DNA of 36,652 bases, taken from Bacillota bacterium (GTDB lineage Bacteria; Bacillota; Clostridia; Peptostreptococcales; Anaerovoracaceae). Position 1 is the stretch's first letter; each line of letters starts with the position of its first letter. Where the stretch lies: the NCBI GenBank assembly GCA_017556505.1, contig JAFYNS010000143.1:1-36652 (forward strand). The letters run 5' to 3'. Shown here one piece after another: positions 1-36,652 of the stretch. Made by a program: the position numbers and the translations under genes. The notes under the pieces are model-generated. The model had not been told where the DNA came from and did not search any database. It saw only the letters and a program-made list of their open reading frames with translations.

Positions 1-104
1 AGGCTTAAAATTGCCTGTAAATTCACAATTTCTGTAGCCGCCTGTGCCACTGTCGGATACTGCTTTGCCAGACATTTTAAATATTTTAAATCTTTTTCTC
101 TCAT
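1..104 (-). CDS. fbp: Fructose-1,6-bisphosphatase class III, N-terminal fragment
   Basis: Only the first 34 or so codons lie in the window; the gene runs off the left edge. The visible N-terminus (MREKDLKYLKCLAKQYPT, then an AATEIVNLQAIL stretch) matches the start of class III (Firmicutes-type) fructose-1,6-bisphosphatase, a gluconeogenic enzyme. I chose the ATG at 104 because AAAAGGA sits 8 bases before it; an in-frame ATG at 113 has its AGG too close. The gene follows the truncated ABC ATPase on the same strand, which is an unusual neighbour. The family call rests on a short stretch, so it is good but not certain. Confidence 0.75.
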   Translation of the reverse strand, partial: MREKDLKYLKCLAKQYPTVAQAATEIVNLQAILS

Positions 105-153
105 ATCCACCATCCTTTTATTATCATTTTTCGAAATCATTCCAAACAGCTGT

Positions 154-167
154 ATTTCTATAGAAAT
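154..167. promoter_or_regulatory. 14-bp perfect palindrome upstream of fbp
   Basis: ATTTCTATAGAAAT is an exact inverted repeat in the 107-bp gap between the truncated ABC ATPase and fbp. It could be an operator for fbp. I could not pair it with a convincing -35/-10 set, so its role is unassigned. Confidence 0.3.
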
Positions 168-211
168 GTATCCATAACTTTTCCTCTCAACTTGTGATAC
201 ATCAACAATGC

Positions 212-1522
212 TTACTTATGAATATACTGAATCGCACCGATGTCCAGGCCACGAACAGGCTGGCACGCAATTACCAGACTCGCATCCTTGTCTACTTCAC
301 GGCTGAGTACCATCTTCTGCTGGTTACCGCCGGACAGGGAGCCGATGTTCTGTTTTGCACTGGTTGCACGAACGTCAAAGTGTCCCATCAGATAATCTGT
401 CTGTTCGTTCAGTTTCTTATGATTAATGATACCATTCTTTACATATTTGTCAGAGAACTGAGTTCCCAGCAAGTAGTTGTCAGTAATGGAGAATCCGGAA
501 AGGATTGCTCTGGCATGACGGTCAGAAGGGATGTAGCCAATACCCTTGGCACAGCGCTTCTTTGTGTTCCAGTGGGTGATATCGTCGCCCAGGAAGGTAA
601 TGCTGCCCTCGCGGCACTTCATCAGACCCATGATCATCTCTTCCAGCTGCTGCTGACCGTTGCCTTCTACTCCTGCAATCCCTACGATTTCACCGGCGTG
701 AATATCGAAGGATACGGTATTTTCAGCATTTGGTAATAAACGGATGTCCTTCAGAGACAGTACCACATCGCCTGTTTCCACCGCAGGACGTTCCATGTCG
801 AAGGATACTTCACGGCCCACCATCAGGTTCGCAAAATCTGAAGCTTCTCTGCCCTCTGTCTCCACCGTACAGACAGACTGACCGGCACGAAGAACAGTTA
901 CACGGTCTGCAACTGCCTTGGTTTCATTCAGCTTATGTGTAATGAAGACGATGGTCTTGCCTTCCTTTTTCATGTCTCTCAAAATGTCCAGAAGCTGAAG
1001 TACTTCCGGAGGAGAAAGAACTGCAGTCGGTTCGTCCAGAATGATAATGTTGGCACCACGGTACAGCGTCTTCAGAATTTCAACTCGCTGCTTCATACCA
1101 ACAGATAACTCAGAAACTTTCTGCGTTACGTCCAGACCGAAATTATACTGGTCCGACAGCTTCTGAACTGCTGCGATACTTTCTTTTTTAGGGATAGAAA
1201 ATTTGCCCAGTTCATTTCCTACTACAACGTTTTCCCAAACAGTCAGTGCATCAACCAGCATAAAATGCTGATGTACCATACCCAGACCCAGATGGAACGC
1301 ATTCAATGCGGAATGATTGGTAACTTCCTGATCATTAATTCGAATTGTACCTGCTTCAGGCTTATACAGGCCAAACAGCACATTCATCAATGTGGTTTTG
1401 CCTGCACCGTTTTCCCCCAGCAGACAGTGAATTTCACCTGTCTTTATCTGAAGGTTAATATCTTTATTGGCATAGAAATCACCGAACTTTTTCGTGATTC
1501 CCAGCATTTCTACTGCATACAT
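212..1522 (-). CDS. Nucleoside/sugar ABC transporter ATPase, C-terminally truncated
   Basis: This is a tandem ATPase of the BMP/nucleoside (RbsA-like) ABC importer type. Domain 1 has Walker A GENGAGKT (36-43), signature LSVGMKQR (139-146) and Walker B IIILDEP (159-165). Domain 2 has a degenerate P-loop (GVEGNGQQQ), signature LSGGNQQK and the usual CQPVRGLD segment, then stops at YIHK. Family members are about 500 residues; this one has 436 and lacks the region after the second Walker B, including the second H-loop. The start has RBS AGAGGTG 6 bases upstream. Two permease genes normally follow, but none is present and fbp comes next. I infer a deletion with its junction near 212. The first ATPase site is complete, but import should fail unless permeases are supplied elsewhere. 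Confidence 0.85.
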   Translation of the reverse strand: MYAVEMLGITKKFGDFYANKDINLQIKTGEIHCLLGENGAGKTTLMNVLFGLYKPEAGTIRINDQEVTNHSALNAFHLGLGMVHQHFMLVDALTVWENVVVGNELGKFSIPKKESIAAVQKLSDQYNFGLDVTQKVSELSVGMKQRVEILKTLYRGANIIILDEPTAVLSPPEVLQLLDILRDMKKEGKTIVFITHKLNETKAVADRVTVLRAGQSVCTVETEGREASDFANLMVGREVSFDMERPAVETGDVVLSLKDIRLLPNAENTVSFDIHAGEIVGIAGVEGNGQQQLEEMIMGLMKCREGSITFLGDDITHWNTKKRCAKGIGYIPSDRHARAILSGFSITDNYLLGTQFSDKYVKNGIINHKKLNEQTDYLMGHFDVRATSAKQNIGSLSGGNQQKMVLSREVDKDASLVIACQPVRGLDIGAIQYIHK

Positions 1523-1577
1523 TTGTTACACCTCTTATGCATCGTTTAGTCCGTATCTCGTGGCAGACTTCAATACG

Positions 1578-1676
1578 GCTTCTTAATCTTATCCCAGATA
1601 ATGACTAAGAAGCAGCATCGAAAGGACGCTGCCTCTGTCGTTAAACGCTGTTACAGTTCCTGCAGATGCAGGAACT
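1578..1676 (-). other. Intercistronic hairpins between bmp and ABC ATPase
   Basis: The 176-bp gap after the binding-protein gene holds two stems. One pairs GCTTCTTA (1578-1585) with TAAGAAGC (1606-1613), with an inner TTATC/GATAA stem. The other pairs AGTTCCTGCA (1655-1664) with TGCAGGAACT (1667-1676), a 10-bp stem. Neither has a U-run on the minus strand. Such structures commonly stabilise binding-protein mRNA or reduce downstream expression, giving excess binding protein over ATPase. That role is inferred. Confidence 0.5.
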
Positions 1677-1698
1677 CTAACCCGTTGTAAATTACAAA

Positions 1699-2736
1699 TT
1701 AGTTGAAGTTTGCAGGAACTTCGATTTCACCGCTGATAACCTTAGCTTCCAGGTCAGCCAGCTGTGCTACGATTTCTTCGGAAACCTGGATGTTGGAACC
1801 TTCCAGAGTATAACCGATACCGCCCTGTTCCAGACCCAGAACTACTTCTTCGCCCAGTGCCAGAGTACCTTCTGCAGCATTCTTAACGATTTCAAAAGCA
1901 GCAGTGTCTACTCTCTTCAGCATGGAAGCAACGATGTGATCAGGGTCGATCACGTTCTGGTTGGAGTTGCAGCCGATAGCAGTGAAACCAGCTTCCTTAG
2001 CTGCAGTGAACACGCCCAGACCGGATCCGCCAGCTGCGTGGTAGATAATGTCGGAACCCTTGTTGAACTGGCTCAGTGCGATTTCCTTAGCAGTAGTAGT
2101 GTCACCGAATGGGTTGTCGCCAGCTACGTACTGAATATCAACATTGATGTCAGGGTTGATGTACTTAGCGCCAGCATCATAACCAGCTGCGAAACGCAGA
2201 ATAGTGTCATTTTCCATAGCGCCAACGAAACCGATGGAACCGTTGTCAGCCAGACCGTAAGTTGCAGCATCAGCCTTCATCAGTGCTGCCATAGCACCTA
2301 CCAGGAAGGAACCTTCCTGTTCACGGCAAGTGTAATTTACGATGTTATCAGCTTCGATGAAACCGTCAACGAATGCATAGTTCTGTTCAGGATAATCTGG
2401 AGCTACAGTCATCAGAGCATCCATCTGGTCGAAACCAACACAAACGATTACGCAGTATTCGCCGGAGTCAGACATGTCACGCATAATCTGTTCAAAGTCA
2501 GTAACCTGCTTAGGTTCAGCATAGTCAAAATCGATGCCCAGTTCATTCTTAGCACGTTCCATGCCAGCATAAATCAGATCGTTGTATCCCTGGTCACCCA
2601 GACCGCCAACACCCAGAACGCAAGCTGCCTTCAGAGCAGCATCGCCTGCAGGATCCTCAGTAGTTTCGGAACCGCCGCATGCTGCCAGAGACAGCACCAT
2701 AGCCAGAACCATGATCAGTGTAATTAATTTCTTCAT
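1699..2736 (-). CDS. BMP-family nucleoside-binding lipoprotein
   Basis: This is the substrate-binding lipoprotein of a BMP/PnrA-type ABC importer, a family that captures purine or other nucleosides outside the membrane. The N-terminus is a lipoprotein signal: MKKL, a hydrophobic core, then lipobox LAAC with Cys at about 20. The body carries the family's GLGDQGYND and VGFDQMDA segments, and its 345 residues are the usual length. The start has a strong AGGAGG. It lies between a nucleoside hydrolase and the ABC ATPase, so nucleoside capture for hydrolysis is the natural reading. Because the partner ATPase is truncated and permeases are missing, it may now be orphaned. Confidence 0.9.
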   Translation of the reverse strand: MKKLITLIMVLAMVLSLAACGGSETTEDPAGDAALKAACVLGVGGLGDQGYNDLIYAGMERAKNELGIDFDYAEPKQVTDFEQIMRDMSDSGEYCVIVCVGFDQMDALMTVAPDYPEQNYAFVDGFIEADNIVNYTCREQEGSFLVGAMAALMKADAATYGLADNGSIGFVGAMENDTILRFAAGYDAGAKYINPDINVDIQYVAGDNPFGDTTTAKEIALSQFNKGSDIIYHAAGGSGLGVFTAAKEAGFTAIGCNSNQNVIDPDHIVASMLKRVDTAAFEIVKNAAEGTLALGEEVVLGLEQGGIGYTLEGSNIQVSEEIVAQLADLEAKVISGEIEVPANFN

Positions 2737-2786
2737 GTTAATCTCCTCCTGTCTTACAGCTTCTTAAGCTGCATGTATGGAATTTT

Positions 2787-3731
2787 TTAATTTTGGAATG
2801 CTGCGAACAGAATGTTCAGAGCCTTTCTGGAATCAACTTCCAGAGCGTGCTCTACGAATCTGCCCTCAATAGGCTGCTCACGGAGGTCAACTACGACCTT
2901 ACCGCGGCACCAGGTGCCGCCGCATTCCACGCGGGTCACCATTTTGCGTGTATTGACTACACTTGGGTCAACTGCCACAACCATAGCCAACGGATCATGC
3001 AGGGGACTGTACTCCATGGTGTAGTTCTGTCTGCGGCTGCCATCCATGTAATACTTCAGTTCCTCGGAAATAAAGGATACCATTTCTTTCTTTTCAGGCA
3101 GACAGCAGCGCAGAAGCTTGTCCACGTCGCTTCTGGTTAAATGAGTCTTCAGAGTAACATCCAGACCAACCAGCGTCATATCCCAATCCGCCATCATAGC
3201 AATATCAGCTGCCTCCGGATCGCCGCCGATATTCGCTTCGACAACCGGGCTGACATTTCCGTGTGAGTAAATTGTACCTCCCATGGAAACAACACGTTTG
3301 ATCTTTTTTGCATAGTCCGGGTACTTGGCCAGTGTGTTTGCCAGATTGGTCATACGGCCTAAAGATACCAGAACCAGTTCGCCTTCATATTCACAGGCCT
3401 TCTGATACATGAAATCGCAGACATCCATATCCACAGCCTTCTGTTCGGCTGCCGGAAGTTCCACATCTCCCATACCATTTTTTCCGTGAATAAAATCAGG
3501 GAAACCATCTACCTCACCTACCAGGGGTTTTTCTGCACCGGCACATACAGGAATTTTACCTTCCATACCTGCCAGTTTCAGAATGCGTAAAGTATTTTCC
3601 GCACCCTGTACAGCTGACACGTTACCGGTACTGGTAGAAATACCAACGATTTCCACCTCAGGACGGTTCAGTGCGAACAGAATCGCAACGGAATCATCCA
3701 CTCCCGGATCACAGTCAATAAACATTTTCAT
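2787..3731 (-). CDS. Nucleoside hydrolase (IunH/Rih family)
   Basis: It hydrolyses ribonucleosides to free base and ribose. The diagnostic N-terminal Asp cluster DCDPGVDD, which binds Ca2+ and the ribose, is at residues about 6-13. The family's DPEAAD segment and a C-terminal HDPLA motif are also present. The start is ATG at 3731, with AGAGG eight bases upstream; a GTG nine bases further up lies inside that ribosome site. Length (314 residues) is normal. The ribose product fits the ribokinase at the head of the same operon. Substrate preference (purine or pyrimidine) cannot be read from sequence. Confidence 0.93.
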   Translation of the reverse strand: MKMFIDCDPGVDDSVAILFALNRPEVEIVGISTSTGNVSAVQGAENTLRILKLAGMEGKIPVCAGAEKPLVGEVDGFPDFIHGKNGMGDVELPAAEQKAVDMDVCDFMYQKACEYEGELVLVSLGRMTNLANTLAKYPDYAKKIKRVVSMGGTIYSHGNVSPVVEANIGGDPEAADIAMMADWDMTLVGLDVTLKTHLTRSDVDKLLRCCLPEKKEMVSFISEELKYYMDGSRRQNYTMEYSPLHDPLAMVVAVDPSVVNTRKMVTRVECGGTWCRGKVVVDLREQPIEGRFVEHALEVDSRKALNILFAAFQN

Positions 3732-3778
3732 AGTTATCACCTCTTCGCATGATGCTATCTATCATTAAACGTTTCCGC

Positions 3779-4621
3779 TTAAATGATTACAATATCTGTA
3801 ATTCCGTTCTTTCTCGCAATCTCTGCCAGTTCTTCCAGTTCTTCACGGGAAGGACTTCGCATTTCACTGCGGTATGGTTCACGGACACCAAAAGGACGGT
3901 AAGCACTGATCCGGTAACGGATTGGCTTTTCTTCCTGCAGCGGAGCCAGCAGTTTCGTAATCCGATCTACAGTTTCGCGGTTATTCAGATATCCCGGTAC
4001 AACCACAGTACGGATTTCTTCCAGCTTTCCGGCCTTCGCCAGTTTCAGTGCATTCTCAATGACAGGAGTGCTGCTCATTCCTGTCAGTTTCATATGTTCA
4101 GCCTCATTCCAGGCCTTTACATCCAGCATAACTCCATCACAGACCGCCATAAGCTCCTCGTCTGCGGTGTAATCGTAGCTTCCGTTGCTGTCCATCAGTG
4201 TGGTCTTTCTTTTGGCCTTAACCAGACGGAACAGTTCCACCAGAAAGTCTCTCTGCAGAGAACATTCTCCTCCGGAAACGGTAATTCCCCGGATAAACGG
4301 GATGTCTTTTTTCAAAATATCCATGATTTCCTGTGCGGAGTACTCTTTTGTTTTCGGTGTGGACATGTTTCGGCACGCACTCAGACATGCATCGCACTGA
4401 CAGCATGCATCTTCATTCCAGACTACCTTTCCATCTTCCATGGACAGAGCACCGGCAGGACACACACTGACACATGCACCGCAGTGACCGCACAGATTGA
4501 TGGTCTCAGGATTGTGACAGTATCCGCAGGCATAATTGCATCCCTGCAGAAAAATTGCCGCCCGGTTTCCCGGTCCATCCACTACACTGGTGTGGATGAT
4601 TTTATTTACAACAGCCTTCAT
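3779..4621 (-). CDS. yjjW: YjjW-type glycyl radical enzyme activase
   Basis: This radical SAM enzyme should install the glycyl radical on the adjacent YjjI-type protein. It shows the radical SAM CX3CX2C motif at C28, C32 and C35, followed by an inserted ferredoxin-like domain with two four-cysteine sets (C44/47/50/54 and C73/76/79/83). That is the arrangement of activases carrying two extra 4Fe-4S clusters. The TVSGGECSLQ segment is the family's GGE motif. Length 280 matches YjjW. It starts only two bases after the yjjI stop, so the two are probably translationally coupled. In E. coli the yjjI-yjjW pair sits next to the deo genes, consistent with the nucleoside setting here. Confidence 0.88.
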   Translation of the reverse strand: MKAVVNKIIHTSVVDGPGNRAAIFLQGCNYACGYCHNPETINLCGHCGACVSVCPAGALSMEDGKVVWNEDACCQCDACLSACRNMSTPKTKEYSAQEIMDILKKDIPFIRGITVSGGECSLQRDFLVELFRLVKAKRKTTLMDSNGSYDYTADEELMAVCDGVMLDVKAWNEAEHMKLTGMSSTPVIENALKLAKAGKLEEIRTVVVPGYLNNRETVDRITKLLAPLQEEKPIRYRISAYRPFGVREPYRSEMRSPSREELEELAEIARKNGITDIVII

Positions 4622-4623
4622 GA

Positions 4624-6150
4624 TTATTCCAGAGAACGAACCTTACGTTCCAGAATCTTGCTGTTCTTAACTTCGCCCAGTCCCCACATAGCATTTGCCT
4701 GTGGTACTGCTGCACCAGCATCCAGCTTTTCGATATCGGACTTCTTTACCAGATAACCGGTGATACGGATCACGTCTGCATCACTGCCGTATGTAGAGAA
4801 GTAACGCATACCCATTTCAAAGCCGCCTTTGATCATATCCAGAAGAGCTTCCGGATTTCTCTTTGCAGTCTCATCGAATGGGAAGATATCGCCCACACCT
4901 GACTTGAAGTACGGATGGAACTGGCTGGCATGAATCAGATGTTCATGGAGCGGCAGTTCGCTTCCGATGGCAATACGTACACCTGGGCTGATGGTACAGT
5001 CTTCGGAAATGCCCACCTGTGCATGGAGGGAGAAATGATGGTCAGTTACATCGCAGAAACGGCTTTCGTAGCTTTCCACACATTCTGTCATCTTGTCCAG
5101 AATACGCTTTGCCAGAGCATCAGCTTCTTCGCTGTAACCGTAAGTACCGGTCTTTCCTTCCTTTGCCATCAGAGTGTTTACACATTCATTCATACCTACC
5201 ATACCGAACATGCCTGTGAAGCGTTCCAGATGGATGAAACCTTCTGTAACCAGGAAGTTGGACTTGAAGAAGTGAGTTTCTTCAACCAGGAAGGTAATCT
5301 TCTTTTCGATGTATTCACACAGTTCAGCTACTGCTTCAGGCAGCAGAGTTTCAATCAAATGCTCACTGTTGTAAGCACGGTCTGCCATGTGGCTCAGAAC
5401 CACACGGGACAGAGTGAATGCACCGCCGCCAACCGGCAGAGCATTGTAGCAGCTTGCGATGCCATAAGGTACATCGTACAGCTGGTTGTATTCTTTATGA
5501 TTTGCAAAGCTTGGCTTCGCACATGCCAGTGCACATTCCACACTGGATACTGCAAAATCGTCCGGTGTGATGTCTGGATCGTACTTCAGGGTAATGGAAG
5601 GCATTGCATTATCCTTGAATTCCTTCTGCACTTCCAGAATGATTCTGCCGGCGCGGGTTGCTTCAGGGCCCAGATTCATATGACAGTAAGAGTCAGGAAT
5701 GGTACGGTCCAGGAAGAACATGAAGTGGCGGATCATCTTCTTTGCTTCCTCTTCATCTTCATCTTCAATGAATGGTTCCAGCATCATATCCACGTTGCCC
5801 AGATATACAGGATAGTGGGTTACAGAAGGGATGTGACGGTAAAAAACTAACAGCGCAGTAATCGCTTCCCACAGATTGGTAGGCGGATCCAGACGCAGGA
5901 ACTTACATCCTTCTCTCATCAGCTTTTCATAGTCCGGACAGATATAACGAGGACAGTATGTCGCATTGCCTTCTGTCATAGTACAGAGGACACCGGCTTC
6001 CACCAGTTCTCTGAACTTCGGTGTAGTTTCAAAAAACTCAACGTGATTCATCGGAATGGAGGACAGACTTGTCATAGCCTGTTCGTGAGTTAATGCACAG
6101 TTATTGATAACGGACATTACGTCGTTTTTCAGATTTCCAATAGTAAGCAT
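4624..6150 (-). CDS. yjjI: YjjI-family glycyl radical enzyme
   Basis: This is a short glycyl radical enzyme (508 residues, near E. coli YjjI and far below the roughly 760 of pyruvate formate-lyase). The C-terminal radical loop RITGY places the radical at Gly465, followed by about 43 residues. A cysteine-rich segment VECALACAKP (205-213) and C234 before NALPVGGGAFTL are candidates for the thiyl-radical cysteine. To my knowledge the reaction is not firmly established. It sits between ribokinase and its activase in a nucleoside operon, so a sugar-derived or deoxynucleoside-derived substrate is a reasonable inference. An oxygen-sensitive enzyme such as this indicates anaerobic life. The start at 6150 has AGGAGA somewhat far (about 13 bases) upstream. 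Confidence 0.88.
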   Translation of the reverse strand: MLTIGNLKNDVMSVINNCALTHEQAMTSLSSIPMNHVEFFETTPKFRELVEAGVLCTMTEGNATYCPRYICPDYEKLMREGCKFLRLDPPTNLWEAITALLVFYRHIPSVTHYPVYLGNVDMMLEPFIEDEDEEEAKKMIRHFMFFLDRTIPDSYCHMNLGPEATRAGRIILEVQKEFKDNAMPSITLKYDPDITPDDFAVSSVECALACAKPSFANHKEYNQLYDVPYGIASCYNALPVGGGAFTLSRVVLSHMADRAYNSEHLIETLLPEAVAELCEYIEKKITFLVEETHFFKSNFLVTEGFIHLERFTGMFGMVGMNECVNTLMAKEGKTGTYGYSEEADALAKRILDKMTECVESYESRFCDVTDHHFSLHAQVGISEDCTISPGVRIAIGSELPLHEHLIHASQFHPYFKSGVGDIFPFDETAKRNPEALLDMIKGGFEMGMRYFSTYGSDADVIRITGYLVKKSDIEKLDAGAAVPQANAMWGLGEVKNSKILERKVRSLE

Positions 6151-6171
6151 GGTCGATTATCTCTCCTTTTC

Positions 6172-7092
6172 TTATAAATTCATTCCGTAAGCAAGTACCT
6201 CTTCCAAGGAAGGAATGGAGGTCTGTGCTCCCTTACGTGTAACAGCAATAGCGGAAGCTTTCTGTCCGAAGCGGATTGCCTCCTCTACAGACTCACCCTT
6301 GCTCAGTGCCAGTGCAAAAGATGCGGTAAAACAGTCTCCGGCAGCAGTAGTATCTACTGCATTTACCTTGTGTGCAGGGAAGAAACGGCAGCCGTCATCA
6401 TTCACCAGCAGCAAGCCATCTCCGCCTAAAGATACCATAACGTTCTTTACGCCCTTGGCACGTAACTGTTCTGCCGCTTCACGGCGTTCTTCTTCCCCGT
6501 TCAGAGAACGGCCTGTCAGAATTTCCAGTTCCGTTTCATTTGGCTTGATGTACGCAACGCCCTTCCAGATAGAATCAGGAAGGTTGCCTTTCGCTGGTGC
6601 TGGGTCAAGGATAACCATCTTACCCAGGGAAACAGCCAGATCCTTGGCATATTCCACCACAGCAGGATCAATTTCCAGCTGCATCATCAGAATGTCGCAA
6701 TCCTCAATCAGCGCACGGTTTTCATCAATCAGCTCTCTGGAAACCTTTGCGTTGGTTCCCCCGATGAGAATGATGGAGTTGGCGCCGCAGCCATCCACAG
6801 TGATGAAGGCCTGACCGGTGGTTTCACCTTCCATTACTGCAATCCCGGCAGTATTCACACCAACTTTCTCCAGATTATCGGTCAGCATCTTACCAAAACT
6901 GTCATCTGCGACAGCACCTATCATGCTGACATTGCCTCCCAGCTTGCCTGCTGCGTAGGCCTGATTGGCACCCTTACCTCCGGGTACCAGAAAAACACCT
7001 TTACCTGTCAAAGTCTCGCCGGATTTCGGCATGTAAGGTGTTTCGATTACAGTGTCCATATTCAGACTACCAATTACCAGTATTTTTTTCAT
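6172..7092 (-). CDS. rbsK: Ribokinase (PfkB family)
   Basis: It phosphorylates D-ribose to ribose 5-phosphate in the cytoplasm. PfkB-family signatures are clear: GSLNMDTV at the N-terminus, GGKGANQA near residue 38, and the C-terminal DTTAAGDCFTA carrying the catalytic Asp. Its 306 residues are typical. It is the first gene of the minus-strand operon and completes the route from nucleoside through ribose to ribose 5-phosphate together with the hydrolase. The ribosome site before the ATG is weak (no clear AGGAGG), which may limit translation. Confidence 0.93.
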   Translation of the reverse strand: MKKILVIGSLNMDTVIETPYMPKSGETLTGKGVFLVPGGKGANQAYAAGKLGGNVSMIGAVADDSFGKMLTDNLEKVGVNTAGIAVMEGETTGQAFITVDGCGANSIILIGGTNAKVSRELIDENRALIEDCDILMMQLEIDPAVVEYAKDLAVSLGKMVILDPAPAKGNLPDSIWKGVAYIKPNETELEILTGRSLNGEEERREAAEQLRAKGVKNVMVSLGGDGLLLVNDDGCRFFPAHKVNAVDTTAAGDCFTASFALALSKGESVEEAIRFGQKASAIAVTRKGAQTSIPSLEEVLAYGMNL

Positions 7093-7215
7093 GTTTTAAC
7101 TTCTATGTTTATCCTTTTTTTACCAAATGTATGATCCGTTTTTTTGCACACTAAACCTGCAGATAAACCGAACTTCATACATAGGACTCTAAAAAACAGC
7201 CATTTATCTACCGTA

Positions 7216-7244
7216 ATTTTATCGCAAAATACCTTTCCAGTCAA
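7216..7244 (-). promoter_or_regulatory. Promoter of rbsK-yjjI-yjjW-hydrolase-bmp operon
   Basis: On the minus strand TTGACT (7239-7244) and TAAAAT (7216-7221) are separated by exactly 17 bp. The predicted start is near 7209, giving a leader of about 115 bases before rbsK. Confidence 0.7.
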
Positions 7245-7321
7245 TTGATTCATTGCTAAAATCTGCATTTTTCAACATTTTTTGTGTCCTTTTTCCTTCG
7301 ATTATACCGACCATGTCCGAA

Positions 7322-7350
7322 TTGACAGTATCCCTGAAAAACGGTAAGAT
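7322..7350 (+). promoter_or_regulatory. Promoter of the broken phosphorylase gene
   Basis: A perfect TTGACA (7322-7327) and TAAGAT (7345-7350) with a 17-bp spacer. The promoter looks intact although the gene it drives is not. Confidence 0.65.
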
Positions 7351-7411
7351 ATATTCACAAAGCTACATTTTTTACTGATTCAAAACATCCATAAAGAAAG
7401 GTTTAAAATCC

Positions 7412-7889
7412 ATGAAAGAAAAGAGAATGCTGCACCTGGGCATCTGTCGCGGTGATGTTGGCCGTTATGTCTTCCTTCCCGCCAGTCCTGAACGTACCGA
7501 GAAGATTGCAAAGTATTTCGAAAACCCTAAGGAAATCGCATTCCACCGCGAATTCAGAACCTGGACAGGTACACTGGACGGTGTTCCTGTTGCCGTTACC
7601 AGTACCGGCGTAGGCGGACCTTCCACCTCTATTGCCATGGAAGAACTCTTTCAGTGCGGTGCTGACACCATGATGCGTGTAGGCAGCTGTGCCTCCGTTT
7701 CTCCAAAGGTTCGCCAGGGCGACATCTGCATCCCTACCGGTGCTGTACGCATGGAAGGTGTCGGCTGCCAACTGCAAGGAATACGACGGTCAGGGTGAAA
7801 ACCAGCCGCTGAAGAATCTGGAAGACCGTGCAATTCAGGTTGCCATCGAAGGTATGCGCAAAATCATCCAGCAGGATCTGCAGAAATAA
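7412..7889 (+). pseudogene. Uridine phosphorylase-like gene with internal deletion
   Basis: Codons 1-118 encode the N-terminal part of a PNP/UDP-family nucleoside phosphorylase: an RGDVGRYVFLP-type phosphate-binding start, STGVGGPSTSIAMEE and RVGSCASVS. After MEGVG the frame breaks and ends at 7798. The family C-terminus (CKEYDGQGENQPLKNLEDR and following) resumes one frame over from about 7767 and ends at 7889. Together about 158 residues remain, well short of a full enzyme, so at least 100 codons seem lost at a junction near 7765. The AAAGG ribosome site and promoter upstream are intact. Loss of the middle removes much of the active site. An assembly collapse could give the same picture. 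Confidence 0.85.
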
Positions 7890-7891
7890 AT

Positions 7892-7978
7892 TTCATACAC
7901 AAGCAGAAAAAGGCGCGTGAAAAGGAAATCAAGAAGGGTGATCTGCCGAAGCAGGCTGACGAAAAGATGGTATCGTAA
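7892..7978 (+). pseudogene. Possible C-terminal remnant of a deleted gene
   Basis: Right after the broken phosphorylase, one frame stays open to a TAA inside the terminator loop and encodes a strongly charged tail (FIHKQKKAREKEIKKGD, then LPKQADEKMVS). Such lysine-rich ends are common cytoplasmic tails of permeases. There is no ribosome site or start codon in front of it. I suggest it is what remains of a transporter gene deleted together with part of the phosphorylase. The assignment is tentative. Confidence 0.35.
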
Positions 7979-8000
7979 TTAAACGATACCATCTTTTTTA
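7962..8000. terminator. Bidirectional terminator
   Basis: GATGGTATCG (7966-7975) pairs with CGATACCATC (7984-7993), a 10-bp stem with an 8-base loop, followed by TTTTTT on the plus strand and TTTT on the minus strand. It ends the pseudogene transcript and the long convergent cda-glm-ltp transcript. Confidence 0.85.
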
Positions 8001-8009
8001 TCTCATATA

Positions 8010-8822
8010 TCAGTTCAGGGCCTGATTAATCTGTTCTTCTGTGAAGCCTTCCCTCTGCAGGAATTTCTTCAGCGCTTCCTTATCAGAGAAGATGCCGTTC
8101 CCGTATTCTTCCGCTGCTTTTTCAGCCTGCTTAAACCAGTCTGCACCACAGTTATCCGCACCGTAAACCGCCTGTTCTTCTGTGAAATCATTCTGCTTCA
8201 GCAGTTTCACCACGCCATCATAAGAATAGTATCCGTAATCCAGCATACGGTCTGCATACTGCACTGCCTGTTCATTCCAGTCTGCTCCGCAGTTATCAAC
8301 ACCGTAAACAGCCTGTTCTCTGGTAAAATCATCCCGTTCCAGACGTTCAATCAGACCTCCGTAAGAAAAGCCTTCCGAGTATTTTATTCTTTCCCGGGCA
8401 GCCTCAATTGCCTGTTCATTCCAGTCTGCTCCGCAGTTATCCGCCGCATACCGTGCCTGTTCATCGCTAAACTGACGGTAACCCAGGTTTTCTATCAGAC
8501 CTTCATAAGAATACGCGCCGTATTTCAGATCATCTTTTGCCGCCTTCAGAGCCTGTTCATTCCAGTCTGCTCCGCAGTTATCCGCTGCGTAAACCGCTGC
8601 ATCTTCTGCAAACCCACGGTATTCGTTCAGTTCTTCAATCAGCCCTTCATAGGAATACGCTCCGTACCGCAGACATTCTTCCGCTTCTTCCAGAGCAGCA
8701 TCCTTATTCATCCGAAAGCCTATATTTCCGCCTTCTCCGGTTATGATGGAAAGGATAATGACGCCGACAGATGCCCAGACCCACCATTTCTTCCAGACAG
8801 GATTTTTCTTCTTAGTTTTCAT
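8010..8822 (-). CDS. Membrane-anchored Ltp-repeat protein
   Basis: The 270-residue protein has a basic, tryptophan-rich start, one membrane segment (about 12-28), then four and a half tandem repeats of 45-49 residues ending near 270. Each unit follows the pattern YSYEGLIExL, EQAxYAADNCGADWNEQA, matching the Ltp / host-cell-surface lipoprotein repeat (Pfam Lipoprotein_Ltp). The founding member, Ltp of streptococcal phage TP-J34, blocks phage DNA entry. Here there is no lipobox; the anchor is an uncleaved N-terminal helix, so the repeats should face outside. The start overlaps the upstream XpaC-like gene by 11 bp, indicating coupling. Each of the four full repeats carries one Cys in DNCGADW. 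Function here (superinfection exclusion or envelope role) is inferred. Confidence 0.8.
   Translation of the reverse strand: MKTKKKNPVWKKWWVWASVGVIILSIITGEGGNIGFRMNKDAALEEAEECLRYGAYSYEGLIEELNEYRGFAEDAAVYAADNCGADWNEQALKAAKDDLKYGAYSYEGLIENLGYRQFSDEQARYAADNCGADWNEQAIEAARERIKYSEGFSYGGLIERLERDDFTREQAVYGVDNCGADWNEQAVQYADRMLDYGYYSYDGVVKLLKQNDFTEEQAVYGADNCGADWFKQAEKAAEEYGNGIFSDKEALKKFLQREGFTEEQINQALN
8130..8702 (-). repeat. Tandem coding repeats (Ltp units)
   Basis: Four units of about 135-147 bp lie inside the Ltp-like gene. The DNA is conserved as well as the protein: the block starting TTCATTCCAG (plus-strand reading) occurs at 8271, 8415 and 8556, spaced 144 and 141 bp. Such near-identical units could expand or contract by recombination. 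Confidence 0.8.
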
Positions 8823-9552
8823 CTGCCGTCACCTCACCTTCCGGTGCTGCTGCCTCATCCATTCCCAGGTTTATCCGGTACTCCGGATTGATGCCCGCCA
8901 GAATGCTTTCCAGAACAGCTACATTGGCTGAAACTTCTGCCCCGTCATTGGAAAACAGGTCATCCAGCAAAGTTTCCAGAGAAGTCTTCACCGTATCCAG
9001 GGCACTGCTGATTTCCCACATGGCAGAGGTAATATTGCTGCCGTTCTGTCCCTGCCGTTCCAGCTTGATGTATTTTTCCACCAGATCCACAATCATCTGA
9101 CCTGTGTGATCAGACAGGCTGCGGACTTTTTTCCGGTCTCTTGGATCGCTTTCCACTTCCAGTGCAATTTTGCGCAGAAGTACTGCGATATCGGTCACTT
9201 TGGCTGCAGTTGGTTTGTCCTTGATCTGCCGTACCATCCCTTCCAGGCTTATGCGGCAGTTATCAATCGCTGCTGCATACTCATTTTTCAGCCGGGCCGC
9301 CTCTCTGCGGGCTTCTTCAGCTTCGACGGTTTTCCGCACTTCAGCTTCCGCCGCTGCCTTCTTTCTCTTTCCCCGCAAAACATGCTCTGCAATCAGGATT
9401 GCCGTAAAGCCAAGTACCATCACACCAATATTTACTTCAATCCCCAGCAGGCCTGCCAGAATACCTCCTATAACAGCTGTTGCCAGACTGGCTGCAAAGA
9501 GGTAAATCCAGAACAGGAACCACCATTTTATAATCTTAATAAGTGTTTTCAT
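8812..9552 (-). CDS. XpaC-like membrane protein
   Basis: I place the start at ATG 9552 (AGGG eight bases upstream), giving 246 residues; a GTG at 9588 would overlap the upstream gene. Two membrane helices (about 10-37 and 41-57) are followed by an Ala/Glu/Arg-rich probable coiled coil (about 60-95) and a C-terminal helical domain. Segments such as VRSLSDHTGQMIVDLVEKY and TVKTSLETLLDDLFSND, then LESIL, resemble XpaC (called the 5-bromo-4-chloroindolyl phosphate hydrolysis family; true biochemical role unclear). XpaC relatives often pair with TelA-type proteins; here the partner is the Ltp-repeat protein. Both begin with a basic segment followed by aromatic-rich membrane helices, so they may act together at the membrane. 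Confidence 0.6.
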   Translation of the reverse strand: MKTLIKIIKWWFLFWIYLFAASLATAVIGGILAGLLGIEVNIGVMVLGFTAILIAEHVLRGKRKKAAAEAEVRKTVEAEEARREAARLKNEYAAAIDNCRISLEGMVRQIKDKPTAAKVTDIAVLLRKIALEVESDPRDRKKVRSLSDHTGQMIVDLVEKYIKLERQGQNGSNITSAMWEISSALDTVKTSLETLLDDLFSNDGAEVSANVAVLESILAGINPEYRINLGMDEAAAPEGEVTADEN

Positions 9553-9568
9553 CCTAATTACCCTGGAA

Positions 9569-10144
9569 TTACCTTGGAATTTCTCCACCGCTTAAAGCGT
9601 CATCGTACACAGCCCTGCTTCCGCCGATAAACTTAGGACGCGTTCTCGCACAGATCAGGATAGCTTCACCGATTTTGTTCAGAGAAAGCCGTACCGGCAC
9701 CGCAACCTTCTTCAGCTGCATGCCGATCAGGGTACCACCGATATCCATACCGGCATCAGCCTGAATGGTTTCTACTGCCACAGCGCATTCTGCATTCTGG
9801 TATACCGTAGTGGCGAAAGATCCGCCTGCCTTCGGATGGGGCACCACATTGACGATTTCGGTGCCCGGCAGCAGTGCTGCCTTTTCCACGATAACCGCAC
9901 GGTTCAGGTGTTCGCAGCACTGTGCTGCCAGAAAGATTCCTTTCGGCTGCAGTACAGACTGAATTCCTTCATAAACAGCCGCAGCGGCATTGATGTCAGA
10001 TCCTTTGCCTATGTGCAGACCTACCACTTCACTGGAGCTGCACCCTACTACCAGAATATCTCCCTTCTGCAGACGTGCAGCATCCACCAGTTCGGAAGCT
10101 GCCGTCTGAGCCTGGATTTTAATTTCATCATAAGTAACACTCAT
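9569..10144 (-). CDS. DUF436 / TIGR01440 family protein (YwlG-like)
   Basis: A 191-residue soluble protein of the UPF0340/DUF436 family. Visible family segments are VVGCSSSEVVGLHIGKGS, AQCCEHLNRA and VVPHPKAGGSFAT. The conserved Cys and His residues suggest ligand binding or catalysis, but I know of no assigned activity. It lies 18 bp after ahcY and 16 bp before the XpaC-like gene, all in one transcription unit. In other Firmicutes the family is usually found among glyA/upp-type metabolic genes, so this placement does not settle its role. Confidence 0.85.
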   Translation of the reverse strand: MSVTYDEIKIQAQTAASELVDAARLQKGDILVVGCSSSEVVGLHIGKGSDINAAAAVYEGIQSVLQPKGIFLAAQCCEHLNRAVIVEKAALLPGTEIVNVVPHPKAGGSFATTVYQNAECAVAVETIQADAGMDIGGTLIGMQLKKVAVPVRLSLNKIGEAILICARTRPKFIGGSRAVYDDALSGGEIPR

Positions 10145-10162
10145 GTGTATTCGCCTCTTTTC

Positions 10163-11413
10163 TTAGAACTGCCAGCTGTTCAGGTAAATTTCCTGTTCTT
10201 CGGTCAGAGTGTCGATTTCCACACCCCATGCTGCCAGCTTTCTTCTTGCAATCAAATCGTCCATTTCGCCGGAAACATCGATAACCTTGTTTTCCAGAGT
10301 TTCATGGTTTTCCATGATGTACTTTGCAGACAGTGCCTGTACTGCGAAGGACAGGTCCATAATTTCTGCAGGATGTCCGTCAGCCGCAGCAATGTTTACC
10401 AGACGGCCTTCTGCGATCACATTGACCCACTTGCCATTTTCCAGCTTGTAGCCCATGATGTTTTCTCTTGCTTCCTTCTTTTCCACGCATGCCTTTTCCA
10501 GACCTGCCATATCAACTTCGGAGTCGAAATGACCTGCGTTGGACAGGATTGCGCCGTCCTTCATGGTCAGCATGTGCTCTACAGTAATAGTCTTGCAGCA
10601 GCCGGTAGCTGTTACGAAGAAATCACCCAGCGGTGCTGCCTGTTCCATCTTCATTACCTGGAAACCGTCCATCTTAGCTTCAATTGCCTTTACCGGATCA
10701 ATTTCTGTTACGATGACATTGGCACCCATAGCCGCAGCACGCATCGCCACACCTCTGGATACCCAGCCGTAACCGATTACTACAACGGTCTTGGCAGCGA
10801 TGATCAGGTTTGTGCTTCTCATCAGTGCATCCATGGTGGACTGACCGGTACCGTAACGGTTGTCGAACAGGTGCTTGCAGTCAGCATCGTTTACGGCGAC
10901 CATAGGGAACTTCAGGGCACCTTCTCTTTCCATGGCCTTCAGACGGATTACACCGGTAGTGGTTTCTTCACAGCCGCCCCATACTTCTTCACCCAGCTCC
11001 GGTCTGGTTACATGTACACAGGTTACCAGGTCGCCGCCGTCATCGATGATGATGTTTGGCTTGTGTTCCAGGCACATCTGAATGTGTCTTTCATATTCTT
11101 CCGGAGTGGCTCCGTGGTATGCGTAAACTTTGATGCCTCTTTCAGCCAGAGCTGCAGTTACATCATCCTTGGTGGACAGAGGGTTGCTGCCGGTTACTGC
11201 GATGTCTGCACCGCCTGCTGCCAGTACCAGAGCCAGGTAAGCGGTCTTTGCTTCCAGATGGATGGACAGGGAAATCTTTACCCCTTCAAAAGGTCTGGTC
11301 TTGCTGAATTCTTCTTCCAGACCGTTCAGCAGCGGCATATTCTTCTTAACCCATTCAATCTTCTGATGTCCTGCAGGTGCCAGGGACAGGTCTCTAACTT
11401 CATACTGTTTCAT
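10163..11413 (-). CDS. ahcY: Adenosylhomocysteinase
   Basis: It reversibly splits S-adenosylhomocysteine to adenosine and homocysteine using tightly bound NAD+, relieving product inhibition of methyltransferases. The Rossmann motif VVIGYGWVSRGVAMRA, the substrate-site segments TGSNPLSTKDDV and DDGGDLV, and the C-terminal LNSWQF are clear. With 416 residues it is the short form found in archaea and some Firmicutes. Many Firmicutes instead use the Pfs/LuxS route, so its presence hints at a different SAM-recycling strategy. The adenosine it releases links it to nucleoside salvage. It follows glmS by 58 bp with GGAG before the start, apparently in the same transcript. Confidence 0.95.
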   Translation of the reverse strand: MKQYEVRDLSLAPAGHQKIEWVKKNMPLLNGLEEEFSKTRPFEGVKISLSIHLEAKTAYLALVLAAGGADIAVTGSNPLSTKDDVTAALAERGIKVYAYHGATPEEYERHIQMCLEHKPNIIIDDGGDLVTCVHVTRPELGEEVWGGCEETTTGVIRLKAMEREGALKFPMVAVNDADCKHLFDNRYGTGQSTMDALMRSTNLIIAAKTVVVIGYGWVSRGVAMRAAAMGANVIVTEIDPVKAIEAKMDGFQVMKMEQAAPLGDFFVTATGCCKTITVEHMLTMKDGAILSNAGHFDSEVDMAGLEKACVEKKEARENIMGYKLENGKWVNVIAEGRLVNIAAADGHPAEIMDLSFAVQALSAKYIMENHETLENKVIDVSGEMDDLIARRKLAAWGVEIDTLTEEQEIYLNSWQF

Positions 11414-11471
11414 GTTAATTATGTTCTCCTTTTCTTCTCGGTTTGCGGCGCAGGATTTTTCCTTTGCGGCG

Positions 11472-13301
11472 CTATTCTACAGTTACGGACTTAGCCAGGT
11501 TCTTCGGCTTGTCGATGTTGCAGCCACGCTCACGGGCCACATAGTAAGCAAAGAGCTGCAGCGGTACGACGGACAGAAGCGGCGTGATTTCGTCGCGGCA
11601 TGCCGGAATGTACAGCACCTCATTGCTGTGCGTTTCAATTTCAGTATTGCCTTCCTTGGCAATGGAAAGCACGTGGGCACCTCTTGCCTTTACTTCCTGA
11701 ATGTTTGACAGCATCTTTTCATAGAGGAAGTCCTGGGTTGCCAGGGTTACCACCAGGGTACCCGGTTCAATCAGCGCAATGGTACCATGCTTCAGTTCCC
11801 CTGCCGCAATGGCAAAGGAATTAATGTAGCTGATTTCCTTCAGCTTCAGGGAGCCTTCGTAAGATACGGAAGAGTCCAGTCCACGGCCGATAAAGAATAC
11901 CTGCTCCTTGTTATAGAGCATCCTGGACAGGCCTTCAATGATGCCTGCATTCTTCAGGGACGCTTCCAGCTTGCCGGAAACATCCATCAGATCTGCAATG
12001 AACTGATCATAGTACTCTCTTGTGATGGTTCCCTTTTCATAACCCATATACAGACCAATCAGGTACATGCACATGAGCTGGGTTGTATATGCTTTGGTGG
12101 ATGCCACAGCGATTTCCGGACCTGCCCATGTATAGAACACGTCATCGGATTCACGTGCCACGGAACTTCCCACCACGTTAACTACGCTGAGAACTCTTGC
12201 ACCCTTTCTCTTGGCTTCTCTCAGAGCCGCCAGAGTATCCAGAGTTTCACCGGACTGGCTGATGGCAATAAACAGGGTCTTATCATCCACATAAGGGTCA
12301 CGGTAACGGAACTCGGATGCCACATCCACTTCCACCGGAACCTTCGCCAGCTTTTCGATAATGTACTTGCCCACCAGACCGGCATGATATGCAGTACCGC
12401 AGGCAACGATGTAAATCTTATTAAAACCTTCGATATCTTCCCTGGTCATGGAGATACCGTCCAGCTTAATGGTTCCGTCCTCATTGAGGCGGCGGCTGAT
12501 AGTCTCATGGAGGCCCTTCGGCTGCTCGTAGATTTCCTTCAGCATGAAGTGCTCATAGCCTTCCTTTTCGGCCGCATCCGCATCCCAGGTTACATGGAAT
12601 ACATCACGGGACACTTCATTGCGTTCATCATCATAAATCTTCACGCTGTCCGGAGTCAGAACCACGGTTTCATTATTTTCAATCAGATAAATTTCTTTTA
12701 CATATTTCAGCAGCGCCGGGATGTCGGAAGCGATGAAATTGCATCCTTTGCCCAGACCTGCAATCAGCGGTGCATCCTTACGCACTGCCACAATCTTCTC
12801 AGGCTGATCCGCAGCGATAACACTGATGGCATAAGCTCCGCGCATCTGCGCTACAGCCTTATACACAGCATCTTCCAGATTGCCTTCATAGTGAATTCCG
12901 ATCAGCTGCGCGATGACTTCAGAATCTGTCTCAGAACGGAAACGGATTCCGTGCTGCTCTGTCAGCATCTTACGCAGTTCCACATAGTTTTCGATAATGC
13001 CGTTGTGAACCACTGCAATCTGTTCATCTGCACTGAGGTGGGGATGTGCATTCACATCAGACGGTGCCCCATGGGTCGCCCAGCGTGTATGGCCGATACC
13101 GGTTCCGCTTGCCATAGGGTCATCACCAATCAGATTTTCCAGATTGGCAATTCCGCCCACGTGTTTTTTCAGCAAAATCTTTCCGTCCTGCACCACTGCA
13201 ACACCAGCGGAGTCGTATCCTCTGTATTCCAGACGTTTCAGGCCGTCAATAATTATTTCTTTGGCATTATCACTGCCAACATATCCTACAATACCACACA
13301 T
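11472..13301 (-). CDS. glmS: Glutamine-fructose-6-phosphate aminotransferase
   Basis: First step of UDP-GlcNAc synthesis: fructose 6-phosphate plus glutamine to glucosamine 6-phosphate. The N-terminal glutaminase domain begins MCGIVGYVG with nucleophile Cys2. Two SIS isomerase domains follow (CGTAYHAG, SQSGETLDTL), and the protein ends in the usual LAKSVTVE. Length 609 is standard. It starts 15 bp after glmM with AGGAG upstream. The 15-bp gap leaves no room for a glmS ribozyme, so control must be by other means, probably shared with cdaA. Confidence 0.97.
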   Translation of the reverse strand: MCGIVGYVGSDNAKEIIIDGLKRLEYRGYDSAGVAVVQDGKILLKKHVGGIANLENLIGDDPMASGTGIGHTRWATHGAPSDVNAHPHLSADEQIAVVHNGIIENYVELRKMLTEQHGIRFRSETDSEVIAQLIGIHYEGNLEDAVYKAVAQMRGAYAISVIAADQPEKIVAVRKDAPLIAGLGKGCNFIASDIPALLKYVKEIYLIENNETVVLTPDSVKIYDDERNEVSRDVFHVTWDADAAEKEGYEHFMLKEIYEQPKGLHETISRRLNEDGTIKLDGISMTREDIEGFNKIYIVACGTAYHAGLVGKYIIEKLAKVPVEVDVASEFRYRDPYVDDKTLFIAISQSGETLDTLAALREAKRKGARVLSVVNVVGSSVARESDDVFYTWAGPEIAVASTKAYTTQLMCMYLIGLYMGYEKGTITREYYDQFIADLMDVSGKLEASLKNAGIIEGLSRMLYNKEQVFFIGRGLDSSVSYEGSLKLKEISYINSFAIAAGELKHGTIALIEPGTLVVTLATQDFLYEKMLSNIQEVKARGAHVLSIAKEGNTEIETHSNEVLYIPACRDEITPLLSVVPLQLFAYYVARERGCNIDKPKNLAKSVTVE

Positions 13302-13316
13302 AATGTATGTCTCCTT

Positions 13317-14678
13317 TTACTCTGCCGGCTGGCTGAATTTATTCTGGATCAGAGCGGCCAGATTTTCTGCCAGCGGACGGATCTGATCGATGTCGCTGCC
13401 TTCCATCATAACTCTTACCAGAGGTTCGGTTCCGGACGGACGGATCAGCAGACGGCCGTTTCCGGCAACTGCTTCTTCCACTGCAGCAATTTCTGCTGCC
13501 ACTTCCGGATCGTTCATATATGTTTTTTTATGATCGTTATGGATTCTGGCATTTACCAGAACCTGCGGATAAATCTTAATATCATCGCTCATTTCAGCAA
13601 TGGTCCGGCCATCCTTCAGCATGGCCTTTACAAGCTGCAGAGAGCTCATGACACCGTCACCGGTTGTGGTGTGTTCCAGGAAAATAATATGTCCGGACTG
13701 CTCGCCGCCGATTACGCATCCTGTCTTCAGCATACTTTCCAGCACATAACGGTCACCTACCCCTGTTACATCCACGGAGATGCCTGCTGCTTCCATATCC
13801 TTATGGAAACCGATGTTGCTCATAACCGTAGCGGTTACCTTATCATCCACCAGACGGCCTTCTTTCTTCAGCATCTTGGCACAGATGGCGATGGTCTTAT
13901 CTCCGTCCACTACACGGCCCAGATTGTCAACTACAATCAGTCTGTCTGCATCACCATCGAAGGCCAGACCGATGTCTGCCCCCTGGCGGACAACTTCTTC
14001 CTGCAGTTTTTCCGGATGCGTGGAACCGCAGGCTTCGTTGATATTGATACCGTTCGGTTCGTTACCGATAACGGTCACATCAGCACCCAGAGCCTTATAG
14101 ACACGTTCAGCAATCTGGTAAGACGCACCATTGGCACAGTCCAGCACCACCTTACGGCCGTCCAGACGGTAATCTGCAGTATCCAGCAGACGCTGTACAT
14201 ACAGATCCGCAGCATCCTCTTCCGCTTCCAGGCACTTACCGATCTGATCGCCGGTAATGTGGCTGTTTACATCGATGCTGCTGATAATAATGTCTTCAAT
14301 CTTTTCTTCCAGCAGGTCATCCAGCTTGAAACCTTCTCCATTGAAGAACTTGATTCCGTTATACTCAAAAGTGTTATGAGATGCACTGATAACAATACCT
14401 GCATCTGCATGATAATAGCGGGTCAGGTAAGCTACAGCCGGTGTAGGAACTACGCCTGCTTTGATAACATTTCCGCCTACAGCCAGAATTCCCGCAGTCA
14501 GTGCTGCTTCCAGCATGTCTCCGGACACTCTGGTATCTTTGCCGATTACAACCACCGGACGTTCATTTTTCTTTTTTAATACATATGCACCAGCCTTGCC
14601 CAGTTTAAATGCAAGCTCCGGTGTCAGTTCTTTATTTGCAATTCCTCTGACACCATCAGTGCCGAATAATCTACCCAT
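13317..14678 (-). CDS. glmM: Phosphoglucosamine mutase
   Basis: Converts glucosamine 6-phosphate to glucosamine 1-phosphate for peptidoglycan precursor supply. Family motifs are GTDGVRG at the N-terminus, the phosphoserine loop ISASHNTFEYNG, the metal loop DGDADR and the phosphate-binding RPSGTEP near the end. I start it at ATG 14678, which has GGGAGG six to seven bases upstream; the longer reading from 14693 would overlap the cdaR stop. This gives 453 residues. In studied Firmicutes GlmM binds and inhibits CdaA, which makes the shared operon meaningful. Confidence 0.96.
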   Translation of the reverse strand: MGRLFGTDGVRGIANKELTPELAFKLGKAGAYVLKKKNERPVVVIGKDTRVSGDMLEAALTAGILAVGGNVIKAGVVPTPAVAYLTRYYHADAGIVISASHNTFEYNGIKFFNGEGFKLDDLLEEKIEDIIISSIDVNSHITGDQIGKCLEAEEDAADLYVQRLLDTADYRLDGRKVVLDCANGASYQIAERVYKALGADVTVIGNEPNGININEACGSTHPEKLQEEVVRQGADIGLAFDGDADRLIVVDNLGRVVDGDKTIAICAKMLKKEGRLVDDKVTATVMSNIGFHKDMEAAGISVDVTGVGDRYVLESMLKTGCVIGGEQSGHIIFLEHTTTGDGVMSSLQLVKAMLKDGRTIAEMSDDIKIYPQVLVNARIHNDHKKTYMNDPEVAAEIAAVEEAVAGNGRLLIRPSGTEPLVRVMMEGSDIDQIRPLAENLAALIQNKFSQPAE

Positions 14679-14692
14679 AATATTTCCTCCCA

Positions 14693-16003
14693 TTAAGCAG
14701 CAGGAACAGGTTCCTGCTCTGCTTCAGTTCCTGCATCACCGGCTTCATTTCCGGTTTCTGCATCTGCCTCCGGAGCTTCAGTATCTCCATCACCGGCAGG
14801 ATTCTGTGTTTCATCCTGTGCTGCAATATGCACGGTAACAACTTCCGGTTCAAATGTCACAAGGCTCAGCGGCTTGTCGTAGCGGCAGTTCAGAATCACT
14901 CTGTGTGTGCCCGGTTTCATGTTTCGTACGTTCACAACAAAACTGAACTCATCGGCGGTCAGCGTCTCTACGATTGTATCGCGGCCTGTCACATGAAGAA
15001 CGATATCCATATCATCCAGGGTCACTGTCATATTTTCAGCAACTCCTTCGGCAACGACTGCTTCTTCACTGTATTCGAAAGATCTGCTTTCCATTCCCCG
15101 GACTGTAATCTGTGCCTGCAGCTTCTGAGAATCGGAAGCTGCTTCCACACCATCCGGAAGAATCGGAACAACTTCCAGTACCATGTCTTCGTAAATCTGG
15201 GAAATATCCAGGGGTTCCGCTGTAATCAGACTGACCTTACTCAGGTCTTCATTCAGTCCCTTGATTGTAATAGTCTTAGGAACTGTAACAGTTCGTTCCA
15301 CATCCAGAGATTCCGCACCGATAACAGGTACATCCAGACGGACAGTCTTCTTATTCAGATTCACTGCAGATACAGAAACGCTGTCTGCACTCACTTCCAC
15401 ATTTCTTACAGTTTCTCCTTCACTATCCACGGGGCGAAGATTCACAGTGAAAGACTTCAGTTCAGATTCCACTTTACTGATATCCAGCGGTGCTTCAATC
15501 TTTTCAATCCGGTCTACCAGAGTTTTTGCCCCGGTCACGTTTGCTGTCTGCTGACTTACCTGTACAATATATGGTTCTATATCATCACTGATGCTGCCGT
15601 CCAGAGTAACTTCAACAGGTTTTTCTTCTGTAATCAGCTGATCTACCACGATGGATATTTTCTGTTTGGTTTCAATTTCTACATTATTGATTCTTCCAAT
15701 CTGCAGGCGGATGGTATGTTCTCCCGCTTTATACCCTTCCAGATCTGCAGTAATCTTAATATCATTCCTGTCCACATTTCGGATTTCACTGCGCACACCA
15801 GTCACTTGTACATCCACGTAAGAATCGCTGACTGACAGAAGAGTCAAGTCGCTTTCAGCCAGTGTGTCTCCATTGACAAAGATAATGGGAACATCTTTAA
15901 TCTGAATATCTTTTTTGGGATTTTCCACGCCTACAACATAGACCCACAGACCAATAGCAATGAGCAGGGCAATTATCATATTGATTCGATCATTCTTTAA
16001 CAT
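14693..16003 (-). CDS. cdaR: CdaA regulatory protein (YbbR repeats)
   Basis: Membrane-anchored regulator of the diadenylate cyclase. One N-terminal helix (about 8-25) is followed by an extracellular region of roughly four YbbR-type repeats, each with a V-x-V-T-G or I-T-V core, and then an acidic, Ala/Glu/Pro-rich tail of about 40 residues. The start overlaps the end of cdaA by 14 bp. The low-complexity tail is longer than I would expect for a minimal CdaR. The role in tuning c-di-AMP is from the known family; nothing catalytic is visible. Confidence 0.92.
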   Translation of the reverse strand: MLKNDRINMIIALLIAIGLWVYVVGVENPKKDIQIKDVPIIFVNGDTLAESDLTLLSVSDSYVDVQVTGVRSEIRNVDRNDIKITADLEGYKAGEHTIRLQIGRINNVEIETKQKISIVVDQLITEEKPVEVTLDGSISDDIEPYIVQVSQQTANVTGAKTLVDRIEKIEAPLDISKVESELKSFTVNLRPVDSEGETVRNVEVSADSVSVSAVNLNKKTVRLDVPVIGAESLDVERTVTVPKTITIKGLNEDLSKVSLITAEPLDISQIYEDMVLEVVPILPDGVEAASDSQKLQAQITVRGMESRSFEYSEEAVVAEGVAENMTVTLDDMDIVLHVTGRDTIVETLTADEFSFVVNVRNMKPGTHRVILNCRYDKPLSLVTFEPEVVTVHIAAQDETQNPAGDGDTEAPEADAETGNEAGDAGTEAEQEPVPAA

Positions 16004-16844
16004 GCTTTACCCCCTTCAGTGCTCTGGTCAGCTTTTCCTTCACTGGATTTGGAGTTTCTTTTTCCAGATAGATGCTGAGCAGCATTTTTTCTACGGTCTT
16101 CATGTCCAGGAAACGGGTCAGCTTACCATCCCGGGCAATAGATACAACTCCGGTTTCTTCTGACACAATCAGTGTCAGCGCGTCAGAGTTTTCTGTAATA
16201 CCGATACCTGCACGGTGGCGGGTACCAAGTTCCTTATTCAGTTCCTTATTCTGTGTCAGAGGAAGTACACATCCGGCAGCGTAAAGCCGGTCCCCACGCA
16301 CAATCAGTGCACCGTCATGCAGCGGTGAACCTTCATAAAAGATATTTCCAATCAGCTGTTCAGAAACTGCACCATCCACAATTGTACCGGTTTCCACGAT
16401 ATCATTCAGCAAAGTTTCTCTTTCAATTACAATTAATGCTCCTGTTCTGGATGCGGACTTGTTTTCAATTGCACATACAAACTCCCCGATCATCAGCTTC
16501 GCTTCATCCTTATCCACCTGGCTGAATACAGTAGTAATCTTGCTTCGTCCAAGATGTTCCAGGGCTCTTCGCAGTTCAGGCTGGAAAATAACCACCAGGG
16601 CAATCAGTCCTACCTGAAGCATATTGGAAAGGATGTAATGCAGGGTGTATAAATCAAACACATAAGAAGCAAAGGTTGCCAGGAAAAATACAAGAATACC
16701 CTTGGCAAGCTGCTCTGCCCGGGTTTCGCGGATAAATCCCAGTACCTTATACGCCAGGAATGCTACAATGAGCACATCCAGAATATCAGTAATCCCAATA
16801 CCTGCTGTAATGTTTCTAAAAAGGTCCTTAAAAAGCTCTTCCAT
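15990..16844 (-). CDS. cdaA: Diadenylate cyclase
   Basis: Makes cyclic di-AMP from two ATP, controlling potassium and osmolyte balance and wall integrity. About three N-terminal membrane helices lead into a DAC domain with the two catalytic motifs DGALIVRG and RHRAGIGITE. The start is ATG 16844 with AGAGGA nine bases upstream; the GTG at 16862 would precede that site. This gives 284 residues, normal for CdaA. It is the first gene of a minus-strand operon that continues through cdaR, glmM and glmS and probably on to the Ltp-repeat gene. Confidence 0.96.
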   Translation of the reverse strand: MEELFKDLFRNITAGIGITDILDVLIVAFLAYKVLGFIRETRAEQLAKGILVFFLATFASYVFDLYTLHYILSNMLQVGLIALVVIFQPELRRALEHLGRSKITTVFSQVDKDEAKLMIGEFVCAIENKSASRTGALIVIERETLLNDIVETGTIVDGAVSEQLIGNIFYEGSPLHDGALIVRGDRLYAAGCVLPLTQNKELNKELGTRHRAGIGITENSDALTLIVSEETGVVSIARDGKLTRFLDMKTVEKMLLSIYLEKETPNPVKEKLTRALKGVKHVKE

Positions 16845-16876
16845 AAACACATTTCCTCTCACACTTATTCCATTCT

Positions 16877-16905
16877 ATTCTACTGTAAAAGTGTGTATTT
16901 TTCAA
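16877..16905 (-). promoter_or_regulatory. Promoter of the cdaA operon
   Basis: Minus-strand TTGAAA (16900-16905), 17-bp spacer, TAGAAT (16877-16882). It lies between the hpf terminator and cdaA and would start RNA near 16870. Confidence 0.75.
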
Positions 16906-16915
16906 GTAGAAGACG

Positions 16916-16956
16916 CAAAAAACAAAAGAAGGTGTCCGCTTTCACGGAGCACCTTC
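16916..16956 (-). terminator. Terminator of hpf
   Basis: A stem GAAGGTG-CCG / CGG-CACCTTC (16928-16956) with a 6-base loop is followed on the minus strand by TTTTGTTTTTT. It ends the hpf message just before the cdaA promoter. Confidence 0.85.
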
Positions 16957-17008
16957 TTCTGCCATAATCTCAAGTTAGTTTCATTACAATTTGCTGTCAG
17001 GCAATGTT

Positions 17009-17542
17009 TTAGTATGTAGTTTCCACTACACCGTAATTTCCGTCGTTTCTCTTGTAAACCACGCTTACGCTGTCGGTTTCCTGATCAAGATATACGAAGA
17101 AATTATGCTGCAGAAGTTCCATCTGCATTACTGCTTCGTCAACACTCATAGGCTGTAACTGGAACTTCTTGGACTTAACGATCTTAGCTTCTTCAGCCTG
17201 TTCTTCTTCCGGAATTTCCGGAATCATTTCGAATCTTACAGATTCACCAGACTTATTTCTCTTCTGCAGTTTACCTTTATATTTGGTCATCTGGCTGGAT
17301 AACTTGTCCGCTACGATGTCAATACTGTCAAAAACATCCTGTGATACATCTTCAGCTCTGAAAATAGTCCCCTTGGTTACGATGGTAGCTTCCATCTTTA
17401 CCTTGTCTCTTTCAGGATGAATCACTATATTTGCCTGTATATCGTCAGCAAAAAACTTTCCGAGCTTTTCGAATCTCTTGTCAATAGCATCCTGGATTTT
17501 TTCACTAATAGTAATGTTCTTTCCTGTAACGATAATCTTCAT
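17009..17542 (-). CDS. hpf: Ribosome hibernation promoting factor, long form
   Basis: Binds 30S subunits and pairs them into inactive 100S dimers during slow growth. The N-terminal S30AE domain begins MKIIVTGKNITISEKIQDAID; a linker leads to the C-terminal dimerisation domain (KSKKFQLQPMSVDEAVMQM, FFVYLDQETDSVSVVYKRNDG), so this is the long form. I start it at ATG 17542, preceded by a strong AAGGAGG; the frame is open further upstream but without support. The 177 residues are typical. It lies directly downstream of the raiA-type RNA and has its own promoter and terminator. Confidence 0.96.
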   Translation of the reverse strand: MKIIVTGKNITISEKIQDAIDKRFEKLGKFFADDIQANIVIHPERDKVKMEATIVTKGTIFRAEDVSQDVFDSIDIVADKLSSQMTKYKGKLQKRNKSGESVRFEMIPEIPEEEQAEEAKIVKSKKFQLQPMSVDEAVMQMELLQHNFFVYLDQETDSVSVVYKRNDGNYGVVETTY

Positions 17543-17643
17543 AATGATAACCTCCTTTTCGCCTGCACGACAGACACCTTTAAAAGAAAGGTCAGGCATT
17601 TGTACAGCCCAGTCGGTCTGTGCAAACTTTGTTTTACAATCAA

Positions 17644-17652
17644 ATTATACCA
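17644..17652 (-). promoter_or_regulatory. Extended -10 promoter of hpf
   Basis: Minus-strand TGG-TATAAT with no good -35, so an extended -10 promoter. Just upstream are inverted repeats (GTGG-TAAT-CCAC and CCACATGTGG) that could bind a regulator. The leader to the hpf start is about 95 bases. Confidence 0.55.
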
Positions 17653-17691
17653 CATGTGGGGGTGGATTACCACCTTATTTTGAATGTATCA

Positions 17692-17725
17692 CAAAAAAAA
17701 CAAAAACCGCCCGACCGGCGGTTTT
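17692..17725 (-). terminator. Terminator of the raiA-type RNA
   Basis: AAAACCGCC (17703-17711) pairs with GGCGGTTTT (17717-17725), followed on the minus strand by TTTTTGTTTTTTTT. It separates the RNA from the hpf promoter. Confidence 0.88.
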
Positions 17726-17914
17726 CTACATAAAAATAAAAAAAGAACTGCTCAGCTGACCTGGTCTTTGCCCCCACACCTGCCTTTACCCGATTTTCGG
17801 AGGACTTACTTCTAAGGTACGCCATGATCACCGCCCGACTCCAGCGTGACGGCTTACGTGGATCCTTTCGCCCGCACCTGGCTTGGATTTTCAACCACAG
17901 ACCTGAACAATTCC
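17692..17914 (-). ncRNA. raiA: raiA-motif structured RNA
   Basis: The gap between comFC and hpf holds an independent RNA gene. A consensus promoter places its start near 17914. The 5' end GAATTGTTCAG (17903-17913) pairs with CTGAGCAGTTC (17745-17755) over 11 bp including two G-U pairs, closing the whole molecule; a T-rich run follows that stem, then a second hairpin terminator. The interior, about 145 bases, is GC-rich and has no convincing reading frame. The raiA motif is a known conserved RNA of Firmicutes and Actinobacteria typically found beside raiA/hpf and comFC, exactly this context. I assign the family from position and architecture, not from a covariance-model match. Its molecular function is still not fully settled. 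Confidence 0.8.
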
Positions 17915-17919
17915 AGTCT

Positions 17920-17948
17920 ATTCTACATTATTTTTTCTCATTTTGCAA
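17920..17948 (-). promoter_or_regulatory. Promoter of the raiA-type RNA
   Basis: Minus-strand TTGCAA (17943-17948), 17-bp spacer, TAGAAT (17920-17925). It overlaps the last codons of comFC, so the RNA can be made independently of comFC. Confidence 0.78.
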
Positions 17949-18722
17949 GAAAAATCCTTCTGCAAAATCATTCCCTGTAGCCAGCACCAGAACATCTACC
18001 CGCTCAGCCCCAGCCTCCTTCAGAACACGCCCGCACTGGAGCACCGTAGCCCCGGTCGTAAAAATATCATCCAGCAGAATCACATGTTTTCCCGACATGT
18101 CTTTCGAACAGGAAAAAGCATCTGCCAGATTGGAAAGCCGGTCCCGGCCCTCCACGCTTCGCTGCGCAGCCGTGCTCTCATGCCGTATAAGACCATCATA
18201 CATCACAGGAACGGATATGTGACCCCCCAGATACCGGGCAATTTTTCCCACCTGATTAAACCCCCTCTGCCGTTCCTTTTTCCGGTGCATGGGCACAGGG
18301 ATAATACAATCTGCAGACAGAAGTTCCGCAGCGTCCGGATCGCTGAAAATCCGGTCTGCAAGGATTTTGCCGGCAATACGGGCCACATAGGTGTTCCGGT
18401 TGTACTTCAGTTCGAAGATAATCCGGCGTTCATAGAGGCCGTATTTCATGCATCCGCGGATGGAATCCAGCGGAATTCCGCCATCTGCCTGCAGTTTCTC
18501 CGCTTCCGGCCCGGTAAACTGGTTCTGTTTCAGCGACCGGGGCGGTATTTCCACATTGCCCCAGGTAATATGGCGGATGCAGTGGTCGCAGATGCAGTAG
18601 CTCCGCCGGTTATCAATAAAATTGCCGCAGCAGATGCAGTAGGTTCCCCAGGGAAAGAAAAACTCCACCGCCCACTCCGCCGCACGCTGCATCCAGCCCG
18701 GCCCCCTCAGATTCAGATACAT
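17928..18722 (-). CDS. comFC: ComF-family protein (phosphoribosyltransferase-like)
   Basis: A 264-residue ComFC homologue, associated with DNA uptake and processing in competent bacteria. The N-terminal region has a four-cysteine zinc ribbon (CICCGN, then CICDHC), and the C-terminal domain has the PRPP-binding loop VILLDDIFTTGATV. The start lies three bases after the hicB stop, so its translation is probably coupled to hicB. Normally comFC follows comFA or other DNA-processing genes; recD2 lies beyond hicAB here. It ends inside the promoter of the raiA-type RNA. Confidence 0.92.
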   Translation of the reverse strand: MYLNLRGPGWMQRAAEWAVEFFFPWGTYCICCGNFIDNRRSYCICDHCIRHITWGNVEIPPRSLKQNQFTGPEAEKLQADGGIPLDSIRGCMKYGLYERRIIFELKYNRNTYVARIAGKILADRIFSDPDAAELLSADCIIPVPMHRKKERQRGFNQVGKIARYLGGHISVPVMYDGLIRHESTAAQRSVEGRDRLSNLADAFSCSKDMSGKHVILLDDIFTTGATVLQCGRVLKEAGAERVDVLVLATGNDFAEGFFLQNEKK

Positions 18723-18725
18723 GCC

Positions 18726-19118
18726 TTACTCCAGTCCCAGTCTGGCACGCAGTGCTTCCTGCAAAATCTGTGAAAAATTAAGTTCTCTGGCAGTTGCTTC
18801 TTCATTGAGCCATTCGGGAATGGTCAAAGTCTTTTTCACCGCCCGGTTGTTATGCATTTTGCGGTATTTCAGTGTATCACAGGTGATATACGTCGCAAAC
18901 TCATTTTCCTCTGTCTTGATATCTTTCAGCCGGCTGGCCGCCGGAATACTGCGGCATTCCTTTTCATATTCATACAGCATCAGTGCCAGCGCATCTTCCG
19001 CCATTTCAATTCCATTACTCAGACTGTCTCCGCAGGTAAAGCATCCTTCTACATCCGGAAAACGAACGGCAAACATGCCGTCATCCTCAGCAAAAATTGC
19101 CGGAAATACATATTTCAT
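18726..19118 (-). CDS. hicB: HicB-family antitoxin
   Basis: The 130-residue protein has the HicB N-terminal fold (MKYVFPAIFAEDDGMFAVRFPD, with GCFTCGDS) and a C-terminal DNA-binding part with a ribbon-helix-helix look (LTIPEWLNEEATARELNFSQ). The longer two-domain form both neutralises HicA and binds its own promoter. It has AAGGAGG upstream and follows hicA by 27 bp. The toxin-first order is usual for hicAB. It ends three bases before comFC. Confidence 0.9.
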   Translation of the reverse strand: MKYVFPAIFAEDDGMFAVRFPDVEGCFTCGDSLSNGIEMAEDALALMLYEYEKECRSIPAASRLKDIKTEENEFATYITCDTLKYRKMHNNRAVKKTLTIPEWLNEEATARELNFSQILQEALRARLGLE

Positions 19119-19145
19119 AAGCAGCCTCCTTCTTTTCTTTCATAA

Positions 19146-19331
19146 TCACTTTATTCCTGCTGTTTTCAGAATCGTTTCAGCAGTCTTCGTGGGTAATTCT
19201 TTACTTCGGTGCCTTGGAACGGTAAATTTCCTCCCCGTCATGTTACTGTACCAGATATCATGGCTGGCGCCATGTTCCAGGAGAAAGCAATCATTTTTCT
19301 TGAACAGCTTTATCAATTCAGACACGTTCAT
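19146..19331 (-). CDS. hicA: HicA-family mRNA interferase toxin
   Basis: A 61-residue toxin that cleaves mRNA on ribosomes or free in the cell. The catalytic His lies in HGASHDIW, and the fold's KFTVPRHRSKELPTKTAETIL end is typical. I start it at ATG 19331, with GGGGG eight bases upstream; the preceding TTG is less likely. No frameshift or missing key residue is visible, so the pair looks functional. Confidence 0.92.
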   Translation of the reverse strand: MNVSELIKLFKKNDCFLLEHGASHDIWYSNMTGRKFTVPRHRSKELPTKTAETILKTAGIK

Positions 19332-19349
19332 CAATGTATCCCCCTTTAT

Positions 19350-19378
19350 ATTATTCCACGTGTTTACACGTATGTCAA
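19350..19378 (-). promoter_or_regulatory. hicAB promoter
   Basis: Minus-strand TTGACA (19373-19378), 17-bp spacer, AATAAT (19350-19355), about 20 bases before hicA. Being downstream of the recD2 terminator, it is probably also the promoter for comFC. Confidence 0.8.
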
Positions 19379-19399
19379 TGCAAAATCCGTATTAATACG
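19358..19399. promoter_or_regulatory. Paired inverted repeats, probable HicB operator
   Basis: Inside the promoter spacer, ACGTGT and ACACGT flank two bases (19358-19371). Just upstream of the -35, CGTATTAATACG (19388-19399) is a perfect 12-bp palindrome. Their centres are about 29 bp apart, close to three helical turns. HicB bound at the first would block RNA polymerase. Confidence 0.6.
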
Positions 19400-19516
19400 T
19401 GTTCCTCCGCTTTATATTTTACCATATTTCCCATTATTATCCAATACCTTTTCATTCGCCTTATTTCGACACATTACATCGTCTATCTGCGATTCATAAA
19501 AATCCGCCCTATGAAA

Positions 19517-19542
19517 AATGGCCGGAATTAATTCCGGCCATT
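19517..19542 (-). terminator. Terminator of the yhaM-cca-recD2 operon
   Basis: AATGGCCGGAATT followed directly by its reverse complement gives a 26-bp perfect palindrome, followed on the minus strand by TTTTT. It lies 26 bp after the recD2 stop. Confidence 0.88.
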
Positions 19543-19567
19543 GGCATCAATGGGTATATTAACTTTT

Positions 19568-21370
19568 CTACTGCAATCCCCCATAAAACCCGTTCAGTCT
19601 CTCCTGAAGTCCTGAGTTACGCTGTTTCCCCTGGTAATTGTCCACCATGGCATTGAGGTAATCCTGGCGGCCCACGATGTACACCTGTTTCCGGCTTCTG
19701 GTAATGGCGGTATACAGGAGATTTCTGGTAACCAGTGCCGGAGGGAACCAGGATACCGGCATGATTACCACCGGGAACTCACTGCCCTGGCTCTTGTGCA
19801 CTGTCACCGCATAGGCAAGCTCGATTTCATCCAGCTGAGTATAAGGATATTCCACCCATTTATCGTCGTCATATTCCACGGTAATCCGAGACAGCTCACG
19901 GTCGATAGCTGTAATGGTTCCGGTCTCACCGTTGAATACACCTTTTCCGTCCTTAGCTCCCGGTCTTTTGAATTCCAGGCGGTAATTATTCTTCAGCTGC
20001 ATGATACGGTCACCTACCCGGAAGGTTCTCTGTCCAAACTGGATTTCATCCACACCTTCGCGCGGCGGATTAAAAGTCTGCTGCAGGTAAATATTCAGGT
20101 TCTGGCTGCCCAGAATTCCCTTTTTCGTCGGTGTCAGCACCTGAACCTGGTCCAGCGGGAACTTTCCTGCCAGTTTCGTTACTTTATCAAGGGTTTCCTG
20201 CTGTTTGTCACCCTCTATTAAAACGAAGTCACCCCCAAATACCGGGTATCTTCCGTCGTTTACACGGTGGGCATTGACCACAATATTGCTTTCCTGTGCC
20301 TGTCTGAAAATCGCTGTCAGGTGTGCTGTGTGGAAGTAACCGCTTTCAATCAGGTCTTCCAGCACGCTGCCCGCTCCTACGGAAGGCAGCTGGTCTGCAT
20401 CCCCTACCAGAATCAGCCGGGTTCCCGGCTTCATGGCATCACAAAGAGCACCCATCAGCAGCAGATCCAGCATGGAGGCTTCGTCCACAATGACCGCATC
20501 CACATCCAAGGGATCTGCCTGGTTCTTTCCGAAGGCCATGGTATGGGCCCCCTCGTCGTAATAGTATTCCAGCAGGCGGTGTACAGTCGACGCGTACTGA
20601 CCGGTAGTTTCCATAATCCGCTTAGCCGCCCTGCCTGTGGGTGCAGCCACTGCCACCTTCTGCCCGCATCCGTTCAGCACACGGAGAATGGTGTTAATCA
20701 GTGTGGTTTTCCCTGTACCCGGTCCGCCGGTAATAATGGATACCCCGCTGGTCAAAACATCCCGGGCCGCAGCAAACTGTTCCTCTGACAGACGGATGCC
20801 GCCGGCTGCTTCTGCTTTGCAGAGAAGAAAATCCAGATTCTCACCGCAGGCCAGGGGCTTCATCATGTCCGGGTCAGCCAGATCGGCCAGCTTTCCGCAG
20901 ATAAGGCATTCCGCCCGGTAGTAGCCGTAAAAATAAACCACTGCCCGCTGATGGAGCATGGTCATCTGAACCATACCCATGAGGGCCATATCCTCCAGTA
21001 CATCCCGAACAAGGGATGAAGACAGGTCAAGATACTCTGCGACTTTTTCGCAGAGTTCATTTACCGGTGCAAAACTGTGGCCTTCCGCCACATAACTGCG
21101 CAGACCGAAGCGGATCCCGCTCTGAATCCGGTATTCGCTGTCTTTTTCAATTCCCAGCTTCTCCGCCGCCTCATCAATTTTCTTAAACCCCATATGGCTG
21201 AATTCATCCAGCAGCCAGTAAGGATTGTCTTCCGTCAGCGCGATAGCCGCCTCACCCACCAGATTGAAAATTTTAATGATGTAATAATTGGAAAAACCAA
21301 GTCCTCGTAAAAACAAGGTCACCTCTGGGGTGACCTGGCTTATTTTTGTGATGTTGTTTAATGTAACCAA
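19568..21370 (-). CDS. recD2: Short RecD2-type DNA helicase
   Basis: A superfamily 1B 5'-3' DNA helicase. Motif I GGPGTGKT is at 215-222; DEAS (Walker B), GDADQLPSVGAG and the C-terminal LLYTAITRSRK and AYAVTVHKSQGSEF motifs are all present, so ATPase activity is expected. The N-terminus begins in the helix-hairpin-helix region (LRGLGFSNYYIIKIF) and lacks the usual OB-fold domain: at 600 residues it is roughly 130-150 shorter than typical RecD2. The start is a TTG with AGAGG upstream, overlapping the cca-like gene by 13 bp, so no missing 5' part can lie in front. It looks like a stable short variant. Likely role is DNA repair. Confidence 0.88.
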   Translation of the reverse strand: MVTLNNITKISQVTPEVTLFLRGLGFSNYYIIKIFNLVGEAAIALTEDNPYWLLDEFSHMGFKKIDEAAEKLGIEKDSEYRIQSGIRFGLRSYVAEGHSFAPVNELCEKVAEYLDLSSSLVRDVLEDMALMGMVQMTMLHQRAVVYFYGYYRAECLICGKLADLADPDMMKPLACGENLDFLLCKAEAAGGIRLSEEQFAAARDVLTSGVSIITGGPGTGKTTLINTILRVLNGCGQKVAVAAPTGRAAKRIMETTGQYASTVHRLLEYYYDEGAHTMAFGKNQADPLDVDAVIVDEASMLDLLLMGALCDAMKPGTRLILVGDADQLPSVGAGSVLEDLIESGYFHTAHLTAIFRQAQESNIVVNAHRVNDGRYPVFGGDFVLIEGDKQQETLDKVTKLAGKFPLDQVQVLTPTKKGILGSQNLNIYLQQTFNPPREGVDEIQFGQRTFRVGDRIMQLKNNYRLEFKRPGAKDGKGVFNGETGTITAIDRELSRITVEYDDDKWVEYPYTQLDEIELAYAVTVHKSQGSEFPVVIMPVSWFPPALVTRNLLYTAITRSRKQVYIVGRQDYLNAMVDNYQGKQRNSGLQERLNGFYGGLQ

Positions 21371-22638
21371 TGTACGCCTCTCGTCCAGGTTAAAAACTTG
21401 AATTTCTTATACTTATTGGCCAGTTCGAGCAGATCCTTGCGGGTATTCTTACGCGGATGTACGTGCATCTCTTCTACCAGCATGGTCAGCATCTTCGCTG
21501 CATCTTCCGGGCTGCCGCAGATGCCGGCTTCCATCAGATCATTGGCATCGACAGCCAGCTCATCTTCAAAGATCGGCTCGCGATACATTTTGATTTCTTC
21601 CAGCATATAGATCTTGCTCTTGATCTTTGTTTCGTTGAAGTGTTCAAAAACGATTCTCTGTGCCTTTTCCAGGCTTGCCATGTAGTTATATCGGTCCCAT
21701 CCTCGGGCATAGATGAACTTTTTCAGATCCGGCTTCTGTGCCACGAAATACAGTTTCGCCATATCCTTGGCCGCATCGATGAAGTGCTGGCGCAGAGGTT
21801 CCTCAAACTGCAGCTTGTCGATGGAATCGAAAGCTTTCTTTTTATCGATGCAGGTGTAGAGAAGACCCATGCGGCGTTCCGGTACCTGCTGTGTCTTATC
21901 CACATTTTCACAGAGGGTGGTCAGGTCAGACATTTCTCTCTTGGTCAGATGTGCCACTGCATTTTCTCCGAGAACCACCTTCAGCAGACCGGTATCCATC
22001 AGCATGTTCAGACCCTTTCCAGCATGAGGAGCTCCCATCAGGCCCAGAAGTTCGTCTCGTACTTTCTTCATATCCACGTTTTCCAGAAGTCCGTAGTTGG
22101 CACAGATTGCATCATACACACTCTTGTGCAGGTCAAAACCGTACTGTGCAGCATAGCGGAGAGCACGCATCATCTGAATTGGCTGTTCCTTAAACTGAAC
22201 CTCTGCATCACCCACAGTTCTCACCAGCTTCTTACGAATGTCTTCACGGCCTTCATACGGGTCTGCAATCTTATAAGGGCTGTCTGCAATTGCATTGATG
22301 GTGAAGTCCTTTCTGGCCATTTCCGTCTCAATGGTTCCGCCGTTTCTGTATGGCGCCACGTCGGCGATAATGCCTTCTTCGCCCAGGAAAGTTCCGTCCT
22401 TATCATAAACTTCTTCAATAAATTCCAGACGTACAATTCCGAACTTTTCGCTGATAACCTCGCCTTCCGGGAAAAGTTCCTTCAGTTTTTCTCCGCCTGC
22501 GGAGGTAACAATATCCCAGCCATAGGGATCCTCACCAAGCAGGGTTCCACGGACACAGTCACCTGCAGCATAAGCCTCAAAACCGGCAGTTTCCAGAGCT
22601 TTCATTATTTTGTTTACTTCTTTTGGCAGTTTAATCAT
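21358..22638 (-). CDS. CCA tRNA nucleotidyltransferase-like protein with altered active site
   Basis: The 426-residue protein has the bacterial class II CCA-adding/poly(A) polymerase fold: a GDCVRGTLLGEDPY start, RKDFTINAIA and a RALRYAAQYGF segment. However, key residues differ. The metal-binding DxD reads G40-W-D42, so one carboxylate is missing. The GGAVRD motif reads AGDCVRG. The EDxxR motif that selects CTP and ATP reads EQPIQ. The DNA at these codons reads cleanly (GGC, CAG). Either the enzyme is inactive for CCA addition or it uses another chemistry or substrate. It sits between yhaM and recD2 with close spacing. The family call is firm; the activity is doubtful. Confidence 0.82.
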   Translation of the reverse strand: MIKLPKEVNKIMKALETAGFEAYAAGDCVRGTLLGEDPYGWDIVTSAGGEKLKELFPEGEVISEKFGIVRLEFIEEVYDKDGTFLGEEGIIADVAPYRNGGTIETEMARKDFTINAIADSPYKIADPYEGREDIRKKLVRTVGDAEVQFKEQPIQMMRALRYAAQYGFDLHKSVYDAICANYGLLENVDMKKVRDELLGLMGAPHAGKGLNMLMDTGLLKVVLGENAVAHLTKREMSDLTTLCENVDKTQQVPERRMGLLYTCIDKKKAFDSIDKLQFEEPLRQHFIDAAKDMAKLYFVAQKPDLKKFIYARGWDRYNYMASLEKAQRIVFEHFNETKIKSKIYMLEEIKMYREPIFEDELAVDANDLMEAGICGSPEDAAKMLTMLVEEMHVHPRKNTRKDLLELANKYKKFKFLTWTRGVHWLH

Positions 22639-22687
22639 TTGTGTTTACCTCTTCCAACTTTTCTGCCGCATCGGCGGCCACACACAC

Positions 22688-23650
22688 TTATATATTCGCC
22701 GGCTTATACAGCTTGCGGTTATCCAGCGTCCACACACGGTCGCTGAATTCGCCAGGCTGCGTTGCTTCCAGAGCTGTCTGCATGTCAAACATTCTGGCAT
22801 CCAGAATATCCAGATAATGCAGCACCTCTGCTTCCGGGAACAGCGGTTTCTTCGGGCTACCGAATTCCGGTTCGTAATGGTGTGCCAGAATCATATGTTC
22901 CAGCATCAGTGCCTTTTCCCGGTCCATGCCCATTTCAAGTGCCATACGGTCTACTGTTTTCACGCCCTGAATCAGGTGGCCCAGCATCTGTCCTTCGAAG
23001 GAATATCCGCTGGCAATTCCGTCCACATCTGCGTCAATTTCATTGAGCTTTTCCATATCGTGAAGAATCACGCCGATCAGTACCAGGTCCGGATTCAGAT
23101 TGGTGTATACCTCACATACACGCTGTCCGGTCATGAGCATACGCTTGGTATGGTACAGCAGGCCGCCCAGCTGTGCATGGTGATTCCTGGATGCGGCAGG
23201 ATAATACAGCAGCCGCTCTCTGTTTTCCGTCAAAACCCGCAGCGCCAGGGCTCTCAGTTCCTCATCCTTCAGTGCGGAAGCTACGCCAAAGATGTAATCA
23301 TACATTTCCTGCGGATCTTCCGGTGCCGCTTTCACGAAGTCACCGATAACCATACCGTCCTGATCGTTTGCCTTCCGGATCCGCTGTACGCGGAACTGAA
23401 GCTGACCAGCCCACTCTGTAATGACTGCCTTAACCTTCACGATTTCTTTTTCTTTTATGTCAATGAGAGCCGGATATTCTCCATCGCTGACATCCCATTT
23501 CTTACCGCTCAGTTCCCCGGTCTTATCTCCGAGAGTGATGTCCAGATACTGTTTTCCATTGGAGCCGGTCTTTACCGCACAGGCCTTCACCATGAAAAAC
23601 TCCACCACTTCCTGGTCCTTTCTTAAATCTTTAATATATAATTCTTTCAT
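22688..23650 (-). CDS. yhaM: YhaM-type 3'-5' exoribonuclease
   Basis: It combines an N-terminal OB-fold nucleic-acid binding domain (about 1-110) with a C-terminal HD metal-dependent domain, recognised by NHHAQLGGLLYHT and LHDMEK. Characterised relatives degrade RNA, and sometimes single-stranded DNA, from the 3' end. I use ATG 23650 (MKELYIKDLRK), which matches the family start; the ribosome site GAGG is about 14 bases away, so initiation may be weak. This gives 320 residues, the expected size. It is the first gene of the operon with cca-like and recD2. Confidence 0.88.
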   Translation of the reverse strand: MKELYIKDLRKDQEVVEFFMVKACAVKTGSNGKQYLDITLGDKTGELSGKKWDVSDGEYPALIDIKEKEIVKVKAVITEWAGQLQFRVQRIRKANDQDGMVIGDFVKAAPEDPQEMYDYIFGVASALKDEELRALALRVLTENRERLLYYPAASRNHHAQLGGLLYHTKRMLMTGQRVCEVYTNLNPDLVLIGVILHDMEKLNEIDADVDGIASGYSFEGQMLGHLIQGVKTVDRMALEMGMDREKALMLEHMILAHHYEPEFGSPKKPLFPEAEVLHYLDILDARMFDMQTALEATQPGEFSDRVWTLDNRKLYKPANI

Positions 23651-23693
23651 ATTTTCAATACCATCCTCAAACAGAATATAATCTTCCGTTATC

Positions 23694-23722
23694 ATTATAC
23701 ACGAAAACCTCTTCAACTGCAA
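23694..23722 (-). promoter_or_regulatory. Proximal promoter of yhaM
   Basis: Minus-strand TTGCAG (23717-23722), 17-bp spacer, TATAAT (23694-23699), giving a leader of about 35-40 bases. Confidence 0.72.
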
Positions 23723-23764
23723 TTGCCAAGAGTGCTAAGATGCGAAAGCGTGGCTTTGTGTAAT

Positions 23765-23793
23765 ATTTTACCATAAAGCATTCCTGCTTCCAA
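23765..23793 (-). promoter_or_regulatory. Distal promoter of yhaM
   Basis: Minus-strand TTGGAA (23788-23793), 17-bp spacer ending in TGG, TAAAAT (23765-23770). An extended -10 may compensate for the weaker -35. Together with the proximal promoter it forms a tandem pair 71 bp apart. Confidence 0.55.
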
Positions 23794-23866
23794 GTAAAAT
23801 CATTCGTCAAATTTCGACGATAATCGTCCATCTTCCTCATGCGTTCCGTCCAGCAGACAAGAAATC

Positions 23867-23901
23867 AGCCGGAACGTTACGCATACAGCAATGTTCCGGC
23901 T
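23867..23901 (-). terminator. Probable terminator of the histidine kinase operon
   Basis: AGCCGGAAC (23867-23875) pairs with GTTCCGGCT (23893-23901), a perfect 9-bp stem with a 17-base loop. The U-run after it on the minus strand is poor (GATTTCTT), so termination may be partial. Confidence 0.5.
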
Positions 23902-23929
23902 GGTTCATTTCAATGGTTTTCTCTCTGTT

Positions 23930-25963
23930 TCAGTTGGTTCTTACGTTTTCTTCTGCCGTTTCAAATTCCGGTACCGGTATATCTTCGAAAACCACCAGGG
24001 GCGTCATAGTTTCTTCCGCCGCCTGGCTGACAGCTGCAGCATTCTGAAGTTTTGACAGCTTCTTCGCTGCCTTTTCTGCTTTTTTTACCTCAGCAGATGC
24101 TTTTACTTTATCGATTGTTCCACGTACTGCCTGTATCGCTGCATCTTTTTTCTCAGAAGCAGACTCTGCAATCTGCGATTTTGACGGAAAATCAGGCATA
24201 ATCGGACGAGTGGATTCTGCAACGTGAATCTGCTGTGCGCTGCCTGCTTCATCCAGTACCACGCAGGCCTTGAACAGGTCGCCGTCGATGCTGATTTCGA
24301 AGACTCCGCCCATCAGAGCCGCCAGGTCCTTGGCGATGGCCAGGCCCAGACCGCTGCCTTCGGTATTGCGGGATTCGTCACCGCGCTTGAACCTTTCCAT
24401 CAACTCGTCCGCAGAGATGTTCAGAGGATCCGCAGAGATATTCTTCACCTCCAGCAGAACTTTGCTGGCCCGGTCCGGACGCTGGGAAACCAGCTTGCTG
24501 AGATTCACATACACCCGGCTTCCGTCAAGAGCATATTTACTTACATTCCCCAGGACATTCTCTATAATTCGCCACAGAAGCTGACCATCCGCCATAACGC
24601 GGCATCCATCCGGATCGCCCTCACATGCATTGCGGACAATGACTGTAAGGCCCCGGGCAGACAGTTTTTCATCCATCTCTGCAAGGCTCTGGGTCACCAG
24701 GGCCGCCAGGTCAATTTCTCCGATGGTAACCGGAATGGCCCCGCTGGACGCTTTGGCCGCATCAAACAGGTTTTCTGTCAAAACCTTCAGCCGCTGGGTT
24801 TTCTTATCGATGATATCCAGGTATTCCGGTGCATTTGGGCTGTCCAGTCCCTCTTTTTTCAGCAAATCGATATAGGCCGACATAGAAGTCAGCGGCGTCT
24901 TCAGGTCGTGAGACACGTTGGAAATCAGTTCTGTCTTCATTCGCTGATTCTTCAGTTCGCTGGCCACCGCCGCTTGCTGAGCGTCCCCGATATGGTTCAG
25001 ATCCACTGCCAGCCGGTCCAGCTCATCCAACATCCCCCATCCATCCGGTTTCACCGGAATTTTGCAGGACAGATTGCCGCTGCGAATTTCAGCCGTTCCA
25101 CTGCGGATGGCCTTGAACTTACGTATTTTGGCAGGTACTACCAGAATAATCAGCAGCACACATATCACTGCACCAAAGAAAATCCACATTCCATCAAGAT
25201 ACCCGTATCCACCGGCCCAGACCCCGCAGAAGCCTGCCACGGCACAGAGCAGAAGCAGATATGCCATAACTTTCAGCGTAGTCCGATCACTGCCGCGTAC
25301 GCCACGCCACAGGAACAGCCAGATACCGCCTATGAGGGACTTTTCCCAGAACTGATGTGCCTTCATCTTTTTTACCAGGGACACCAGCGAGGTCAGGCAG
25401 AAAATCGCAGATCCTGTCATAGCCAGAGTAAACAGTGCAATCGCCAGTTTATTCGGCATGCCGAAGTACTGAGGGTCCTGATAGTCAGACACGAAAGCAC
25501 GGAACCAGTCTTCACAGGCCCACACGTCGAACAGCAGAACGGTCAGACCGCAGAAACCCGCACCAAATCCGAAAACAGACATAATATGAATTTCAGACCA
25601 GATCCGGTCGTACCAGTTGAGATGTAAGCGTCCATCTTCTTCCCGTCCATAACGTCCTGTAAATACCAGAATCAGAATCAGCAGCACTGCGGCCGCCACA
25701 GACAGTCCTGCCGTTGTCAGCCCAATCACGGTCAGAGAATCCACGAAGCCGGGATCCGTCACATCGCCGGTCCATCTGCTTTCATAGTCTACCCAGTTTC
25801 CATTTTCATCATGATAGCCGTAATAAAAATCCGGATCCAGATTAAACCGGTAAATCTGCAGAAATGCCGCTGTAATGCTGGCTAAAAATCCCGCTCCAAC
25901 GGTGCTGACCAGCATCAGCATCCAGAGAAGCCCATAACTAAATTTTTTCAATTTTGTATCCAA
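23930..25963 (-). CDS. Membrane histidine kinase with C-terminal tail
   Basis: A 677-residue sensor kinase. About six membrane helices (near 9-30, 76-103, 126-150, 170-195, 232-252 and 256-277) precede a linker. The dimerisation motif is SNVSHDLKTPLTS with His352, and the ATPase domain has GSGLGLAIAKDLAALMGG. The first external loop (about 41-75) is Tyr/Asp/Trp-rich and may sense a ligand. After the ATPase domain comes an extra tail of about 105 residues, partly Lys/Ala-rich and helical, with no domain I recognise. The start is TTG with GGTGG nine bases upstream, overlapping the regulator gene by 26 bp; a later start is possible. It pairs with the adjacent regulator. Confidence 0.88.
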   Translation of the reverse strand: MDTKLKKFSYGLLWMLMLVSTVGAGFLASITAAFLQIYRFNLDPDFYYGYHDENGNWVDYESRWTGDVTDPGFVDSLTVIGLTTAGLSVAAAVLLILILVFTGRYGREEDGRLHLNWYDRIWSEIHIMSVFGFGAGFCGLTVLLFDVWACEDWFRAFVSDYQDPQYFGMPNKLAIALFTLAMTGSAIFCLTSLVSLVKKMKAHQFWEKSLIGGIWLFLWRGVRGSDRTTLKVMAYLLLLCAVAGFCGVWAGGYGYLDGMWIFFGAVICVLLIILVVPAKIRKFKAIRSGTAEIRSGNLSCKIPVKPDGWGMLDELDRLAVDLNHIGDAQQAAVASELKNQRMKTELISNVSHDLKTPLTSMSAYIDLLKKEGLDSPNAPEYLDIIDKKTQRLKVLTENLFDAAKASSGAIPVTIGEIDLAALVTQSLAEMDEKLSARGLTVIVRNACEGDPDGCRVMADGQLLWRIIENVLGNVSKYALDGSRVYVNLSKLVSQRPDRASKVLLEVKNISADPLNISADELMERFKRGDESRNTEGSGLGLAIAKDLAALMGGVFEISIDGDLFKACVVLDEAGSAQQIHVAESTRPIMPDFPSKSQIAESASEKKDAAIQAVRGTIDKVKASAEVKKAEKAAKKLSKLQNAAAVSQAAEETMTPLVVFEDIPVPEFETAEENVRTN

Positions 25964-26660
25964 TTCCCCACACCACCTTTAAATATTTTGGATTTTTCGG
26001 ATCGATTTCGATTTTTTCACGGATGCGGCGCACATGGACTGCCACCGTATTCTCGGGATTGTAGGCCGGTTCCTGCCAGACCTGTTCGTAAATCTGCTCC
26101 ATACTGTACACACGTCCTGCATTTTCCGTCAGCAGTTTCAGAATTCCAAACTCAATTGGAGTCACCGTTACCTCTTCTCCATCCAAAGTCACCCTTTTTT
26201 CATTGTCATCTACGCACAGCCCCCCTGAACTGTAAATACCGGCAGCCTGTGCCGCACTCATGCTTCCCAGGCTGGTGTACCGCCGCAGCTGAGATTTCAC
26301 ACGGGCAATCAGTTCCAGCGGATTGAATGGTTTCGTCACATAATCATCTGCTCCTACGTTAAGCCCCGTAATCTTGTCGTAGTCTTCTGATTTGGCTGAA
26401 AGCATGATAATGGGAATATTCTTTTCCTCCCGGATTTTCATGGTTGCCTGTATTCCGTCCATGTTCGGCATCATGATATCCATGATAATCAGGTGCAAAG
26501 TCTCCCGTCTCGCCGTTTCCAGCGCCTGAAAACCGTCATAGGCCTTCAAAACCCTGTACCCCTCATTCCGCAGATAAATTTCAATTGCGCCTGCGATTTC
26601 ACGGTCATCGTCGCACACCAGAATATTCAGCTGCTTTTCCTTCTGCATCAGATCTGCCAT
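25938..26660 (-). CDS. OmpR-family response regulator
   Basis: Transcription factor of a two-component system. The receiver domain has the acidic triad D17/D18/D19, phospho-acceptor D61 in MDIMMPNMDG and the conserved Lys in YVTKPF. The C-terminal winged helix (VTPIEFGILKLL, NTVAVHVRRIREKIE) is typical of the OmpR/PhoB class. I start at ATG 26660, five bases after GGAGG, giving 240 residues; the frame extends upstream to a GTG without ribosome site. It is translated just ahead of its kinase with overlapping ends. Direct repeats upstream suggest self-control. Confidence 0.94.
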   Translation of the reverse strand: MADLMQKEKQLNILVCDDDREIAGAIEIYLRNEGYRVLKAYDGFQALETARRETLHLIIMDIMMPNMDGIQATMKIREEKNIPIIMLSAKSEDYDKITGLNVGADDYVTKPFNPLELIARVKSQLRRYTSLGSMSAAQAAGIYSSGGLCVDDNEKRVTLDGEEVTVTPIEFGILKLLTENAGRVYSMEQIYEQVWQEPAYNPENTVAVHVRRIREKIEIDPKNPKYLKVVWGIGYKIEKI

Positions 26661-26711
26661 GTTTCCTCCAATCCGTACCCCTTTCCGGTACACTCTTAAT
26701 ATAAAAGCGGA

Positions 26712-26751
26712 ATATTACAAAACCCGTATTCCCTTTCTTACGATTTTCTTA
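26712..26751 (-). promoter_or_regulatory. Regulator/kinase promoter with direct-repeat operator
   Basis: TTTCTTA occurs at 26734-26740 and 26745-26751, exactly 11 bp apart, the spacing expected for an OmpR-class dimer. The inner copy overlaps the -35 position (TAAGAA on the minus strand), 17 bp from TAATAT (26712-26717). This is the layout of an activator-dependent promoter. Confidence 0.55.
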
Positions 26752-26763
26752 AGAAAGTTACCA

Positions 26764-26792
26764 TTGTGTTATCCTCTGTATTTTGATATAAT
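26764..26792 (+). promoter_or_regulatory. Vegetative promoter upstream of the ECF sigma gene
   Basis: TTGTGT (26764-26769), 17-bp spacer, TATAAT (26787-26792). It would give a leader of about 210 bases. The remaining AT-rich sequence up to 27007 shows no structured element I recognise. Confidence 0.5.
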
Positions 26793-26957
26793 AGTTTGAT
26801 GTGAAAATTGTTTACTTATATTTTAGCACTTTTCCTGTAATATTGCTGAAAAAAATGTCAGGAATATGTGACCATATTATGGAATTATCCGTTTCTATGT
26901 ATGGAGTGCAGATTACGAGTAATTTTTCATGGAATTTGCAATTTTTTTTATTTTTTC

Positions 26958-26989
26958 TGTAACCTTTTAGGGGTCAACTTTGAGTTAAT
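26958..26989 (+). promoter_or_regulatory. Candidate autoregulated ECF promoter
   Basis: TGTAACC (26958-26964) resembles the -35 element of many ECF sigma factors (AAC core). Sixteen bases later lies TGAGTTAA, a plausible but not exact -10. It is about 20 bases before the ATG, in keeping with self-activation. Confidence 0.4.
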
Positions 26990-27007
26990 TATGTAAGGAG
27001 GACGACG

Positions 27008-27508
27008 ATGGCTGAAACTTTTGTGCAAAACGAAAGTATTGAGACCGTCATCCAGCGTTACAAAGGAACCGTCTACAGTGTGGCTCTGTCCTACGTGAGC
27101 AGCCGTGACGATGCCGACGACATTTTCCAGGAAGTGTTCCTGATTTACTTCAGAACCAATCCGCAGTTTAATGACGAAGAGCATCGAAAAGCATGGCTCA
27201 TCCGGACCACCATCAACTGTTCCAAGCGTGTAGTAGACAGTACTTACCGCAAGCGTACGGTCCCTATGGACGAAATGGAAGAAGAGTCATTTGAATTTCA
27301 GACTAAGGAAGAGAACGCAGTCTACGTAGCACTGCAGGCCCTTCCGGAGAAATATCGAACTGTTCTCCACCTTTTTTATTTCGAGGACATGTCCATTGAT
27401 ATGATCTGTAAGGTTCTGGACCTGAAAGCCAGCACCGTGAAAGTTCAGCTCATGCGCGGCCGTGAAATGATGAAGGAAAAACTGAAGGAGGAAGGCTATA
27501 ATGACTGA
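27008..27508 (+). CDS. ECF-type RNA polymerase sigma factor
   Basis: A 166-residue sigma-70 family factor with only regions 2 and 4. Region 2 covers about 18-90 (YKGTVYSVALSYVSSRDDAD, DDIFQEVFL) and region 4 about 110-160 (LPEKYRTVLHLFYFEDMS, then a helix-turn-helix with ASTVKVQLMRGREMM). The start has TAAGGAGG. Its last codons overlap the next gene by 8 bp, a sign of translational coupling with an anti-sigma factor. The signal it answers to is unknown; the neighbouring divergent two-component system may share it. Confidence 0.93.
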   Translation: MAETFVQNESIETVIQRYKGTVYSVALSYVSSRDDADDIFQEVFLIYFRTNPQFNDEEHRKAWLIRTTINCSKRVVDSTYRKRTVPMDEMEEESFEFQTKEENAVYVALQALPEKYRTVLHLFYFEDMSIDMICKVLDLKASTVKVQLMRGREMMKEKLKEEGYND

Positions 27509-28904
27509 CGAAATATTTCGCGATGGATTTTGCGACGATATCTTTCGCAGTATGAAAATGCAGATGGAGCCTTCTGACGATGTAGTCGGAAGTCTGCTCG
27601 CAAAGATTGCTGCAGAGGCACCTTCTCAGGTAACAGAAAACGATAACGTGATTCCGTTCCGCCCTCAGGCTCAGCCTGAAATCACCGGAACAGCCGCATC
27701 CATTGCAGCAGTGGAATCCGCCCCAAGAAAACATTTTGCAAATAACCGAAAGAAAACGAACAAATCCATATGGTACTACGGCACAGCAGTTGCGGCCAGC
27801 ATCATTGTTATGATATCTACATTTGCGTTACTGGGACCGGACGGCGATGACGCCAGCGGCGTGCATGACCTGTTTGAACAGGCGGTTGGTCCGAATACAC
27901 AGATTGTCGGCATCGATAACCAGGGAAATGAAGATCAGACACCGGTTGGTGATGATGAAACCGTTCCTCCTGTATCCGGCGAAGAGAATTCCTCTTCCGA
28001 TGAAACCCCGGATGTTTCCGACAATGAAGGTGACGTACAGCAGCCTGAAGTTACCGGCAATAAGACCGATAACGAAGGTAAAACCGATACACCGCAGCAG
28101 AACGGAAAGTCTGACGGAAAGGACAGCAGCAATGGCAGCGACGGCAGTGAGCCTGGAAAGACGCCTTCTGACAAAGATACTTCCGATAAACCTGCTCCGG
28201 ATCATTCCGACAACGGCAAGGTAACTCCTGGTGCAGAAGGCACTTCTGCAATTCCATGGACCAATGAAATCATTGGTACCAGCCAGGTTGCTTCCATCTC
28301 CGTATCCGACGGCAACTATGTGGTTGACGGCACAGCCGTTTCCCGCTCTGATGTGGGTGAAACCATTGAAGTAGTAACCATCGCCCTTCCGCAGACTTCT
28401 ACTACCAATGCAGCAGAAGTAAAAGCGAAGGTTCGTGAAGTGAAAGGTGTATCCAGAGCAGCCATGGTTGCACTGGATGTGGAAGGTTTCGACCAGCCAC
28501 TGGTTTATGCCAATACAGATTATGCACCGTCTACTCTGGGTCAGCTTGTTTCTGATCTGGGGCTGGAAAAGAAGACTTCTTTCTCCGGCAATGTACGCTG
28601 TCAGATTTCCATGGTAGGATATTCCTCCAATCACAGCTACAGTGTAGACACTGCAGAAGCCGCATGGACTTATCTGCTGAATCAGGGCAGTGCACAGCGC
28701 GCAGCTGACAGCAATTTCTCCAACGGAAATGCCAAGGCACTGTTTACTTCCGATTCCAACCAGACAGGATCGCAGATTCAGTTTGGTGTCAGCGACAGCG
28801 GCTATCTCTATGTATCCCTGATGGGTAGGAAGCATACGTTTAATATCGGTTCTGAAAATGCAAAGGGCTTTATCGAATATGTAACCGGGGAGACTCTGGA
28901 ATAA
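27501..28904 (+). CDS. Single-pass membrane protein, probable anti-sigma factor
   Basis: The 467-residue protein has a cytoplasmic N-terminus (1-88) beginning with acidic and amphipathic helices, one membrane helix (about 91-111), a low-complexity Asp/Ser/Gly/Pro/Lys/Thr-rich external linker (about 140-260) and a C-terminal external domain of about 200 residues. I do not recognise that domain. Coupling to the ECF sigma gene and the topology fit a sigma-sequestering protein with an outside sensor, but there is no clear zinc-binding HxxxCxxC motif, so the sigma-binding mode is unclear. The linker could cross the cell wall. The product could instead be a wall-associated target of the sigma factor. 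Confidence 0.65.
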   Translation: MTDEIFRDGFCDDIFRSMKMQMEPSDDVVGSLLAKIAAEAPSQVTENDNVIPFRPQAQPEITGTAASIAAVESAPRKHFANNRKKTNKSIWYYGTAVAASIIVMISTFALLGPDGDDASGVHDLFEQAVGPNTQIVGIDNQGNEDQTPVGDDETVPPVSGEENSSSDETPDVSDNEGDVQQPEVTGNKTDNEGKTDTPQQNGKSDGKDSSNGSDGSEPGKTPSDKDTSDKPAPDHSDNGKVTPGAEGTSAIPWTNEIIGTSQVASISVSDGNYVVDGTAVSRSDVGETIEVVTIALPQTSTTNAAEVKAKVREVKGVSRAAMVALDVEGFDQPLVYANTDYAPSTLGQLVSDLGLEKKTSFSGNVRCQISMVGYSSNHSYSVDTAEAAWTYLLNQGSAQRAADSNFSNGNAKALFTSDSNQTGSQIQFGVSDSGYLYVSLMGRKHTFNIGSENAKGFIEYVTGETLE

Positions 28905-28926
28905 GAACCACAAATCATGAAAAAAG

Positions 28927-28971
28927 AAAAGGATTTCAAGATTGCGAAGGCAATCCTGAAATCCTTTTTTT
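28927..28971. terminator. Bidirectional terminator between sigma operon and pbp
   Basis: GGATTTCA/TGAAATCC and GATTGC/GCAATC form a 14-bp stem with one mismatch and a GAAG loop, followed by TTTTTTT on the plus strand and TTTTCTTTTT on the minus strand. It serves the two convergent operons. Confidence 0.92.
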
Positions 28972-28974
28972 ATT

Positions 28975-30276
28975 TTACTTCAGTTCCTGAAGAATCGCAT
29001 TGGCCACAGGTGCTGCTGCACCGATGCCGCTGCCTCCGTTTTCTACACATACGATGAAAGCATAGTCACCACTGAAACCGGTAAACCATCCATGAGGACT
29101 TCTGCCCTCGCCCACTTCTGCAGTTCCGGTTTTGGCATGGAGCTCCAGATCAGGGAAGTTTCCGTCACCATAATTGGAAACCACGTTATTCCGCATCATT
29201 TCCTTCAGCTGTGCAGCCGTTTCTGCACCGAGCAGTGTTGTGCTGCCAGCCCTGCTTCCTTTCAGCAAAATCGGTTCTGCTGCGGTTCCGCCGCCTGCAA
29301 TTGCTCCCATATAGACCATCATGGACAGTGGATTCAGCTGGTCTTCATACTGTCCGATACCTGCCCAGGCACGGTTGATGCCGGCTGCTTCAAACTCAAA
29401 CTGGCCAGCTGCAGTTTTAATTCCGTTAATATCATAGGAACCTGTCAGACCCAGTTTTTCAACATATTTTTCCATTGTTTCCGGTGTCATTCTGAGAGTC
29501 AGCTCTGCGAAAGCACAGTTGCAGGAGTTGGCCAGTGCATCCCGGAAGTTCTGCTCACCATGGGCAGAATAGCAGGTTACAAACTCCCCTTCTACCTCAT
29601 GTTTTCCGGTGCAGGTAAAGGTCCATTCATCCAGCGCCGGCAGCGTATCGATAGCCGCTGCGGAAGTAACCAGTTTGAAAATGGAACCCGGTGTCATGGC
29701 TGCAGAAACAGCCTTATTCATATATGCACCTGTTGATGCTGCCGCTGCGCTGCCATCATCTGCAGGGTCAAATCCCGGTCCGCTGACCAGGCAGAGAATT
29801 TCACCGGTTTTCCAGTTGTACACAGCTGCCAGTCCGCTGCGGCCTGCCAGTGCACGGTATGCCGTGCGGTTCAGTCTGGAGTCAACGGTCAGGGAAACCT
29901 TCCGTCCGGTTCCCATAAAAATCCCCTTGGTTCCGGTAATAAAGTTATATCCGATCATTTTGCTTCGGAATGCAGAGTTTGCCCCTGTTGCAATATTGCA
30001 GCCTTTGTCTCCGGTTACGTGAAGATTGGCGATGCGGATTTCCGGATCATCATGGTAATGAGCACCATCACTGTTATATTTCAGAAGCTGCACACCATTA
30101 CGGTCTTGAACAGCCCCCACCGTCATCATCCCCTGATGGAACACGTGATCATTGGCATAATAGGATGCCCATCTGCCGCCTTCCATGCCCAGACGGACTG
30201 TAAACAGTACGGAGCCTGCCACCAGGAAGAGCACCAGAAGCAGACATATAAACGCTCTTCTTTCCAGTTTCTTCAT
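28975..30276 (-). CDS. Class B penicillin-binding protein (transpeptidase)
   Basis: A monofunctional peptidoglycan transpeptidase of 433 residues. One N-terminal helix (about 9-28) anchors it. The three active-site motifs are SIFK (Ser198, Lys201), SCN (251-253) and KTG (382-384). The region before the catalytic domain is short (about 100 residues), as in actinobacterial PbpA and unlike the large N-terminal domains of PBP2 or FtsI. It overlaps the upstream SEDS gene by ATGA, so the polymerase and its partner transpeptidase are probably made together. Confidence 0.93.
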   Translation of the reverse strand: MKKLERRAFICLLLVLFLVAGSVLFTVRLGMEGGRWASYYANDHVFHQGMMTVGAVQDRNGVQLLKYNSDGAHYHDDPEIRIANLHVTGDKGCNIATGANSAFRSKMIGYNFITGTKGIFMGTGRKVSLTVDSRLNRTAYRALAGRSGLAAVYNWKTGEILCLVSGPGFDPADDGSAAAASTGAYMNKAVSAAMTPGSIFKLVTSAAAIDTLPALDEWTFTCTGKHEVEGEFVTCYSAHGEQNFRDALANSCNCAFAELTLRMTPETMEKYVEKLGLTGSYDINGIKTAAGQFEFEAAGINRAWAGIGQYEDQLNPLSMMVYMGAIAGGGTAAEPILLKGSRAGSTTLLGAETAAQLKEMMRNNVVSNYGDGNFPDLELHAKTGTAEVGEGRSPHGWFTGFSGDYAFIVCVENGGSGIGAAAPVANAILQELK

Positions 30277-31991
30277 AAGCGCTCACCTGCCTTTACTGCA
30301 ATACTTGCCCTTTCACGGGTATCTGCTGACTTGAGGAATGCCAGAAGTGCCCAGGAAACCATCATGCTGGTGCCGCCGTTGCTCACGAACGGGAAGGTAA
30401 CCCCGGTAAACGGGAACAGGTCCACAGACCCGAACACATTGAGCATGGTCTGGAACACAAACATGCTCATAGCACCGCAGGCGGCGATGGTATAGAAGGT
30501 GGATCTTGCTTCCATGATGGAACGGACAGAGAAAACTGCCAGTGTCACAATGCAGAGCACCGCCATCAGGGCAATAATCAGCCCCCACTCTTCAATCAGC
30601 ATGCAGAAGACCATATCAGTATCTGCTGCCGCTACGGTTTCCAGCCATCCCTCACCGGGACCCACACCAACCAGACCTCCGCTGGCCGCTGCACTCATGG
30701 CACGGCTCTGCTGGTACCCTGCAGCATCCACAAATTCCGGTTCCCACACATGTCCCCAGGAAGCGAAACGGTTTGCAATATACGGCTTAAACCGGATAAT
30801 AATCATCCCTCCGGCAAAAGCAGCACCCAGGAATAAAAACAGTTTTGAAAAGTCACCGCTTCGCAGGAACGCAATCACGACGAAAGTGACGAAGAAAATA
30901 ATGGCGGTTCCGAAGTCCCCCATAATGGCCAGACAGCAGAAGCAGAATCCGGAGAACAGCATGAAGGTCCAGAGGTTCTTTTTCTGGAAGAGCTCGTCCA
31001 GAGTCGCCGCCCCGATCCAGATAAAGGCCACCTTGACCATTTCCGATGGCTGGAAGGAAAAAGCACCAATCTGAATCCAGTTCTTCGCACCGAATACAAA
31101 GGTCCCGAAGGTCAGATTGAAAATCAGCAGCACCACTGCACCCCAGAGGAGCAGACAGCGCATTTTTTTCGTCAGAGACAGACTTCGCAGCATCATGCAC
31201 ATGATGACCATGGCTGTCACGCCCAGAGCAATGGCAATCAGCTGTTTTTTCAGGGCCGCCGGATTGGAGGAAGCCACCACCGCCAGACAGAGTGTGGAAA
31301 GGAAGAACGCGATGGTATCCATCTCAAAAGCGCTCTGCTTCAGAGCCCGCATCACCCCCAGATACACCCACATGATGGTAATGAGGCCTCCAAAGGCCAT
31401 GATTACCTGAGCCAGAGCTTCTGCAGGCACCGTAATCGCCAGCTGGAAAGCTGCCAGGAGCTGGAACAGTGTCAGTGCCGCAAAGGTCGGTCCCGCAGAC
31501 ATGGTCCGTGTATCCGACCGCCGCATATTGATATTATTATTCTTTTCTTCCAGGCTGATTGGCAGAAGTGTACAGGTGGTTGCCCCCATGCGGATTTCAT
31601 CACCGTACTTCAAGGGAACCGGCTTCATCGGTTCTTCAATCTGCACATCGTTTAAGAAGCTTCCGTTTTTCGAACCTACGTCGCGGAAGGTCCAGTTTCC
31701 ACCGCCGTCTCTCATGAGGAGCCCGTGGTTTCTGGACATTGCACGGTCCTTTACCACGATGTCGCAGCTTCCCGTCCGTCCAATGACGTTTTCCCAATGG
31801 GTAACCGGAACACTGATTTCTGTCAGCTCAAACTGATCGTCCTTCAAAGGTTTCAGTGTTTCCAGATGAAGATATGCCCACACTTCAGCGTAGCTTTTAT
31901 TATGCAGCAGACTGATGATGGAACGCAGCAGAATATACAGTGCCAGTGCTGCAAACACCCACCGTACCAGCTCGGTAAAAATCATACCCAT
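30273..31991 (-). CDS. FHA-domain SEDS-family glycosyltransferase (RodA/FtsW-like)
   Basis: The 572-residue protein joins an FHA phosphopeptide-binding domain to a SEDS peptidoglycan polymerase. A membrane helix (about 8-28) precedes the FHA domain, whose motifs are GR (71-72), SRNH (86-89) and KNG (108-110). The SEDS part (about 170-560) has about ten helices, with family segments FGTAIIFFVTF, GGLVGVGPGEG and PFVSNGGTSM. In mycobacteria separate FHA genes cluster with rodA-pbpA and a Ser/Thr kinase; here FHA is fused to the polymerase and no kinase is nearby. The start has AAGGAGG. Elongation or spore-wall synthesis are the likely roles. Confidence 0.92.
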   Translation of the reverse strand: MGMIFTELVRWVFAALALYILLRSIISLLHNKSYAEVWAYLHLETLKPLKDDQFELTEISVPVTHWENVIGRTGSCDIVVKDRAMSRNHGLLMRDGGGNWTFRDVGSKNGSFLNDVQIEEPMKPVPLKYGDEIRMGATTCTLLPISLEEKNNNINMRRSDTRTMSAGPTFAALTLFQLLAAFQLAITVPAEALAQVIMAFGGLITIMWVYLGVMRALKQSAFEMDTIAFFLSTLCLAVVASSNPAALKKQLIAIALGVTAMVIMCMMLRSLSLTKKMRCLLLWGAVVLLIFNLTFGTFVFGAKNWIQIGAFSFQPSEMVKVAFIWIGAATLDELFQKKNLWTFMLFSGFCFCCLAIMGDFGTAIIFFVTFVVIAFLRSGDFSKLFLFLGAAFAGGMIIIRFKPYIANRFASWGHVWEPEFVDAAGYQQSRAMSAAASGGLVGVGPGEGWLETVAAADTDMVFCMLIEEWGLIIALMAVLCIVTLAVFSVRSIMEARSTFYTIAACGAMSMFVFQTMLNVFGSVDLFPFTGVTFPFVSNGGTSMMVSWALLAFLKSADTRERASIAVKAGERL

Positions 31992-32021
31992 GAAAACACC
32001 TCCTTTTCCCTGTATTTACAG

Positions 32022-32050
32022 AAGGCCGGTTTACTGAATAAACCGGCCTT
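32022..32050 (-). terminator. Hairpin between permease and SEDS genes
   Basis: AAGGCCGGTTTA and TAAACCGGCCTT form a perfect 12-bp stem with a 5-base loop. The U-run on the minus strand is weak (CTTCTG), so it may be a partial terminator that lets some transcription pass into the SEDS-pbp pair. Confidence 0.6.
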
Positions 32051-32074
32051 TAGAATTCTTCTTATTCTATTTTA

Positions 32075-33517
32075 CTATTTTTTACGGCTTTCGTCCACCA
32101 TAATTCCGATAATTGTTACAACAATGAACAGAATCAGATAGAACAGTACCGGACATACAAAGGCACCATCTGCCTGTGCTGCCAGGAACGGCTTAATACC
32201 GTGAGAATATACTGCAGCAAATACCATGAATCCACTTCCGATCAGTGCCAGACCTGGAATCAGGAAACGCTTCACAAATCCCAGTTCCGGATGCTTCTTC
32301 ATGAACATCACGAAGATTGGCAGGTACAGCAGATAAGTGGTTACAATCGGCAGTTCAGAAGAGTCGAATCCGAAAATACCGAACCAGTTATGTGGTGCCA
32401 GGTTGCTTCCGTAGAAGTGCACTGTCCAGATTGCTGCAAACAGCAGACCGAAGATGGAGGAATTGCTTGCCATCTTGGTTGCACCGTCTACAACGGAGAA
32501 TACTTCCGGACGAGGTCCCTTTCCGCGGGCTGCCAGGGAGTACAGACCTCTGGTAGTTGCCAGCATCAGACCATTCAGAGTACCTGCGCAGGATACTGCG
32601 ATGAACAGGTTCAGAATGTTACCGAATACATTACCGAAAATATTCAGGAATGCGGAAGTCGCACCTTCTTCCATCAGCTGCTGAGTAGTTGCACCACCGG
32701 CTACACCGATGAAGTAGAAGATATATACAGCCATGATAATCAGACCGCCCACAACCAGAGCGATTGGCAGATTTTTCTTTGAGTTTTTCAGTTCAGAGTT
32801 GATGGAAGTTGCAATAACCCATCCTTCATATGCAAATGCAGTAGATACAACTGCAGCAAACAGCGCATTTCCGGATGTGCTTCCGGTTTCCATTACTGCT
32901 GCCAGTGCTTCGCCGCTGAAGTTTTCAGCCAGCTGGCCATTCATCAGACCGTAGATTACACCTGCTACCATCATCAGACCCAGAGGAATCAGTTTTGCGA
33001 AGGTTGTAGTTACCTGGAACTTACCTGCCAGCTTTGGAGACAGCGCATTGATTGCATAAGCTCCGCACAGGAAGAACAGAGCCAGAACCATTGCTTCACT
33101 GCCTGTTACAGGACCACCTTCTGTCATCGCAATTGCCGGATTTACAGAAGTGATGAATACCAGTGTATATCTTGCAGTCAGCCATGCCAGAACCCCTGTC
33201 ATGGATGGGAAGTAAATGACTGCCATGAACCAGCCGATAATATATGCGTACTTTTCGCCAACCAGTGCTTCCGCATAGTCTACAACACCATTTACTTTTT
33301 CATACATAGTCGCCATGATAGCGAATGCCAGAATACATGCCAGCATAATCAGACCGCCTACAATCCACGCTACAACACCGACCTTCAAGTCACCGCCGGT
33401 AGCCTGCAGGATAGTCTGAGCCTTAAAGAACACGCCGGAACCGATTACGATACCGACTACCATACAGATTGCTGTAAGCAATCCGTAACGTTTTTCCATT
33501 TTGTTTTCGTTGCCCAT
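32075..33517 (-). CDS. APC-family amino acid permease
   Basis: A 480-residue transporter with about 12 membrane helices. The N-terminal helix carries the APC hallmark GIVIGSGVFFKAQTIL, with the unwound GSG substrate site, and a later segment AYEGWVIATSINSELKNSKKNLP is the usual helix 6 plus cytosolic loop. It resembles serine/threonine or cationic amino acid exchangers, but the substrate cannot be fixed from sequence. The start has AGGAG seven bases upstream. It is transcribed away from the aldo/keto reductase from a shared control region. Confidence 0.9.
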   Translation of the reverse strand: MGNENKMEKRYGLLTAICMVVGIVIGSGVFFKAQTILQATGGDLKVGVVAWIVGGLIMLACILAFAIMATMYEKVNGVVDYAEALVGEKYAYIIGWFMAVIYFPSMTGVLAWLTARYTLVFITSVNPAIAMTEGGPVTGSEAMVLALFFLCGAYAINALSPKLAGKFQVTTTFAKLIPLGLMMVAGVIYGLMNGQLAENFSGEALAAVMETGSTSGNALFAAVVSTAFAYEGWVIATSINSELKNSKKNLPIALVVGGLIIMAVYIFYFIGVAGGATTQQLMEEGATSAFLNIFGNVFGNILNLFIAVSCAGTLNGLMLATTRGLYSLAARGKGPRPEVFSVVDGATKMASNSSIFGLLFAAIWTVHFYGSNLAPHNWFGIFGFDSSELPIVTTYLLYLPIFVMFMKKHPELGFVKRFLIPGLALIGSGFMVFAAVYSHGIKPFLAAQADGAFVCPVLFYLILFIVVTIIGIMVDESRKK

Positions 33518-33579
33518 AATTAACTCCTAATAACGTTTAATATTTATTATAATTCGTCTAATCATAATAACAGAGTTTT

Positions 33580-33631
33580 ATTTTAACATAATTTTCTGAA
33601 ATTTGCAATCATTTGAAAAATATTGTATAAT
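33580..33631. promoter_or_regulatory. Divergent promoters sharing one -35 box
   Basis: TTGCAA at 33603-33608 is its own reverse complement. Rightward it is 17 bp from TATAAT (33626-33631), serving the aldo/keto reductase. Leftward it is 17 bp from TAAAAT (33580-33585), serving the permease. Polymerase should be able to occupy only one direction at a time. Confidence 0.7.
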
Positions 33632-33666
33632 ACTTTTATATGACTACAATACAGGAGGTATACCCC

Positions 33667-34836
33667 ATGCAGTACACTGATTTCAAAGACTTAAAGATCT
33701 CCCGTCTGGGATTCGGTGCGATGCGTCTCCCAATGGATGCAGAAGGAAAAATCGAACCGGATCACGTTCAGAAAATGGTGGATTATGCTATTGCTCACGG
33801 TATCAATTACTTCGATACCGCTTATAAATATCACGCCGGTGAATCCGAAAATTACCTGGGCCGTGCCCTGGCAAAACACCCGCGCGAAAGCTTCTTCCTG
33901 GCAGACAAGATGCCGTCCTGGCTGTGTGCTGAAGAATCTGATGTAAAAAAGATTTTCGAAGAGCAGCTTGGAAAGTGCGGTGTGGAATATTTCGATTTCT
34001 ACCTGATGCACAACGTGGATGAAGAAGGCTGGGATGACATCGTAAAACTGCACATCTTCGAACACCTGAAGGAAGAAAAGGAAGCAGGCCGCATCCGCCA
34101 TCTGGGCGCATCCTTCCACTGCTCCGCAGAATTCCTTGATAAAGTTCTCTCTTCATACGGTGACTATATTGAATTCGTACAGCTGCAGATCAACTATTTT
34201 GACTGGGAATACGACAAGGCATACGAATATTATGATGTAGCACGCAAGCACGAAAAGCCAATCATCATCATGGAACCGGTACGCGGCGGTATGCTGGCTA
34301 ACCCAATGAGTGAAGAAGCCTGCAGACTGCTGGACGAAGCGGCTGCAGAAGGCAGTGCATGCAGAGCAGCAGAAGGCAAGGCAAACTACGCGGCTTATGC
34401 GCTCAAGTTCTGTAACGAACTTCCAGGCATCCTGATTACTCTGTCCGGCATGTCCACCTACGAACAGCTCGTGGACAACATCAACACCTTTGAAGCGCCT
34501 GACATGACTGCTGAAGAAAAGGCCGCTGTAGATGCTGCTGCCAAGGCAATCCAGAGCGACATCATCATCCCTTGCACCGCATGCAACTACTGCGACGAAT
34601 GTCCTTCCGGCATCAAGATTCCTGAAATCTTCAAGATGTACAACGTGGCTGCATCCAAAGGCTTCCACCACATCTGGGGTTCCTTATCCGGCCAGTACTA
34701 TGGTCTGGAAACCACCGCTTCCGCCTGCATCGAATGCGGCGCATGCGAATCCCACTGTCCACAGAAGATTCAGATTATCGAAGAACTGAAGAAGATCGAC
34801 GCAAAATACGCTCATCTGAAGGAAATCGGGGAATAG
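33667..34836 (+). CDS. Aldo/keto reductase with C-terminal 4Fe-4S ferredoxin domain
   Basis: An NAD(P)H-dependent oxidoreductase of the iron-sulfur AKR type found in anaerobes. The TIM-barrel begins LKISRLGFGAMRLP; the catalytic tetrad is visible as Asp and Tyr in YFDTAYKYH, Lys in ADKMPSW and His in YLMHNV. The C-terminal part carries two cysteine sets, CTACNYCDECPSGI and CIECGACESHCPQKI, for 4Fe-4S clusters. I start it at ATG 33667, eight bases after AGGAGG; the upstream ATG at 33640 lacks a site. This gives 389 residues. Substrate unknown. Confidence 0.94.
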   Translation: MQYTDFKDLKISRLGFGAMRLPMDAEGKIEPDHVQKMVDYAIAHGINYFDTAYKYHAGESENYLGRALAKHPRESFFLADKMPSWLCAEESDVKKIFEEQLGKCGVEYFDFYLMHNVDEEGWDDIVKLHIFEHLKEEKEAGRIRHLGASFHCSAEFLDKVLSSYGDYIEFVQLQINYFDWEYDKAYEYYDVARKHEKPIIIMEPVRGGMLANPMSEEACRLLDEAAAEGSACRAAEGKANYAAYALKFCNELPGILITLSGMSTYEQLVDNINTFEAPDMTAEEKAAVDAAAKAIQSDIIIPCTACNYCDECPSGIKIPEIFKMYNVAASKGFHHIWGSLSGQYYGLETTASACIECGACESHCPQKIQIIEELKKIDAKYAHLKEIGE

Positions 34837-34869
34837 TAATATCTGAACTTCATCCGGATTCATGAAAAA

Positions 34870-34904
34870 TACTCCTTTTAGCGATATTTCCACAAAAAGG
34901 AGTA
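34870..34904. terminator. First copy of TACTCCTTTT hairpin
   Basis: TACTCCTTTT (34870-34879) pairs with AAAAGGAGTA (34895-34904). On the minus strand it is followed by TTTTT. It has the same arms as the hairpin at 35026-35060 but a different loop. Confidence 0.6.
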
Positions 34905-34938
34905 CACAAACAGCTTATTTGTGATATAAAACAAGATA

Positions 34939-34985
34939 AAAACACGATTTCAGCATATTTTTTCTGCCGGAATCGTGTTTTTTAT
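34939..34985 (+). terminator. Terminator of the aldo/keto reductase gene
   Basis: AAAACACGATT (34939-34949) pairs with AATCGTGTTTT (34971-34981), with an inner CAG/CTG pairing, followed by a T-rich run (to 34983, then ATTT). Confidence 0.82.
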
Positions 34986-35017
34986 TTAAGTATCGCCCGA
35001 AAAACATGATTTTGCTT

Positions 35018-35060
35018 AAAAAAAATACTCCTTTTACAGCTGAAACGCCAAAAAGGAGTA
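35018..35060 (-). terminator. Terminator of the nucleoside phosphorylase operon (second copy)
   Basis: TACTCCTTTT (35026-35035) pairs with AAAAGGAGTA (35051-35060); on the minus strand eight T residues follow. It lies 14 bp after the phosphorylase stop. Confidence 0.88.
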
Positions 35061-35073
35061 ATAATGTGTAATT

Positions 35074-35835
35074 CTATACCTGCTTTGCAATCTCCACCGC
35101 AACCCGCAGGTAGAGTTCCTTTGCAGATTTCGGCACATTGCCCATGGTCCGCGGATCCCAGTCGATACCGTCCAGGTTGTCTTCAGCGTAAACAAACTGG
35201 TATGCCTTCACGTCCCGGTACTTTGCCACTGTCATCACTGTAGAACATTCCATATCCACCACCCTGCAGCCTTCACTGCGGCGTGCTTCCATGTTTCTGC
35301 GGGTTTCCCGGTACAGTCCGTCGGTGGTCCAGATTCTGGTGCGCAGAACCGGAAGTCCCATGGATTCTATAATTTCCGCAGTTCGGTCAGCAGTCGGCAC
35401 CGGTATGTAGTCTCCTGCTGCCGCAGGCAGGTAGTGGTAGCTGGTGCCCTCATCCCGGTATGCTGCCTCCGGTACAATCAGATGGCCTGCCGGAATGTTC
35501 CGGTCCAGCGTTCCGCAGGAGCCGAAGACCACCAGGTTCTTTGCCCCCATGGCAATGCACTCTTCCATCATAGCCACAGTCATAGGCGCTCCCATTGGAA
35601 CACGGCAGATGCCAAGCATTTTCCCTGAAACATCAAATCGGTAAATCTTATGCATTCCGCTGCTGTACCCCATCTCCATGATGGGCTGGCATTCGAACTG
35701 CTGCAGAGCGATATCCAGGATTTTGGAACCAAAGGTCATGATGACCGTTTCCGGAAAACCCTGTACAGGCTTGTACACATTCCACGGATTCAGTACAGCA
35801 GTCCGGTTTTCGTCATAGGTATCAAAAAGACTCAT
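35074..35835 (-). CDS. Nucleoside phosphorylase (PNP/UDP family)
   Basis: Phosphorolyses nucleosides to base and ribose 1-phosphate. The family's phosphate-site VVFGSCGTLDRNIPAGHL and substrate-site VVDMECSTVMTVAKY are present, the latter with the catalytic Met-Glu pair. The 253 residues are a complete length. Purine or uridine preference is not clear from sequence. It is an intact relative of the broken gene at 7412-7889, so the cell may not depend on that copy. Its start overlaps the upstream small gene by four bases (ATGA), indicating coupling. Confidence 0.9.
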   Translation of the reverse strand: MSLFDTYDENRTAVLNPWNVYKPVQGFPETVIMTFGSKILDIALQQFECQPIMEMGYSSGMHKIYRFDVSGKMLGICRVPMGAPMTVAMMEECIAMGAKNLVVFGSCGTLDRNIPAGHLIVPEAAYRDEGTSYHYLPAAAGDYIPVPTADRTAEIIESMGLPVLRTRIWTTDGLYRETRRNMEARRSEGCRVVDMECSTVMTVAKYRDVKAYQFVYAEDNLDGIDWDPRTMGNVPKSAKELYLRVAVEIAKQV

Positions 35836-36161
35836 GGCTGCACCTCTTCATAATACTTTTCAATCTGTGCTTTAATCAGGCCCAGCAGATGCTCCCAGCC
35901 GCCTTCTTCCAGCTCAAACTCGGTCAGCAGGAAATAACGGACCGTATCGTAAATCCACTTCCGGTAGTACTCCAGTGCGGATTCCAGGGTAGTGTGGCCT
36001 TTGGCCTTCAGCTGCCTGATGTCGTAGGAAGAATAGTCAACGGTGATTTTGCCCCGCTTGCGGAGTGCCCCGTCCTTCCCGCCAAAATCGCAGATTGTCA
36101 CGTCCATATTGTTATAAAAAGGCTGGTCCGCCACCAGACGGATCTGCTTCACGTCACCCAT
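35832..36161 (-). CDS. Small protein of unknown function coupled to phosphorylase
   Basis: A 109-residue soluble protein I cannot assign. It begins MGDVKQIRLVADQPFYNNMD, with mixed beta-type segments in the first half (TICDFGGKDGALR, ITVDYSSYD) and amphipathic helices in the second, ending acidic (QIEKYYEEVQP). There is no signal peptide or membrane segment. TAGGAGG stands nine bases before the ATG, so it is a real gene. The ATGA overlap with the nucleoside phosphorylase suggests joint regulation or complex formation, but a role in nucleoside use is only inferred. Confidence 0.75.
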   Translation of the reverse strand: MGDVKQIRLVADQPFYNNMDVTICDFGGKDGALRKRGKITVDYSSYDIRQLKAKGHTTLESALEYYRKWIYDTVRYFLLTEFELEEGGWEHLLGLIKAQIEKYYEEVQP

Positions 36162-36204
36162 TGCACTTACCTCCTAAGTTTCATCGTCTATTTGCAATAT
36201 ACAT

Positions 36205-36236
36205 AAAAACCGGGCAGCCGACTGACCGACCGGTTT
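36205..36236 (-). terminator. Probable terminator of the gene at 36285-36551
   Basis: On the minus strand AAACCGG and CCGGTTTTT bracket a 17-base loop, followed by TTTTTAT. A TATACT box lies upstream of it (36253-36258), so it could also act as a leader attenuator for the next operon; I cannot decide. Confidence 0.6.
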
Positions 36237-36284
36237 GCTGCTTCTACCTGTTAGTATAGCATAAAATATATGTAATTACCCCTT

Positions 36285-36551
36285 TTATTTTTCTGGTGGT
36301 GGAAGAATATCCATCAAAGTATAAATCAACTGCTTCAGCCTTTCGTCACTGACCCATAGGGCTGCTTCGCCGAAAAAATTTTCTTCGCACCATTGCTGTA
36401 CTGCCGCTTCCACACTGTTGTCTGTCATGTACCCCCGGGTCAGTACCGCAAAGAGAATAGCGAATAGAAGCGTGAGGCAGAGATTTTGCAGAGCGGCCTG
36501 CTTTCGCGACAATTTATGATACCGCAGCCGGTGTTTCAGCTTCTTTATCAT
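36285..36551 (-). CDS. Small membrane protein of unknown function
   Basis: An 88-residue protein with a very basic N-terminus (MIKKLKHRLRYHKLSRKQ), one hydrophobic helix (about 22-40) and an acidic external or cytosolic tail of about 45 residues with one Cys (QQWCEEN). I do not recognise the family. The ATG overlaps the stop of the upstream gene (ATGA), with GGGGAGG just before it, so it belongs to an operon that continues off the right edge. Confidence 0.7.
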   Translation of the reverse strand: MIKKLKHRLRYHKLSRKQAALQNLCLTLLFAILFAVLTRGYMTDNSVEAAVQQWCEENFFGEAALWVSDERLKQLIYTLMDILPPPEK

Positions 36552-36652
36552 GGGGCCACCTCCCCTGCGGTTACAGTGCCGGCCGCGACATCTGCCGTAA
36601 ATTCGAAATGCTCTCCGAACCTGTCATATGTAATATGCAGCGTTTCGGCATC
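36548..36652 (-). CDS. C-terminal end of an unidentified gene
   Basis: An open frame entering from the right edge ends at 36548 and encodes the last 34 residues (beginning DAETLHITYDRFGEHFEF and ending TVTAGEVAP). The pattern of short alternating hydrophobic and polar residues suggests beta strands. The stop overlaps the next start, so it is in the same operon. There is too little to assign a family. Confidence 0.55.
   Translation of the reverse strand, partial: DAETLHITYDRFGEHFEFTADVAAGTVTAGEVAP

Follow-up and report, generated by a model that had tools for sequence, protein, structure and literature searches.

raiA, named ModT in C. difficile, is an abundant structured bacterial RNA known from Clostridia, with an abundance comparable to that of housekeeping RNAs. 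In C. difficile ModT is transcribed from its own sigma-A promoter and two terminations give isoforms of 215 and 260 nt; in C. acetobutylicum no long isoform is made (PMC11706538). The RNA acts when supplied in trans, as trans-complementation in C. difficile and C. acetobutylicum has shown, and cross-species complementation has also been published (PMC11706538). The orthologues tested in that work appear to carry the P7/P8 region. Variant 1 of Haack et al. accounts for 32% of raiA RNAs (PMC11751092).

We analysed a 36,652-nt stretch of DNA (the window) and found that positions 17913-17745 of its minus strand hold what we take, at a probability of about 85%, to be a single-copy, self-standing raiA/ModT noncoding RNA gene of the short-P6 type that would be driven by its own promoter and act in trans. 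An earlier note on this DNA had placed a raiA-type RNA between comFC and hpf and had named a minus-strand run of the Rfam raiA covariance model as the check. Indeed, the raiA model RF03072 matches 17911-17747 (−) with 133.4 bits (E 6.8e-33, model positions 1-209, local end at P6), a whole-model score far above the curated gathering cut-off of 101.3 bits. This is the sole Rfam match, no other family being found elsewhere in the 36.6 kb. The 2.4 Mb draft genome contains one copy of the RNA, and raiA RNAs were found in 65 of 80 relatives' genomes. The locus adds a short-form copy of an already known RNA and is not a novel kind of RNA. Its features, in the direction of transcription, are as follows.

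17928..18722, minus strand: comFC, the upstream neighbour, with a phosphoribosyltransferase domain (Pfam PF00156; named from domain and position)
17943..17948, minus strand: −35 box TTGCAA of the predicted raiA RNA promoter, within the comFC coding end (promoter scan; TTGnAA in 5/5 congeners)
17920..17925, minus strand: −10 box TAGAAT of the predicted raiA RNA promoter, 17-nt spacer (promoter scan)
17745..17913, minus strand: raiA (ModT) noncoding RNA, variant 1, mature core ~169 nt (RF03072 match and covariation)
17903..17913, minus strand: P1 5' strand, GAATTGTTCAG (sequence; covariation)
17873..17879, minus strand: pk-1 5' side in the P3 loop, AGGTGCG, forming 7 pairs with 17821-17815
17823..17824, minus strand: pk-2, TG side, pairing with CA at 17770-17769 (placement from PMC11751092)
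17815..17821, minus strand: pk-1 3' side in the pk-loop, CGTACCT (family alignment and covariation)
17783..17803, minus strand: short P6 hairpin region replacing the P6-P7-P8 domain (variant defined in PMC11751092)
17745..17755, minus strand: P1 3' strand, CTGAGCAGTTC (sequence; covariation)
17732..17744, minus strand: U-run directly 3' of P1, T7-A-T5 (sequence; at least 5 U in 5/5 congeners)
17692..17726, minus strand: predicted hairpin terminator with T-tail (terminator scan)
17644..17654, minus strand: predicted hpf promoter, extended −10 TGTGGTATAAT (kept in 5/5 congeners)
17009..17542, minus strand: hpf, long-form ribosome hibernation factor, the downstream neighbour, outside the RNA (Pfam PF02482 and PF16321)

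The comFC stop codon occupies 17930-17928, and a HicA/HicB-like toxin-antitoxin pair lies directly 5' of comFC at 18726-19334 (−). Downstream of hpf are cdaA and cdaR-like (YbbR) genes. The closest matches of the Hpf protein are from Bacillota metagenome-assembled genomes of ruminant gut and related samples, with 97% identity to one from water buffalo caecum, followed at 51-54% identity by Mobilibacterium timonense and Anaerovorax species, which makes Anaerovoracaceae the probable family.

The window RNA shares with the RF03072 RNA (ModT in C. difficile) a full-length covariance match, helices P1-P6, pseudoknot pk-1, letters compatible with pk-2 and the invariant unpaired nucleotides, as well as the position between comFC and hpf, an own promoter and a predicted terminator after P1. 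It differs in having a short P6 hairpin in place of P6-P8 and in the U-run, which in the window's clade sits directly at the base of P1. The core pairs and pseudoknot positions are also those of the C. acetobutylicum raiA RNA solved by cryo-EM (9CXF and 9ELY; PMC11751092, PMC12286853), with the P3 loop beginning at A33 in either numbering; however, that RNA is a variant 2 RNA with P7/P8 and an E-loop in contact with pk-1, a domain that the window RNA lacks.

The fold was assessed on an alignment of 39 raiA RNAs from the family, in which the pairs of the published architecture, pk-1 and pk-2 included (PMC11751092), were counted. This structure came from the published models and was not fitted to the alignment, with the exception of the exact short-P6 positions, which were read from the window sequence. 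Standard pairs occupy 96.5% of cells, both pseudoknots included, and changes on both sides are found at 28 of the 46 pairs. Every measure of pairing and covariation exceeds all 500 shuffles, none of which reaches the observed values, and each slid control; sliding the partners by 1-3 columns lowers pairing to 32-46%. Helices P1, P3, P4, P5 and P6 are 94.6-100% paired, the tip of the short P6 hairpin 81%, and the pairs of P1 covary within the family. The pk-1 pseudoknot is strongly supported by the alignment, being 97.4% paired with changes on both sides at five of its seven pairs. The letters permit the two pk-2 pairs in 98.7% of cells, yet these positions are near-invariant and give little covariation signal. 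The fold energy of the single sequence is unexceptional (z −0.75), which says little because the RNA is pseudoknotted, and single-sequence folding was dropped as structural support in favour of the covariation counts.

The P6 region of the window RNA spans 21 nt (GTCC TCCGAAAATCGG GTAAA), as against 60-72 nt elsewhere in the order, and fits variant 1, a short hairpin; variants 1 and 2 both count as raiA RNAs. The long form is kept in three genera of the family, and on the Hpf tree these group with the rest of the order (support 91/85), a topology that is consistent, with moderate support, with a single P6 change within the family. A fresh deletion in the window was rejected, because the short P6 is shared by nearly every raiA RNA in the family and the three full-length RNAs group with the rest of the order. 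In a limited search of the literature, no variant-1 RNA was found to have been tested for function. Being a natural copy without the P7/P8 domain, the window RNA can help to locate the minimal working core.

The promoter that had been proposed, TTGCAA-17-TAGAAT overlapping the end of comFC, was recovered by the scan at 17948..17920 (−), with its −35 box within comFC. Taken singly, this match counts for little (p about 0.06 when compared with local shuffles). TTGnAA-17-TAnAAT is found just 5' of the RNA in all five species of the genus, and a 17-nt-spaced promoter whose −10 box ends 15-18 nt ahead of the invariant GTCTG is present at 10 of the 11 clade loci examined. Transcription is predicted to start near 17914-17913, such that a housekeeping-type promoter within the comFC end would begin the RNA at the first base of P1.

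At the other end, the closing stem is exactly as had been claimed: GAATTGTTCAG (17913-17903) pairs with CTGAGCAGTTC (17755-17745) over 11 bp, two of them G-U pairs, in a duplex of −15.3 kcal/mol (12 bp by outward helix count). The U-rich run follows at 17744-17732, and the separate terminator, a hairpin at 17726-17702 followed by GTTTTTTTT, was recovered by the terminator scan. The hairpin terminator, on which the first reading relied, is the least conserved element: it is common to the window and its nearest relative (L033) and absent from the other three congeners. Since the U-run follows P1 in all five congeners, the conserved stop would be P1 with its U-run, which looks like a candidate built-in terminator in this clade, and the hairpin would be a second stop, probably of recent origin. 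Against P1 as a terminator, it closes about 145 nt, unlike an ordinary short-loop terminator. Termination at P1 and the U-run would give a short form of about 175-185 nt, and read-through past P1 to the hairpin 20 nt downstream would give a long form of about 220 nt. Such a pair of predicted 3' ends resembles that of C. difficile ModT (PMC11706538) in having two tandem candidate ends, one at the end of the motif and one at a downstream intrinsic terminator; here, the isoforms are predicted only, and no species other than that of the window and its nearest relative has the second terminator. Nor need there be two isoforms in the window, as C. acetobutylicum makes no long one.

A different origin of the RNA, as a 3'-end product of the comFC mRNA freed by cutting both strands of P1, has to be weighed against the promoter-driven reading. 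P1 continues past the limits of the Rfam model, the median being 13 extra pairs in the family and 2.5 elsewhere in the order, with 1.9 expected for shuffled flanks. At least 9 extra pairs are found at 30 of 41 family loci and 2 of 22 loci in the rest of the order. The counting admits G-U pairs and single mismatches, and it overstates the extension where a run of A faces a run of U. P1 reaches 20-30 bp in most other genera of the family, with extension sequences that differ from genus to genus, and no adjacent promoter was found at most of the family's long-P1 loci. The comFC stop codon lies at most 30 nt upstream of the RNA or inside it at 20 of the 34 family loci where it could be placed. At four loci (L039, L043, L058 and L064) the comFC reading frame enters the raiA RNA, and its stop codon falls within conserved RNA sequence. 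The long-P1 loci are most naturally read as ones where a double-strand-specific nuclease would cut the RNA out of the comFC mRNA; alternatively, promoters may lie further inside comFC. For the window RNA itself such an origin is very unlikely, as its clade has a short P1 and a conserved, correctly placed promoter.

Also very unlikely is that the RNA is a 5' leader of hpf, with transcripts from the raiA promoter reading through the terminators and the RNA controlling hpf in cis. Rfam labels RF03072 'Cis-reg; riboswitch', and most relatives have hpf downstream on the same strand as the RNA. However, a hairpin terminator and a conserved hpf promoter lie between the RNA and hpf in the window, so the RNA was not found to sit within the hpf mRNA with an expression platform, although some transcripts may read through into hpf. 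The separate hpf promoter had been claimed before; its extended −10 element TGTGGTATAAT is at 17654-17644, and all five congeners have an extended −10 promoter 82-111 nt ahead of the hpf start codon (score 11-12; p 0.005-0.02 from mononucleotide shuffles). Moreover, the RNA and hpf are between 27 and about 690 nt apart across the family, and the published deletions were rescued in trans (PMC11706538). The view of the earlier note that this is a discrete small RNA and not a cis leader of hpf holds up, given an own promoter, a U-run and a separate hpf promoter in all five species, and that the raiA RNA is discrete in the window's genus is well supported by these sequence elements.

Beyond the genus, two related genera (L044 and L073) differ in that the RNA ends at P1 about 25-30 nt ahead of the hpf start codon and directly abuts the hpf ribosome site. 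This leaves no space for a second promoter, and judging by this layout hpf must there be transcribed from the raiA promoter. 'Never a leader' would therefore overstate the case for the clade. At L044 P1 is followed by a T6 run, and hpf may depend there on read-through of this candidate P1 terminator. At another locus (L029) hpf lies downstream but on the other strand, and several relatives showed no hpf in the roughly 2.3 kb that follow the RNA; thus the RNA needs no hpf in cis, and its location beside hpf is a habit, not a requirement.

The hpf 5' leader has a structure of its own at 17627-17561 (−), where all five congeners keep a stem, formed by GUUUGCACAGAC ... GUCUGUCGUGCAGGC, just ahead of the AGGAGG ribosome site, its apical part differing among them in length and sequence. 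A shorter hairpin occupies the same position in a related genus (L070). This stem had no Rfam match, and it may serve to regulate or stabilise hpf.

Turning to function, the window genome has adjacent spo0A and spoIVB genes (G000:C189) and three GGDEF matches, which leaves room for the published outputs in sporulation and c-di-GMP. Among the genomes of at least 90% completeness in the set of 80 relatives, the raiA RNA showed no association with spo0A (present in 28 of 47 raiA-positive and 7 of 12 raiA-negative genomes; Fisher p = 1). With GGDEF there was only a weak negative tendency (p 0.05-0.09). Eight genomes of at least 90% completeness (G009, G015, G041, G044, G046, G050, G061 and G072) keep the raiA RNA without spo0A or any GGDEF match, three of them species of one genus at 100% completeness; the absences are those of draft genomes searched with one profile each. 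The presence of raiA RNA was also associated with that of hpf (p 6e-5 over the whole set, 0.03 over genomes of at least 95% completeness). This was set aside as a biological signal and read as largely an assembly effect, because hpf is usually the adjacent gene and is missing as well from 7 of the 15 raiA-negative genomes.

In the mechanism that we propose by analogy, the RNA folds into the compact pseudoknotted raiA core and, as a stable and abundant structured RNA, would act in trans to help time the shift from exponential to stationary phase, with hpf expressed from its own promoter. A protein- or ligand-binding scaffold is the likeliest mode of action, because the whole RNA and not a short seed is conserved. 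For the family, we tentatively suggest two production routes, an own promoter with a P1 terminator in the window's clade and excision from the comFC mRNA via a 20-30 bp P1 in most other genera, together with a basic job that would need neither Spo0A nor c-di-GMP synthesis, since near-complete genomes without either keep the raiA RNA. The long-P1 copies fused to comFC pose a testable question of how the RNA is produced. That some genomes keep the raiA RNA but have neither spo0A nor GGDEF genes is an argument for seeing the published effects on sporulation and c-di-GMP as downstream outputs in some lineages and not as the core function, which we take to be a more general role in the growth transition.
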